A DNA stretch of 64,000 bases from Gottfriedia acidiceleris. GTDB taxonomy: Bacteria; Bacillota; Bacilli; Bacillales; Bacillaceae_G. Position 1 is the first letter of the stretch; each line of letters begins with the position of its first letter. This document shows, in pieces, positions 1 through 64,000 of the stretch. The stretch spans positions 248,001-312,000 of the forward strand of contig NZ_NESS01000005.1 of NCBI RefSeq assembly GCF_002128425.1, in the 5' to 3' direction. The notes under the pieces are model-generated. The model ran no database searches and was not told the DNA's origin. It saw nothing but the letters and a program-made list of their open reading frames with translations. The translations under genes were made by a program, and so were the position numbers.

Positions 1-536
1 TCAACACCAACACGCTCGCCCCAAACTTCTAATTGATCAATAGCTCCGGCTCTAAATGTGTCACCAGCAGCAAGTAGTACTTTTTTACCTTCAGTTTTTA
101 GTTTATGAGCGATTTTACCAATCGAAGTTGTTTTTCCTACTCCATTAACTCCAACGAATAAAACAACTGTTAAACCATCTGGGTTTAGATTAAGCTCAAA
201 TGAATCATCAGTTAAATCATCACCTTTATACAATTCAACTAATTTTTCAGAAATGACCTCTTGTACATCTTTTGGGTCTTGAATATTTTTTCGTTTTACT
301 TCAAATTTCAATTCCTCTACTAGTTCCATTACTGTGTTTACACCAACATCAGCCATAATTAATATTTCTTCAAGTTCTTCAAAAAAATCTTCATCTACTT
401 TACGGTATCTTGCAAATAAATCGTTTAATCCTTCTGTAAGGTTATTCCTAGATTTTTCTAATCCAGATTTAAATTTTTGAGTTACTGACTCCGTTTGCTT
501 TGAGATTGTTTCTTTTAATTTCTTAAAAAAGCTCAT
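1..536 (-). CDS. ftsY: Signal recognition particle receptor FtsY (C-terminus cut off by the window edge)
   Basis: GTPase that docks SRP-ribosome complexes on the membrane for co-translational insertion. About 178 codons are visible. The start is MSFFKKLKET, preceded by an AAAGGA ribosome site. A charged helical N-region follows, then the NG domain with the P-loop GVNGVGKTT at about residues 129-137 and the motif AAGDTFRAGA. The frame is open to base 1, so the rest of the G domain is outside the window. It lies 14 bp downstream of smc, the usual Bacillus smc-ftsY arrangement, and is probably cotranscribed with it. The N-terminal acidic A domain is short, as is usual in Bacillus. The identification is very secure. 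Confidence 0.97.
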   Translation of the reverse strand, partial: MSFFKKLKETISKQTESVTQKFKSGLEKSRNNLTEGLNDLFARYRKVDEDFFEELEEILIMADVGVNTVMELVEELKFEVKRKNIQDPKDVQEVISEKLVELYKGDDLTDDSFELNLNPDGLTVVLFVGVNGVGKTTSIGKIAHKLKTEGKKVLLAAGDTFRAGAIDQLEVWGERVGV

Positions 537-550
537 AATTTCAATCCTTT

Positions 551-3500
551 CTAATTACCATTCGATAATAATGCTTCGCCTTCATCCAAACGAACTGATA
601 CTAGTGTAGAAACTCCATATTCTTGCATCGTAACACCATATAATACATCACATTCTTCCATTGTTCCTTTACGGTGTGTAATAACAATAAATTGAGTTTG
701 TTCACTAAAATATTTTAAGAATTTTGCAAATCGAGCTACATTGGCCTCATCTAGTGCAGCTTCTACCTCATCAAGTACACAGAAAGGCACTGGACGCACT
801 TGTAGAATCGCAAAAAGTAGTGCGATTGCCGTAAGCGCTCGTTCTCCTCCTGATAATAAGCCTAAATTTTGAAGCTTTTTACCTGGTGGCTGTGCAACAA
901 TATCGACACCTGTTAACAATAAATTTTCTTCATCCGTTAGAACTAAATCAGCTCTTCCTCCACCAAACAACTGTGTAAAGACGACTTGGAATTTTTCTCG
1001 AATTGCACTAAAACTCGTTTCGAAACGTTTTGTCATTTCTTCATCCATCTCACTTATTACATTGTAAAGTGTGATTTTTGCTTCATTCAAATCAGTTCTT
1101 TGCTCTTGAAGAAAATCATGACGTTCAGATACTCGTTCATACTCATCAATTGCACCAATATTTACTGTTCCTAACTCATCGATTGAACGTTTTAATAGTT
1201 TAACTCGTTTCCTTGCATCATCAACAGTCATTTCTAGTTTATATTTCATTTTTGCTGCTTCGTAAGTAGTCATATACTTTACATTCAATTGTTCTAGACG
1301 ATTTTCAAGCTCTACATCAAGTCGATTACTATTTACTTCTTGCTGTTTTAGTAAATCAGAAAGCGATTTATATTGACGTTGCTTTTCACGTAATGATTGA
1401 ACATAATCTTCTAGCTCTGTTTGATAAGCAATTCGTTGCTCTCGGCGTTTAGAAATAATTTCCGTCGTTTTTGAAAATTCAATGCGCGTATCAGAAATTA
1501 TTTTTTCGAGCTCTTCCTTACCATTTTCATTTGTCATAAGTTCACTAGATAAGAAAATTATTTTTTCCTTCGTTTCTTCAAGAATTTGCTTTTGTTTTAT
1601 AGAATTTTCTTCATATTGTCGAATTCTTTCATTACTATAACTTAACTTTTGCTCTTCTTGTGCGAGAGAAATTTTCAGACTAGTTAACTTGGATTGTAAT
1701 TCATCTTTAATTTCCTTTTGATTTAGTTTTCGTTCAGTTAATTCGTTTATTTTTTGCTCTTTTGAGATAATCTCATATTTCACATTAGCATCTAATGACG
1801 ATAATTCCTCTAAACGGTCTTTAACCTTTAATAAATCACTAGCTGAACTTCCCATTTCTAAATCATAGATTGCTAAAGCATCGTTTATATTTTTTTCTTC
1901 AAATTCGATGCTTTTTAGTTGTTCCATAATCGAAACAATTAATTGCTTAACTTTTTGAATTTCATCATTTAATGTTTTAGCTTCTGAAGAACTTTCTTCA
2001 TTTGTAGCTTTAAGGATTTGAACCTCACTCTCAAGAGAGTTAGTCTTTTCCTGCATATCCTTTAGCTTTACGGTGATCTCTTCTAACTCTCGTTGTCTTC
2101 CAATAAGTGAAGAACTCGTTGTTCGAACTGCCCCACCAGTCATCGCTCCACCAGGATTAACTACATCACCTTCAAGCGTGACAAAGCGATAGCGATGTCC
2201 AACGAGTTTAGCTAGTTCATTTGCACTTTTTAAATCTTGTGCGATTAAAACCGTACCAAGTAAGTTTTGGATTACTTGCTCATACTCGCTTGAATAACTA
2301 ACAAGTGAAGATGCAACACCAATAAAGGAAGGATTTCTTTTTAATCCTTCAATGACATTAGCTGGTACAAAACGAGCTTTAACAATATTCATTGGTAAAA
2401 ATGTAGCTCGGCCTAGTCGTTGCTGCTTTAAAAATTGAATTGCTCTTCTAGCATGCTCGTCATTTTGAACTACAATTTGTTGTGTAGCTGCTCCTAATGC
2501 AATTTCAATCGCAATTTCATACTGTTTGTTTGTTGTAATAAGTTCAGCAATTGCACCTTTAATACCTTCTAGTCTCGTGCCTCTTGCTTTCAAAATTTCT
2601 TTTACACCTTGATTAAAACCAGCAAAATCTTCTTGTAGCTCTTCTAGAGTTTCTTTTCTTGATCTTGTTTGTTGAATAAACTGATAAGCTTTATTTAGTA
2701 ATTCTTCTTTTTCTTTTAATACTACTGAAGTTTCATCAAGTTGTTTATTCAGAGATTCAAATTTTTCACTTAACTTTTTAAATGTTAAATCAAACTGTTC
2801 TTTCTCATTAAGTAATTCAGTTTTTCTATGCTGTAATTGCTCTCTTTGACGAATGTATTTTTCATTTTCTAAATCTAATCGACTTGATTTTACTGAGTAT
2901 TGTTCGCTTTGCTTTTCAAGCATCGTTTTTTCATTTTTAATAGATGCTTGATTATTTAAAAGCTCAATATAATCAGATTTTATTATTTCGATTTGTTCTT
3001 CAATATCACCCTCATAAGAGGTAATCTCGTTTTGGATTTCAACAATATTTGTTTTCGTTTTATTTACATTTTGACGAGAAAATTTTTCTTGTTCTTTTTC
3101 AACTTCGATCAATTTATTAATCTCGTTTATTTGTTCAGTCACTTCATCAACTTGTTTTCTTAATTGTTCAGATTGAGTTGAAGTATTTCTTTTACGCTCC
3201 TTCATTAGCTCTTTCTGACCTTCATATTTTTCCAAGTTTTTTGTAACGGTTAATAAAACTTGCTGCAATTGATCAATTGATTCATCTAACGCATTTAATT
3301 TCTCTTGTAAATCGTGTTGTTTTGATTCTTCAGTTGAAATCTCTGTCGATAACGCAATTTCGAAATCAGAGTTTTGAGCAATTTCTTGTTTAAGCTCTTC
3401 CCATTTCTGGTGTAGCGATTCAATTTCGTATACTAATAGAGCTGCCTCTACTTTTTCTAACTCATCTCTATGTTCTATGTATTCCTTTGCAATAGAAGCT

Positions 3501-4123
3501 TGCATTCTTAATGGTTCAATTTGAGCGCTTAACTCAAATAAAATATCATCAACTCGATTTAAGTTTTCTTGCGTTTCGAATAATTTTGCTTCAGCCTTTT
3601 TCTTTCGGTTTTTATACTTTAATACTCCGGCTGCTTCTTCAAAAATCCCTCTTCGTTCTTCAGGCTTACTGCTTAATATTTCTTCAACCTTTCCTTGAGA
3701 AATAATAGAGAATGCCTCTCTTCCAAGCCCAGAATCCATAAATAAATCAACAATATCTTTTAACCGACAAGATTGTTTATTAATATAAAAATCACTATCT
3801 CCAGAACGGTATACTCGTCTAGTTACACTTACTTCACTAAACTCAAGTGGTAATTGTTGATCTTCATTATCCAAAGTCAGCGTAACTTCTGCATAATTTA
3901 AAGGTTTTCTTCCATCACTTCCAGCAAAAATGATATCTTCCATTTTTGCTCCTCGTAATGATTTGACTGACTGTTCGCCTAGTACCCATCTAATGGCATC
4001 AGTAATATTACTTTTACCACTTCCATTTGGTCCTACAACTGCTGTAACACCTTTTACAAAATCTATCGTAACTCGCTGAGCGAATGATTTAAATCCAATT
4101 ATATCTAGTCGTTTGAGGAACAA
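551..4123 (-). CDS. smc: Chromosome segregation ATPase SMC
   Basis: Condensin ATPase that works with ScpA/ScpB to organise and segregate the chromosome. The 1190 residues match the family length. The order is: N-terminal ATPase half with Walker A GPNGSGKSN at 31-39; a long coiled coil; a hinge at about 500-670 with a glycine-rich GGAMTGG segment; a second coiled coil; and the C-terminal half with the signature LLSGGERALTA and Walker B FCVLDEVEAALD. The start is TTG, preceded by AAGGGGGA eight bases upstream, which fits the family N-terminus MFLKRLDIIGFKSF. Upstream, after rnc, comes a terminator and a 244-bp spacer, so smc may have its own promoter as well as read-through from rnc. ftsY follows closely. 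Confidence 0.98.
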   Translation of the reverse strand: MFLKRLDIIGFKSFAQRVTIDFVKGVTAVVGPNGSGKSNITDAIRWVLGEQSVKSLRGAKMEDIIFAGSDGRKPLNYAEVTLTLDNEDQQLPLEFSEVSVTRRVYRSGDSDFYINKQSCRLKDIVDLFMDSGLGREAFSIISQGKVEEILSSKPEERRGIFEEAAGVLKYKNRKKKAEAKLFETQENLNRVDDILFELSAQIEPLRMQASIAKEYIEHRDELEKVEAALLVYEIESLHQKWEELKQEIAQNSDFEIALSTEISTEESKQHDLQEKLNALDESIDQLQQVLLTVTKNLEKYEGQKELMKERKRNTSTQSEQLRKQVDEVTEQINEINKLIEVEKEQEKFSRQNVNKTKTNIVEIQNEITSYEGDIEEQIEIIKSDYIELLNNQASIKNEKTMLEKQSEQYSVKSSRLDLENEKYIRQREQLQHRKTELLNEKEQFDLTFKKLSEKFESLNKQLDETSVVLKEKEELLNKAYQFIQQTRSRKETLEELQEDFAGFNQGVKEILKARGTRLEGIKGAIAELITTNKQYEIAIEIALGAATQQIVVQNDEHARRAIQFLKQQRLGRATFLPMNIVKARFVPANVIEGLKRNPSFIGVASSLVSYSSEYEQVIQNLLGTVLIAQDLKSANELAKLVGHRYRFVTLEGDVVNPGGAMTGGAVRTTSSSLIGRQRELEEITVKLKDMQEKTNSLESEVQILKATNEESSSEAKTLNDEIQKVKQLIVSIMEQLKSIEFEEKNINDALAIYDLEMGSSASDLLKVKDRLEELSSLDANVKYEIISKEQKINELTERKLNQKEIKDELQSKLTSLKISLAQEEQKLSYSNERIRQYEENSIKQKQILEETKEKIIFLSSELMTNENGKEELEKIISDTRIEFSKTTEIISKRREQRIAYQTELEDYVQSLREKQRQYKSLSDLLKQQEVNSNRLDVELENRLEQLNVKYMTTYEAAKMKYKLEMTVDDARKRVKLLKRSIDELGTVNIGAIDEYERVSERHDFLQEQRTDLNEAKITLYNVISEMDEEMTKRFETSFSAIREKFQVVFTQLFGGGRADLVLTDEENLLLTGVDIVAQPPGKKLQNLGLLSGGERALTAIALLFAILQVRPVPFCVLDEVEAALDEANVARFAKFLKYFSEQTQFIVITHRKGTMEECDVLYGVTMQEYGVSTLVSVRLDEGEALLSNGN

Positions 4124-4156
4124 CTGAATTCCCCCTTTTTTGATTTAATTATATAC

Positions 4157-4183
4157 ACAAAAACTCCCCCATAAAAGGGGGAG
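4157..4183 (-). terminator. Rho-independent terminator after rnc
   Basis: Read on the minus strand, the stem CTCCCCC/GGGGGAG (4164-4183) with a short A/T loop is followed by TTTTTG. It lies between rnc (ending 4368) and the smc start and should end much of the rnc transcript. Confidence 0.75.
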
Positions 4184-4320
4184 CAGACTGCCCGCCAAAA
4201 GCTCGCTTTCTTCGTTGCTTCGCCTGCTGATTGCGGTGCTCATTACCGTAAAAAGTAACATAAGCTCCCCATCAGACTTATTTCCTCGAAAGTCAAGCGC
4301 TTGCAATCAGTCTGAAATTC
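4184..4320. repeat. GC-richer intergenic element with inverted repeats between rnc and smc
   Basis: The segment is visibly richer in G+C than its surroundings. It is bounded by CAGACTG (4184-4190) and its inverse CAGTCTG (4308-4314), with a second CAGACT at 4273-4278. It also contains the perfect palindrome CAAGCGCTTG (4294-4303). No open frame fits. It resembles the interspersed intergenic elements common in Bacillaceae, but only one copy of this type is in the window, so repeat status is an inference. Confidence 0.4.
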
Positions 4321-4367
4321 AAGTTTTATCGTTTATTTGACAAGTTTCTACTAGATTTTAAGAAAAT

Positions 4368-5111
4368 CTATTTACTTGACTCTTTAAGTTTTAACAATGC
4401 TTCTTTAGCTGCTTGTTGTTCTGCTTCTTTTTTAGATCTACCACTACCGATTCCTAATGTTTCTCCATTTAATAATACTTTTGAAACAAATTCTCGGTTA
4501 TGTGCTGGTCCTTTTTCTTGAAGTATTTTATACTCGATTGAACCTGTAGAATCTCTTTGTACAAACTCTTGTAATTGACTTTTAAAATCCATCACATGCG
4601 AAAAAGCACCATCGTTTATTTTTGGGAATATATGAAGAGATAAGAAGTTAATAACTGTTTGTAATCCTTGATCCAAATATAATGATCCGATAAATGCTTC
4701 AAATACATCCGCAAGTAGTGCTGGACGTGTTCGACCACCTGTCATTTCTTCTCCGCGACCAAGTAAAATATATCGACCAAAATCTAATTCATATGCAAAT
4801 TTCACAAGTGATGGTTCACAAACGATTGCGGCACGTAATTTTGTTAACTCGCCTTCACTCATTGTGATATATTTTTGAAATAAATATTGTGAAACGGTAA
4901 GCTCTAAAACAGCATCCCCTAAATATTCTAATCTCTCATTATCTTCATATGGTTTTTTACGATGCTCATTCACATAGGATGAATGTGTAAACGCTTGAAT
5001 TAATAAGTTCTCATTATTAAACTTAATATTTATTTGTTTTTGTAATTTTACAAAATTCTCTTTTTCAACATCAGAAAGTTTATATTCTCTTACTCTTCTT
5101 GAATGCGGCAT
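4368..5111 (-). CDS. rnc: Ribonuclease III
   Basis: Double-strand-specific endoribonuclease for rRNA maturation and RNA turnover. It has 247 residues, about the usual length. The RNase III signature [14 protein letters not shown] lies at about 58-71 with the acidic metal ligands. The second acidic pair is in the [11 protein letters not shown] region, and the C-terminal double-stranded-RNA-binding domain ends in [14 protein letters not shown]. The ATG at 5111 is preferred because GGAGGTAAAT sits just upstream; an in-frame TTG four codons earlier overlaps that site. The gene follows acpP and precedes smc, the standard Bacillus order. Confidence 0.97.
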
Positions 5112-5174
5112 ATTTACCTCCAACTAAAAGCAGTTTGATATGCTGCTAAACCTACTAGTCAAGAAAATGATGAG

Positions 5175-5199
5175 AAGTCCCGTATAAAATACGGGACTT
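5175..5199. terminator. Hairpin terminator after acpP
   Basis: A perfect stem AAGTCCCGTAT/ATACGGGACTT with a three-base loop lies just past the acpP stop. The T-run is better on the plus strand than on the minus strand, so its strength for acpP is uncertain. It separates acpP from rnc. Confidence 0.65.
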
Positions 5200-5205
5200 T
5201 TCTCA

Positions 5206-5439
5206 TTACATGTTGCTCTCTATGTAGTTCACAACATCACCAACTGTGACGATTTTTTCAGCATCTTCGTCAGAAATTTCTAATTCAAACTCATCTTCTA
5301 ATTGCATTACTAATTCAACTACGTCTAATGAGTCTGCGTCTAAATCTTCTTTGAAACGACTTGTAACTTGGATCTCAGATTCTTCTACACCTAAACGGTC
5401 AACAATAATCTTTGATACGCGCTCTAATACATCTTGCAT
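5206..5439 (-). CDS. acpP: Acyl carrier protein
   Basis: Small acidic carrier that holds growing acyl chains on a 4'-phosphopantetheine arm during fatty acid synthesis. Its 77 residues are the family length. The modification site DADSLD places the serine at residue 37, and the composition is strongly acidic. A strong GGAGGTG ribosome site precedes the ATG. It is the last gene of the fapR-plsX-fabD-fabG-acpP cluster, 67 bp after fabG, and is followed by a hairpin terminator. High translation is expected, since ACP is abundant. Confidence 0.98.
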
Positions 5440-5506
5440 TATTATTCACCTCCCCCCAAAGATTGTCTACTTATGCATTATACATAAAAATGTGGCAAAC
5501 GCCAAA

Positions 5507-6250
5507 CTAATTCATTACAAGTCCACCATCAACATTGATTGTTTGTCCAGTAATGTATCTACTTGAATCCATTGCTAAGAATACTACTGCATTCGCAATA
5601 TCTTCTGGTTGACCAAAAGATTGTAATGGAATATTCGATAACATTTGTGTTCTGATTTGCTCATTTAATTCATTTGTCATATCAGTTTCAATAAAACCAG
5701 GTGCAATCGCATTAACTGTAATATTTCTAGAAGCTAATTCCTTTGCTGCTGTTTTTGTTAAACCTAATACGCCAGCTTTTGCAGCTACATAGTTCATTTG
5801 TCCTGGGTTACCAATTTGCCCAACAACAGAACTAATATTAATAATGCGGCCATTACGTTGACGAGTCATAAACTTAGCTGCTGCTTTGATACAATTGAAT
5901 ACGCCTTTTAAGTTTGTATCAATTACATCATCCCAATCAGCATCTTTCATACGTAATAGAAGACCATCTCTTGTAATACCTGCGTTGTTTACTAGTATAT
6001 CAATACTACCAAATTCATCAACAGTATTTTTTACTAATGCCGCAACTTCTTCGCTACTTGATACATTTGCTTTGACAGCGATTGCCTTCACACCAAGCGC
6101 AGTAATTTCTTCTACAACTTGTTGAGCTGCAGCTTCGTTTCCAGAATAGTTAACGACTACATTCGCACCATTTTTTGCTAATGATAATGCGATTGCTCGT
6201 CCGATACCACGAGATCCACCTGTAACTAATGCAACTTTACCATTTAGCAT
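5507..6250 (-). CDS. fabG: 3-oxoacyl-[acyl-carrier-protein] reductase FabG
   Basis: NADPH-dependent reductase of the fatty acid elongation cycle. A 247-residue short-chain dehydrogenase: cofactor loop GGSRGIG at 11-17, NNAG near 88-91, catalytic Ser141, Tyr154 and Lys158 (YVAAK). The ATG at 6250 ([11 protein letters not shown]) is chosen because GGGAGGAAAT lies about ten bases upstream. The start overlaps the fabD stop by seven bases, suggesting translational coupling. An in-frame ATG six codons earlier lies before the ribosome site and is unlikely. Confidence 0.97.
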
Positions 6251-7194
6251 GATTTTATTTCCTCCCATTCATTTAAAAATTGGTTTAATGTTTCAACATC
6301 ATAAACATTTACTAATTTTGATGATGGAGAGATTGCTTTTACTAATCCAGTTAAAACTTTACCAGGGCCAATTTCAACGAATGTATCAACACCAAGGTCA
6401 ACTAATTCTTGAATAGATTGGTTCCATTTTACTGGAGAATACAATTGATTAACTAATAATTCCTTAATTTCATTTGCATCAGTAACTACTTTAGCAGTAA
6501 CATTTGAAATTAATGGCGTTACACAATCATTAACATTTATTTTACCAAGCTCATTTTGGAATTCTTCGCTTGCAGGTTTCATTAAAGATGAGTGGAATGG
6601 ACCACTTACTTTTAAAGGTAATACACGTTTAGCTCCAGCTTCTTTTAGTAAACCTGAAGCAATTTGAACACCTTCTGCGTCCCCAGTAATAACTACTTGT
6701 GTAGGAGAATTATAATTCGCAATGCCAACAGAATGACCATTTTTATTAACTTCAGATATAACTTCTTCAATTTTTTCCGGAGCTAAAAATAATACAGCCG
6801 CCATTGCTCCTTGTCCTACTGGTACAGCTTGCTCCATTAATTGACCACGTTTATGTACTAATTTAACACCGTCTTCAAATGAAATACTTTCAGCTGCTAC
6901 AAGCGCTGTAAACTCACCTAAACTATGACCAGCCACAAAATCTGGTTTAATTCCTGCTGATTTAATCTTCTCAAGCATAGCAATTGAAGTTGTTAGGATT
7001 GCTGGTTGTGCATGATATGTAGCTGTTAGCTCTTCATCAGTTCCATTGAATATAATTTCAGAAAGATTAAAACCAATTTGTTCGTTAGCAGTTTCAAAAA
7101 TAGATCCACATTCATTATAGCTCTCAGCTACATCTTTACCCATTCCAACTTTTTGTGATCCTTGTCCAGGAAAAATAAACGCCACTTTACCCAT
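6244..7194 (-). CDS. fabD: Malonyl-CoA:ACP transacylase FabD
   Basis: Transfers malonyl from CoA to ACP to feed fatty acid elongation. It has 316 residues. Motifs visible: GQGSQ at 10-14, the nucleophile motif GHSLGE with Ser91, and the catalytic histidine in SGPFHSS (His201). The start [12 protein letters not shown] at 7194 is chosen because AGGGGG lies eight bases upstream. Upstream in-frame codons overlap the plsX 3' end and lack a ribosome site. It lies in the FapR-controlled operon between plsX and fabG. Confidence 0.97.
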
Positions 7195-7207
7195 TGGAGT
7201 GACCCCC

Positions 7208-8203
7208 TTATGCATTTGATTCGATTTTCTCCATGTGATCACTTACTAGTTTTACAACATTATGTTCTACCATCGTTTGCGTTTGCTTAATTGCGCTAAA
7301 AATCCCCATTTCATCTGAACTTCCATGAGCCTTTATAACAGGTGATTTTAAGCCAAATAACGCTGCTCCACCATACTCAGAGTAATCCATTTTCTTTTTA
7401 ACACCTTTTAAGTTTGGTTTTAATACAGCTGCTGCAAGCTTCGATGTGAAATTAGTAAGCATCGCATCTTTAATTAATGAAAACATTGCCAGTGCAGTAC
7501 CTTCAATAGCTTTTAAAGCTACATTTCCAGTATACCCGTCTGTAACTACTACATCTGCCACTGAGTTCATTAAATCTCTAGCTTCCACATTCCCTATAAA
7601 ATTCAAATTACTTTCTTTTAGTAACTGGAATGTTTGTTTAGCAAGTTCATTACCTTTTTTATCTTCAGTACCGACATTTAATAATCCTACAGTTGGATTA
7701 TGTATACCTCTTACTTTTTGGGCATATACAGATCCCATTATCGCATATTGAAGTAAGTGGTTTGCTTTTGCATCAACATTAGCCCCTACATCGAGGAAAA
7801 CAAAACCTTTTCCATCTAAAGTAGGCATTGTAGGTGAAAGTGCAGGTCGTTCTACACCTTCCATTCGACCAACTACTAATAGACCTGCTGTCATTAATGC
7901 CCCAGTATTTCCAGCTGAAATACAAGCATCAGCATTACCTTCTTTTACTTCGTTTGCCATTAAGACCATGGAAGCATTTTTCTTTCTTCTAACCGCTCTA
8001 ACTGGCTCTTCAGTGCCTTCAATTACTTCATCTGTATGGATAATCGTTATATTTTTATCATTCGTTAAGAATGGTTTTATTTTTGATTCATCACCAATTA
8101 AAGTAATATGTATATCATTCAATTTTTCAACTGCAAGCATCGCACCTTCAACGATTGCTTTTGGGGCATGATCTCCACCCATTGCATCGATAGCTAATTT
8201 CAT
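7208..8203 (-). CDS. plsX: Phosphate acyltransferase PlsX
   Basis: Makes acyl-phosphate from acyl-ACP for the PlsY step of phosphatidic acid synthesis; a peripheral membrane enzyme. The 331 residues begin [14 protein letters not shown], the family's N-terminal signature, followed by the conserved SAGNTGALM region and the glycine-rich [10 protein letters not shown]. The ATG at 8203 is preferred, with GGAAGTG upstream. A GTG three codons earlier would fall inside the ribosome site. It follows fapR by 12 bp in the same operon. Confidence 0.96.
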
Positions 8204-8215
8204 CTTGTTCACTTC

Positions 8216-8782
8216 CTATTCTTCAATACTTCGGTGGTACATTTCGAACAAGCCATGGAATACATGTTCTTTTTCAACATAGCCATTGATATCAACTGTA
8301 GTTCGCCTCGGATCTCCTTTTTGCGGTAAGACCTTTGCCTTCGCAATTACTCGATCATTTGTCCTTACTGGTTTAATAAAAACAAAATTTGATTTAGCTG
8401 TAAGAGCTAAATCATCATGAATAACTGCAACTGCTAAAGAGTTAGCTTGGGCAAATAAGTGATGACCACGGGCGATTCCATTTCTACTAAAAGTATGCTC
8501 TTCCTTAACATCAAATATAGAAATGGCACTTTCATTCAAATGAATATCAATAACTTCACCGATTATTTCATCTACTGGTAGTGATTTTACATCTTCTAAT
8601 TGCTGAGTGGCAACATTTTTGATGCGTTCCCTTAACTCAGGAATTGATAATTCAAGACGATCAAGACGAATAGTTTGTATGCTCACAGATAATTGATTAG
8701 CTAAATCTTCATCTGTAATAAACGGATTTTCTTTTATAATTTTTTTTAACAATTCATGACGATCTTTTTTATTTCTTCTCAT
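8216..8782 (-). CDS. fapR: Fatty acid and phospholipid biosynthesis regulator FapR
   Basis: Repressor of lipid synthesis genes, released from DNA by malonyl-CoA (family knowledge). It has 188 residues: an N-terminal DeoR-like helix-turn-helix (about 20-55, with [16 protein letters not shown]) and a C-terminal hot-dog fold (about 70-185) that binds malonyl-CoA. It is the first gene of fapR-plsX-fabD-fabG-acpP. Two FapR-type operator sequences lie upstream, one over the probable transcription start, which implies autoregulation of the whole operon. Confidence 0.96.
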
Positions 8783-8806
8783 ATTACATACCTCAACTAC
8801 TAATTT

Positions 8807-8890
8807 GTGACCAGGTATTAAATACAGTTTATATTAAAAACCCACGTATTACAATAGTTTTTTGACAAACTTTTAATACCTAGTACTAAT
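8807..8890 (-). promoter_or_regulatory. fapR promoter with two FapR-type operators
   Basis: On the minus strand a candidate -35 TTGTAA (8849-8854) and -10 TAAACT (8826-8831) are 17 bp apart. Two operator-like sequences follow the FapR pattern TTAGTACC-N-GGTACTAA: TTAATACCTGGTCAC just downstream of the -10 (8807-8823), and ATTAGTACTAGGTATTAA (8873-8890) upstream. The upstream site overlaps the recG stop codon. The operator consensus is from memory of the B. subtilis/S. aureus sites. Confidence 0.6.
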
Positions 8891-10934
8891 CTAATTTTTC
8901 TGAATTAAATATTCCCGTTCTGTCTAAGTACATTCTTAATCCCTGATATTCATTAGCTTTCCAAAAAACATCTGAATTAACTAGTAATGTTGCATCATTT
9001 CGTGCAACCTCTAATGCACGATAGTCATGTACCATATCAGCCATTTTAAATTCGGGCACACCACTTTGTTGTTTTCCAAAGAAATCTCCAGGTCCTCTAA
9101 GTTCTAAATCTTTCTCACTTAACTCAAAACCGTCGTTTGTTTCCGTCATGATTGTTAGTCTTTCTTTTCCTACTTCACTTTTTGGATCGCCAACTAAAAT
9201 ACAATATGATTGTTCCAAACCTCGTCCAACTCGCCCTCTTAGCTGATGCAATTGTGAAAGTCCAAATCGATCGGCATCATAAATAACCATCACAGTTGCA
9301 TTCGGTACATTTACTCCTACTTCTACAACTGTTGTTGATACTAATATTTGAACATCATTAGCTGCAAATGCCTTCATCACATCATCCTTCTCTGAAGATG
9401 ATAGCTTTCCATGCATTAATCCTACCTTCGCCATATTTTGATAATGAAAAGATAGAACACTATGTAAATCTAAAGCATTTTGAAGGTCTAATTTCTCTGA
9501 CTCCTCGATAAGTGGGCAGATTAAATATGCTTGTCTTCCACTTTTAATTTCTTTACCTATGAAATCTAAAACACGATCAAACATTTCTTGTTTAACCCAA
9601 TACGTTTCTATTTTTTTACGACCAGCAGGATATTCATCAATAATCGATACATCCATTTCACCAAAAGCTGTAATTGCCAGAGTTCTTGGGATTGGAGTCG
9701 CTGTCATAAATAAAACATCAGGGAAATAACCTTTTTCTCTTAAAACTCTTCGTTGACCTACACCAAATCTATGTTGTTCATCGGTTATTACAATGCCTAA
9801 TTTATTAAATTGGACCTCATCTTGAATTAAAGCATGAGTACCAACTAGAATATGGACGTCACCGTTTTTTAAACTTTCAAGGATTTCACGACGCTTTTTA
9901 CCTTTTACAGAACTTGTAAGAAGCTCAACATTAACTTCTGTATCCTCTAGCATTTTTGCTAAAGATTCAAAATGTTGTTCGGCTAAAATTTCTGTTGGCA
10001 CCATTAATGCCCCTTGATAACCATCAAGTATACATGCATACAATGCAATGGTAGCGACAACGGTTTTTCCAGAACCAACATCACCTTGTAATAAGCGGTT
10101 CATTCGATAAGGACTTTCTAAATCTGTGAATATTTCTTGTACAACTCTATTTTGAGCTGATGTCAGAGGAAATGGTAAGGATTGGATTAGTTGTTGAATT
10201 TTTTTAATGTTTAATTTTTTTGGGATACCTTTAGATTGATTACGCTGAATTTTTCGAAGTGCTTGCATTTTTAGTTGAAAAAGAAAAAACTCTTCATAAA
10301 CAAAGCTTCTTCTAGCTTGTTTTAAACTATTCGCATCAATTGGGTGATGAAGTAATCTCATTGTTTCTGAACGATTTAAAAGCTTATATTTTTGAATTAG
10401 TTCTTTTGGTACTAAGTCATTTATTAAATGTCCAAATTTTTTAAAAGACTGCTCAACAAATTTACGCATTGTTTTTACAGACATTTTACCTTTGATTGAA
10501 TAGACAGGCTCAATTTCATGACTATTCGTACGAGAACCAAATACAAGGTCTGATAATGAAATGGTTTGTTTATGTTGATCCCACTTACCAGAAACAGTAA
10601 CATGCTCATTTAAGTTTAACTTTGTTTTAAAATATGGTCGATTAAAACAAATAACAGTAATTAAGTATCGATCAACTAAAAGTCGAAATGTTAGTCGTGA
10701 TTTGTTTTTGCCAAAATATTGAAGAAGAGGAGCGCTATGAACAATCCCCTCGACAGTCACGCGCTCTTCATGCTTCACTTCTGATAAATCCTTATTTCGA
10801 AAATCCTCATATCGATACGGTAAATATTCGATTAAGTCATTTATAGTAAAAATACCCATATCATTTAATTGTGTTTCAGTTTCCTCACCAACACCACTTA
10901 ATATAGATACTTTTTGATCAAGTTCAATACTCAC
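8886..10934 (-). CDS. recG: ATP-dependent DNA helicase RecG
   Basis: Branch-migration helicase that regresses stalled forks and processes recombination intermediates. It has 682 residues. The order is: an N-terminal wedge/OB domain (about 50-150); helicase motif I LLQGDVGSGKT; a DEQH box in VITDEQHRFG; motif III TATPIPRT; and the C-terminal helicase lobe ending in QLRGRVGRG. The GTG start shares one base with the sdaAA stop codon, so translation is probably coupled to the serine dehydratase genes. Its 3' end carries part of a FapR-type operator. Confidence 0.97.
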   Translation of the reverse strand: MSIELDQKVSILSGVGEETETQLNDMGIFTINDLIEYLPYRYEDFRNKDLSEVKHEERVTVEGIVHSAPLLQYFGKNKSRLTFRLLVDRYLITVICFNRPYFKTKLNLNEHVTVSGKWDQHKQTISLSDLVFGSRTNSHEIEPVYSIKGKMSVKTMRKFVEQSFKKFGHLINDLVPKELIQKYKLLNRSETMRLLHHPIDANSLKQARRSFVYEEFFLFQLKMQALRKIQRNQSKGIPKKLNIKKIQQLIQSLPFPLTSAQNRVVQEIFTDLESPYRMNRLLQGDVGSGKTVVATIALYACILDGYQGALMVPTEILAEQHFESLAKMLEDTEVNVELLTSSVKGKKRREILESLKNGDVHILVGTHALIQDEVQFNKLGIVITDEQHRFGVGQRRVLREKGYFPDVLFMTATPIPRTLAITAFGEMDVSIIDEYPAGRKKIETYWVKQEMFDRVLDFIGKEIKSGRQAYLICPLIEESEKLDLQNALDLHSVLSFHYQNMAKVGLMHGKLSSSEKDDVMKAFAANDVQILVSTTVVEVGVNVPNATVMVIYDADRFGLSQLHQLRGRVGRGLEQSYCILVGDPKSEVGKERLTIMTETNDGFELSEKDLELRGPGDFFGKQQSGVPEFKMADMVHDYRALEVARNDATLLVNSDVFWKANEYQGLRMYLDRTGIFNSEKLD

Positions 10935-11815
10935 TATTTTTTTAGCGAAACACCAAATATTTTTGCTTCCAACTCACGTCCTGTTGGCGTTGCCGCTAGT
11001 CCTCCTTCTGCAGTTTCTCTTAGCGCAGATGGCATTGTTTGTCCAATTCGATACATTGCATCAATTACTTCATCGCATGGTATACGACTTGTAATACCTG
11101 CTAATGCCATATCTGCTGCTACCATTGCGTTAGCAGCACCCATTGCATTTCGCTTAACACATGGTACTTCTACTAAACCTGCAACCGGGTCACATACTAA
11201 ACCAAGCATATTTTTTAATGTAATAGCAAATGCTTCAGCACTTTGACTTGGAGTACCACCAGCCATTTCAACGATCGCTGCTGCTGCCATACCACTTGCA
11301 GAGCCCACTTCCGCTTGACAGCCACCTGCAGCACCTGAAATTGACGCATTATTAGCTACAACAAAACCGAAAGCACCTGAAGCAAATAAGAATTCAATCA
11401 TTTGCATTCTAGTAGGATTTAATTTCTCTTTTACAGCAAAAAGTGTTCCAGGAACTACCCCAGCAGATCCGGCTGTAGGGGTTGCACAAATCGTACCCAT
11501 TGCAGCATTTACTTCATTTGTCGCAACCGCTTTACTTACGGCATCTAAAAGTAAATGGCCTGAAAGAGAATTACCCTTTGCAATGTAATTTTGAAGTAAT
11601 ACAGCGTCTCCTCCAGTTAAACCTGTTGGTGAGTGAACACCTGCAAGTCCTCTTTCAACTGCCTTTTCCATAACAACAAGATTTTGCTCCATTTTACCGA
11701 TAATTTCTTCACGGCTTCTTCCTGTAAAAAGCATCTCTTGTTGGATCATTATTTCTGAAATTTTAACATTTTTAGATTCAGCTAATTCAACTAATTCAGC
11801 AACATTTTTAAACAT
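10934..11815 (-). CDS. sdaAA: L-serine dehydratase, iron-sulfur, alpha subunit
   Basis: Deaminates L-serine to pyruvate and ammonia with a [4Fe-4S] cluster. It has 293 residues and the family's glycine/alanine-rich core, with cysteines in GTICATPTAGSAG and in GLVCDPVAGLVEVPC as the likely cluster ligands. It is the partner of the beta subunit 16 bp upstream (sdaAB) and precedes recG with a one-base overlap. This two-subunit form is typical of Firmicutes, whereas E. coli has one fused chain. Confidence 0.96.
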   Translation of the reverse strand: MFKNVAELVELAESKNVKISEIMIQQEMLFTGRSREEIIGKMEQNLVVMEKAVERGLAGVHSPTGLTGGDAVLLQNYIAKGNSLSGHLLLDAVSKAVATNEVNAAMGTICATPTAGSAGVVPGTLFAVKEKLNPTRMQMIEFLFASGAFGFVVANNASISGAAGGCQAEVGSASGMAAAAIVEMAGGTPSQSAEAFAITLKNMLGLVCDPVAGLVEVPCVKRNAMGAANAMVAADMALAGITSRIPCDEVIDAMYRIGQTMPSALRETAEGGLAATPTGRELEAKIFGVSLKK

Positions 11816-11831
11816 TTATAATCCCCCTCTC

Positions 11832-12494
11832 TTAATCAACCATTTTCGTAACGCGAATGATATGTGGTAAAGATTCAATTTCTTTAATAATTTTATCATC
11901 TAAATCATGGTCGACCTCGATTGCCATCAAAGCAATTTGTCCGACATCTTTACGCGAAACTTCCATATGACCAATATTTACAGCATATTTCATTAGAACA
12001 TTTGTTACACCTGCAATTGAACCAAATCGATCATTATGAACAACAAGGATGGCAGGGTAATTACCCGAAAGTTTAAGTTCAAAGCCATTCAACTCAATAA
12101 TTTCAATTTTTCCGCCACCGATCGATATTCCCACTAATTCAAATGGTTGGTCATCATCGAGTATAGAAATTTTTACTGTATTTGGATGTTCTGTTACTGC
12201 ATCTTCTTCAACGAAATCAATTGACATCCCTTTTTCTTGTGCAATATTTAATGATTCTCGAATCCGCTCATCAAATGTATCAAAATCTAATAATCCACCA
12301 ATAAGCGCAACATCTGTACCATGTCCACGATAAGTTTTAGCAAATGAACCATATAATGAAATCAAAATCTTTTTAGGTTCTTTTCCATAAAGATTTCTTG
12401 CTACACGGCCAATTTTAGCCGCTCCGGCTGTATGTGAACTAGATGGACCAATCATAATTGGACCAATTATGTCAAAAACACTTTTATATTTCAT
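11832..12494 (-). CDS. sdaAB: L-serine dehydratase, iron-sulfur, beta subunit
   Basis: Regulatory/structural partner of SdaAA. It has 220 residues: an N-terminal serine dehydratase beta domain (SVFDIIGPIMIGPSSSHTAG) and a C-terminal ACT domain (about 145-220) that probably senses serine. A GTG immediately upstream could also start translation, but the ATG at 12494 has better spacing from GGGGGA. It is the first gene of sdaAB-sdaAA-recG, with its own promoter region after the fakA terminator. Confidence 0.95.
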   Translation of the reverse strand: MKYKSVFDIIGPIMIGPSSSHTAGAAKIGRVARNLYGKEPKKILISLYGSFAKTYRGHGTDVALIGGLLDFDTFDERIRESLNIAQEKGMSIDFVEEDAVTEHPNTVKISILDDDQPFELVGISIGGGKIEIIELNGFELKLSGNYPAILVVHNDRFGSIAGVTNVLMKYAVNIGHMEVSRKDVGQIALMAIEVDHDLDDKIIKEIESLPHIIRVTKMVD

Positions 12495-12562
12495 CACGTT
12501 TCCCCCAATACGTTATTGTAAAAGCGTATTTTATTTAGTTTTTGTTTTGTTAGAACAAATCA

Positions 12563-12607
12563 TTTATATAAAAAGATGGTATATGGACAAAACAACGTCC
12601 ACCATAT
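12563..12607 (-). promoter_or_regulatory. Candidate sdaAB promoter with overlapping dyad
   Basis: On the minus strand -35 TTGTCC (12585-12590) and -10 TATAAA (12563-12568) are 16 bp apart. An inverted repeat ATATGGAC...GTCC..ATAT (12581-12607) covers the -35 box, as a repressor or activator site would. The binding protein is unknown. Confidence 0.45.
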
Positions 12608-12668
12608 AGTGTAATACGAAATTCTACAGAGTTCTACGTTATTTTACATTAGTCTTTAAATAAATTCC

Positions 12669-12702
12669 AAAAAAAAGAAGAAGTGACTCTCACTTCTTCT
12701 TC
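12669..12702 (-). terminator. Terminator after fakA
   Basis: A perfect 10-bp stem GAAGAAGTGA/TCACTTCTTC with a three-base loop is followed on the minus strand by a run of eight T. It ends the asp23-fakA transcript before the sdaAB promoter. Confidence 0.88.
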
Positions 12703-12722
12703 AGATTATATCATTTTTGCTA

Positions 12723-14414
12723 TTATTCGATTGAAAAAATAAATGAATATAATGGTTGATTTCCATTGTGAACTTCAATTTCTAAGTGATCAAAGCTCTC
12801 TTCGGCAAATTCGACTATTTTTGAAATTTCTTCATCTGATACATCTTGACCATATAAGATTGTTAATATTTCAGAATCTTCATCAATCATATCTTGTAAT
12901 AATTTTTTTGCAGCCTCTAATTGATTTGCATCTGTTGTAACAATTTTACTTTCAAGGATTCCCATGAAATGATTTTTTATTATTTCAACACCATCAATTT
13001 CAGTATCTCGAACCGCATAAGTTATTTGACCTGTTTTTACTGTTTTTAAAGCATCTTGCATTCCTGCTTTATTTTCATCTAATGATGCAGTAGGATTAAA
13101 TGTTAATAAAGCTGCCATACCTTGAGGTACTGTTTTAGACGTCACAACTGCTACATTACATTCTGCAACAGATGCCGCTTGCTCTGCAGCCATCACAATA
13201 TTTCCGTTGTTAGGAAGTACAATTACATTTTCTGCGTTACATTGTTCAATCGCTTTTACAATGTCTTCTGTACTAGGATTCATTGTTTGACCGCCTTCAA
13301 TTACAACAGTTGCCCCGATACTTTCAAATAATGCTTTAATCCCTGATCCCATAGATACCGTAACGATACCAAATTCTTGTTTTTCAGTAGATTGTGTAGA
13401 CGACTCATTTTTAGAAGGAGAATCATTTGAAACCTCTTCATGTAGTAAGTTAGTATGTTGTTCGCGCATATTTTCAGCTTTAAGTTTTAGAAAGCTTCCA
13501 AATCGTTGACCTAAATTAAATACTTCCCCAGGGTACTCAGCGTGAATATGAACTTTTACAATTTCATCATCAGCAACTACTAATAAAGAATCACCCCATG
13601 CACTTAACTCTTTACGGAAAGTGTCTATGTCAAAAGGATGTTTTTTTAATTTATCTTTTTCAAATCGCACCATAAATTCAGTACAGTAGCCGTAAACGAT
13701 GTCTTCAGTATTTAACATACTTTGTACATTACGATGTTCTGCTTCTACTAGCTCCTCAAGTGAAAGAGTTGCCTCAGCACCTTCTAGGGAAATTTCTTCG
13801 CCTTTTAATGATGCTAAGAATCCTTCATAGACAAGTACTAACCCTTGGCCTCCGCTATCTACTACTCCAACTTGTTTTAACACTGGTAGTAAGTCTGGAG
13901 TACGGTTTAATGATGCATTTGCTTCAATAATTGTTTCCTCAAGAAAAGGAATGAATTCTTCATGAGTTTTTGCAATAACAACTGCTTTTTTTGCTGTTTC
14001 TCTTGCAACTGTTAAAATCGTTCCTTCAATAGGCTTCATAACAGCTTTATAAGCAGTTTCTACTCCTGCTTCTAAGGCATGAGCAAAATCAGTTGTTGAA
14101 ATTGTTTCCTTTGCTTCAATAGATTTAGAAAAACCTCTAAATAATTGAGAAAGGATTACACCAGAATTTCCACGCGCTCCCATCAATAAGCCCTTTGCAA
14201 AGCTTTGACCAACTTTCCCTACATGACTATTTGGTTTTTCTTTTACTTCCTTTGATCCAGAAGTAATTGAAAGATTCATATTTGTTCCAGTATCACCATC
14301 TGGTACCGGGAATACATTTAATGAATCTACAAATTTTACATTTTTCGTTAAGTTATTTGCACCTTGAATCACCATATCTGCAAATAATTTACCGTCAATA
14401 CGTTTTATCGACAC
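12723..14414 (-). CDS. fakA: Fatty acid kinase, ATP-binding subunit FakA (YloV/DhaL-like)
   Basis: Phosphorylates fatty acids held by FakB proteins so that exogenous fatty acids can enter phospholipid synthesis. It has 563 residues. The N-terminal DhaL-type nucleotide domain carries FPVPDGDTGTNM at 35-46, with the Mg-binding aspartates, and GARGNSGVILSQ near 80-91. A middle domain follows, and a C-terminal EDD-like domain of about 200 residues. It is 23 bp downstream of asp23, the conserved pairing in Firmicutes. FakB is not in the window. Confidence 0.93.
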   Translation of the reverse strand: MSIKRIDGKLFADMVIQGANNLTKNVKFVDSLNVFPVPDGDTGTNMNLSITSGSKEVKEKPNSHVGKVGQSFAKGLLMGARGNSGVILSQLFRGFSKSIEAKETISTTDFAHALEAGVETAYKAVMKPIEGTILTVARETAKKAVVIAKTHEEFIPFLEETIIEANASLNRTPDLLPVLKQVGVVDSGGQGLVLVYEGFLASLKGEEISLEGAEATLSLEELVEAEHRNVQSMLNTEDIVYGYCTEFMVRFEKDKLKKHPFDIDTFRKELSAWGDSLLVVADDEIVKVHIHAEYPGEVFNLGQRFGSFLKLKAENMREQHTNLLHEEVSNDSPSKNESSTQSTEKQEFGIVTVSMGSGIKALFESIGATVVIEGGQTMNPSTEDIVKAIEQCNAENVIVLPNNGNIVMAAEQAASVAECNVAVVTSKTVPQGMAALLTFNPTASLDENKAGMQDALKTVKTGQITYAVRDTEIDGVEIIKNHFMGILESKIVTTDANQLEAAKKLLQDMIDEDSEILTILYGQDVSDEEISKIVEFAEESFDHLEIEVHNGNQPLYSFIFSIE

Positions 14415-14437
14415 AAATTCTCCTCCTTAATGCGTCT

Positions 14438-14800
14438 TTACAGGTTTGCTACTTTCACACCTTGAACAAAAATATTAACAGAGTCAACTGACAAGCCTAA
14501 TGTTTGATCAAGCGTATACTTCACTTTATTTTGTACGTTATTTGCAACTTCAGAAATCTTCGTACCATAGCTTACAATTATGTACATATCGATATTAACG
14601 TCTTCACCTACTTGGCGAACAATAACACCTTTTGTAAAGTTATCTTTTTTTAGGATTTCTGTAAGACCATCCTTAATTTGTTTCTTAGAAGCCATTCCAA
14701 CAATACCGTAGCAATCAATGGCAGCTCCACCAGCAATTGTAGCGATTACATCTGTACCAATCTCGATTGTTCCATATTGAGTTTTCATTTCTAATGACAT
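14438..14800 (-). CDS. Asp23/Gls24 family envelope stress protein (YloU)
   Basis: A 120-residue Asp23-family protein, recognisable by GTIEIGTDVIATIAGGAA at the N-terminus and DVNIDMYIIVSYGTKI in the middle. Family members are linked to the envelope or to alkaline/cell-wall stress, and in Bacillus YloU precedes fakA as here. It has no signal peptide or membrane segment of its own. It opens the asp23-fakA unit, with a GGGGGACC ribosome site. Confidence 0.92.
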   Translation of the reverse strand: MSLEMKTQYGTIEIGTDVIATIAGGAAIDCYGIVGMASKKQIKDGLTEILKKDNFTKGVIVRQVGEDVNIDMYIIVSYGTKISEVANNVQNKVKYTLDQTLGLSVDSVNIFVQGVKVANL

Positions 14801-15147
14801 AATTTGGTCCCCCTTATTGGATAATCCAAGTATAGTTAGTTATACTACTTACTTATTATTGTATACCTTTTTCCAAAATAATTCTATTGACTCACTAGTA
14901 TTATTAGCATTTCAATAATATTCTTGGTTAATTATAGAAAATACAATTTTTGATGAATTTCTTTTAAGATAAGTCTAAGGTCCCTCTATAATATTTAGTA
15001 TATCATACATTTCGATGTCAAGGTTTTTTTCTTGAACAACTTACCAATAACTGTTGCATTAAGTAGAGCGGTATGATAAATTATAGTAGTGTTTGAATGA
15101 AAATAATCATTGAAATGTTATTCCGTTTTTTGTTAGGAGGGAAATAG
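14801..15147. promoter_or_regulatory. Divergent intergenic region asp23/rpmB
   Basis: This 347-bp gap serves two divergent genes. Toward rpmB, TTGCAT (15054-15059) and TAAATT (15077-15082) are 17 bp apart, followed by a strong AGGAGG ribosome site. Toward asp23 there is a GGTATACAAT sequence resembling an extended -10. Between it and the asp23 start lies an 18-bp dyad AGTATA-N6-TATACT (14829-14846) that could be an operator or an RNA hairpin. No open frame fits the gap. Confidence 0.5.
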
Positions 15148-15336
15148 ATGGCTCGTGTTTGTGTAATCACAGGTAGAAAGTCTCGTTCTGGTAACAGTCG
15201 CTCTCACGCTATGAATGCTTCAAAACGTACTTGGGGTGCTAACCTTCAAAAAGTTCGTATTTTAGTAAACGGTAAACCAAAGCGTGTTTACGTTTCAGCG
15301 AGAGCATTAAAATCAGGTAAAATTGAGCGCGTTTAA
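15148..15336 (+). CDS. rpmB: 50S ribosomal protein L28
   Basis: Large-subunit ribosomal protein, 62 residues, beginning [20 protein letters not shown], the family signature, and ending in [14 protein letters not shown]. It is very basic, as expected. AGGAGGGA lies eight bases before the ATG. It is on the opposite strand to most of the region, which is also the case in B. subtilis. A bidirectional terminator follows. It has no zinc-binding cysteine pairs. Confidence 0.98.
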
Positions 15337-15347
15337 TTTATTAACGT

Positions 15348-15380
15348 ACTAAAAAGCATAGCGATCCGCTATGCTTTTTT
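15348..15380. terminator. Bidirectional terminator between rpmB and spoVM
   Basis: The stem AAAGCATAGCG/CGCTATGCTTT has a three-base loop and is flanked by T-runs in both directions. It ends rpmB on the plus strand and spoVM on the minus strand. Confidence 0.88.
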
Positions 15381-15428
15381 ACTTTTTTTATGATTCCTAT
15401 TGCCTCTAACCAAAAAACCTTACTCCAA

Positions 15429-15512
15429 CTAAGCGTCTTTTTTAAATGTACTCAGCATGGCGCGAACAAGTCCACCAAGAAATTTAGGTAATTTAATCGT
15501 ATAAAATCTCAT
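15429..15512 (-). CDS. spoVM: Stage V sporulation protein M (SpoVM)
   Basis: A 27-residue amphipathic peptide, MRFYTIKLPKFLGGLVRAML followed by STFKKDA, which closely matches B. subtilis SpoVM (26 residues). SpoVM senses the convex forespore membrane and anchors SpoIVA at the start of spore coat assembly. The key proline in KLPKF is present. AGGAGGG lies seven bases before the ATG. It sits between rpmB and thiN, its conserved position. Transcription by sigma-E in the mother cell is expected; GTCATAG about 80 bp upstream is a weak candidate -35. The gene shows that the organism is a spore former. Confidence 0.93.
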   Translation of the reverse strand: MRFYTIKLPKFLGGLVRAMLSTFKKDA

Positions 15513-15606
15513 GCTTTCCCTCCTACAAGCTTTCTAGCATTTTTAAGGAAAAGATTAATCCTATTACATTCTACTTGCGATGAGCGAAAACTATGACATG
15601 AAATTG

Positions 15607-16248
15607 TTAATCTTTGCTCCTTACTACTAATGCTATGCCTTCGCTAAATGAAATAGACCCTTCATCCTCTAGCAATTCATTGCTCACACATAGTGATGAT
15701 CCAATCTCCAATAAATGATTTGTTAGTGGGTATTTAAACCCTTTTAATGTTAAATTCTCTACTTTTGCACCCAATGAAAAAAAGGATACATATTTAAAAT
15801 GCTCCATTTTACGAATAAAATGAGTACCGTTCTTAATGGCATATATTTCGTTATATTCATCAACGATTTTTATTGGAACATGCGAATTCATAAATTTAAT
15901 TAATAATGTAATACTTCCAAATTCGTGGTCTAAACGTTTTCCAGTTACACAATGGATGAAAATCTTTTCTGGTTTTTGTGTAATTGCCCATTGAATAGCA
16001 AGTTCTAAATCTGTTTCATCTTTTTCAGGAGGGTAAATAAAAACATTTGGGACAAGTCTTTTTATCTTTTCTAAATTTTCATCGCTTAAAGAATCAAAAT
16101 CACCGAATATTACCTCTGGAATTAGACCTTCTTCAATTAAGTAATGAGCTCCATTATCTACACCAATGAGCATCTGGTTCTCGTCTTTTTGAGTAATTTC
16201 AGTAATTGTATTCGATTTCGGTCCTGCACCTACAATATGTATAATCAA
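15607..16248 (-). CDS. thiN: Thiamine pyrophosphokinase
   Basis: Converts thiamine plus ATP to thiamine pyrophosphate and AMP. It has 213 residues, close to the family length. The N-terminal catalytic domain carries GVDNGAHYLIEEGLIPEVIF and GDFDSL with the acidic metal ligands, then YPPEKDETDLELAI; the C-terminal beta domain binds thiamine. The start is a TTG at 16248 (MIIHIVGAGPK) with AAAGGTGG seven bases upstream. The longer frame to 16323 would run through the rpe terminator and is rejected. Confidence 0.92.
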   Translation of the reverse strand: MIIHIVGAGPKSNTITEITQKDENQMLIGVDNGAHYLIEEGLIPEVIFGDFDSLSDENLEKIKRLVPNVFIYPPEKDETDLELAIQWAITQKPEKIFIHCVTGKRLDHEFGSITLLIKFMNSHVPIKIVDEYNEIYAIKNGTHFIRKMEHFKYVSFFSLGAKVENLTLKGFKYPLTNHLLEIGSSLCVSNELLEDEGSISFSEGIALVVRSKD

Positions 16249-16263
16249 CTTTTTTCCACCTTT

Positions 16264-16298
16264 AAAAAAAATGCAATCGAAGTCGATTGCATTTTTTA
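16264..16298 (-). terminator. Terminator after rpe
   Basis: The stem ATGCAATCGA/TCGATTGCAT is followed on the minus strand by seven T. It separates the long upstream cluster ending in rpe from thiN and fixes the thiN start downstream of it. Confidence 0.85.
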
Positions 16299-16339
16299 TT
16301 TCATCATTAGATTTTCCATGCAATTTTTAGACGATTACA

Positions 16340-16984
16340 TTATCCTCTAATTTTCGCTATTGCTTCTTTTCTGTCTTCCTTATTATATACTGCTGAACCG
16401 GCTACTAATACAGTAGCACCAGCATCGATACAAAGTTTAGCAGTATGTTCGTCAACGCCACCGTCTATTTCGATTTCAACCGATAAATTGCGTTCTTTAA
16501 TTAAATTAGCAACTTGTTTAATTTTAGGAACAACTGAATGAATAAATTTCTGTCCTCCAAAGCCAGGATTAACCGTCATTAAAAGGACCATATCGACATC
16601 ATCAATAATCTGTTCAATTGTAGAAACTGGGGTTGCTGGATTAAGAACGACTCCTGCTTTAATACCAAATGATTTAATCGTTTGGATCGTACGGTGTAAA
16701 TGTGTACACGCTTCAACATGAACCGTAATAATGTCCGCCCCTGCTTTTACAAATTGTTCTATGTATTGATCAGGTTTTTCAATCATTAAATGTACATCGA
16801 GTGGAAGTTTCGTCACTGGTCTAATTGCTTCTACAATTAGTGGTCCAATTGTAATATTTGGTACAAAATGACCATCCATTACGTCGACATGAATATAATC
16901 TGCTCCTCCACGTTCTACATCTAAAATTTCTTCTCCAAGTTTAGCAAAATTCGCTGAAAGGATTGATGGTGCAATTTTAACCAT
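16340..16984 (-). CDS. rpe: Ribulose-phosphate 3-epimerase
   Basis: Interconverts ribulose 5-phosphate and xylulose 5-phosphate in the pentose phosphate pathway. A 214-residue TIM barrel: N-terminal [10 protein letters not shown], the catalytic aspartate and metal ligands in [12 protein letters not shown] and [15 protein letters not shown], and EIDGGV near the C-terminus. It is two bases after rsgA, so coupled, and is followed by a strong terminator. Confidence 0.97.
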
Positions 16985-16986
16985 GA

Positions 16987-17868
16987 TTAATACCTCGGCT
17001 TTCTGTCTCTTATTTCTTCTATGAATGATACATAATGATCATATCGTTTAGGAGAAATTTCCCCACTTTCAACCGCAGCTTTTACGGCACATTTTGGTTC
17101 TTTTAAGTGGGTACAACCTCTAAATTTACACTCTTGACTTTTTTCACGCATTTCCACAAAACAATACGATAAATCTTCGGCTTCAATTCCTAGAAATTCT
17201 AATGAACTAAAACCAGGTGTATCTGCAACTAACCCCTGTCCAATTTTTATTAATTCAACATGTCTAGTTGTATGTTTTCCTCGTCCTAAATGAGTGGATA
17301 TTATACCTGTTTTTAAATCGAGCTCGGGATTAATTGCATTAAGTAATGTTGACTTACCAACGCCGGATTGTCCTGCAAAAACAGATATTTTATTCGACAT
17401 ATGCGGAAGTACTTTTTCTAATCCTTCCTCTGTTTTTGAAGAAGTTAAACATACTTCATATCCAATTTGGCGATAATAAGAAACGTATTCATATACTAAT
17501 TTTAATTGTGTTTCTGAACACAAATCTATTTTCGTTATGACAATTAAAGGTTTAATTTCATTAAACTCAATTAAAACAAGGAAGCGATCTAATAATATTG
17601 GAGAAAAATCAGGCTCTACTGCTGAAAAAACTAAAATTGCTTGATCAACGTTTGCAATTGGAGGTCGAACAAGTTCATTTTTTCGTTCTTTAACTTCAAG
17701 TAGATAACCTTCTCCACTTTTTTCAATATGGTATTCTACCTCGTCTCCAACTAGCGGTGTTATTTTCTTATTACGAAAATTCCCTCTGCCACGACAAGCA
17801 ACAACTGTCTCATCTGTTTCGACATAATAAAATCCACTCAATGCTTTTATGATTTTGCCTTCTGGCAT
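16987..17868 (-). CDS. rsgA: Ribosome small-subunit GTPase RsgA
   Basis: Late-stage 30S assembly GTPase (YloQ/CpgA). It has 293 residues in circularly permuted order: OB fold (1-65), G4 motif TKID at 112-115, G1 GQSGVGKST at 166-174, G3 DTPG at 216-219, then the zinc-binding knuckle with the [14 protein letters not shown] ligands. It lies between prkC and rpe; in B. subtilis this protein is a substrate of PrkC, so the co-location fits. Confidence 0.97.
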
Positions 17869-17888
17869 ATACTCACTCCTACAGCTCT

Positions 17889-19859
17889 TTAATTCGATGG
17901 ATAAGGTACATCTCTTTCTGCAATAACTTGACCATCTTTAACAATTTTATAGGAAGCAGTTTGTCCAGGATCAATTGTCACTTCTACTGGTATAGTAGTT
18001 GTTTCGGTGATCGATTTTGAAATTGCAGGTTTTTCACCATTATTATTTTTATCCCTAATAAATACCTCAATTAGCTGAGGTGAACCAGGATTGGTTGGGT
18101 TATATGGTACTTGTACATTGATTGTTACTTTTTTCGTCTTTTCTTTTTGTTTTCCAGAAGAAATAACGACATTTAATGTATCCCCTTCTTTTACTGCAAC
18201 GTTAGCAGATGGAGATTGAGAAATAACATGATTTTCAGCAACTGTTCCAGAATCTTCTTTGGTTACGTTAAGCTTTAGGTTATTATCACCTGCATAGGTT
18301 TCAACATCTTTTCTAGACCATCCTTTTAAGTCACGAAGAGTGATTGTAGATGACCCTTTACTAATCCATACATTTAAATCTGTTTCTGATGGAACGACTT
18401 CAGCCCCCATATTCGGAGATTGGTCGATTATTTCACCTTCACGTTCATCACTTTCGATAAAATGCGTTGAAACAGAGCGATAATCGTCTTGTAATCTAGA
18501 TTTTATCGTGTTGTATTGGAAACCTTTTAGGTCTTCCATCTCGTTACTTTTTTTACCTTTTGATTTATAAATTGTTATCGATGAATTTTCTTTAACCGTT
18601 TCTCCAATATTTGGAGAAGTTTTTACTACTTTTCCTTCATCAACTTCATCATCAAAAATTTCTTTTGGATCGCTTATCTTTAGCCCTTTTGATGCAAGCA
18701 GTGTAACCGCACTTTCGTAAGTCATATCTTTAACATCTGGAATTTTTACATCTTCAGGTAAGAATAATGCAGGAATCAATGTTATAGCTAACAAACCACC
18801 AATTAAAAGTGCAATAAATGTACCAATAATAAACTTTGCGAATGAATTTTTCTTCTTCCGTTTTAAGTTATCCGGTTCTTTTTTGACAGGTTCTTTTTCT
18901 TTGGTTGATATTTTCTTTGTCGGTACGACAACAGTATCATCATTAGTTGATACAGGAATATCCTTTATGATCGGAATTACCTTTGTTTCATCATCATTTG
19001 TAGGGATCACAAAAGGTTTTTCATTCATACGATTACTATCTAAAGCAGTTTGTAAATCTAGCTTCATATCATCTGCTGTATCATATCGATAAAAGATATC
19101 TTTGGCAGTAGCTTTTAAAACTATATTTTCAACGCTTTGTGGTATTTCAGGATTAAATTTTGTTGGTGGTGGAACTTCGCTTTGTAAATGTTTTAATGCA
19201 ATCGCAACTGCACTTTCACCTGAAAACGGTAGTTTTCCAGTTAAAAGCTCAAACATTACAATACCTAAAGAATAAATATCTGATTTTTTATTTGCAACCC
19301 CACCTCTTGCTTGTTCAGGTGAAAGGTAATGAACAGAACCAAGTACTGAATTTGTTTGCGTAATTGTTGCTGCTGTCGAAGCTGTTGCAATTCCAAAATC
19401 AGTTACTTTTACATTTCCTTCATTATTAATTAATATGTTTTGCGGTTTTACATCTCTATGAACGATTTGAAAATGATGCGCATGCGCTAAAGCTGAGGCT
19501 AATTGTTCCATAATCCTCAATACTTCTTTTGGTTTTATTGGTGTATGATGCTGAATATACTCCTTTAAAGTATCACCTTCAACGTATTCCATAACGATAT
19601 ATTGTAATCCATCTTCTTCCCCAACGTCATATGAGCTTACGATATTTGGATGAGCTAGTGACGTAACTGAATATGCTTCACGTTGAAATCTTCTTAAGAA
19701 ATCAGGGTCGTTTGAGAAATCAGCTTTTAACATTTTTACAGCTACATCTCGATCTAGTATCATATCACGGGCTAAATAAACGTTTGCCATACCACCACTA
19801 CCAATTAATTTTAAGATCTTATATCGGTCGTTTAGGCGTCTACCAATAATCACGCTCAT
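17889..19859 (-). CDS. prkC: Ser/Thr protein kinase PrkC with PASTA domains
   Basis: Membrane kinase that senses muropeptides and phosphorylates cell-wall, translation and germination targets. It has 656 residues. The cytosolic kinase domain (about 10-270) has a glycine loop at 20-27, catalytic Lys42, HRDVKPQN with Asp136, and DFG at 154-156. A linker follows, one membrane helix (about 341-367), three PASTA repeats (about 373-580) and a C-terminal beta domain. The ATG at 19859 has the best spacing from AAAGGG; two in-frame codons just before it are alternatives. It overlaps the prpC stop region. Confidence 0.96.
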   Translation of the reverse strand: MSVIIGRRLNDRYKILKLIGSGGMANVYLARDMILDRDVAVKMLKADFSNDPDFLRRFQREAYSVTSLAHPNIVSSYDVGEEDGLQYIVMEYVEGDTLKEYIQHHTPIKPKEVLRIMEQLASALAHAHHFQIVHRDVKPQNILINNEGNVKVTDFGIATASTAATITQTNSVLGSVHYLSPEQARGGVANKKSDIYSLGIVMFELLTGKLPFSGESAVAIALKHLQSEVPPPTKFNPEIPQSVENIVLKATAKDIFYRYDTADDMKLDLQTALDSNRMNEKPFVIPTNDDETKVIPIIKDIPVSTNDDTVVVPTKKISTKEKEPVKKEPDNLKRKKKNSFAKFIIGTFIALLIGGLLAITLIPALFLPEDVKIPDVKDMTYESAVTLLASKGLKISDPKEIFDDEVDEGKVVKTSPNIGETVKENSSITIYKSKGKKSNEMEDLKGFQYNTIKSRLQDDYRSVSTHFIESDEREGEIIDQSPNMGAEVVPSETDLNVWISKGSSTITLRDLKGWSRKDVETYAGDNNLKLNVTKEDSGTVAENHVISQSPSANVAVKEGDTLNVVISSGKQKEKTKKVTINVQVPYNPTNPGSPQLIEVFIRDKNNNGEKPAISKSITETTTIPVEVTIDPGQTASYKIVKDGQVIAERDVPYPSN

Positions 19860-19861
19860 CA

Positions 19862-20614
19862 TCACCCTTTCTCTATATCTCTAGGCTCAAACTTAATAAT
19901 GGCAAGTGTGATATTATCTTCTCCACCAAGATCATTTGCGAGTGAAATCAACTGGTTACCGAGAATTTCTATTGGTAGATTTTCATTTAATTTTTCATAA
20001 AAAAGTTCATTTGATATTTTATTCGATAAACCATCTGAACATAAAATGATTAAATCATCTTCTTCCCAAGTTAAAGTTTTAATATCAACATCAACCGTTT
20101 CCTCTGTACCAAGTGCTCGCGTAATAACATTTTTACGAGGATGAATTTCTGCATCCTCCATCGAAATTTGCCCGAATTTAACGAGTTCAGCGACGAAAGT
20201 GTGATCATCTGTTATTTGCTTAAACCCTTCATCATTCCTCAAATAACTTCTACTATCACCTATATGTGCAATCGTAAAAAATAAAGGAGTACAAATAATC
20301 GCTTCAAGGGTAGTCCCCATACCCTTGCACTCTTCATTTTGCTCTGAATGAACTAATAAGTTTGTATTTAATTGTGCTACAATATTTTTTAGCCATGATT
20401 CGGCTTCTATTGGTGTTTCAAAATTACTAGTATTTTTCCACTCTGCTTCGAGGAAATTGATCGCCATCATACTTGCAACTTCACCAGCTAAATGACCACC
20501 CATTCCGTCAGCAACTACAGCTAATACGATTCCTAAATCGTTCGTAAATATACCTACGCTATCTTCATTATGCTCTCGAACTTTCCCCGTATCAGTTTGA
20601 AAAAAAGTTTGCAT
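19862..20614 (-). CDS. prpC: PP2C-family protein phosphatase PrpC
   Basis: Metal-dependent phosphatase that reverses PrkC phosphorylation. It has 250 residues: the N-terminal TDTGKVREHNEDS, VVADGMGGHLAGEVAS with the metal-binding aspartate, IGDSRSYL, LCSDGLSN and GGEDNITLAI near the end. The start at 20614 (MQTFFQTDTG) is chosen for GAGGTG upstream; the longer frame extends into rlmN. It lies four bases after rlmN and runs into prkC, so the phosphatase and kinase are coupled. Confidence 0.96.
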   Translation of the reverse strand: MQTFFQTDTGKVREHNEDSVGIFTNDLGIVLAVVADGMGGHLAGEVASMMAINFLEAEWKNTSNFETPIEAESWLKNIVAQLNTNLLVHSEQNEECKGMGTTLEAIICTPLFFTIAHIGDSRSYLRNDEGFKQITDDHTFVAELVKFGQISMEDAEIHPRKNVITRALGTEETVDVDIKTLTWEEDDLIILCSDGLSNKISNELFYEKLNENLPIEILGNQLISLANDLGGEDNITLAIIKFEPRDIEKG

Positions 20615-20618
20615 TCTT

Positions 20619-21710
20619 TCACCTCGTCTCCTCTTTACGCTCCTTTGCACGCAACTGTCCACAAGCTGCATCTATATCATGACCTTGTTCACGACGAATT
20701 GTAACATTAACTCCATTATTTTTTAGTACTTTTTCAAATGCAAAAATTTGTTCCTTAGGAGTTCTTACGTAATCTCTTTCAGGTACATAGTTTACCGGAA
20801 TTAAATTAACATGACATTTAACTCCTTTAAGTAACTTAGAAAGTTCTTCTGCATGCTCAACTTGATCATTTTCACCACCGAATAAACCATATTCAAACGT
20901 TACACGTCTACCTGTCTTTTCAACATAGTAACGTACAGCGTCCATTAAATCCGGTAATTTATATGCACGATTAATTGGCATTAATTTAGAACGCAACTCA
21001 CTGTTAGGAGCATGTAATGAAATCGCGAAATTAATTTGAAGCCCTTCATCTGCAAAGTTATAGATTTTTGGAATGATTCCACTTGTTGATACTGTAATAT
21101 GTCTTGCACCAATGTTAAGACCTTTATCAGAATTAACAATTCTTAAGAAATCCATTAAACCATTATAGTTATCAAATGGCTCGCCTATACCCATAACTAC
21201 GATTGAGCTAACTCTTTCTTCAACTTCATCAATAGCACGTTGTACTTCTAATACTTGTGCAACGATTTCACCAGCTTCAAGATTTCGTTTTAAACCGCCA
21301 AGAGTTGATGCACAAAAAGTACATCCAATTCGACAACCAACTTGTGTCGTTACACATACAGAATTGCCATAATTATGTCTCATTAAAACAGTTTCAATCG
21401 AATATCCGTCATGTAACTCAAATAAAAACTTCATAGTACCATCTGAAGAGGTTTGTTTAACTAATGTTTTTAATGTCGTTATTGTAAAATTCTCTTCAAG
21501 TAACATACGTAGATCTTTTGGAATATTTTGCATTTCTTCAAAGCTTTCAACTCGTTGTACGTATAGCCAATTATAAATTTGCTTAGCACGGAAAGCCTGC
21601 TGCTTTTGCGCCTTTAACCAATCCTCTATATCACTCACTTTTAACGAGTAAATTGAGGGCTTATGAGTTTTTTCTATTTTGACTGAATTTGTAGTATTTT
21701 CTAATTTCAA
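20619..21710 (-). CDS. rlmN: Dual-specificity 23S rRNA/tRNA methyltransferase RlmN
   Basis: Radical-SAM enzyme that makes 2-methyladenosine in 23S rRNA and some tRNAs. It has 363 residues. The iron-sulfur motif CxxxCxxC is at Cys126, Cys130 and Cys133 ([11 protein letters not shown]). [12 protein letters not shown] and the catalytic C-terminal cysteine (DAACGQLR) are present. The start is TTG with AAGGTG upstream, which overlaps the end of rsmB; the next gene, prpC, starts four bases on. Confidence 0.96.
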
Positions 21711-21712
21711 CG

Positions 21713-23059
21713 TTACACCTTCTTCCTTAATCTTGCAATAAAAAATCCATCCGTTCCAAAATAATGTGGTAGTAGCTGTACATACCCTTTTTGAACCGAT
21801 TTATTTTTATTTAATTTTTCCGGAACATAATCAATTAATGAATGATCTAATTCATAATCAAGATGCTCGTCTAAAAAAGCTTCAACAACATCAATATTTT
21901 CTTCATGTCCAACTGTACAAGTACTATATACTAAAGTTCCACCTGGCTTAACTAGCTTTGAAGCTTCGTCTAATATAGACTTCTGAACTCTTTGTAAATT
22001 TGTCACATCAGTAGCATTCTTTTTTAATAAAATATCTGGCTTCCGACGAATAACCCCTAAACCAGAACATGGTGCATCAACTAATACTTTATCAAATAAT
22101 CTTCCTTCAAACTCTTCAGGTGCATTTCTTGCATCAAGAGCTTTCGTTTCTATATTATCTAACCCTAAACGATTAGCTTGTTCTTTTATTAACTTTACTT
22201 TATGCTTGTGTAAATCTAATGAAGTGACTGATCCAGTACCGCCTAACAATTCAGCAATATGTGTTGATTTCCCACCAGGTGCTGCACAAGTATCTAATAT
22301 ATCGTCACCCTTTTTAACACCAAGTACTTGTGCAACTAACATCGAACTCTCATCTTGAATTGATAGAAAACCTTCTTTAAATGCATTCGTATGAGCAACA
22401 TTTCCTTTTTGGATTTCTATTGCAAATGGGGACAGTTTTCCTTCCTTGACCTGTACTCCTTCATCTTCAAGCATTTTGAGTACTTCTTCTCTTGAAGCTT
22501 TCATTGTATTAACTCTTGCAGTTTGAAACGGTGGAAGTATGTTCTCTTCACACATTTTTCTCGTTTCTTCCACTCCGAATTCTTTTACCCATTGTTCAAT
22601 TAACCAGTTAGGATGATTCGTTTCAATTGAAAGCTTTTCGATTGGGTCCTTTATTTCATCGATTGATCGTAAACCATTTCTTTGAATATTTCTTAAAACC
22701 CCATTTACTAAAGAAGCAATCCCTTTATGGCCTCGCTTTTTAGCAATATTAACAGCTTCATTTAAAACTGCGTGAGCAGGTATACGATCTAAAAAATGCA
22801 ATTGATATAATGAAAGTTTTATTAATATATAAACCCATTCTTCTAATTTCTTCTGATTTTTTATGAATGGTTCTAAATAAAAATCTAATAATTGATCTCT
22901 TTGGATTGTTCCATAGATTATTTCTGTTAATAGTCCCGAATCAGCAGAAGATAAATCATTCTTTTGAATATAGTTATTTACTAACAAATTACTATACGAT
23001 TGATTTTTATAAACTGAAAGAAGTGCCTCTAAAGCAATCTCTCGTACATTTTTACTCAT
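21713..23059 (-). CDS. rsmB: 16S rRNA (cytosine-967-C5)-methyltransferase RsmB
   Basis: Methylates C967 of 16S rRNA with S-adenosylmethionine. It has 448 residues: an N-terminal NusB-like domain (1-140), then a Rossmann methyltransferase with [15 protein letters not shown], the [15 protein letters not shown] loop and [10 protein letters not shown] carrying the two active cysteines. It is one base from fmt and two from rlmN, in a tightly packed translation cluster. Confidence 0.96.
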
Positions 23060-23060
23060 G

Positions 23061-24005
23061 TTATTCTCCTAACTTCATTCCACGTTCAATAAAAGAACCT
23101 GCACCATTAATATATTGCTTTGCTTCCATTCGCTTTTTACCAGCAGGCTGTAAATCAGTAATTTTGATAGCAGTATCATTACCTGTTGCCACTAGTATGC
23201 CATCGTTTATTACATCAATTATTTCACCTGGAGTAGAATTTTGATTCGTTTTTACTTTTTCACCCCACCAAACTTTTAAAACTTCTCCGTTTAATGTAGT
23301 ATAAGCTACTGGCCAAGGGTGTAAACCTCTTACGTGATTATAAATCTCTTCACCAGTTTTTGGCCAATTAATTTGTTCTTCTTCACGCTTAATATTCTTT
23401 GCAAAGCTTACTTTACTTTCATCTTGCTTCTCTGCAGTAATTTCACCTTTTAATAATGGTGGAATTGTTTCTGAAAGTAAATTTGCACCAGCAATGCTTA
23501 ATTTATCGTGAAGCGTTCCAACGTGATCTTTTTCTTCAATTGGAACAACAACTTTCGCTAACATATCACCAGCATCTAACTTTTCAACCATATACATTAT
23601 CGTTACACCAGTCTCACTCTTACCTTGTATAATTGAATAATGAATTGGAGCTCCACCACGTAATTCTGGTAGCAATGAAGCATGTACATTTATACAACCA
23701 AATTTAGGAGCTTCAAGAATATCTGTAGGAAGAATTTGTCCAAAAGCTGCAGTGACAATTAAATCTGGCTTCAATGCCAACACTTTTTCTGTTTCTTCTG
23801 GAAGTCTTATTTTTTCTGGTTGTAAAACTGGAATATTATATTTTAAAGCCTCTACTTTAACAGGAGGCGGAGTTAGCACTCTTTTTCGACCAACAGGACG
23901 ATCTGGCTGAGTTACTACACCTACTACATCATATCCTTCTTCAATTAATCTTCTTAAAACAGGAACAGAAAAATCTGGCGTCCCCATAAAAACGATCTTT
24001 GTCAT
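23061..24005 (-). CDS. fmt: Methionyl-tRNA formyltransferase
   Basis: Formylates initiator methionyl-tRNA. It has 314 residues with an N-terminal formyl-transfer domain starting [17 protein letters not shown]. The catalytic region has [16 protein letters not shown] (folate/formyl site). The C-terminal OB domain is at about 205-310. It lies eight bases after def, the usual def-fmt pair that adds and removes the formyl group. Confidence 0.97.
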
Positions 24006-24013
24006 TTTTTTGC

Positions 24014-24487
24014 CTACCCTTCTAATTCACTTTCTTCATAGTATTTTGAGACTTTAGAAGTGAATAAAACTCCATTTAAATGATCAATTTCATGTAAAAG
24101 TGCACGAGCTAAAAATCCACGAGCTTCTATAATAAAATATTTTCCACGTTTATTTTGCGCTTTAATTTTTGCATAGCTAGGTCTTGTTACATCACCATAT
24201 AAGTTAGGGAAACTTAAACAACCTTCAACATCAGTTTGCTCGCCTTTTGTTTCCATTACGATTGGATTAATTAAATCGATTCTTCCATTCTCATCTTCAA
24301 CATCAACTACTGCTACTTGTTGCAAAATTCCAACTTGTGGAGCTGCTAATCCAACTCCATCTGCTGCCAGCATTGTCTCATACATGTTATTTAAAAGTTT
24401 TACTAAATTTTTATCAAATGACGTTACTTTTTCACAAGCTGTTTCAAGTACTTCATTTGGATATTCTACTATTTTTAATAAAGCCAA
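24014..24487 (-). CDS. def: Peptide deformylase
   Basis: Removes the N-formyl group from nascent proteins. It has 157 residues with all three motifs: GVGLAAPQ at 44-51, EGCLSF with the metal-binding Cys90, and HEIDH with His132, Glu133 and His136. The TTG start at 24487 ([10 protein letters not shown]) is chosen because AGGAG is eight bases upstream. A GTG two codons earlier lies only two bases after that site. It lies between priA and fmt. Confidence 0.95.
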
Positions 24488-24540
24488 TTTCACAACTCCT
24501 ATCTTGATTGTACGTTTAATTTTATTTCTATAAAAAGGTC

Positions 24541-24586
24541 TTTGTCTTATGCTTGTCGGGGCTGAGCAAACGCCTTCCGCTTTTCG
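24541..24586. repeat. Short interspersed repeat-like element between priA and def
   Basis: A 46-bp stretch that begins TTTGTCTTATGCTTGTCGGG and ends CGCCTTCCGCTTTTCG is distinctly GC-richer than its surroundings and abuts the priA stop codon. I recall closely similar sequences recurring between genes in several Bacillus genomes, but that is memory and not a search. Only one copy lies in this window. Confidence 0.4.
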
Positions 24587-26986
24587 TTACATAAACATTG
24601 TAGGTTGAAAGTCGATTGTTAATTGTAGTTTGCCTTTGTCCGTTTCGTCTTGGTAGTATTGTTGAATTTTGTTTAGCACGTCATAGAGTGCAGGTTCAGA
24701 TTTGTATTTTATCACACATTGATAACGGAAATGGTCTTTTATTTTTGCGATTGGTGATGCTACTGGGCCTAGTACAATTGACCCTTCTGATAAGTATTCT
24801 CTTAAATAGCCTGCAATTTGTTCGCTTACTTTTACTGTTTTGATTAAATCATTATGGGCTATTGATATTAAAACTAAATAATAAAAAGGTGGATATCGAA
24901 ATGAGCGTCTTATTTTCATTTCTTCTTCATAAAACGCAACATAGTTCTGTGTTTTAGCTAATTCAATACTATAATGCTCTGGCGAATATGTTTGTATTAC
25001 TACTTCACCTGGTTTTTCATGACGACCAGCTCTTCCACTTACTTGGGTCAATAGGCTAAATGTTCGCTCACTTGCTCTGAAATCTGGTAAATGGAGTGAA
25101 CTATCTGCTGCTAAAACACCAACTAATGTAACATTCGGAAAATCAAGTCCTTTTGCAATCATCTGTGTACCTAGTAATATATCAGCCTCACCGTTACCAA
25201 ATTGCTTAAGCATTTTTTCGTGGGCACCTTTACGACTAGTCGTATCATTATCCATTCTAATTACTCTTGCTTCTGGATAGGTTTTTGTAATAGCTTCCTC
25301 TACCTTCTGCGTCCCAGTTCCAAAAAATCGAATATGTTCACTTTGGCAAGATGGGCATTGCTTTGGCATATATGTTTCATATCCGCAATAATGACATTTT
25401 AAATGATGATTATGTTTATGATAAGTTAAGGAAACCTCACAATGGGGGCACTGAATTGTGTAACCACAATCTCTACACATAACAAACGAAGAATAGCCTC
25501 GACGGTTTAAAAATAAGATGATTTGTTCCTTCTTCTCTAATCGATCAATTATTTTTTCATGTAAAGCTGTAGAAAACATCGTACGATTACCGATTCTTAA
25601 CTGCTCTCTCATATCTACTATTTCTACTTCAGGTAATGGGCCTTGATTAACTCTTTTTGACATTGTATTTAACTCGTATACACCTTTACTGGCTCTTGCA
25701 AATGATTCTAGAGTAGGAGTCGCACTTCCTAAAACGATCGGACAATGATGATATTCTCCTCGCCAAATTGCAATATCTCTTGCATGGTATCTTGGATGTT
25801 CATCTTGTTTATACGTCGTCTCATGTTCTTCATCAATGATAATCATTCCAATGTTTTCAAACGGTGCAAATATAGCTGAACGGGCACCCACTACTACCTT
25901 AACTTCTTTTCTTTGAATCTTTCTCCATTCATCATATTTCTCACCAATGGATAAGCCACTGTGTAAAACGGCAACATCGTTTCCAAATCGACTTTTAAAA
26001 CGCCCTACAATCTGTGGGGTAAGTGAAATTTCTGGAACTAATACAATTGCTTCTTTCCCTTTTGATAAGACCTCTTGAATGGCTTGTAAATAAACTTCTG
26101 TCTTTCCACTTCCTGTTACTCCATGTAAAAGATGAATCTTATTCTTTTTTTCATGAAATGAAGAAACGATTTGCTCAAATGCAATCTGTTGTTCTTCCAT
26201 TAGTGGTAAAGGCTTAGATCGTTCAATTTCCTTTCCTTCATAAGGATCACGATACACTTCAACTGTTTTAATTGTAATTACCTCATTTTTCTCCAATGTC
26301 TTTATAGGTGAATCAGTGATTCCAAGACATTCTTTTAACTCCTTCACACTTGTTTCACCATTCATACGTAAGTATTCAATGATGTCTTTTTGTTGTGGAG
26401 ATGAGATCAAAGGCAATTCTTCGTCTAATACCTTTAATAGAGATACTACACGTTCTGTTTTTTTATTTGCTTTATTTTTCACTTCATATTCAATTTCAAG
26501 CAATCCTTCTTTAATTGCTCGTTGTACTAATGATATTTTACTAACAAGACTTTCTATTTCAATCCATTCTCTTCTTTTAACGACAGAAAATAGATTTGCT
26601 AATTCAGGAACTAATTGATCTAAAGCTTCTTCAGATGTTACTTGAACATGTTTTTTATATACAGCTTTAATAGCCGTCGGAAGCATTGCTTGATATGCAG
26701 AAATAAAAAAACAAAGTGTTTTTTTAGATAGATAAGAACCTAAAAGAAGAAGTTCTTCTGTTAAAACTGGCATGACATCAAGAACTTCTTCGATTTCTTT
26801 AACCTTCTCCAAATTAGTTGTTTCTTTTATCGACAATACAAAACCTTGAACTTTCCTTGGCCCAAATGGAACAATTACACGCATTCCAGGTTGTATTGCA
26901 TCCTGCCACCTAGTTGGTACTTTATAATCAAAAGGACGGTCTGTTTGTCTGACTGATACATCAACTAAAACTGATGCGTATGTCAT
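24587..26986 (-). CDS. priA: Primosomal protein / replication restart helicase PriA
   Basis: Reloads the replisome at stalled forks. It has 799 residues: an N-terminal 3'-DNA-binding domain (VDVSVRQTDRPFDYKVP), Walker A GVTGSGKTEVYL, the DEEH box in IIDEEHETTYKQ, and a zinc-binding insertion with four CxxC pairs (CRDC, CPHC, CHYC, CPSC). The C-terminal helicase lobe ends with SGRAGRHEKPG. Its start overlaps coaBC by four bases. Confidence 0.97.
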   Translation of the reverse strand: MTYASVLVDVSVRQTDRPFDYKVPTRWQDAIQPGMRVIVPFGPRKVQGFVLSIKETTNLEKVKEIEEVLDVMPVLTEELLLLGSYLSKKTLCFFISAYQAMLPTAIKAVYKKHVQVTSEEALDQLVPELANLFSVVKRREWIEIESLVSKISLVQRAIKEGLLEIEYEVKNKANKKTERVVSLLKVLDEELPLISSPQQKDIIEYLRMNGETSVKELKECLGITDSPIKTLEKNEVITIKTVEVYRDPYEGKEIERSKPLPLMEEQQIAFEQIVSSFHEKKNKIHLLHGVTGSGKTEVYLQAIQEVLSKGKEAIVLVPEISLTPQIVGRFKSRFGNDVAVLHSGLSIGEKYDEWRKIQRKEVKVVVGARSAIFAPFENIGMIIIDEEHETTYKQDEHPRYHARDIAIWRGEYHHCPIVLGSATPTLESFARASKGVYELNTMSKRVNQGPLPEVEIVDMREQLRIGNRTMFSTALHEKIIDRLEKKEQIILFLNRRGYSSFVMCRDCGYTIQCPHCEVSLTYHKHNHHLKCHYCGYETYMPKQCPSCQSEHIRFFGTGTQKVEEAITKTYPEARVIRMDNDTTSRKGAHEKMLKQFGNGEADILLGTQMIAKGLDFPNVTLVGVLAADSSLHLPDFRASERTFSLLTQVSGRAGRHEKPGEVVIQTYSPEHYSIELAKTQNYVAFYEEEMKIRRSFRYPPFYYLVLISIAHNDLIKTVKVSEQIAGYLREYLSEGSIVLGPVASPIAKIKDHFRYQCVIKYKSEPALYDVLNKIQQYYQDETDKGKLQLTIDFQPTMFM

Positions 26987-28188
26987 CTTTCTACCTCATT
27001 TAATAAGTGATGAACTTCAAACAGTAACTCTTTTGCTACTTCTTTTTTACTCATTTTAGGAAGTGGCTTTACTTCACCATTCCGCTTAAAAATCGTTACA
27101 ATATTCGTATCAGATCCAAAACCAGCCCCAATTTTCGTAACATCATTTGCAACAATCATATCAGCATTTTTCTTTAATAGTTTACTCTTTGCATACTCAT
27201 CCACTTGGTCAGTTTCTGCAGCAAACCCTACTAAAATTTGATGTGTTTTATTTTGACCTAATGTTAATAGAATATCTTTCGTACGTTTAAAAGCAATTGA
27301 AAGATCACCCTCAGCTTTTTTCACTTTGTGATCATAAGTAGTTGAAGGTGTGTAATCTGCAACCGCTGCCGTTTTTATGACAACATCTGCCTCATCATAA
27401 TGAGACCAAATCGCTTCAAACATTTGCTCAGCAGACTCTGTTTGGATAACTTTACACCCTTTGGGTGGCATTAAATTAGTCGGTCCAGAAACAAGGATAA
27501 CCTCTGCTCCTAAAGAAACTGCAACTTCGGCGATACTATAGCCCATCTTACCCGTTGAATGATTTGAAACAAATCGAACTGGATCAATTTTTTCAACTGT
27601 TGGTCCGGCAGAAATGATAATTTTTTTACCATTTAATAATCCAACTTCTCTTTGGAAATGTGCATTGACAAATTGAACGATTTCTTCAGGCTCTGCTAAT
27701 CTACCTTTCCCTACATAGCCACAAGCTAAATACCCTTCATTTGGCTCAATAAATCGATGACCAATTTCTTTTAATACGTTCATATTTTTTTGTACAATCG
27801 GATGGTTATACATATTAACATTCATAGCTGGTGCAATCCAAACTGGTTTAGTTGCAGCTAGTAATGTTGCCTGAATCATTTCATCTCCAAGACCATTTGC
27901 TAATTTTCCAATTGTATTAGCAGTTGCTGGAGCAACGATTATTAAATCAGGCCAATCACCTAAATCAATATGTGCAATTTTCGAGCTATCTTTTTCATCA
28001 AAAGTATCTATATAAACATCATTTCTTGATAAAGCTTGAAACGTTAAAGGTGTCACAAATTTAGTTGCAGAAGGGCTCATCATTACTTTAACGTCATATC
28101 CTGCTTGTACTAGTTTACTTGTAAGTGCTGCTGCTTTATAGACCGCAATTCCACCTGTAACACATAGGAGAATCTTTTTTTGTTCCAC
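26983..28188 (-). CDS. coaBC: Bifunctional phosphopantothenoylcysteine decarboxylase/phosphopantothenate-cysteine ligase
   Basis: Carries out two successive steps of coenzyme A synthesis. It has 401 residues. The N-terminal FMN-binding CoaC half (1-185) has the catalytic His73 in HIDLG and Cys156 in ACGYVGKGRL. The C-terminal CoaB half starts at about 188 with ISAGPTVEKIDPVR and includes KKNADMIVANDV. The start is GTG. It is followed by priA with a four-base overlap, as in B. subtilis. Confidence 0.97.
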   Translation of the reverse strand: MEQKKILLCVTGGIAVYKAAALTSKLVQAGYDVKVMMSPSATKFVTPLTFQALSRNDVYIDTFDEKDSSKIAHIDLGDWPDLIIVAPATANTIGKLANGLGDEMIQATLLAATKPVWIAPAMNVNMYNHPIVQKNMNVLKEIGHRFIEPNEGYLACGYVGKGRLAEPEEIVQFVNAHFQREVGLLNGKKIIISAGPTVEKIDPVRFVSNHSTGKMGYSIAEVAVSLGAEVILVSGPTNLMPPKGCKVIQTESAEQMFEAIWSHYDEADVVIKTAAVADYTPSTTYDHKVKKAEGDLSIAFKRTKDILLTLGQNKTHQILVGFAAETDQVDEYAKSKLLKKNADMIVANDVTKIGAGFGSDTNIVTIFKRNGEVKPLPKMSKKEVAKELLFEVHHLLNEVER

Positions 28189-28553
28189 TCACCTTCACCC
28201 TTTCAAATCTTATTCTTTCTATATAAAATGTCAAAAAATAGGTCTTTTGGACTTTCTATGTCTAAGATACCACAAATATGTTTGAAATAAATGTTCTAAG
28301 CTTCAATAAAGAAAACCCGCGAATGGGCCTAAAACATCAAAGTCAGAAGCCTATTTGCACTCATCCTTTTTTTCTTTAATTAGCGCTTTTCGTCGCTTAA
28401 ATTACTAGCTGCCATTTTATCATAAAAATAAGACTGCCCCCATTTGTCTAATTACCACGAACTTTTAGGGGAGGTGTTAAACACCACGTTGTCCTTTCAG
28501 TCATATGGATAATTAGCAAATGTTTTGGGACAGCCTCATCACACAGTTAAATA
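28189..28553. other. 365-bp spacer between rpoZ and coaBC
   Basis: No gene is visible. The part nearest rpoZ (28424-28539) is a long imperfect inverted repeat: GACTGCCCCCATTTG on one side pairs with CAAATGTTTTGGGACAGCCT on the other. It encloses a smaller CACCTCCCC-type segment and a GGTGTTTAACACC palindrome (28474-28486). Read after rpoZ it could act as a terminator or be a decayed small mobile element. The remainder is AT-rich spacer that should hold the coaBC promoter. Confidence 0.45.
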
Positions 28554-28766
28554 TTAATCTTCTTTAACTTCTTCAAGTTTACGATAAGATAATAAACCAG
28601 CATTAATTTCTTCTAATGCTTTTCCTACAAATTTATCAGATATCGGTTTTTCAACACGAATATCTTTATTTACTTGCATTTCGCGAGCACGCTTTGAAGC
28701 AACTGTTACTAGCGTATATTTTGAATCTAATTTTGTTAATAAACGGTCAATCGAAGGATATAACAT
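28554..28766 (-). CDS. rpoZ: DNA-directed RNA polymerase omega subunit
   Basis: Small assembly subunit of RNA polymerase, 70 residues, starting [20 protein letters not shown], with the conserved ASKRAREM segment and a [15 protein letters not shown] region. It lies three bases after gmk and is probably cotranscribed. A long spacer with a large inverted repeat follows. Confidence 0.96.
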
Positions 28767-28769
28767 AGT

Positions 28770-29387
<618 letters not shown>

Positions 29388-29541
29388 TTATGACCCTACC
29401 CTTCTAATTCTTAGACAGTTTAAATTATTAAAGGTCAATCTATTGTTACTTCGGTGTGTCAGAGTCAATTAATAAAAAATTAATTAGTCTTCTATTTCAC
29501 ATTGTTACCGGACCTTTGCAACTATAAACAAATCTTTTACA

Positions 29542-30411
29542 TTATTCAATATTTTGAACTTGCTCTCTAATTTTTTCAAGATTATTTTTAATTTCAACAA
29601 CTTGTTTCGAAATATCTAATGAGTTCGCTTTAGAACCAATCGTATTCACTTCTCGATTCATTTCTTGTACTATGAAATCTAATTTTCGCCCAATTGATTC
29701 TTTTATTTGTAAAGTTTCATTAAACAAATCTAAATGGCTAGTTAGTCGAACTAATTCTTCAGATATATCACATCGATCTGCAAAGAGCATAATTTCTGTT
29801 AATAATCTTTGCTCATCAACCGCTGTTAATTCAACTTCCGCTAATTTAGATTGAAGTTTTTCACGATATGATTTCAAAACAAGAGGAGAATGCACAGTAA
29901 TTTGTTTTTTACATTCTTCAATTGCTGTTAATCTTTCTATTAAATCTTTTTTAAGTTGTCTACCTTCTTTACACTTAACATCAAAAAATTGCTTACATGC
30001 ATTTTCAGTAGTTGATAATAATAATTCTTCAAAATTATCATTGATTTGTTCTACTTCACTTACTGTAGTAACTTCAGGTAGCTTTAATAAATCGATTGGA
30101 TTATAAGAAGATTTATTTTGCTCTTTTCCTGAAAGATTTTCAATCGCTTTTTTATATTGTTGAATTAAGCCTTCATCTATTTGTAATGTACGTTGTAATA
30201 AGCCCTCAATTGTAACAAAAACCTCAACTCGACCTCGACTAGTATACTCAGCAACAATTTTCTTAATTGCATCTTCATATGCTAATAATTGTCTCGGCAT
30301 CCGAACGATTGTCTCTAAGTATCGATGATTAACTGCTTTCATTTCAATATGTATTTTGTACTGTTCATTTGACAAAATGGCTTTACCATACCCTGTCATA
30401 CTTACGACCAT
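29542..30411 (-). CDS. yicC: YicC/YloC family endoribonuclease
   Basis: A 289-residue YicC-family protein: N-terminal SMTGYGK (from residue 4) and C-terminal DUF1732-type ending with IGRKLDFIVQEMNREVNTIGSKA. Family members in E. coli and B. subtilis are reported to be RNA endonucleases. The position next to gmk is conserved. It follows a terminator after the Ca2+ ATPase gene, so it probably has its own promoter. Confidence 0.93.
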   Translation of the reverse strand: MVVSMTGYGKAILSNEQYKIHIEMKAVNHRYLETIVRMPRQLLAYEDAIKKIVAEYTSRGRVEVFVTIEGLLQRTLQIDEGLIQQYKKAIENLSGKEQNKSSYNPIDLLKLPEVTTVSEVEQINDNFEELLLSTTENACKQFFDVKCKEGRQLKKDLIERLTAIEECKKQITVHSPLVLKSYREKLQSKLAEVELTAVDEQRLLTEIMLFADRCDISEELVRLTSHLDLFNETLQIKESIGRKLDFIVQEMNREVNTIGSKANSLDISKQVVEIKNNLEKIREQVQNIE

Positions 30412-30473
30412 TGTTCCACTTCCAATACACTAATTTTCTCTCTAATTTATTTCCCAAATTTCATTCAATATGT

Positions 30474-30510
30474 AAAAGAGAAAAGGTAATAGAGCATACC
30501 TCTACTACCT
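30474..30510 (-). terminator. Terminator after the Ca2+ ATPase gene
   Basis: On the minus strand an imperfect stem GGTAGTAGAGG...CTCTATTACC is followed by TTTTCTCTTTT. It lies between the ATPase stop and yicC. Confidence 0.75.
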
Positions 30511-30558
30511 TAAGGAATTATAACATATTTTAATTTGGTTATCCATTTTGTTCGTAAA

Positions 30559-33243
30559 TTATTTTTTCTTTGTAAATAATGCTCCTGCAAGCATAAAAGT
30601 GGGGATTGATGAAAGTCCTCCAATTAAGAACCAATCTCTAGGCACGATCGGAATCGTTTTGAAAATAGGTTGTAATGGTGGGTAGTAAATAACAACTAGC
30701 ATTAATAGCATTGAAACGATAACAGCACCAATTAAATATAAATTTCCAAAAACATTTCGATGGAAAATGGAACGTTCACTTCTACAATCAAATACATGAA
30801 TTAATTGAGCTAAAACTAAAGTTGAGAACGCTACTGTTTGTGCGTATTCTAGTTGATTCGGATGCTGGTTATAGGAAATAATGAATGCTAATAGTGTGAC
30901 GAAACCAATTAAAAACCCTCTTGAAATAATTTTCCATCCTAATCCTCTTGCAAAAATACCTTCTGTTAATGAGCGAGGACTTCTTTTCATTACATCATCT
31001 TCAGCTGAATCAACACCTAATGCCATTGCAGGTAAACCATCCGTCACTAAATTTACCCATAGAATTTGGACTGGAACAAGAGGTAATGGTAAAGCTAATA
31101 ACATTGCAAACAACATAACTAAAATTTCACCAACATTTGAAGCTAATAAATAACGTATAAATTTACGAATATTACTATAAATATTGCGCCCTTCTTTAAT
31201 TGCAGATTTGATCGTAGCAAAATTATCATCAAGTAAAACTAAGGACGAAGCTTCTTTTGCTACATCTGTACCCGTAATCCCCATTGAAATTCCAATATCC
31301 GCTGCTTTAATTGCTGGTGCATCATTTACACCATCCCCAGTCATTGCGACAATATGACCATTCGCTTGAAGTGCTTTAACTATTTTTAATTTATGTTCAG
31401 GTGAAACGCGGGCAAACACTGCAGCATCTTCAACAAATTCCTGAATCTGCTCTACAGAAAGTGCATCTAATTCTTTTCCTTCTACTACTCTACCGTTATC
31501 TCTTAATATTCCTAGTTTTCTAGCAATACTAGAAGCTGTTAATTTATGATCCCCAGTAATCATAACCGTCCGAATACCAGCTTCTTTACATTCTTGAACA
31601 GCTTGTGCAACTTCTGCTCTTGGCGGGTCAATTATCCCTTGTAAACCAATAAAAGTTAAATTGTTTTCGAGATCCCTTTCATCAATGATCGAATTTGGAT
31701 TTAATGGTTTAAAAGCAATCGCAATCGTACGCAGAGCATTATTTGCATAGGCTTCAATTGTACTTTCCACTGAGTTTTGTCTAAACGTATTTAATTGTTC
31801 TTCTCTTTCATGCCATAAAATTGTGTTACATTTTGAAAGTAATACGTCTGGTGCACCCTTCGTAATAACAAATTGTTCACCTGAACGATTTTTTACAACG
31901 ACCGACATCATTTTCCGTGTACTATCAAAAGGAATCTCATGTATTCTAGTAAAATTCGAATTTACGTATTCCAGGTCGATCCCAGCTTTATAACCTGCAA
32001 CAACAATCGCACCTTCAGTAGGATCACCGTCTAGAATGATTTCTTTTTTCTTTTGAACTAATCGTGCATCACTACAAATTGATCCGAATACAAGAGTTTG
32101 AAATAATTGTTTATTTAATGTCGGATTAATCGTTCGCTCTTTATTTGTAAATTCTCCATCGATTGCATATCCATTTCCTGATACTTCATAACTAGATCCG
32201 CCCGACCAAATATTTGTAACAGTCATTTTATTTTCTGTCATTGTCCCTGTTTTATCTGAACAAATGACTGAAGCACAACCTAATGTTTCAACTGCTTGAA
32301 GCTTTCGAACGATCGCTTTCTTTTTAATCATCCGTTGAACTCCAAGTGATAAAGCGACCGTTACAATTGCCGGCAACCCTTCTGGAATCGCAGCAACTGC
32401 AAGTGACACACCCGCTAAAAACATATGATATAATTCATTTCCTTGATAAACTCCAATAAATACAACTAAAGCTGTTAAAAATAATGCAAGAACAATTAAT
32501 ATTTTACCCAATTGTTCTAATCGTCTTTGTAAAGGTGTAACAATGGTTTCTGTATTTTGAAGTAAATTCGCAATTTGTCCCATTGCTGTTTTCATTCCTG
32601 TTGAAACTACAACGCCTTTACCATTTCCACGCGTAACGAGTGTTCCCATAAAGCCCATATTATCTTGATCACCAATACCAATATCATCGGACTGAATTGA
32701 TTCAAATCTTTTTTGAACGGGAACAGATTCACCTGTTAGCGCTGATTCTTCTATGTATAAACTTGATGCTTCGATTATGCGAATATCAGCACCAATCCGA
32801 TCACCACTTGAAAACTTAATAATATCTCCAACAACTAAGTCTCTTGAAGGTAGCTTAACAAATTGTCCATCACGCAAAACATTTACTTGAGGAGCAGCCA
32901 ATTCTTTCAAAGCTTCTAATGATTTCTCTGCTTTAGCTTCTTGAAAATATCCTAAAATCCCGTTAATTAATACAATTGCCATAATCGCAACTGCATCTAC
33001 TACTTCCTTTAAAAAGATTGATATAATCGTTGCGCCTAATAGAACAAATACCATAAAATCATTAAACTGATTTAAAAATAAAACGAGTTTGGAAGTTTTC
33101 TCTGATTCCTTTAATTCATTTGCCCCAAAAGTTGCTCGCCTTTGCTTTACCTCCTCATCAGTTAAACCGGAGGAAACATTTGTATTCGTTACTTGCACGA
33201 CCTCTTCCGCTCTCATCCGATAAAAATTCATACTCTCGTTCAC
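30559..33243 (-). CDS. P-type calcium-transporting ATPase (YloB-like)
   Basis: P2A-type ATPase that exports Ca2+ (SERCA-like). It has 894 residues: an N-terminal cation ATPase domain; TGES actuator loop at 170-173; M4 PEGL at 287-290, which binds calcium; phosphorylated Asp330 in SDKTGTMT (Met where many homologues have Leu or Ile); GDGVNDAPA hinge; and C-terminal membrane helices including the M6 NLVTDGLPA segment. In B. subtilis the homologue YloB acts in spore germination/heat resistance and calcium export. Monocistronic, with a good promoter at 33281-33309 and a terminator. Confidence 0.93.
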   Translation of the reverse strand: MNESMNFYRMRAEEVVQVTNTNVSSGLTDEEVKQRRATFGANELKESEKTSKLVLFLNQFNDFMVFVLLGATIISIFLKEVVDAVAIMAIVLINGILGYFQEAKAEKSLEALKELAAPQVNVLRDGQFVKLPSRDLVVGDIIKFSSGDRIGADIRIIEASSLYIEESALTGESVPVQKRFESIQSDDIGIGDQDNMGFMGTLVTRGNGKGVVVSTGMKTAMGQIANLLQNTETIVTPLQRRLEQLGKILIVLALFLTALVVFIGVYQGNELYHMFLAGVSLAVAAIPEGLPAIVTVALSLGVQRMIKKKAIVRKLQAVETLGCASVICSDKTGTMTENKMTVTNIWSGGSSYEVSGNGYAIDGEFTNKERTINPTLNKQLFQTLVFGSICSDARLVQKKKEIILDGDPTEGAIVVAGYKAGIDLEYVNSNFTRIHEIPFDSTRKMMSVVVKNRSGEQFVITKGAPDVLLSKCNTILWHEREEQLNTFRQNSVESTIEAYANNALRTIAIAFKPLNPNSIIDERDLENNLTFIGLQGIIDPPRAEVAQAVQECKEAGIRTVMITGDHKLTASSIARKLGILRDNGRVVEGKELDALSVEQIQEFVEDAAVFARVSPEHKLKIVKALQANGHIVAMTGDGVNDAPAIKAADIGISMGITGTDVAKEASSLVLLDDNFATIKSAIKEGRNIYSNIRKFIRYLLASNVGEILVMLFAMLLALPLPLVPVQILWVNLVTDGLPAMALGVDSAEDDVMKRSPRSLTEGIFARGLGWKIISRGFLIGFVTLLAFIISYNQHPNQLEYAQTVAFSTLVLAQLIHVFDCRSERSIFHRNVFGNLYLIGAVIVSMLLMLVVIYYPPLQPIFKTIPIVPRDWFLIGGLSSIPTFMLAGALFTKKK

Positions 33244-33280
33244 CCCTAATTAAACATTAGGTAAGTTGTCCCCCTTACCT

Positions 33281-33309
33281 CTCATAAAAGCATATTCAGA
33301 CTCGTCCAA
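33281..33309 (-). promoter_or_regulatory. Promoter of the Ca2+ ATPase gene
   Basis: On the minus strand TTGGAC (33304-33309) and TATGAG (33281-33286) are 17 bp apart, about 40-65 bp before the ATPase start. It interlocks with a plus-strand promoter for rqcH. Confidence 0.55.
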
Positions 33310-33323
33310 ATAAATGATATAAT
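33295..33323 (+). promoter_or_regulatory. Candidate rqcH promoter, interlocked with the ATPase promoter
   Basis: TTCAGA (33295-33300) and a perfect TATAAT (33318-33323) are 17 bp apart on the plus strand. They share bases with the divergent ATPase promoter. If used, the rqcH mRNA would have a leader of about 340 bases containing a repeat element. Confidence 0.5.
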
Positions 33324-33473
33324 GATGAAAATAATTCTAGCTTTTAACCACCTAGAACTGTGACAAGACCAATCAAGTTATTGTATGATTGAATTCCCTT
33401 AAGAAATTTCTTGGTTGATTAACAAATTTGAAATAAGCAAGAGTAGTTGATAGGAACTAAAGTGTGCTCCACT

Positions 33474-33592
33474 ACTCCTATTGGATTTTTTGTGGAAAGC
33501 TAATGACACCACAAGAGCGAACGCTATTAAGGGGCTGAAGAATCTCATCCAATGGAAACCGAGCATTCTGCAGTGAAAATCAACATTCTTCA
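33474..33592 (+). repeat. Degenerate copy of a ~115-bp interspersed element
   Basis: Aligns with the element at 49933-50050 along its length. Shared segments include CTCCTAT-GGATT near the left end, GGAAGGCTAA-like and ACCCCACA-like segments in the middle, and GGCTGAAGAATCT, ATGGAAACCGAGC and GTGAAAATCAACA at the right end. This copy has more substitutions. It lies between the divergent ATPase and rqcH genes, inside the possible rqcH leader. I recall similar sequences (GGAAAGCGAGC...GGAAATCAAC) as common intergenic repeats in Bacillaceae. Confidence 0.7.
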
Positions 33593-33673
33593 TTAATAGA
33601 TAGTAAATTACATCTATATTAATAATAATTTTAAAAATAAAAATAGTGTTTTAAAGAGTAGGACGTGATACAT

Positions 33674-35374
33674 ATGTCTTTTGACGGACTTTTTACAGGA
33701 GCCATGACAAACGAAATAGCTTCTAAACTAACAACTGGAAGAATATCAAAAATTGTACAACCAAGTAACTATGAAGTACTACTTACCGTGAGAGCGAATG
33801 GTGCCAATTACAAACTAATACTAAGTGCTCACCCTAGCTACGCAAGATTCCATTTTACAAATCAAAACTACGATACCCCATCAGAACCATCAATGTTTAC
33901 AATGCTTTTAAGAAAACATTTAAATGGTGGAATCGTTGAAAGTATTACACAATTAGAACACGAGCGAATCGTTAACATTAAAATTCGCAGTAGAAATGAA
34001 ATTGGCGATGAACAATACCGAACATTAATCATTGAATTAATGGGTAGACATAGTAATATCATTTTAATTGATGAAGAAAGACAAGTAATATTAGATAGTA
34101 TTAAACATGTACCAATGGCTGTTAATCGTCATCGAATTGTACAACCAGGTGCTACTTATATTTCTCCTCCTAATCAAGAAAAACATGATCCATTTCAGGA
34201 CATTTCCAAAGAGGAATTTAATCGATTTATTACTCAAAGAGATGAATCACCATCGGAAGCAATTGTTCAACGTTTCTCGGGAATCTCTCCATTACTAGCA
34301 AATGAAATTATCTATAATGGAAAAGAAAATGTATATAATTCGTTTAAAACAATTATGAATAAAATACAATTAAAAAAGTTTACTCCTTCACTTTTCCGCT
34401 TAGAATCGAGAGAATTGTTTTATTTCATAAATTTAACTCACTTACAAGCCGAACAAACTGTTTTCTCTAGCTTAAGTGAGCTTTTAGATGTTTATTACTT
34501 CGGTAAAGCTGAACGCGACCGTGTGAAACAACAAAGCGGAGATTTAGAAAAACTGTTACAAAATGAACTTGCAAAAAACAAGAAAAAAATTAAAAAATTA
34601 CACAAAAGTCTTGAGGATACTGATAAAGCAGATAAAATTCAGTTACAAGGCGAATTGCTTACTGCAAATATGTTTGCACTTCAAAAAGGTATGAAGGAAA
34701 TTGAAGTAATTAATTACTATGACGAAAATGGTGCCACTATGGTCATTCCTTTATCGCCATTAAAAACACCTTCTGAAAATGCACAAGCTTATTTCACCAA
34801 ATATACAAAGCTTAAAAATTCAGTAGCACATATTGAAGAACAAATTAAATTAACGTCAGAAGAAAATAACTATTTAGAGACTGTAATCCAGCAAATCGAA
34901 TCTGCCTCTCCACGTGATTTAGAAGAAATTAGAGAAGAACTTGTGGAGACAGGTTATATAAGAAAGAAAAAGTCGAAAAAAGCCCAAAAGTCAAATAAAC
35001 AAAAAGTTACACTAGATGAATACACCTCTACAACTGGTGAACAATTATTAGTCGGTAAAAATAATAAACAAAATGATTATTTAACGAATAAACTTGCAAG
35101 TAGGGACGAGCTTTGGTTTCATACAAAAGATATCCCAGGCTCCCACGTTGTCATTCGTGCTAAAGATCCTAGTGAAACGGCTATTAAAGAAGCCGCTATT
35201 ATCGCTGCATATTTTAGTAAAGCACGTCAATCAAGCTCGGTCCCAGTTGATTACACTGAAATTCGCCACGTTAAAAAACCAAATGGCTCAAAACCTGGTT
35301 TTGTCATATACGAACAAAACAATACGGTTTATGTAACACCTGATGAAGAGCTTGTTTTAAAATTGAAGAAATAA
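33674..35374 (+). CDS. rqcH: Ribosome quality-control factor RqcH (NFACT family; YloA/FbpA-like)
   Basis: Binds stalled 50S-peptidyl-tRNA and directs addition of C-terminal alanine tails that mark the chain for degradation. It has 566 residues: the NFACT-N domain (from MSFDGLFTG, with LSAHPSYARFH and MGRHSNIILID), helix-hairpin-helix, a long coiled coil (about 285-460) and the C-terminal NFACT-R domain with ELWFHTKDIPGSHVV. The ATG at 33674 is preferred over a GTG three codons upstream, because the AGGA site fits only the ATG. It closely resembles B. subtilis YloA and lies in the same place, divergent from the ATPase gene. Surface fibronectin-binding annotations of this family are secondary. 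Confidence 0.95.
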   Translation: MSFDGLFTGAMTNEIASKLTTGRISKIVQPSNYEVLLTVRANGANYKLILSAHPSYARFHFTNQNYDTPSEPSMFTMLLRKHLNGGIVESITQLEHERIVNIKIRSRNEIGDEQYRTLIIELMGRHSNIILIDEERQVILDSIKHVPMAVNRHRIVQPGATYISPPNQEKHDPFQDISKEEFNRFITQRDESPSEAIVQRFSGISPLLANEIIYNGKENVYNSFKTIMNKIQLKKFTPSLFRLESRELFYFINLTHLQAEQTVFSSLSELLDVYYFGKAERDRVKQQSGDLEKLLQNELAKNKKKIKKLHKSLEDTDKADKIQLQGELLTANMFALQKGMKEIEVINYYDENGATMVIPLSPLKTPSENAQAYFTKYTKLKNSVAHIEEQIKLTSEENNYLETVIQQIESASPRDLEEIREELVETGYIRKKKSKKAQKSNKQKVTLDEYTSTTGEQLLVGKNNKQNDYLTNKLASRDELWFHTKDIPGSHVVIRAKDPSETAIKEAAIIAAYFSKARQSSSVPVDYTEIRHVKKPNGSKPGFVIYEQNNTVYVTPDEELVLKLKK

Positions 35375-35376
35375 AA

Positions 35377-35410
35377 AAATGGTGCCTATAAAAAGGCACC
35401 ATTTTTACTT
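35377..35410 (+). terminator. Terminator after rqcH
   Basis: The stem AAATGGTGCCT/AGGCACCATTT with a six-base loop is followed by a T-run, immediately after the rqcH stop. Confidence 0.88.
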
Positions 35411-35500
35411 AATTTACGTTTTAATACTCCAAATTACTTTGTTATATTTCTATTATGCTTTAAATATAGTTAATAAAAAATTATATTTGGAGTCTATATC

Positions 35501-35716
35501 ATGAAATATAAAAATGATGATATCCATTTGTTCGTAGTAATAGCACTCACTATAATGCAATTTTCTCTACAGCTCTCGGAAAATATGTTCTTCGGTTTGA
35601 TTTGTATTTATACATTGGTAGCATTAATTTTCATAGAAAAAAATGCGGTAGAATCAATTTATAAGTATATTATTTTTATTATGTTCCTCTTTTTAATACA
35701 CTTATTACTTTTATGA
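35501..35716 (+). CDS. Small hydrophobic membrane protein, unrecognised
   Basis: I do not recognise this 71-residue protein. Two or three hydrophobic helices are visible (about 9-27, 29-44 and 51-71), with few charges and an LLL end. TTTGGAG sits about eight bases before the ATG, which supports translation. It has no obvious operon partner: rqcH upstream is terminated, and the convergent gene downstream is another small membrane protein. It could be a small stress or holin-like protein, but nothing in the sequence settles that. Confidence 0.5.
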   Translation: MKYKNDDIHLFVVIALTIMQFSLQLSENMFFGLICIYTLVALIFIEKNAVESIYKYIIFIMFLFLIHLLLL

Positions 35717-35737
35717 TCTAACAAAATTTAAAAATAT

Positions 35738-35932
35738 TTACTTTTTTATTTCAACTTTTTCATTTTTACTAATTAATAATGATCCTAAAAAAAGTACTAG
35801 TCCTACGCAAAATCCAAAAATTAAATTCGAGAAAATCTCATCTTCTCTTATATATTTAATCATAAAATAAGCAGCAAAAAATAGCATCGTAATGACACCG
35901 AAATACATTAATACATCTTTTATTTTTACCAT
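35738..35932 (-). CDS. Small two-helix membrane protein, unrecognised
   Basis: 64 residues with two clear membrane segments (about 8-25 and 36-54), a basic N-terminus and a charged C-terminal tail (SKNEKVEIKK). The ribosome site AGAGGAG is rather far from the ATG (about 13 bases), and GTGGAT lies closer. An in-frame stop sits directly before the ATG, so the start is fixed. It converges on the preceding small gene with 21 bp between stops. Function unknown. Confidence 0.5.
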   Translation of the reverse strand: MVKIKDVLMYFGVITMLFFAAYFMIKYIREDEIFSNLIFGFCVGLVLFLGSLLISKNEKVEIKK

Positions 35933-36030
35933 TTATCCACAATTACTCCTCTCCAATTAGAAAAAGATAGACATTAACAAATATTCTTTAGTAAACATCA
36001 TTAGTCCTGTATTTAATAAAACAATAATAC

Positions 36031-36063
36031 AAAAAAAAGATAAGCTAACTAAAGCTTATCTTT
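36031..36063 (-). terminator. Terminator overlapping the murI 3' end
   Basis: The stem AAAGATAAGCT/AGCTTATCTTT is followed on the minus strand by a T-run. The left arm on the mRNA contains the last codons and stop of murI. Confidence 0.82.
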
Positions 36064-36829
36064 CATTTTTTAAAAATTTTAACCCCTTTTGTGTCTTTTC
36101 AATATATTCTACGTCATTATTCGAACACATAAATTTGACATTAGTTTGACCAGTTTCATTTAGTTGGCCATTTTCTCCAAGTAGTTGGATTAATCTTTTT
36201 ACAGTACCATTACTTCCATCAACAATTTGAATGTCTTCAGGTAAAATCTTTTTTAATATGTTTTTATAAAATGGATAATGAGTACAACCCAATACAATTG
36301 TTCCATACTGCTCAATATTAAATAATGAAAGTTTACTTTTAAAATAATCAATCATTAAATCTTCATCAAAATTTAATTCTTCACAATAATGGACAAGCTC
36401 TGGTAAAGGCAATGAGTCTACAATACTAAGGTCGTCCACTCTAGATATAAGCTCATTATATTTAGTTTGCTTTAACGTAAGTGGCGTCGCAAAAACTAAT
36501 ACTCTCTTCCCAGTTGTTCTGTTCATTTCAACTGCTGGTTTTACAGCCGGTTCCATACCGATAATCGGAAAATCATACATTTCTCTCAATTCATTTACTG
36601 CAATACTAGTTGCTGTATTACATGCAATTACAAGTGCCTTTACATCTTCTTTAATAATCATTTCAACAGATTTTTTTACAAATGTACTTACTTCTTCCTT
36701 CGACTTTGTACCATAAGGAACGTGAAGAGTATCAGCAAAATATAAAAAATCTTCATTTGGTAATTTTTTCAGTGCCTCATTTAAGACAGTTAACCCACCA
36801 ATTCCCGAGTCAAAAAAAGCTATTCTCAT
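36056..36829 (-). CDS. murI: Glutamate racemase
   Basis: Makes D-glutamate for peptidoglycan. It has 257 residues. The two catalytic cysteines are visible: Cys70 in ACNTAT and Cys182 in LGCTHYP. The N-terminus FFDSGIGGLTVL and PYGTKS are family signatures. It is monocistronic here, flanked by small unknown genes and a MarR-type regulator. Bacillus species often have two racemases (RacE and YrpC); GMEPAVKPAV suggests the YrpC-like type, but that is a weak inference. A second copy may lie elsewhere. Confidence 0.93.
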   Translation of the reverse strand: MRIAFFDSGIGGLTVLNEALKKLPNEDFLYFADTLHVPYGTKSKEEVSTFVKKSVEMIIKEDVKALVIACNTATSIAVNELREMYDFPIIGMEPAVKPAVEMNRTTGKRVLVFATPLTLKQTKYNELISRVDDLSIVDSLPLPELVHYCEELNFDEDLMIDYFKSKLSLFNIEQYGTIVLGCTHYPFYKNILKKILPEDIQIVDGSNGTVKRLIQLLGENGQLNETGQTNVKFMCSNNDVEYIEKTQKGLKFLKNER

Positions 36830-37019
36830 TTCAATTCACCTAATAATTTTAATTTAAAGTCATTTGTGAAAGTGTCCACAAATCATAACATTACTCTACA
36901 GGGACAAACTTTTACAAATATATAATACTAAATTAACCTAATTATGGATGAATGTAAACTTTTCAGAAAATAGTTAACTCGACAACTGATTATTCGCAAC
37001 AAATAAGATTTTAAAATTG

Positions 37020-37052
37020 TTGAATTAGAAACAATATTTTATATAATATTGT
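37020..37052 (+). promoter_or_regulatory. marR-type gene promoter with palindromic operator
   Basis: TTGAAT (37020-37025) and TATAAT (37042-37047) are 16 bp apart. A perfect inverted repeat ACAATATT-N6-AATATTGT (37031-37052) covers the spacer and the -10, a position where a repressor would block transcription. The GAAACAATAT half-site recurs at the MFS promoter. Confidence 0.65.
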
Positions 37053-37081
37053 AAATAAACCAACGGATGGGAAGATTGATC

Positions 37082-37561
37082 ATGAACAAAGAAGAACAGC
37101 TTATAATAGGTTTCAGGGACGTATTTAACAAGATGGTATGGCTTAATAAGTTTAAGATGGAAGAAGCTCTTAAGGGATATCAATCTTCTGAGGTACATTG
37201 TATCGAGTATATTGGAAGAAATGTAGATTCTAACGTGACAAAACTTGCAGAAGCCTTATATATGACAAGAGGTGCCATAACAAAAATAACGAAAAAACTT
37301 ATAAATAAGGGCCTGATCGAAAACTACCAAAAGCCTGATAACAAGAAAGAAGTCTATTTTAGGCTTACTGAGCAAGGGAAAGTAATTGACAAAATCCATG
37401 AGGAACTTCATGAAGAGTTCCGAGAGCGGGATAAAGTTGTATTTGAACAAATAACCGAAGAACAGTTCAACAGTATGCTTATCTTCGTGGACAATTATTG
37501 TAGGCATCTAGATGAAGAAATAAAGAAACAAGGTATCGTTATCGATCGTAAGCCGGAATAA
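37082..37561 (+). CDS. MarR family transcriptional regulator
   Basis: A 159-residue winged-helix regulator. The recognition region is VTKLAEALYMTRGAITKITKKLINKGLI (about 50-77), followed by the wing with NKKEVYFRLTEQGK and a C-terminal dimerisation helix. MarR proteins usually repress a nearby efflux gene and themselves and respond to small phenolic or drug-like ligands. Its promoter carries a perfect dyad, and a related half-site lies at the next gene, an MFS pump, so it probably controls both. The ATG at 37082 is chosen over one five codons upstream, which has no ribosome site; neither site is strong. Confidence 0.85.
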   Translation: MNKEEQLIIGFRDVFNKMVWLNKFKMEEALKGYQSSEVHCIEYIGRNVDSNVTKLAEALYMTRGAITKITKKLINKGLIENYQKPDNKKEVYFRLTEQGKVIDKIHEELHEEFRERDKVVFEQITEEQFNSMLIFVDNYCRHLDEEIKKQGIVIDRKPE

Positions 37562-37586
37562 ATTTGAATAATGATGATGATTCCTC

Positions 37587-37626
37587 ATGCAGCCTAACTC
37601 TCCAATAGAGCAGGTTGCATTTTTTT
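37587..37626 (+). terminator. Terminator after the marR-type gene
   Basis: The stem ATGCAGCCT/AGGTTGCAT is followed by TTTTTT. The T-run leads directly into the -35 of the next promoter, so the two genes are separate units. Confidence 0.75.
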
Positions 37627-37627
37627 G

Positions 37628-37668
37628 TTGACAAGGAAACAATATAATTTTACGATAAATATGTTTCC
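37628..37668 (+). promoter_or_regulatory. MFS pump promoter with operator-like dyad
   Basis: A consensus TTGACA (37628-37633) and TACGAT (37651-37656) are 17 bp apart. The inverted repeat GGAAACA (37635-37641)/TGTTTCC (37662-37668) spans the promoter. Its left half, GAAACAATAT, is the same as in the marR-type promoter. Confidence 0.65.
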
Positions 37669-37705
37669 AAGGAAGCAAAAAAACTGTTTTGAGAGGAGAA
37701 TTTTA

Positions 37706-38956
37706 TTGTTCAAATTTAGCTCACATAAGGAACAGCACATAGAACAAACCGGTAATAAAAAAGCTTTACTATTTGGTCTTATGTCTGTGTTTCTATGTGG
37801 AATAGGATTCAGTATCATTACACCCGTCATACCTTATTTAGTTCAACCGTATATAAACAATCAAGGAGATCAAGTTATATTTGTTACGATGTTGACCTCT
37901 GTTTATGCAGTCTGCGTTTTTTTTGCAGCACCCGGACTTGGTGCATTAAGCGATAGATATGGCCGTCGTCCAATCCTTTTACTATCCCTTTTAGGTTCTG
38001 CTATCGGCTACTTAATTTTTGGCATAGGAGGTGCTCTATGGGTACTATTTGCTGGACGTATAATAGAAGGGATAACAGGCGGGAGCATAAGCACAATCTT
38101 CGCATATTTTGCAGACATTACTTCTAGCGACCAACGAACTAAATACTTTGGGTGGGTAAGTGCGGTTGCAGGTATAGGCGCCGCCATTGGACCTACTCTA
38201 GGTGGATTACTTGCCAAGTTTGGTTATTCAGTACCCATTTTTTTTGGAGCAATCATAACCTTATTAAATTTAGTTTTTGGAATCTTCTATATGCCCGAGA
38301 GCCTTGAGTTGAAAAATAGACTGAAAAAGATTACCCTTGTAAGACTAAATCCATTTACACAGCTTTTAAACGTACTTTCCATAAAAAACTTAAAATGGCT
38401 ACTTATCCCAGCCCTCCTACTTTGGATACCTAACGGATCATTACAGGCAGTTTTTTCACAATTTACCATTGATACATTCAATTGGAAGCCTGCACTAATT
38501 GGGCTAATGTTCTCAATTATGGGCGTCCAAGACATCATTTCACAAGGATTCATCATGCCAAAGCTATTAATTAAACTTAGTGATGCTCAAATAGCAACTC
38601 TTGGAATGGTTTCAGAAATTATAGGCTACAGCCTTATTGCTGCATCGGCTTTGTTCTCTTTCTATCCTCTACTCATCGTTGGAATGTTTATATTTGGGTT
38701 TGGTGATTCAATCTTCGGGCCTTCATTCAATGGGATGGTCTCCAAGACTGTTGATCCTAGTGAACAAGGCAGAATTCAAGGAGGTAGCCAATCTATTCAG
38801 GCTTTTGCAAGAATAATTGGGCCTATCATTGGAGGTCAAATCTATGTATCACTCGGTCATGCCGCACCCGCTTTTATGGGTATGCTCTTTATAGCAGTGG
38901 CTGTATTTGTATTATCTAAAGGGAGACATGTAAATAGACAAACTAAAAACTCTTAA
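37706..38956 (+). CDS. MFS drug efflux transporter (TetA/DHA1-like)
   Basis: A 416-residue proton-driven antiporter with 12 hydrophobic segments. The DHA1 signature between helices 2 and 3, GALSDRYGRRPILLLS, and motif C in helix 5, GIGAAIGPTLGGLLAKFG, place it with tetracycline/multidrug exporters; the substrate cannot be read from the sequence. Translation starts at a TTG (37706) with GAGAGGAG seven bases upstream; longer in-frame starts fall inside the promoter. Two 60-base lines I counted had 43% and 38% GC, higher than neighbouring genes, which hints at acquisition. It is next to a MarR-type regulator and has its own terminator. Confidence 0.85.
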   Translation: MFKFSSHKEQHIEQTGNKKALLFGLMSVFLCGIGFSIITPVIPYLVQPYINNQGDQVIFVTMLTSVYAVCVFFAAPGLGALSDRYGRRPILLLSLLGSAIGYLIFGIGGALWVLFAGRIIEGITGGSISTIFAYFADITSSDQRTKYFGWVSAVAGIGAAIGPTLGGLLAKFGYSVPIFFGAIITLLNLVFGIFYMPESLELKNRLKKITLVRLNPFTQLLNVLSIKNLKWLLIPALLLWIPNGSLQAVFSQFTIDTFNWKPALIGLMFSIMGVQDIISQGFIMPKLLIKLSDAQIATLGMVSEIIGYSLIAASALFSFYPLLIVGMFIFGFGDSIFGPSFNGMVSKTVDPSEQGRIQGGSQSIQAFARIIGPIIGGQIYVSLGHAAPAFMGMLFIAVAVFVLSKGRHVNRQTKNS

Positions 38957-38999
38957 TATCATAAAATATCAATGAAGTTGGTTTTGACATTTATAGGAT

Positions 39000-39033
39000 A
39001 CGGCGGCCATAGGAGGATACCGCCGTTTTTTTA
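39000..39033 (+). terminator. Terminator after the MFS gene
   Basis: The GC-rich stem ACGGCGG/CCGCCGT with a 13-base loop is followed by seven T. Confidence 0.85.
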
Positions 39034-39156
39034 TCCATCTAATTTTGTTTAGGGCGAATTTTAAGATGATCTATCAAAAATATATTTCAATCCTACAAAA
39101 TTTATCTTTATAATGAAGTACATGGTTCATAGTTCAAATACAAGGTGGTTGGTTAA

Positions 39157-39798
39157 ATGAAAGAAGAATTACTTAAAATTTTTGATGAATTTGGTAATCA
39201 TTTAGGAGAAGCATCTCGAAGTGAAGTACATAAAAAGGGATTTTGGCACGAAACATTTCATTGCTGGTTACTTAGTATAGTAGAAAACCAAACTTCAATC
39301 TATTTTCAAATTCGAAGTCATCAAAAAAAGGATTATCCGAATTTATTTGATATTACTGCTGCTGGTCATTTATTATCTACTGAAACAGTTGAAGATGGAT
39401 TAAGAGAAGTAAAAGAAGAACTTGGAATTGAAGTAAAAATGGAAGATATAATCCCTCTTGGCACCATTAAAAATTCGATCATTTTAGAAACGATAAATGA
39501 TCATGAATTGAGTCATGTTTTTTTACTAAAAAGCAATAAACCATTTACTGATTTCAACCTACAAAAAGATGAAGTCTCAGGTATAGTGAAAGCAGATTTT
39601 AATCAATTTTATCAATTCACACATGGTTTAAGAGATACAGTTGACGTAGATGGATTTCAAATTACTGAAAATGATGAAAAAATTCCAATTCAAAAAACTG
39701 TAAATAAAAATCAGTTTGTTTCACACGAAAGTAATTATCTTTTAGATGTTGTTGAATTAATAAAAAAACACTTAAATAATAAAAAAACTCTGATTTAA
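39157..39798 (+). CDS. Nudix hydrolase
   Basis: 213 residues with a Nudix box starting at about residue 70: GHLLSTETVEDGLREVKEEL then GI. It hydrolyses a nucleoside-diphosphate-linked compound; the substrate is unknown. The first loop has six instead of the textbook seven residues between the conserved Glu and the Arg-Glu pair, a variant I recall in other Bacilli proteins of this type that resemble isopentenyl-diphosphate isomerase. The N-terminal FDEFGNHLGEASRSEVHKKG and WHETFHCWL also fit that subgroup. GGTGGTTGG precedes the ATG. It is monocistronic with a bidirectional terminator downstream. Confidence 0.85.
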   Translation: MKEELLKIFDEFGNHLGEASRSEVHKKGFWHETFHCWLLSIVENQTSIYFQIRSHQKKDYPNLFDITAAGHLLSTETVEDGLREVKEELGIEVKMEDIIPLGTIKNSIILETINDHELSHVFLLKSNKPFTDFNLQKDEVSGIVKADFNQFYQFTHGLRDTVDVDGFQITENDEKIPIQKTVNKNQFVSHESNYLLDVVELIKKHLNNKKTLI

Positions 39799-39875
39799 TA
39801 TGTTCATTCTACTAAACGAACATAAATGTATACCTGTTTTTGTAATGCGCTTTCGTTAAAATTATTGAATGTAAA

Positions 39876-39903
39876 AAAAGGACTATCAAATAGTCCTTTT
39901 TCT
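39876..39903. terminator. Bidirectional terminator between the Nudix gene and the lacI-type gene
   Basis: The perfect stem AAAAGGACTA/TAGTCCTTTT with a five-base loop has T-runs on both strands, between two convergent genes. Confidence 0.85.
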
Positions 39904-40009
39904 ACTCTTGAAAATTCATCGATAAAATCCGAAAAAGCACTCTCATTCATTTGATGTTTTCTTTGAGTGAAAAACAGAATTCATTTTCCAATGTTATAGT
40001 ATCTAGTTT

Positions 40010-41053
40010 TCAAGTTTCGTCTTGAAATGAATATTTTGAACTCATACTAGATTGCCTTTCGATAATTCGATATGGCACAACGACACTTTTTGAAAGTGAA
40101 TCATTTGATTGGATTTTTTCAATTACTAGTTTAGTAGCTTCATTGCCTAATTGAAAAATGTTAACGTCTACTGATGAAAGACTTGGAGTGGCAAGTTTTG
40201 TTAAAATTAAGTTATTAAAGCTTATAATTGAAATCTTTTCAGGTACTTGTATACCTTGTTCTGCAAGTGAACTTAATATTCCTAATGCAATAATATCGTC
40301 TGCTGCTACAATTGCTGTTGGTGGATTTTTTAGAGACATTAGATGATCAATCGATATTTTTCCGCTTTCGAATAAGAAATCATCATGGAAAATGTATTCA
40401 TCGGAAAGGGGTAAGTCCGCTAATTTCATTGCGTCACAATATCCGTTTAATCGATCTTGAGTAACAAGAAAATTTCTACTTCCACCAACAAAAGCAATTT
40501 TCGTATGACCTTTTCGAATAAACGTATTTGTTACTTCCCTAGCGGCACCATAGTTGTCATTATTAATATAAGTAATTCTTTCAACATGTTGATACGGTTT
40601 TCCTACAAGTACAAACGGAAATTCTTGGTTTAATAAATACTTAATAATTGGATCATTTTCACGTGAGTAAAGTAAAATAATACCATCTACCCGTTTACCC
40701 ATTACCATTTTTTTAACTGCTTCAAGAATTTGCTCTTCCGTTTCACCTGTTGAAATTAGAAGTGAATAATCTTTAATATGAGCTGTTGAACTAATTCCCC
40801 TAATTACTTCAGGAAAAAAAGGATTTTGAAATGCCTTACTTGCTGAACTAGGCATGACAATACCTAATGTTTGAGAGGATTTATTTGCTAAGTTTCTTGC
40901 GTTAATATTTGGGTGATAACCTAACTCTTCCATAATTCTTTTTACTTTTCTTTTTGTACGATCACTAATAAGTGGACTATCTGAAATTACTCGTGAAACT
41001 GTAGAAGGTGCAACTCCGGCTGCTTTTGCTACCTCATTTATTGTAATCCCCAT
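40010..41053 (-). CDS. malR: LacI family regulator of the maltodextrin genes (MalR-like)
   Basis: 347 residues: N-terminal LacI helix-turn-helix with hinge (MGITINEVAKAAGVAPSTVS, about 1-60) and a periplasmic-binding-protein-like sensor domain. The ATG at 41053 is chosen for the GAGGT/AGG site and because LacI members start a few residues before the helix; the longer frame is non-homologous. It lies directly downstream of the amylase lipoprotein gene and faces the same way as malEFG. By family, it is expected to release DNA on binding maltose or maltodextrin. LacI/CcpA-type sites (TGAAAACG) occur at both mal promoters. Confidence 0.85.
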   Translation of the reverse strand: MGITINEVAKAAGVAPSTVSRVISDSPLISDRTKRKVKRIMEELGYHPNINARNLANKSSQTLGIVMPSSASKAFQNPFFPEVIRGISSTAHIKDYSLLISTGETEEQILEAVKKMVMGKRVDGIILLYSRENDPIIKYLLNQEFPFVLVGKPYQHVERITYINNDNYGAAREVTNTFIRKGHTKIAFVGGSRNFLVTQDRLNGYCDAMKLADLPLSDEYIFHDDFLFESGKISIDHLMSLKNPPTAIVAADDIIALGILSSLAEQGIQVPEKISIISFNNLILTKLATPSLSSVDVNIFQLGNEATKLVIEKIQSNDSLSKSVVVPYRIIERQSSMSSKYSFQDET

Positions 41054-41164
41054 CCTAATAACCTCATTTCTAGCTCGATCTATCATTAAAAAAATTTTCA
41101 GATTTTTCATTAAGTAAGGATACACTAATGATACCATTTACATAGTCAAAAAAGTCGAACAACC

Positions 41165-42736
41165 TTATTTTTGAATCTCAAGTATAATTGTTCCATACCC
41201 ATTTATGATCACTTTTGAATGATGAATGGAAGCGTTATTCATGAATAAATTACGCTTTACCGTCTCTTTTAAGTCGAGCTTAATTGGTTCAGCTTCGATA
41301 TTATGAATAACTAGAATTTTTTGATTTGCACTTTCTCTTATATACGAAAGGCTAGAACCTATATTATATGGTCCATCTATAAAATTACTAAAAATATCAA
41401 ATGCTTCATTATTATTTCTAATTGAGATTAGTTTTTTGTAATGATTAAACATTGAATTAGGATCTTTACTTTGCTCTTCTTGTGACTTTAAATCTTTATT
41501 TAAACGAATTGGTTCCCACTTTGTTGTACCATCTGTTAAGTTATAATTCCATTTAAATGGTTCGCGGATTTGTTCGTCTGGCTTTTGACCCAACATACCT
41601 AATTCTTCACCATAGTAAATATATGCTAATCCAGGCATTGTAAGTAAAATACTAGCTGCTAACTTAGTTTGATCAATATTACCATTTAATTGACTAGCAA
41701 CACGATTTTGATCATGATTACTAATAAAAATTGAGTCGATGAAACGCTGTCCATCCTTTAATTTTTTCCCTTCGATTTCTTTTGAAAAGAACGAATAAAA
41801 GTCAAACGCGGTTCCAGTCTTTACAGCATGAATTATTTGATCAGCCCCTTCAAAATTAAACATCGAATCATAAGATTCATAATATCTTTTTTGATCATAT
41901 ACTGGCTTCCATAATTCTGCGATAACAAATGCATCTGGGTTTCCCCTTTTTACATTAGAGGTATATTCCTTCCAAAAATTAATATTTTTACCTAAGACAT
42001 TTGTACCGCGTTTGTATTCACTTGATTCAAATCCCATTGCTGCGGCATCTAAACGAAAACCATCAACACCTTTATCTAGCCAATAATTTGAAATTTTATC
42101 TATTTCATTTCTTACATTCTCATTATCTAAATTTAAGTCAGGCATTCCTTCCCAAAAATAAGCATGATAATATTGCTTTCCAGCGCGATACCATGGCCCT
42201 TTTAAAGGAAATGCTTTGTCTTTACCATCATTAAAAATATAGTAATCCTTATATTTCGCCTCATCTTTTATAGCCTTTTTAAACCATGGATGTTGAATAG
42301 ATGTATGATTAAAAACCATATCCATAATGATTTTTATATTTTTATCTTTAGCTGATTTTAGTAATTCATCAAAATCCTGCATTGTACCAAATTTTGGATC
42401 AATTGCGTAATAATCTAATACATCGTATTTATGATATGAAGGAGAAGGGTGTATCGGATTAAGATAAATACATTGAACTCCTAGATCCTTTAAATAATCT
42501 AATTTTTGTTCGATTCCTTTTAGGTCCCCATATCCATCATTATTAGAATCCGAAAATGAGATAGGAAAAATTGAATAACAAGTACGAATATTTTCAGTAA
42601 ATGTATTACTGATTTTAAAATTCTTAATTTTCTTCTCTTCAATTGGGACTATAGGTTTTGATGCCGTTTGATTTGAACAACCAACAAGATAAGAAATGAA
42701 ACATAAAGCTACAAGAATATTTCTTGTTTTTATCAT
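41165..42736 (-). CDS. Secreted GH13 alpha-amylase-type lipoprotein
   Basis: 523 residues. The signal peptide ends in the lipobox LVGC (Cys20), so the protein is anchored outside the membrane. The GH13 barrel follows: region I MDMVFNHTS, nucleophile Asp230 in GFRLD, acid/base Glu274 in IAELW, and Asp342 in SNHDQNR; the C-terminus is a short beta domain. It should cut starch or maltodextrins at the cell surface for uptake by MalEFG. The start at 42736 has AGAGGG upstream. A terminator-like hairpin between malG and this gene suggests reduced expression from the malEFG transcript or a separate promoter. Confidence 0.88.
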   Translation of the reverse strand: MIKTRNILVALCFISYLVGCSNQTASKPIVPIEEKKIKNFKISNTFTENIRTCYSIFPISFSDSNNDGYGDLKGIEQKLDYLKDLGVQCIYLNPIHPSPSYHKYDVLDYYAIDPKFGTMQDFDELLKSAKDKNIKIIMDMVFNHTSIQHPWFKKAIKDEAKYKDYYIFNDGKDKAFPLKGPWYRAGKQYYHAYFWEGMPDLNLDNENVRNEIDKISNYWLDKGVDGFRLDAAAMGFESSEYKRGTNVLGKNINFWKEYTSNVKRGNPDAFVIAELWKPVYDQKRYYESYDSMFNFEGADQIIHAVKTGTAFDFYSFFSKEIEGKKLKDGQRFIDSIFISNHDQNRVASQLNGNIDQTKLAASILLTMPGLAYIYYGEELGMLGQKPDEQIREPFKWNYNLTDGTTKWEPIRLNKDLKSQEEQSKDPNSMFNHYKKLISIRNNNEAFDIFSNFIDGPYNIGSSLSYIRESANQKILVIHNIEAEPIKLDLKETVKRNLFMNNASIHHSKVIINGYGTIILEIQK

Positions 42737-42752
42737 CTTCAACCCTCTTTTG

Positions 42753-42787
42753 AAAAAAAGAGTGAGATGCAAGCCCCCACTCTTTTT
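42753..42787 (-). terminator. Terminator-like hairpin between malG and the amylase gene
   Basis: The stem AAAAAGAGTG/CACTCTTTTT is followed on the minus strand by seven T. It lies before the amylase ribosome site, so it may be a partial terminator that tunes the downstream gene. Confidence 0.75.
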
Positions 42788-42811
42788 GTATTATTATTAA
42801 GTAAAAAATGA

Positions 42812-43675
42812 TTAACCTTTATTCGCTCCAGCAGTGACACCTTGGATGACATATTTTTGAAGTACTACATATAGAATAGTGATCGGTACTGCTACTAACA
42901 CTGCACCAGCTGCGAACATTGTAAAATTCTGGTTTGTCTGTCCTTTAATTAAATCAAACAAGCCAATGGCAAGTGTTTTCTTTTCATTTGAGCTAATTAA
43001 TAAACGTGGCAGAATAAAATCCATCCAAGGGACCATAAATTGGGTTAACGCAACAAAAGTTAATATTGGTTTTGATAATGGTAGAATTATTTTAAAGAAC
43101 ACTTGTGTTTTCGTTGCCCCATCAATCATCGCTGATTCATCAAGTGACTTCGGAACAGCTCCTAAATACCCCTTTATTAACCACGTATTAAAAGGAATTT
43201 GTCCAGCTGCATAAACTAATACTAGTCCTAAATGATTATCTAATAGACCAAAGTTTAAGAATAAGATATAAATAGCAATCATCCCCATAAACGAAGGGAA
43301 CATTTGAAGAACTAGCATTGCGATCATACCAAATTTTTTTCCTTTAAATTTAAAACGAGAAAAGACATATGCAGCTGATGTAGATAAAAAGATTGAAAGA
43401 ACCATATTTATTAAAGCAATTTTTAATGTATTCCAATACCATAGAGAAAATTTCGTCTTCTCAAATAATTCTTGGTAATGGATAATTGTTGGATTTTTTG
43501 GAATAGGTGTTGCATTGGCGAGTCCAGTTGATTCGCCAAACGACGATCCCAATATCCAAATAATTGGAAACAAAACAATTAGAGCAATTAAAGTTAATAA
43601 TAAATAAATTAAAGTCGTTAATACTCCTCTTCCAAAGTTTAATCTTTTTCTATTTAATTGTGTATAAGTAGACAT
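42812..43675 (-). CDS. malG: Maltodextrin ABC transporter permease MalG
   Basis: 287 residues with six membrane helices. The permease EAA loop, which contacts the ATPase, is LDESAMIDGATKTQVFFKIILPLS. MalG-type N-terminus and GVTAGANKG end. The ATG at 43675 follows the malF stop by one base, and GAGGAGGAG at the malF end is the ribosome site, so translation is coupled. The longer frame reads into malF and is rejected. No ATPase gene is present in the cluster. Confidence 0.94.
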   Translation of the reverse strand: MSTYTQLNRKRLNFGRGVLTTLIYLLLTLIALIVLFPIIWILGSSFGESTGLANATPIPKNPTIIHYQELFEKTKFSLWYWNTLKIALINMVLSIFLSTSAAYVFSRFKFKGKKFGMIAMLVLQMFPSFMGMIAIYILFLNFGLLDNHLGLVLVYAAGQIPFNTWLIKGYLGAVPKSLDESAMIDGATKTQVFFKIILPLSKPILTFVALTQFMVPWMDFILPRLLISSNEKKTLAIGLFDLIKGQTNQNFTMFAAGAVLVAVPITILYVVLQKYVIQGVTAGANKG

Positions 43676-43676
43676 T

Positions 43677-45089
43677 TTACTCCTCCTCTTTAAATTGCTT
43701 TGTACGAGTAAAGTTCCACGCAGAAATTGATCCAATAACTAAAAATATTAGAATAGACATGACAGAAGCCATATTATACATACGATTATCAAGGGTCAAT
43801 TTGTAAATCCATGTGATAAGAATATCAGTAGATCCTGCAAATTGATAATTCGGATTTGTTGGTCCACCTTCAGTTAAGAAATAGATGACATTGAAGTTAT
43901 TAAAATTCATTGCAAATGACATAATTAACAATGGTGCTGTTGCTGCTATTATTAAGGGGAAAGTAATTTTCCAGAATTCCTGAGATTTTGATGCCCCATC
44001 TATTTTAGCAGCTTCATATATTTCTTTATCTAAGCTAGTCATTACCCCTGTCATTAAAGCCATAAAGTATGGAAATCCTAGCCATAAGTTAATAACAATA
44101 ATTGTGAGTCGAGCTAAATTAGGATGGTTAGAATCTGTAAACCAATTAATTCGTTCATCTGTCAAACCGATATTTACTAAAAATTGTGAGATTGGTCCGA
44201 ATTGTCCATTAAACAAAGTTTTGAATACAAGAAGAGAAATCATGCTTGGAATCGCCCAAGGTAAAATAAAGATTGTACGCCAGAATTTCTTACCTTTTAC
44301 AAGACTACTATTTATAACTACTGCCATGAATAAACCACCAAAGAAACATGTAGCAGTAGAAAGGATTGCCCAAACAAACGTCCATGTAAATACCCCTGTG
44401 AATGTATGAGTCCAAATTGGTAAGCTAAATAAGTTGATAAAGTTCTCTAATCCAACCCAGTTTACTAGTTTAGTAGGCGGCAAGTGGAATTTATTATAAT
44501 CTGTAAAGGCAATTAATATTCCAAAGATAATTGGCATTAAAGAGATAAATGTTAGCATAATGATCGATGGAATTAAAACAATAAATTCAAACATTCCATC
44601 CCATAAATCCCTAAGATATTCTTTTGAAGTTTGAAGAATTTTTGCTTCATTAAACATCTTTCTTACTTTATAAGCATCTTTAATATTCCAATAATAGATT
44701 CCTAGAAGAATAGAAATAAAAATGAGTGCAATTATTCCATTTATTAATAGTACAATTGAGTGATCCCCTTCAGTTAATCCAGTAATCCCCATCGTACGGG
44801 GCTGTGTACCTAACGTCACTAATCCCCAAAAACCTTTAATAAAAAATCCACCATTTTCTCTTAAATAATATCCTTCTGAAAGATTATTGTAATGACCTGT
44901 TAAAACTTCAATGGCTAAAACTAACATTTGAACCGTAAAAAAGAACAAAGCTTTTAAATATTGTTTATTTACTACTTGTCCTAATCCCCAAATCAAAACA
45001 GAGAGAATGGCAGGTAGTGATGGGTTCATTTTATTCGATCCTTTATTAGGTATCTTAGGCTGATGTTCAATTACTCTAGCCGCTTCCAT
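43677..45089 (-). CDS. malF: Maltodextrin ABC transporter permease MalF
   Basis: 470 residues. An N-terminal extension carries about three extra helices with an intervening external loop, as in B. subtilis MdxF. It is followed by the permease core with the EAA loop EIYEAAKIDGASKSQEFWKI. GGGAGGGGGAG lies just before the ATG at 45089. It follows malE after a perfect 14-bp stem-loop and runs into malG. Confidence 0.94.
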   Translation of the reverse strand: MEAARVIEHQPKIPNKGSNKMNPSLPAILSVLIWGLGQVVNKQYLKALFFFTVQMLVLAIEVLTGHYNNLSEGYYLRENGGFFIKGFWGLVTLGTQPRTMGITGLTEGDHSIVLLINGIIALIFISILLGIYYWNIKDAYKVRKMFNEAKILQTSKEYLRDLWDGMFEFIVLIPSIIMLTFISLMPIIFGILIAFTDYNKFHLPPTKLVNWVGLENFINLFSLPIWTHTFTGVFTWTFVWAILSTATCFFGGLFMAVVINSSLVKGKKFWRTIFILPWAIPSMISLLVFKTLFNGQFGPISQFLVNIGLTDERINWFTDSNHPNLARLTIIVINLWLGFPYFMALMTGVMTSLDKEIYEAAKIDGASKSQEFWKITFPLIIAATAPLLIMSFAMNFNNFNVIYFLTEGGPTNPNYQFAGSTDILITWIYKLTLDNRMYNMASVMSILIFLVIGSISAWNFTRTKQFKEEE

Positions 45090-45193
45090 ACTCTCCCCCT
45101 CCCGCACCAAAATTCGGCACTAAAATCTTCGAAATAATATTTCATTATCTCAAATTATGCAAATTTTCGAAATCACTTGCATAATTAGTTGAT

Positions 45194-45228
45194 AATACAG
45201 CCTCTCATTTAGTTTGAGAGGCTGTATT
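45194..45228 (-). promoter_or_regulatory. Intercistronic stem-loop between malE and malF
   Basis: A perfect 14-bp inverted repeat AATACAGCCTCTCA/TGAGAGGCTGTATT with a 7-base loop. On the minus strand it has only a poor T-run. In binding-protein operons such hairpins protect the upstream mRNA and reduce read-through, giving more MalE than MalFG; that role is inferred here. Confidence 0.75.
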
Positions 45229-45237
45229 TTAATAGAA

Positions 45238-46575
45238 TTATTTTTTTCCTGCTTGTAGTGCTTCGTAATCTTCAACCGCTTTCTTTTGAGCATCTTCCGG
45301 AGACATTAAGCCATCCCATACGTTAACAATCATGTTTTTAGCTGGATCCCACCAGTTAGCCATTTCAGGAATTGAAGGCATTGGTTTTGAGAATTCAGCT
45401 TGAGCTGCAACACCTTTAAGCAATTCATCATTGCCTAATCCAGCAACTTGACTTGCATATTGTTCTTTAAGAGCTGGTAATTTTCCAGTTGTTTTATAAA
45501 GAACTTCCGCACCTTCTTTAGATCCTAAGAACATTGCAAATATACGCGCAGCTGCTGGATGTTTAGAGTAAGAAGATACGTTTGCAATTTGGTTACCAGA
45601 GAATGTAATTGGTTGGTTACCATTTATTTTTGGAAGTTTAGCAATTCCAAATTCAAATTTATTTTTGTCAGCACCTTTTTGCACATCAGCAATTGCCCAA
45701 GGACCAGTTATTAAGAATGGTGTTTTTCCTTTAGCAAATTCAAGAGTTGTTGTATCATTCGTAGCATCAGCCGAGTTTACATCCCAGATTGAACGCGCAG
45801 CTTTTATAGCTTCAAGAGCAGCTTTTGCTTCTGGTGTATCAAAGCCAATTTTAGATGCATCTTTACCATCTTTACCAAATAAATCATAACCATATGACGA
45901 TAAGAAGAAATAGCTAGTGTAAGAGTTTCCTGCTTCCCAACGAATCGTCCATTGATTTTTCTTTTTGTCATTATATGTATTAGCTAATTCAGTAATTTGA
46001 TCCCACTCTGTAGGAGCAGTGTCTGAGCCTGTTAATTGTTTTAATAATGTTTTGTTATAGAAAAGTGCAACCGATTCCGTAGAAATTGGTACGCCATATG
46101 CTTGACCATCCTTCATCACTGTTCCAACAGAAGCATCTAAGAAACGATCTTTAATTTGATCAGTGTATTTCCCCATTGGCCCAATAATTGCTGATTCTAA
46201 AGATGCACCGATACCATCATGAGGTTGAACGAAAACATCTGCACCTAATCCAGCTTCACCATCAAGTTCCATTTTTGCACGAGTATCTACAGCACCAACT
46301 TTTTCATACTCAATTTTTACTTTTGGATACTTAGCATTAAATGCTTCAATGATAGCGTTTGCATAATCATCGTTATCTAGCCAGACTTTTAATGGTTCTT
46401 TACCATTCAGTACGTCCTTTTCCATTTTGTAACCTTTTGCTTGTGCGTCCCATGGAAGATCGTCTTTCTTTTCTTTAGCAGTATTTGCAGTTTCCTTTGA
46501 AGTACCACAACCAGTTAATGCACCTAAACTTAAGCTTACCGTGGCAAATACAGCAAACATTGATTTTAGCTTCAC
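45238..46575 (-). CDS. malE: Maltodextrin-binding lipoprotein MalE
   Basis: 445 residues. The signal peptide has lipobox LTGC (Cys23), followed by an acidic/lysine linker and a type-2 solute-binding fold (PLKVWLDNDDYANAIIEAFN; GVPISTESVALFYNK; WWDPAKNMIVNVWDGLMSPE). It captures maltose/maltodextrins for MalFG. The start is GTG with AGGGGG eight bases upstream. It is the first gene after a strong promoter with a cre-like site, and is followed by an intercistronic hairpin. Confidence 0.94.
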   Translation of the reverse strand: MKLKSMFAVFATVSLSLGALTGCGTSKETANTAKEKKDDLPWDAQAKGYKMEKDVLNGKEPLKVWLDNDDYANAIIEAFNAKYPKVKIEYEKVGAVDTRAKMELDGEAGLGADVFVQPHDGIGASLESAIIGPMGKYTDQIKDRFLDASVGTVMKDGQAYGVPISTESVALFYNKTLLKQLTGSDTAPTEWDQITELANTYNDKKKNQWTIRWEAGNSYTSYFFLSSYGYDLFGKDGKDASKIGFDTPEAKAALEAIKAARSIWDVNSADATNDTTTLEFAKGKTPFLITGPWAIADVQKGADKNKFEFGIAKLPKINGNQPITFSGNQIANVSSYSKHPAAARIFAMFLGSKEGAEVLYKTTGKLPALKEQYASQVAGLGNDELLKGVAAQAEFSKPMPSIPEMANWWDPAKNMIVNVWDGLMSPEDAQKKAVEDYEALQAGKK

Positions 46576-46615
46576 TTTGGTTTCCCCCTAAAAAGATTAT
46601 TTTTTTCATAAAATA

Positions 46616-46632
46616 TAGCAAGCGTTTTCACA
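46616..46632 (-). promoter_or_regulatory. cre-like / LacI-type operator at malE
   Basis: TGTGAAAACGCTTGCTA on the minus strand agrees with the CcpA cre consensus (TGNAANCGNNNNCA type) except near the last position. It sits a few bases after the -10, over or just past the expected start site, so binding would repress. CcpA or the local LacI-type regulator could be the binder. Confidence 0.65.
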
Positions 46633-46637
46633 ACTTT

Positions 46638-46666
46638 ATAATAATCTACTAATAAATTAAAGTCAA
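46638..46666 (-). promoter_or_regulatory. malE promoter
   Basis: TTGACT (46661-46666) and TATTAT (46638-46643) are 17 bp apart on the minus strand, about 65-90 bp before the malE start: one mismatch to consensus in each box. Confidence 0.75.
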
Positions 46667-46812
46667 ACTATTTAGTATATTTAAACTTTTTAAAAAATTA
46701 AAACCAAAAGCTTATATTTAACATGGTTTACTACTAATCAATAGATAGCTAGGGAGAAAAGCCTAATAGATTTACACTCCAAAATATTGTTTAGAATTCT
46801 AATTTTTCAAAA

Positions 46813-46844
46813 TAAAAAAAGAGAGACCTTTTTAAGTCTCCCTT
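46813..46844 (-). terminator. Terminator after the DUF1189 gene
   Basis: The stem AAGGGAGAC/GTCTCTCTT with an eight-base loop is followed on the minus strand by a T-run. It insulates the DUF1189 gene from malE. Confidence 0.75.
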
Positions 46845-46858
46845 CCTACTTAAAGTAA

Positions 46859-47629
46859 TTAGGCTACTCTATTATATTTTCTGTAAATGTAATAACTAAA
46901 TAAAATAAAACCGAAGTTAAATACAATATAGACAAAAGCCATTGAAATCATTGATCCAACAATAAATGCAAAGATTGCTGGTATGGTAGCTGAATAGGCT
47001 AGAAATGAGAAAGATTGCCTATAAGTCAGTTTATTTGAATTTCCAATATTAAATAACAAAGACATCAAAGCAATAATAGCGATAAAAATGCTATTTGTAA
47101 TAATCGTAATTGGGTATAATAGTTGCATTACTATTGCAACTGCTTGCATTTTCACGCTTGATACAACTCCGATAAATAATTGATTATAATTTTGTAGATT
47201 AAATACATCAACTAGTTGACTATTATATCCGCCATATAAATCAAATCCTAAAACATATACATGAATGTGTGTTTTTCCTAAGATTATTGTTATCTTCTCT
47301 TTATCATTTATCACAAATTGATCATTAGGATCTATTACAAGTCGTTGGTTTTTATTTTCTATTATTCTCGTTTTTTCAATAGAACAAGCCAAATGATTAT
47401 CAAAATTACAATTAGGAACTTTAGTTTGCCATTCTTTATTTTCGTAAAATGGTGCAAATACTCTTTCACTTAATCTCTCAGAATCTGTTTGTACTATTTG
47501 GAAAACTAGTGGAAATGCAATTAGTGACCCAACTAAGATACATTGAATGAAAACAAAAATTAGTTTATTATCTTTCGATTCATATATATCTTTTAAACGA
47601 AAGCGATTATTAAAAAAGCGTCTAATCAA
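46859..47629 (-). CDS. DUF1189 membrane protein of maltodextrin clusters (MalA-like)
   Basis: 256 residues: one N-terminal membrane helix (about 24-46), an extracytoplasmic domain (about 47-165) with two cysteines, and four further helices to the C-terminus, rich in aromatic residues. I match it to the DUF1189 family, which occurs in maltodextrin clusters of Listeria and Enterococcus as 'MalA'; its biochemical role is not established. TTG start with AGGAGGTG upstream. It is divergent from the neopullulanase gene and terminated before malE. Confidence 0.7.
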   Translation of the reverse strand: MIRRFFNNRFRLKDIYESKDNKLIFVFIQCILVGSLIAFPLVFQIVQTDSERLSERVFAPFYENKEWQTKVPNCNFDNHLACSIEKTRIIENKNQRLVIDPNDQFVINDKEKITIILGKTHIHVYVLGFDLYGGYNSQLVDVFNLQNYNQLFIGVVSSVKMQAVAIVMQLLYPITIITNSIFIAIIALMSLLFNIGNSNKLTYRQSFSFLAYSATIPAIFAFIVGSMISMAFVYIVFNFGFILFSYYIYRKYNRVA

Positions 47630-47730
47630 TTTTTCACCTCCTATAATTAACTTTTCTTTTAGACTCTAACACACATTCTAGATTTATTAAACTGAATATT
47701 AAAATAATTGGGTTGTCGTTTAACGTTTGA

Positions 47731-49563
<1,833 letters not shown>

Positions 49564-49566
49564 AAT

Positions 49567-49619
49567 AAAAAAGATGTCTCAATACAATATCCAGCATATG
49601 TTTTGAGACATCTTTTTTT
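49567..49619 (+). terminator. Terminator after the neopullulanase gene
   Basis: The stem AAAAAGATGTCTCAA/TTGAGACATCTTTTT with an 18-20-base loop is followed by a T-run. Confidence 0.85.
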
Positions 49620-49932
49620 ATTGCTAATGGAACCGAGATCAAAGTTTGAAAATAGTTAAAAACCTCTCTCCTTTTTCATATTACTCGGCCCATATTTATT
49701 GAAATGTCAATATTTATCCTCAAGTGTAGTGTAGATACACTCATGCTATATAAATATTTAGATAAAGCAGTGCTAAATAAAAAAACAAGTGTTGATATAT
49801 ATTGTTTTATTATGACGAGAATCTTTTTTGAAGCTCAATATTTATAATGATTTTTAGGTCGTTGACTAGATTAATAAAGGGAAATTCATTTAGATTATTC
49901 TTTTTTATTAAGAAATTGATTGGAACGAAAGG

Positions 49933-50050
49933 GTGCCAGGCTCCTATGGGATTAGCGGGAAGGCTAAAGACCCCACATGCGTACGGCCGAGGAGGCTAAA
50001 GAATCTTGCCCCATGGAAAGCGAGCACACTGTAGTGGAAATCAAGATTAC
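49933..50050 (+). repeat. ~115-bp Bacillaceae-type interspersed element, better-preserved copy
   Basis: It is GC-rich against an AT-rich background. It contains CAGGCTCCTATGGGATTAGC, a direct repeat of AGGCTAAAGA (49970-49979 and 49993-50002), ATGGAAAGCGAGC and GTGGAAATCAAG at its right end. It aligns with 33474-33592 along its whole length. I recall this pattern (GAGACCCCGCAGG...GAGGAGGCTC...GGAAAGCGAGC...GGAAATCAAC) as a widespread non-coding repeat in Bacillus relatives, probably structured as RNA; its name and mechanism are not known to me. Confidence 0.75.
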
Positions 50051-50112
50051 ACAACTTATTTATCATTGATAAATTTCCAACTTAATTGACAAAGGTCTTT
50101 TTAGACAACATG

Positions 50113-50142
50113 AAAAAAACCCTAAATAAAATTAGGGTTTTT
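50113..50142 (-). terminator. Terminator after the ABC-GNAT unit
   Basis: The stem AAAACCCTAA/TTAGGGTTTT with a six-base loop is followed on the minus strand by a T-run just after the GNAT stop. Confidence 0.88.
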
Positions 50143-50145
50143 ATG

Positions 50146-50580
50146 TTATTCAATATTTTTACTAAAAGAATAAGATAGCTTTTTATATTGCATTTTATGT
50201 TCATAAAAACGATGCGCATTAATTCTTTGGACACCAGATTGTAGAGTTACTAATTGACACCCATTTCCTTTTCCAAAATCAGAAATAAAATCTAGTAATT
50301 TCTTACCGTATCCATTTGAGCGTTTACTTTCATCGGTCACTAAATCGTAAACAAATACATGTCTACCATTATAGAAATTAGTTAATATACTAATTCCAGC
50401 AACTGCAACCGTCACTCCTTGATCTTCTAACCCAAATAATTGATACCCTTGATTTTTCATTTCTTCGTACATTTTAAAAAATGATTCTTCATTTAAGTGA
50501 GTACGAAGTTGTTTTAATACTTCAAAGCCTTTTCTTAACTCTTCTTTTGTTTCGTAAAGTTTTACTGAAATATTAGACAT
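50146..50580 (-). CDS. GNAT family N-acetyltransferase
   Basis: 144 residues with the GNAT fold. The acetyl-CoA-binding region is DESKRSNGYGKKLLDFISDFGK (a variant of Q/RxxGxG/A, here R-S-N-G-Y-G) and the C-terminal RINAHRFYEHKMQY segment is typical. The substrate is unknown. It is 23 bp downstream of the ABC exporter genes with a good AAGGAG site and shares their terminator, so it is probably expressed with the exporter, perhaps in drug or peptide resistance (inference). Confidence 0.85.
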   Translation of the reverse strand: MSNISVKLYETKEELRKGFEVLKQLRTHLNEESFFKMYEEMKNQGYQLFGLEDQGVTVAVAGISILTNFYNGRHVFVYDLVTDESKRSNGYGKKLLDFISDFGKGNGCQLVTLQSGVQRINAHRFYEHKMQYKKLSYSFSKNIE

Positions 50581-50603
50581 ACTAACACTCCTTATTAATC
50601 TTT

Positions 50604-52379
50604 TTACGATACACTGATTACATTTTCACCAGTTTCAGCTTCTCTTTTAAATAATCTTGAATAAACGCCATCTATTTCTAATAATGAATGATGCGTACCT
50701 TCTTCGACTACTTTTCCGTTTTCTAATACGACGATTCGATCCGCTGTTAATACAGTAGATAATCGATGCGAAATTACAATGACAGATTGTTTTGATTTTC
50801 GCTGTTGAATCGCTTCATTTATTTGTAATTCTGTAATCGGATCTAAAGCCGAACTTGCTTCATCTAAAATAAGGATAGGAGAGTTTTTAACTAAAGCTCT
50901 TGCTAAAGATAATCTTTGTTTTTGACCTCCAGATAATAGTGCCCCTCGTTCACCAATTGATGATTCTAGTCCTTCTGGTAATGAATTTAGATAGTCTGAT
51001 AATCCACTATCTTTTAAAGCTTGAATCATTTCTTCATTTGTCACTAATTCATTTCCTATACGTATATTATCAGCTAAACTACCATTTCTTAGCTGTACAT
51101 CCTGTGAAACAAATGAGATAGCTTCTCTGATCCACTTTGCGTTAGCTTTTTCAATTGGTAAACCATCTACTTCAATTGTTCCATTATTTAACGGATAGAA
51201 ACCTAATAACAAGTCTACAATTGTTGATTTTCCAGCACCACTTGGACCTACGACGGCTACTGCTTCTCCTGGTTTCACATGAAATGACAATCCATTTAAC
51301 ACAAATTCTTCCTTCGTTGGATAAGCAAATTTAACATCTTTAAATTCAATTAACCCATTAACAGAATTTAATCTTTCACCTTCTTGTACTTCAAATTCTG
51401 AAACTTCTTCAGCTAATAATTTTTCAGATCGATCTAATGCTGGGCCTGTTCTACGGACTGATAACCAGTTTCTAAGCATTCTTTGAATCTCATTAGCTGC
51501 AATAGTCACAAGTCCCCCTGCCGTATACATTTGTCCCGTTGTGATTTGATCATTTGAAATAAGTAAAACACTTATAAAATAGACAGCAGCTAAAGCAAAT
51601 CCATTATAGCTTCCGATTACGACGATTGATTGCATTCTTGCTTTTAATTCGATAATCGATTCCTTAATAAATGATTTACGGATATCGGCAACACTTTGAA
51701 TTTCATAATCCGTTGCACCAAGAATTCTCGAAAGCTGGATTCCTGTAACTGATTCTCGTAATCTTTCTAAATAACGTGACGCTTCAGTTCTAGCTTTTGC
51801 GGAAGCAACTCTAGTACGAGCTCCTACTTTATTTGAAGTCACGTAAAATAAAACACCTAAAACAACACTAGTAATCATTAAATAAGGATTAATCCAAAGT
51901 AAGACAATACTATATATAAATACTCCTTGTACAGAAGCCATAAAAGTAGAGCCTTCCCAAGCTAAAAAGTTATGCAGTGTATCTGGGTCATCTGAAACTC
52001 TTGCTAATAATTCACCAGATTTAGATTGATGAAAATATGAATAAGGTAAAATTTGCAAATGCTTAAATAAGCGTAGTTTTTGCCAATTAGTAACTGATTT
52101 AGCAACGTGATGACAAAAATACTCATCAATAACCATTAAAATTAAATCAAGAATAGCTGCAATAACAAGTAGCCACATTAATCCCCATAATAGCATATTG
52201 TCATGATTAGGAATAATATGATCAATTAACCAACCCGTTCCTAAAGTTGGTATTAATGCTGCACAAACTTGACTTAAAGCGATGACAAACGAATCTGCAA
52301 ATACCCATTTTTTATGAGGCTTAAGAAAGTTTATGACTCTTTTTCCATCGCCTATTTTTTTAGTATTCCCCTGCATCAT
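50604..52379 (-). CDS. ABC exporter half-transporter (second gene of pair)
   Basis: 591 residues: a six-helix membrane domain (about 20-320) and a nucleotide-binding domain with Walker A GPSGAGKST, signature LSGGQKQR, Walker B LILDEASSALD with the catalytic glutamate, and H-loop SHRLST. It overlaps the preceding exporter gene by four bases (ATGA), so the two subunits are translationally coupled and probably form a heterodimer. Resembles multidrug/peptide/lipid exporters; substrate unknown. Both nucleotide sites look catalytically complete, unlike many heterodimeric exporters. Confidence 0.88.
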   Translation of the reverse strand: MMQGNTKKIGDGKRVINFLKPHKKWVFADSFVIALSQVCAALIPTLGTGWLIDHIIPNHDNMLLWGLMWLLVIAAILDLILMVIDEYFCHHVAKSVTNWQKLRLFKHLQILPYSYFHQSKSGELLARVSDDPDTLHNFLAWEGSTFMASVQGVFIYSIVLLWINPYLMITSVVLGVLFYVTSNKVGARTRVASAKARTEASRYLERLRESVTGIQLSRILGATDYEIQSVADIRKSFIKESIIELKARMQSIVVIGSYNGFALAAVYFISVLLISNDQITTGQMYTAGGLVTIAANEIQRMLRNWLSVRRTGPALDRSEKLLAEEVSEFEVQEGERLNSVNGLIEFKDVKFAYPTKEEFVLNGLSFHVKPGEAVAVVGPSGAGKSTIVDLLLGFYPLNNGTIEVDGLPIEKANAKWIREAISFVSQDVQLRNGSLADNIRIGNELVTNEEMIQALKDSGLSDYLNSLPEGLESSIGERGALLSGGQKQRLSLARALVKNSPILILDEASSALDPITELQINEAIQQRKSKQSVIVISHRLSTVLTADRIVVLENGKVVEEGTHHSLLEIDGVYSRLFKREAETGENVISVS

Positions 52380-54115
52380 ACAGCATTCTCCTTTTCTAGT
52401 TCACTGTATTGTGCCATATATAATTGATAGTACTGACCTTTTAGTGATAATAATTCTTCATGAGTACCTTGTTCTGCAATGCGACCTTTATCTAATAATA
52501 AAATGCAATCCGCATCCTTCACTGTTACAAGTCGATGGGCGATTGTAATTGTTGTACGACCTGGGATTAACTTTTCAAGCGATGATTGTACCTTTTCTTC
52601 TGTTTCTCCATCTAATGATGATGTAGCTTCATCGAAAATTAATACTGGAGGATGGCGTAGAATTGCTCTTGCAAGTGCTACGCGTTGTCTTTGACCACCA
52701 GATAATTTTAGCCCTCTTTCACCAACAATCGTTTCAAAACCTTCCTGTAGTGACTCAACTAAATCAGATAAGTCTGCTGCTTCAACAGCAAGCCCTAGTT
52801 CTTCATCAGTTGCATTTGGTTTGGCATATAGTAAATTTTGCTTTAATGTACTATTTAAAAGAAATGTTTCTTGAGAAACGACACCAATATTTTGGCGTAA
52901 TGATTGATAATCATGAGAAGATAAATCTTTATGATCAACTGAAATCGATCCGGAAGAAGGCTCGTATAATCCGAGTAATAACTGAATTAAAGTACTTTTT
53001 CCTCCACCGCTTGAACCAACAATCCCAATATGTTGACCTGCTTTAATTGTGAATGAAACATCTTTTAGGACTTCTTCAGTTGAATTTGGATAAGTAAATC
53101 GAATATTTTTAACTTCTATATCACCTTTCACTTCTCCAAATTTCGGTAAATCATCAGGTTGTTCGGCAGGTAGGTCAAAGTACTCATATATTCTTTGAAG
53201 TGCTGGAATTGCTTGTTGAATGGTTAATGCATTTTCAGCTAACGAGCGAACAGGCATAAACATTGTTGGGATAAAACCTAGAACAGCAATTAATGTACCA
53301 ACTGTAATTTCATGCTGCCATATTGAGTATCCACCAATTAACATAACGACCCCTGGCGCACCATTATTAAACACATTTCCTAAACGCCAATTAACCTTCC
53401 CAATTAAAGCCAAACGAATAGCAAATCTTTTCCAAACAGACAGCTTATCTTCTAATTTTTTATTTTCTTTATCCTGTGTTTGAAATGTTCGCACTAGACG
53501 AACAGATTCAATACTTTCTTGAGTGTGATTATATAAATCAGCACTCATATCACGAGCTATAGCCCCCATTTTCCTTACTTTTTTACCAATCATAAATGAA
53601 GGAACTAAATAAATTGCAAATACTATAAGCATGACCACAGCGGCTGGCCAATATAAAGGAAACACCGCTATAAAAGCTGCAATTGCCGCAATTACTTGTT
53701 GAATAAAACGAGGTATAACTGTATTATTCAAGTTTTGAACAGACTCCACATCATGCGTTAACCTATATAACATATCCCCGCGAGGTGTAGTTGAAAAAAA
53801 CGTCATCGGTGCTTTTTGAAGCTTTGTAAATGCACGTAATTGCATATCTGTAATTACATCTAGACCAATTTTTACTTGAATAAATTCTTGTAATGATTCA
53901 AAACCGACCTTAAATAAGAATGAAAGCATAATTCCTAAAATTAAATAAAAGATAATTTTTGAATCAGGACCCCCTACAATCTCATCGACCAATTTACCAG
54001 TCAAAATCGGCGGAATAATCGCAAATGCGCCAGCAATTAATGAACATGCAAAAGCAACTAGAAATACTTTCCAATACGGTTTAAAATGATTAACTGTTTC
54101 GATTAAAATTTTCAT
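52376..54115 (-). CDS. ABC exporter half-transporter (first gene of pair)
   Basis: 579 residues: membrane domain (about 15-310) then a nucleotide-binding domain with Walker A GSSGGGKST, Q-loop GVVSQETFLL, signature LSGGQRQR, Walker B LIFDEATSSLD with the catalytic glutamate, and H-loop AHRLVT. It is the first gene of the ABC-ABC-GNAT unit, with AGGGGGAT about ten bases upstream. No adjacent regulator or bacteriocin-type precursor is visible, so the exported compound is unknown. Confidence 0.88.
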   Translation of the reverse strand: MKILIETVNHFKPYWKVFLVAFACSLIAGAFAIIPPILTGKLVDEIVGGPDSKIIFYLILGIMLSFLFKVGFESLQEFIQVKIGLDVITDMQLRAFTKLQKAPMTFFSTTPRGDMLYRLTHDVESVQNLNNTVIPRFIQQVIAAIAAFIAVFPLYWPAAVVMLIVFAIYLVPSFMIGKKVRKMGAIARDMSADLYNHTQESIESVRLVRTFQTQDKENKKLEDKLSVWKRFAIRLALIGKVNWRLGNVFNNGAPGVVMLIGGYSIWQHEITVGTLIAVLGFIPTMFMPVRSLAENALTIQQAIPALQRIYEYFDLPAEQPDDLPKFGEVKGDIEVKNIRFTYPNSTEEVLKDVSFTIKAGQHIGIVGSSGGGKSTLIQLLLGLYEPSSGSISVDHKDLSSHDYQSLRQNIGVVSQETFLLNSTLKQNLLYAKPNATDEELGLAVEAADLSDLVESLQEGFETIVGERGLKLSGGQRQRVALARAILRHPPVLIFDEATSSLDGETEEKVQSSLEKLIPGRTTITIAHRLVTVKDADCILLLDKGRIAEQGTHEELLSLKGQYYQLYMAQYSELEKENAV

Positions 54116-54433
54116 CTATTGCCATCCCCCTAACCTGTAACATTTTACAATATTTTCGAACTATTTTCACTATTAAAATTTTTATCAGGATTAAAGTAAT
54201 GTATTTAAAAATGGATTTGGTGCGATATTTTTACTTTTATCTGGTCTCAAATACATTTTAATCTTTCAATTAATCAATTTCTTCATTAAATTGAATGAAC
54301 ATTCGTACACTATTAGTCTTTAGGATTATAAAAAAAACTACAACTTAAGTCGTAGTTTTTAAGATTATAAGCATCATTTACCTTGGCCAAACATTATTGT
54401 TGTAGGACTTTCCCTTTTAAAAATTACCTATTT
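54116..54433. other. Promoter-containing spacer upstream of the ABC exporter genes
   Basis: AT-rich. On the minus strand TGTAAAATG about 35 bp before the first ABC gene could be a -10 with a poor -35 (TGAAAA). A hairpin at 54334-54359 ends transcription coming from the other side. No gene is visible. Confidence 0.4.
54331..54360 (-). terminator. Terminator downstream of the paralogue remnant
   Basis: The stem AAAACTACAACTT/AAGTCGTAGTTTT has T-runs on both sides. Its core CTACAACTTAAGTCGTAG is almost identical to the terminator core after the DinB-like gene (56469-56494). Confidence 0.75.
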
Positions 54434-54559
54434 CTATTTCAATATTTTAAAATCGTATGAATGAACTGTTTTCCCTTTTACTGACGACAAAATTTCGTCT
54501 ACTCCCTTCATTTGAACTACATTTGTTTTTTTGCCAGTTTCTAAAGAATAACTGTCAAC
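54434..54559 (-). pseudogene. C-terminal remnant of a paralogue of the 55183-56130 protein
   Basis: Forty-one codons plus stop read VDSYSLETGKKTNVVQMKGV and continue to VHSYDFKILK. This matches the last 41 residues of the neighbouring unknown protein at about 35 of 41 positions. There is no start codon or ribosome site; upstream the similarity stops at a run of T/A. It is what is left of a tandem duplicate, or a separate paralogue whose 5' part was deleted. Confidence 0.85.
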
Positions 54560-54663
54560 ATTTTAAAAGGTTTTTCATAAAGGAAAAAACCGTCAATTGA
54601 CGACTAAAATGGGTTATATTTGAAATACCAAAAAGTAAAATTCTTTTTAGTCAAATCAACTTT

Positions 54664-54984
54664 TTAGACTGACTTATATTTTATTTTCCTGAATAAATAG
54701 AATGATAACATTCCTAATAAAAGATATATGATTACTGGAGTAACTATATTTCCTAAATTATACCATATTGAAATAGGTAGAATGACTGCAGCAGCTGATA
54801 GCGTGAAGCCAACTATCATACTTTCTTTTGAATTTGAATAAATAATGCCCTGAATAATGAATATTATTGGGAAGAGTAAATATATTCCTAAAATTATATA
54901 TTTACTTTCAGGAAACATAGAATCTATCCAAATAAATGCTAATAAAACTATACTTGGTAATATTGTTGCAAGGAAATTCTTCAT
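54664..54984 (-). CDS. Small four-helix membrane protein, unrecognised
   Basis: 106 residues starting MKNFLATILPSIVLLAF, with four membrane segments (about 5-22, 31-48, 57-75 and 80-98) and a basic C-terminus (FRKIKYKS). The ATG at 54984 has GGAGG seven bases upstream; the upstream ATG codons fall before that site. It lies between the paralogue remnant and its full-length relative, so it may have been caught in a duplication. I do not recognise the family and offer no function. Confidence 0.6.
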   Translation of the reverse strand: MKNFLATILPSIVLLAFIWIDSMFPESKYIILGIYLLFPIIFIIQGIIYSNSKESMIVGFTLSAAAVILPISIWYNLGNIVTPVIIYLLLGMLSFYLFRKIKYKSV

Positions 54985-55182
54985 AATCATTCCTCCATTC
55001 ATTTGAAATTACCCCTTAGTGTTTTATACACAAAAAAGGATAAATTGATAAAATTATTCATTAAAAAAACAACAAACTTTACATAAAGAGAATTTACAAT
55101 AAATGGCGAACTTTAAACTATTATTTTTTTGTTTGTATTTAAATATAAACAATGTTCATTTATAAAATAATAATTCCTTTTT

Positions 55183-56130
55183 TTATTTCAATATTTTAAA
55201 ATCATAAGAATGAACTGATTTCCCTTTTACTGACGACAAAATTTCCTCTACTCCTTTCATTTGAACTACCTTTGTCTTTTTGCCAGTTTTTAAAGAATAT
55301 TGTTCAATATAATATTTAACTTTCTTTTTTGAATGATACCTTACCACATACAGTGAATCATTTTTGAAATACGTTTGCTCTCCATACCGATACGGACCTT
55401 TTCGTGGATTTTCAATTGTAAATTTCTTTTTCACTAGATTACTAGTAGTGTCCATTGTGTAAACTTCACCTAATCCATTTACAAAGAAAAGCTCCTTTCC
55501 ATAAAGATAGATCGAATGATTAGGGCTGTAAGGACTTGTTGCGGACAATTGATTGATCGTTTTATTTTTATAGGAAACAAGTGTGAACATATCTTGCTTT
55601 AATGTTTTCTTATTTATTCGCACTAGTACTTCATTCTCATCACTCAAACTCTCTGATTTACTTTCCCCAAGTACCATGTAATAATAATTTTCATCACTAA
55701 TAATCTGTGACCTAGGACCGTAGCTGTCATAACCATTTCGTTTTTTAAACTGAGTTAAATCTTTTATTTTTAGTTTGTTGTCATCGAAACCAACTTTACG
55801 TAAATGACAAGTCTCATTATCTTCTGTTAAAATAAGTATTTCATTTTTATCAACACCCGATGTAGAAATAAAATGGGGGATATTTCCTTTTTCAAATCCT
55901 TTGTCATTTCCATATAATACATTTGAAGCATAACCATTTTTTACAAAACCTGAATTAAAAATAGTAAAATAAAGATTTGAACTTTTTAAATATCCTGTTA
56001 GATCTCCTGTATGTTGATACTTCATTTTAACTTCTTTATATTTATGACCAATTAAACGTAGTGTTTCTTTATCCTCTAATAATAGGCCAGCTTCTCCTAA
56101 CCCAACGCTACCAAGTTCCAATCCTTTCAT
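55183..56130 (-). CDS. Unrecognised protein, beta-rich (possible propeller), likely 5'-truncated
   Basis: 315 residues, with repeated beta-strand-like stretches ending in turns (YFTIFNSGFVKNGYASN; EILILTEDNETCHLRKV; ELFFVNGLGEVYTMDT), suggesting a WD/propeller-like fold. It has no signal peptide or membrane anchor, and no ribosome site precedes the ATG; an in-frame stop lies 17 codons upstream. The abrupt N-terminus suggests loss of an original secretory N-terminus, although the rest of the frame is intact. The last 41 residues are duplicated at 54434-54559. Function unknown. Confidence 0.55.
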   Translation of the reverse strand: MKGLELGSVGLGEAGLLLEDKETLRLIGHKYKEVKMKYQHTGDLTGYLKSSNLYFTIFNSGFVKNGYASNVLYGNDKGFEKGNIPHFISTSGVDKNEILILTEDNETCHLRKVGFDDNKLKIKDLTQFKKRNGYDSYGPRSQIISDENYYYMVLGESKSESLSDENEVLVRINKKTLKQDMFTLVSYKNKTINQLSATSPYSPNHSIYLYGKELFFVNGLGEVYTMDTTSNLVKKKFTIENPRKGPYRYGEQTYFKNDSLYVVRYHSKKKVKYYIEQYSLKTGKKTKVVQMKGVEEILSSVKGKSVHSYDFKILK

Positions 56131-56479
56131 TTTAGAGTGATATGTGTTGTTTAAATTTTTACTGATGAATCATTCATCACAATTCTATACAAGAATATTA
56201 TATAAGGAAAAGTTTACTAATTTTTACTAAATTTTAGTCTCTTTTGTGACAGTTTTTAACTTCTTAAAATATGGTTAATCATATTTCAATCCGAAATAGT
56301 ACAGGGTAAAGTGAAAGATAAAGTTAGAAATTTTTAAAGAAAACTAGCAAATTGGAGAGTTTTTAGGCGAATACTGAGGGCGTAGTTGCAATAATATTTT
56401 TACTAAAATTTGCTACTTCGAGAAGCTTGCTTCACCGCTGCAAATTTATACTTTCTTAATGCGTAAAAAAATCTACAAC
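56131..56479. other. Spacer with a nested inverted repeat
   Basis: No gene is visible in these 349 bp. A perfect AAATTTGC/GCAAATTT pair (56406-56413 and 56440-56447) encloses a GC-richer core with GAAGCTTGCTTC. This looks like a small structured or mobile element, or the remains of one. The end overlaps the DinB-like gene's terminator. Confidence 0.45.
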
Positions 56480-56497
56480 CTAAGTCGTAGATTTATT
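56465..56497 (-). terminator. Terminator overlapping the end of the DinB-like gene
   Basis: The stem AAATCTAC/GTAGATTT (56469-56476 and 56487-56494), with extra pairing inside, is followed on the minus strand by TTTTTTTACG. It includes the gene's stop codon. Confidence 0.7.
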
Positions 56498-57025
56498 TGA
56501 TTCATTCAGTTTGTATTCTAAGAATTCTTGAGACTTTCCTTTAGGAATACTCAAACTCTTAAATTCATCATTTTTTATTAACTTAGTAATATAAATGATT
56601 TGACCGATATGACTCCCGTAATGACTAATTTGTCTATGTATTGCTTGTAAAACAGTATGATCTTCACCACGAATTTTAATCGTTTTTAATACATCTTCTT
56701 CTTGTAGGCTCTCTAGCGTGTTAAAAACAACATTCCATCCTTTATTCCAATCAGCTAATAACTCATCCTTTGATTGGTAAATCCCCTCAAATTCAACGTC
56801 ACGATTTCGCCATGGTTTTTCACCATCAGTCGTGAGAAAATCCGTCCATCTAGAAATCATATTACCACTTAAATGCTTTACAATTATGGAAATACTATTC
56901 GATTCACTAGATGGTTGTAAGTGCAACTCCTCATTATTTAGCTGATCCATCGAACGATCACCAAGCTTTTTTATCCCTTTGAATTCCTTTAAACTATTCG
57001 AAAGAAATTGTTTTGCGATTGACAT
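56480..57025 (-). CDS. DinB-like / DUF1572 four-helix protein
   Basis: 181 residues, mostly helical, with three histidines spaced as in the DinB/YfiT metal-binding fold (one in IIVKHLSGN near residue 51, two in HRQISHYGSHIGQI near 130-141). Family members are metal-dependent thiol transferases or damage-inducible proteins; the substrate is not known. GGAGGG precedes the ATG. It stands alone between two repeat-containing spacers. Confidence 0.75.
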   Translation of the reverse strand: MSIAKQFLSNSLKEFKGIKKLGDRSMDQLNNEELHLQPSSESNSISIIVKHLSGNMISRWTDFLTTDGEKPWRNRDVEFEGIYQSKDELLADWNKGWNVVFNTLESLQEEDVLKTIKIRGEDHTVLQAIHRQISHYGSHIGQIIYITKLIKNDEFKSLSIPKGKSQEFLEYKLNESNKSTT

Positions 57026-57260
57026 CCTTGGCCCTCCAATTTAAAGTTTCATTCAATCAATTTTATGAATAGTTTAAAAATTTATTAATTATTTATCAAA
57101 TAATATGTTTAGGCGTATGGTGCGAAAGTAGAGATTATTTTTCATTTTGTATGATTTTTCATATGTATCCTAATCATTTTAGATGATTTTATGCTTGGAT
57201 GATTGTTTTAAGTGAATTTTTTATTGTGGAGCAGTCAGGTTGAGTGTACCTTTTATAGTT

Positions 57261-57725
57261 TATTTGCGATTTTACTATTTTAAATTGTGATTCCTTATTT
57301 TTATTTGCCATTTTCGTTTTTTAATTGCTGTTCTCTATTTTTAATGGCGATGGCTGTTTTTTATTTGCGATTTCCAGTTTTTATTAGCGATGCCTCATTT
57401 TTAATAATGTGTTTTGTTACGATTAAACAATATACGACCTTTTTTCTTTTAAACCAAGGTAAATCTAAGACTTATTTGCTCTTTTGAATTTTTTAATTGC
57501 AGTTTTGATTATTTTATTTGCAGAATTGACATTTTTAATTGCATTTTTGGCTTTTTTATTTGCAGTCCACTTTTTTTATTTGCACTTCTGACTATTTTAA
57601 TTGTAGTTTCGACGATTTTATTTGCACTTTCGATCGGTTAATTGCAGTCGATTTTTTATTTGCACTCCCGATCGATTTATTTGCAGTCCACTTTTATTTG
57701 CACTCCCAATTTATTTATCTGCATC
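57261..57725. repeat. Degenerate ~21-bp tandem array (T-tract + TTTGC core)
   Basis: Roughly twenty units of the form TTTTATTTGC or TTTTAATTGC followed by 8-11 variable bases. The G of the TGC core falls at 57266, 57287, 57307, 57327, 57347, 57367 and 57387 (block 1), then 57499, 57520, 57541, 57562, 57582, 57603, 57624, 57644, 57662, 57683, 57700 and 57721 (block 2). Spacing is mostly 20-21 bp, about two DNA turns. Block 1 favours GCGAT after the T-tract, block 2 GCA. The variable parts differ, so this is not a recent tandem duplication. Confidence 0.85.
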
Positions 57726-57737
57726 CCAAATTCACCC

Positions 57738-57771
57738 CACAAAAAAAAGATGACTCCAAAAAGTCATCTTT
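57738..57771 (-). terminator. Terminator of the pyrimidine operon after pyrE
   Basis: The stem AAAGATGACT/AGTCATCTTT with a six-base loop is followed on the minus strand by eight T. Confidence 0.88.
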
Positions 57772-57784
57772 CCGATTCTAAGTA

Positions 57785-58419
57785 TTAAACTTCTACAGTC
57801 ATCCAACTAGCATCTTGTGGATTTTTTCTCCATGCAGTTAGTTTTGCTACATGTTCTGCTTCGATTGAGCCTTGTTCTTTTGCTACTTCTACTAGTGTGT
57901 CATAGTCAGTTAGAGAATAGTATGTTACGTCGTTTGCATCAAATTTCTCTACTGCTGCTGGAAGATTATATGTGAAGATAGAGACTACTCCTAGTACTTC
58001 GCAGCCCGCTTCCCGTAAAGCTTCTACACATGTAATTACGCTGCCGCCAGTTGAGATTAAATCTTCTACTACTACTACTTTTTGTCCAGTTTTAATTGGG
58101 CCTTCGATTTGGTTTCCTTTGCCGTGGCCTTTTGCAGAGCTACGTACATAAACCATTGGTAATTCCATTAAATCACTTGTCCATGCTGCGTGTGGAATTC
58201 CAGCAGTTGCTGTTCCAGCGATTACATCTACGTTACCAAATTTAGTTTGGATTAGTTCTACTAAGCCTTTTGCAATGTTTTTACGAATTTCTGGATAGCC
58301 AAGAGTTAGGCGATTATCACAATAGATTGGAGATTTGATTCCTGATGCCCATGTAAATGGAGTTTCAGGTTGAAGGCTTACTGCCCCAATGCTTAATAAG
58401 TTTGCTGCGATATTTTTTT

Positions 58420-58423
<4 letters not shown>
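57785..58423 (-). CDS. pyrE: Orotate phosphoribosyltransferase
   Basis: Joins orotate to PRPP to form OMP. It has 212 residues with the PRPP motif [15 protein letters not shown] and the [12 protein letters not shown] loop. The ATG at 58423 overlaps the pyrF stop by four bases (ATGA), with GGGAGG upstream; an ATG six codons earlier lies within that site. Last gene of the pyrimidine operon, followed by a terminator. Confidence 0.97.
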
Positions 58424-60809
<2,386 letters not shown>

Positions 60810-60813
<4 letters not shown>

Positions 60814-63800
60814 ACTAATACGCCAGCCTTCATTTCTTTGTTTGGTAGTGCAGAAGTTGAGAATGTTAAGCTTTCAATTACTGATAATATTGCAGTTGCT
60901 GTATCTAGTGAAGTTAAGCAAACTACTCCGTTTTCAACTGATTCACGACGAATTCTGAATCCATCACGAGCTGGTTTTTTACCTTTTGTTAACGTATTGA
61001 TCACAAACTGTGCATCTCCACGCTTGATCATATCTAGCATATTGTCTTCATGCTCGTTAATTTTGTTTACCGCTTTTACAGGTACACCGTTGTTTTCTAA
61101 ATGATTTTTAGTTCCTTCTGTACCGAATACTGTAAATCCAATTTCATGGAAGCGTTTTGCGATATTTACTACTTCTTCTTTATCTTTATCAGCTACTGTA
61201 ATGATTACTGAACCGTGTGTTGGGATTTGCATTCCCGCAGCAATTAGTGCTTTGTATAACGCTTTTTGAAGACTTACATCTTTACCCATTACTTCTCCAG
61301 TTGATTTCATTTCAGGGCCTAATGTTATATCTACTGAGCGTAGTTTAGCGAATGAGAACACTGGTGCTTTTACATAAACTTCATTTCCTTCTGGATGGTA
61401 GCCTGTTGCATATCCGAATGAAGCTAATGTTTGACCTAGAATCACTTTTGTTGCGATATTCGCCATTGGTACATTTGTAATTTTACTTAAGAATGGTACT
61501 GTACGGCTTGATCTTGGGTTTACTTCTAGTACGAATACTTCATCTTTATCTGTTACAACAAATTGGATGTTAAGTAATCCTTTGATATTTAAGCCTTTTG
61601 CTAGTCTGATTGTATAGTCGATTAATTTTTGCTTTGCAGCTTCTGATACATTTTGTGTAGGATATACTGCGATTGAATCTCCTGAGTGAACTCCAGCTCG
61701 TTCGATATGCTCCATAATACCTGGAATGTATACATCGATTCCGTCAGAGATTGCATCTACTTCAATTTCTTTACCAGTTAAGTAACGGTCTACTAATACT
61801 GGATGCTCTGGATTAATTTTCACTGCATTTTGCATGTAATGTAGAATTTCTTCACGGTGGTAGACAATCTCCATCGCGCGTCCACCTAGTACATATGATG
61901 GTCTTACTAATACTGGATAACCAATTTCATCAGCGATATTTGCTGCTTCTTCAGGTGTCATTGCTGTTTTTCCTAGAGGTTGTGGTACTCCTAAATGTTG
62001 AAGTGCTTCTTCAAACTTGTCTCTGTCTTCAGCACGATCTAAATCTTCAAGTGAAGTTCCAAGAATTTTCACACCACGTTCTACTAATTTACCTGCAAGG
62101 TTAATTGCTGTTTGACCACCGAATTGAACAACTACTCCCATCGGTTTTTCTAAGTCGATAATGTGCATTACGTCTTCAATCGTTAATGGTTCGAAATACA
62201 GTTTGTCTGAGATACTGAAGTCTGTCGAAACTGTTTCTGGATTGTTGTTAATAATGATTGCTTCGTAGCCAGCTTCTTTAATTGCTCTTACACAATGTAC
62301 TGTTGCATAGTCAAACTCGATCCCTTGACCGATTCGAATTGGACCTGAGCCAAGAACTACTACGCTCTTCTTATCCGTTACAATTGATTCATTTTCGATT
62401 TCATATGTTCCGTAGAAGTATGGTGTTGTAGATTCAAACTCTGCTGAACATGTATCAACCATTTTATATATTGGGATGATTTGATTTTGTTTTCTAAATT
62501 CGTAAATTTCTTTATTTGTTGCATTCCATTGTGATGCGATGTAGTCATCACTGAAGCCCATTTTCTTAGCTTTTAAAAGTACATCTAGTTCAAAATGGTT
62601 ATCTTTAATTTGTGTTTCCATTTTTATAATGTTTTCAATTTTGTGTAGGAAGAAAAAGTCAATTTTTGTAATATCGTGTATTTCTTCTAACGTCATACCT
62701 GTTCTCATTGCTTCAGCAACAATGTAAAGTCTTTCATCGTCAGCTTTTGCCATGCGAGTAATCATTTCATCTTTAGTCAGATCTTTTACTGCGTTAAGCT
62801 CGATGTGATTTATTCCTAATTCTAGAGAGCGCACTGCTTTTAATAATGACTCTTCAAGTGTTCTACCGATTGCCATTACTTCTCCAGTTGCTTTCATTTG
62901 TGTTCCTAACTGACGGTTTGCTGTTTCAAACTTATCAAATGGCCAGCGTGGAATTTTTGATACGATATAGTCTAATGCTGGTTCGAAGCAAGCATATGTT
63001 TTCTTTGTAACTGGGTTAATCATTTCATCCAATGTTAAGCCTACTGCGATTTTTGCTGCTAATTTTGCAATCGGATAGCCAGTTGCTTTTGAAGCAAGCG
63101 CACTTGAACGTGATACACGTGGATTTACTTCGATTACATAGTATTGGAAGCTATCTGGATCTAGTGCTAGCTGTACATTACATCCACCTTCGATTCCTAA
63201 AGCACGAATGATTTTTAATGATACATTTCGTAGCATTTGATATTCGCGGTCACTTAATGTTTGAGAAGGAGCTATTACGATTGAATCTCCTGTATGAACA
63301 CCAACTGGATCGATGTTTTCCATGTTACATACTACAATCGCATGGTCATTTGCATCACGCATTACTTCATACTCGATTTCTTTAAATCCTGCGATACTTT
63401 TCTCTAATAAACATTGTGTAACTGGACTATTTTTTAATCCGCTTGCTACGATTTCAATTAGTTCTTCTTCATTGTGACAAATACCGCCGCCTGTTCCACC
63501 AAGTGTGAATGCAGGTCTTACGATAACTGGGTAGCCAATTTCTTCAACGAAGTCATATGCTTCTTCTAAAGAATGAATGATTGTACTTTCTGGTACTGGC
63601 TCGCTTAAGTCATTCATTAATGTTCTGAATAAGTCACGATCTTCTGCACGGTTAATTGCTTCTAGAGTTGTTCCTAAAATTTTTACTCCACACTCTTTTA
63701 ACACGCCAGATTTATCTAGTTCTACCGCTAGGTTAAGTCCTGTTTGACCTCCTAATGTTGGTAAAAGTGCATCTGGACGTTCTTTACGAATGATTCGGCT

Positions 63801-64000
63801 AACGAAATCTACTGTTAGTGGTTCAATATATACTTTATCAGCTGTTTGTACATCCGTCATAATTGTTGCAGGGTTTGAGTTTACAAGAATTACTTTGTAC
63901 CCTTCTTCTTTCAATGCCTGACAAGCCTGTGTTCCAGCATAGTCAAATTCTGCTGCTTGACCGATTACGATTGGTCCTGATCCGATTACTAAGATTGTTT
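60810..64000 (-). CDS. carB: Carbamoyl-phosphate synthase large chain (N-terminus beyond the window)
   Basis: Makes carbamoyl phosphate for pyrimidine (and possibly arginine) synthesis. About 1063 codons are visible. The frame is open to the window end with [20 protein letters not shown], the family's N-terminal motif, so only a few residues are missing. Two ATP-grasp halves are seen (about 40-400 and 560-930), the second starting [18 protein letters not shown], then a C-terminal allosteric domain ending with MKAGVLV. It overlaps pyrK; this pyrimidine-operon copy is expected to be PyrR-regulated from a leader outside the window. Confidence 0.97.

Follow-up and report, generated by a model that had tools for sequence, protein, structure and literature searches.

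The window, a 64,000-nucleotide stretch of the Gottfriedia acidiceleris genome, contains a pyrimidine (pyr) operon with identifiable pyrE-like, OMP decarboxylase and dihydroorotate dehydrogenase genes, which agrees with the original prediction that a repeat array lies downstream of such an operon (Table 1). The array starts ~20 bp past the intrinsic terminator of the operon. Open reading frames of 66 aa and of 80 aa run into the array, but a coding function was rejected because the arrays vary by whole units of 18–21 bp and 20 is not a multiple of three.

Table 1 Features around the array in the window. Unit counts and steps of both blocks are the output of the chain finder.
Feature	Position	Strand	Description
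DUF1572/DinB-like gene	56480..57025	-	PF07609, PF12867; across the array from pyrE and codirectional with it
Array block 1	57258..57388	+	7 units, steps 21, 20, 20, 20, 20, 20; core TTTTATTTGC/TTTTAATTGC, spacers after it mostly of GATT type
Interval between blocks 1 and 2	57389..57469	.	~80 bases, no recognised unit
Array block 2	57470..57722	+	13 units, steps 17–21 (mostly 21); core TTTTATTTGC/TTTTAATTGC, mostly AG/AC-type spacers
Intrinsic terminator of the pyr operon	57741..57771	-	Stem AAAGATGACT/AGTCATCTTT with a minus-strand T-run; score 34
pyrE-like phosphoribosyltransferase gene	57785..58441	-	PF00156; array follows its 3' end
OMP decarboxylase	58420-59208		pyr operon
Dihydroorotate dehydrogenase	59105-60046		pyr operon

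Periodicity of 20/21 bp was recovered by two procedures. Tandem Repeats Finder reported periods including 20 and 40 at 57259–57405 and including 21, 42 and 38 at 57472–57729, and autocorrelation over 57241–57740 gave z scores of 6.5 at 21 bp, 5.1 at 20 bp and 4.7 at 42 bp against 300 dinucleotide shuffles. Cores matching TTTTAWTTGC with at most one mismatch occurred 16 times in the same interval, compared with a shuffle mean of 1.44 and a maximum of 5 in 200 shuffles. The two blocks of about twenty cores at 20–21 bp described in the original prediction are therefore real and far above chance, and the sub-motifs were also as described, with GCGAT in block 1; those of block 2 are GCAG and GCAC. 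Strict phasing at two helical turns was rejected, being interrupted by steps of 17, 18 and 20 bp in block 2.

Phased T-tracts could in principle bend the DNA or seed a nucleoid protein, and the spacing of near two turns is consistent with such an architectural role. A dinucleotide-wedge model was applied to each block and to 200 shuffles. Over a 63-bp span the modelled bend of block 1 exceeded that of 197 shuffles (reached by 3/200), whereas over 105 bp it was reached by 25/200, and that of block 2 was reached by 83/200 and 91/200 over the same two spans. The peak modelled bend of the array lies above 99.7% of window positions, and the block 2 mean lies at the 59th percentile. The curvature expected originally is thus predicted for block 1 at the shorter span, is unclear for it at the longer one, and is predicted for block 2 at neither. 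Because block 2 would be no more bent than its own shuffles and the 17–18-bp steps disrupt the phase, we regard curved or architectural DNA as an improbable explanation of the array.

The array in the window belongs to an oriented minisatellite family with copies dispersed through the genome. A two-core pattern gave 51 matches at 21 places in the same genome, and the reversed-pattern control gave none; 20 of these places lie outside any long ORF, and one (L167) is inside an ORF of 488 aa. A stricter two-core pattern matched 9 of 40 genomes (reversed control, 1 match), all of them among the 13 of the genus, within which G001, G004, G008 and G010 had no match. The original prediction looked to comparable arrays at other places in this genome and among related ones, and both are present. 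In a survey of 397 genomes from the order, a triple pattern matched 13, of which 8 belong to the genus and the remaining 5 represent five other genera; its reversed control matched once. A database scan returned at least 116 stretches, at least 67 of which have a chained array with a score of 25 or more; among the matches listed are Neobacillus, Planococcus, Metabacillus, Filobacillus and other Bacillales, together with short arrays in Bacteroidaceae assemblies. Since arrays were detected via a TTTATTTGC-like core, the core common to several genera is partly a search effect, which leaves orientation and terminator side unaffected.

Five loci in Bacteroidaceae assemblies (L048, L130, L052, L084 and L128) have short TTTATTTGCCTGCTCTGAGAA arrays with 21-bp steps, and at L048 and L130 the array is followed by a terminator, as in Bacillales. 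At L064 (Bacillus sp. B1-b2), positions 4662–5373 form a long higher-order repeat that mixes TTTATTTGC units with TTTTGTTGCG units.

The unit consists of the core TTTWAWTTGC and 8–11 freer bases. Across 127 Gottfriedia arrays, information content is high at the TTTTAWTTGC positions and drops to mostly low values past the core, and the steps are chiefly 21 bp (469), 20 bp (311) and 18 bp (61), with all other steps of up to 30 bp totalling 80. GA follows the core in 170 of 297 units of 20 bp, whereas AG or AC follows it in 304 of 436 units of 21 bp and in 53 of 59 units of 18 bp; because the continuations split in this way, unit length tracks unit type. The 127 arrays of this analysis and the 127 of the leader and orientation analysis below passed different filters. 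Because the sets used for the terminator side, for leader and orientation, and for units and indels contain orthologous arrays of related species, their members do not count as independent.

The pyrE-like gene has a close match in all 13 genomes of the genus, which allowed the comparison of downstream regions proposed in the original prediction. This yielded a mixed picture, with an array in five genomes, remnants in three and none in the other five. An array in only 5 of 13 genomes indicates that it is dispensable at this position. The array of G006 downstream of pyrE is a 40-bp higher-order repeat. At L185 (G005), also downstream of pyrE, spacers contain AAAGATGACT and GGAGT, which are parts of the adjacent pyr terminator stem and loop; array and terminator there look as if sequence had been exchanged.

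Arrays gain and lose whole units. In 24 orthologous pairs, 24 whole-unit changes fell in arrays and 5 in flanks (6.7 versus 1.0 per kb, p = 1e-5), and one orthologous locus has 23 units in one genome and 5 in the other. This turnover, together with the difference in array presence between species, is what would be expected of a neutral or selfish minisatellite in a MITE-like, BrickBuilt-type element without host function, which would have spread long ago, partly with a leader, into safe sites behind terminators and then changed by slippage. We regard such a neutral element as the main rival to the interpretation given below, and as a serious if somewhat doubtful possibility; it covers all of our observations except constraint and, unless there is a directional insertion rule, orientation. 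Short indels (1–6 bp) behave differently from whole units, being found at 42 of 3567 array columns and 76 of 4826 flank columns (11.8 versus 15.7 per kb, p = 0.14). They are not significantly rarer in arrays than in flanks, which gives no support to the selection on spacing that had been suggested and counts against curvature.

We then compared core and spacer within orthologous units. In 101 units from 36 of 47 pairs, 65 of 1010 core positions (6.4%) and 230 of 1049 spacer positions (21.9%) had changed, so the core is indeed kept while the variable parts diverge, as originally noted; in 25 pairs without a common locus the figures were 46/720 and 160/751. Because misaligned paralogous units could mimic such a gap, the analysis was redone in gapless, highly identical blocks, which gave 5.7–6.3% for the core, 12.9–21.0% for the spacer and 14.0–15.7% for the 5' intergenic flank. 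Considered by base class, A/T sites changed at 5.6% in the core, 20.5% in the spacer and 14.6% in the flank, and G/C sites at 7.1%, 21.9% and 18.6%, respectively; in the strictest set the difference between G/C core sites and spacer was not significant (p = 0.13). A simulation with uniform 15% divergence returned 15.5 and 14.9%, and the gap is therefore no product of the unit detection rule. Relative to the spacer, the core is slower by a factor of 2 to 3.5, a difference that persists when base composition is corrected for, and the spacer changes at about the flank rate or above. Slower change of the core than of spacer and flank, within base classes too, is not predicted by neutrality. The core of the unit is thus under constraint, and something probably recognises it. 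A decaying minisatellite, one of the original suggestions, fits the turnover of whole units but not the constraint on their core.

Arrays lie mostly just behind an intrinsic terminator, with GCAAATAAAA reading in the direction of the terminated gene. Gene calls were made from longest ORFs and terminators from a home-made hairpin score, and the count covered the 57 arrays that have a called gene on either side (77 before filtering; arrays within large genes or lacking genes on both sides were excluded). In 45 of the 57, the neighbouring gene 3' of the array, as read on the TTTTATTTGC strand, is encoded on the opposite strand. At a score of at least 28, a terminator-like hairpin in that gene's direction lies within 110 bp on the same side in 33/57, and the gene is on the corresponding strand in 32 of these 33. 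At this score, wrong-direction hairpins were found on the terminator side in 14/57, which indicates that the terminator signal consists partly of symmetric hairpins; the opposite side has 6 facing and 2 wrong-direction hairpins. With a score of at least 34, 21 right-direction and 6 wrong-direction hairpins remained, compared with 2 facing and 1 wrong-direction on the opposite side.

The same polarity was seen where both neighbouring genes read in one direction. Among leaderless Gottfriedia arrays, 40 with codirectional neighbours were -- and 7 were ++ (p = 1e-6), and in other genera the counts were 14 -- and 2 ++ (p = 0.004). Four further genomes gave 15 versus 6 (p = 0.08, or 0.04 when L344, one of the 6 and with the transposon described below as its neighbour, is left out); this set holds 28 loci in 27 rows, L339 having no array above threshold, L338 being at an edge and L347 having two arrays. 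A neutral element would need a directional insertion rule to produce this orientation, and none was seen. Array direction also agrees with that of replication in 43 of the 54 arrays of two nearly closed genomes. Most of the 11 discordant arrays have the leader dyad described below (at L294 with 4 mismatches), and three have none within 5 mismatches; of these, L305 follows the gene and L301 and L306 do not. Gene direction and replication direction mostly coincide, and the discordant arrays favour neither as the cause.

A preferred strand relative to the upstream gene could also reflect an element acting at the RNA level, in which read-through RNA folds or binds a factor. The plus strand of the window array is predicted to fold somewhat better than shuffles (z = −2.1); the strand made by read-through is not (z = −0.18), no Rfam match was found in 56400–58600 at E values up to 1, and none of ten leader loci matched Rfam at gathering scores. 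We consider an RNA element very improbable.

The orientation would also suit a barrier against antisense transcription, in which the repeats act in the TTTTATTTGC direction as RNA polymerase pause or termination sites of the NusG type, T-rich and with a weak rU:dA hybrid, and shield the gene end. Of 1022 Gottfriedia units, 601 have TTNTTT in the core, and T makes up 49% of the array strand. In Bacillus subtilis, TTNTTT on the non-template strand is the motif of NusG pausing, described as necessary but not sufficient (PMC12288461). Core position 5 (A or T), which decides whether the motif is formed, is the fastest-changing position of the core at 13–14% in the larger sets and changes at 7–11% in the strictest ones, and it is A in 368 of the 1022 units. 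As the deciding position is not clearly constrained, NusG-type pausing is weakened as an explanation and seems to us a poor prospect.

A leader accompanies part of the family. The dyad ATACC-N6-GGTAT(GGGT) stands at the array start in 51 of 127 Gottfriedia arrays (~40%) and is absent at the window array; its mismatch counts are two-peaked, at 0–4 and 7–10, with four arrays between. AFS001701, AFS088145, AFS041924 and FJAT-25509 are grouped with Gottfriedia in this count, AFS041924 (L088, L111) by assumption. In ten aligned copies (L174–L183) and among 46 leader copies, a non-coding leader lies beyond the dyad, ahead of the array, and is partly conserved, in its inner part only; over its outer 110 bp, between-copy likeness is little higher than in shuffles (8.4 versus 7.2). 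Likeness between the far flanks slightly exceeds that of shuffles (8.6 versus 7.3), but neighbouring terminators fall within them. The leader side is toward a gene 3' end in 41 of the 51 leader-bearing arrays. Among those with codirectional neighbours, 19 are ++ and 10 are -- (p = 0.14), so the preference of leaderless arrays is not seen; with all Gottfriedia arrays pooled, leaderless and leader-bearing, the counts are 50 -- and 26 ++. A dyad-containing leader at so many arrays speaks for a neutral element. Against it, no terminal inverted repeats were found in an ungapped search of 45 of the 46 leader copies (mean match of the outer leader end to the far flank, 7.5 within copies versus 7.7 between them). 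A dispersed terminator-like hairpin, GGGGCTGTCTCAT..GTCAGG..CTGACA..GGGC, lies beside the leaders at L174, L176, L177, L179, L180 and L182, and a hairpin resembling it was seen downstream of pyrE at L192 (G007).

In other genera, arrays hold transposon copies, a further point in favour of a neutral element. In G279, pairs of arrays flank a 1.2-kb Mutator-family transposase gene (PF00872), which we take to be of the IS256 type. All eight copies found (L354–L361) sit within TTTATTTGC arrays, and at seven an 8-bp duplication, identical on both sides, overlaps the core, e.g. AAATAAAA. A single 87% identical copy in G101 (L370), from another genus, lies within an array that also has a 21-bp period but is built of a different unit; its duplication is TGAATAAA. 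The association does not extend to the wider family. In G029, the four listed copies of a 59% identical relative are in no visible array, and one of them seems to interrupt a gene; L371, L373 and L374 likewise showed no array. By eye, distant relatives at L379, L383 and L389 (G133) and at L375 and L376 (G045, G146) appear beside other short intergenic repeats, e.g. GCGGAACAGATGTCCG; L386 seems not to fit. The G279 transposon was rejected as the source of the window array because its transposase matched none of the 13 Gottfriedia genomes. The G279 result suggests that mobile DNA can use the arrays as landing sites. There may be a widespread and so far unrecognised class of polar ~20-bp recognition arrays behind the terminators of bacterial transcription units, each genus with its own version, read with directional effect by a protein either dedicated or conserved and in some cases used as landing pads by Mutator/IS256-type transposons; such a generalisation would at present be unlikely to hold, though it deserves mention.

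Several known systems resemble these arrays. Iteron and plasmid-partition arrays are direct repeats of ~20–22 bp, near two helical turns; the arrays here differ in lying at many chromosomal loci per genome, and no replication or partition gene was found among the tested genes that flank the window array. CRISPR loci combine a leader with repeats and variable parts, but their repeat–spacer period is about 50–80 bp, far longer than the 18–21-bp period and 10-bp core found here. The nearest known kind is BrickBuilt of Porphyromonas (PMC4596501). In P. gingivalis it has 19 dispersed intergenic copies of an imperfect 23-nt tandem unit whose non-conserved sites lie mostly in one half, with 1 to about 23 units per copy varying between strains and a flanking leader (PMC4596501). 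The arrays described here are likewise dispersed and intergenic, with a short, imperfectly repeated tandem unit that is conserved in one part and variable in another, and this shared plan favours a neutral element. That no feature class was known for the array, as the original prediction held, is therefore too strong, since minisatellite-bearing intergenic elements exist. BrickBuilt differs in having a leader and a tail with IS5-like terminal inverted repeats (PMC4596501), and we do not claim membership because no inverted ends were found here; in addition, the leader accompanies some of our arrays only, the one in the window not among them, the unit is unrelated in sequence to the TTTTAWTTGC unit, and the available passages of PMC4596501 report neither a terminator orientation rule nor a constraint test. 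REP and BIME elements are extragenic multi-copy repeats described as protein binding sites, for which roles in termination or supercoiling have been hypothesised (PMC2817692, PMC3733652). Insertion sequences are reported to target REPs (PMC1525189), which parallels the transposon copies within arrays, but they are palindromic and alternate in BIMEs, whereas the units here are non-palindromic direct repeats. Searches of the open-access literature for Gottfriedia repeats and for tandem repeats with terminators and curvature returned no description of the family, with BrickBuilt alone coming close.

We tentatively favour the interpretation that the family is a turnover-prone minisatellite whose core serves as a recognition site, perhaps in a polar manner at transcription-unit ends. 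Binding sites, for a chromosome-architecture or segregation protein, were among the functions first proposed, and recognition sites are a good reading for a dispersed family with a conserved core. The core would be bound by a sequence-specific factor, and many sites in the same direction would form a polar boundary. At leaderless arrays, RNA polymerase reading through the terminator would meet GCAAATAAAA repeats and polymerase moving the opposite way TTTTATTTGC repeats. The boundary might halt or pause polymerases engaged in read-through or antisense transcription, as a roadblock or pause platform, or it might insulate topologically, an option modelled on the roles hypothesised for REP elements. 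On this proposal, units turn over while the core stays because unit number would set boundary strength.

The family is a rare case of a minisatellite that allows separate measurement of constraint and of unit turnover. Should the core prove to be a recognition site, at least ~20 copies per genome would mark transcription-unit ends directionally in a form that can be counted, deleted and inverted, and the arrays would provide a tractable system for insulation between neighbouring bacterial genes.
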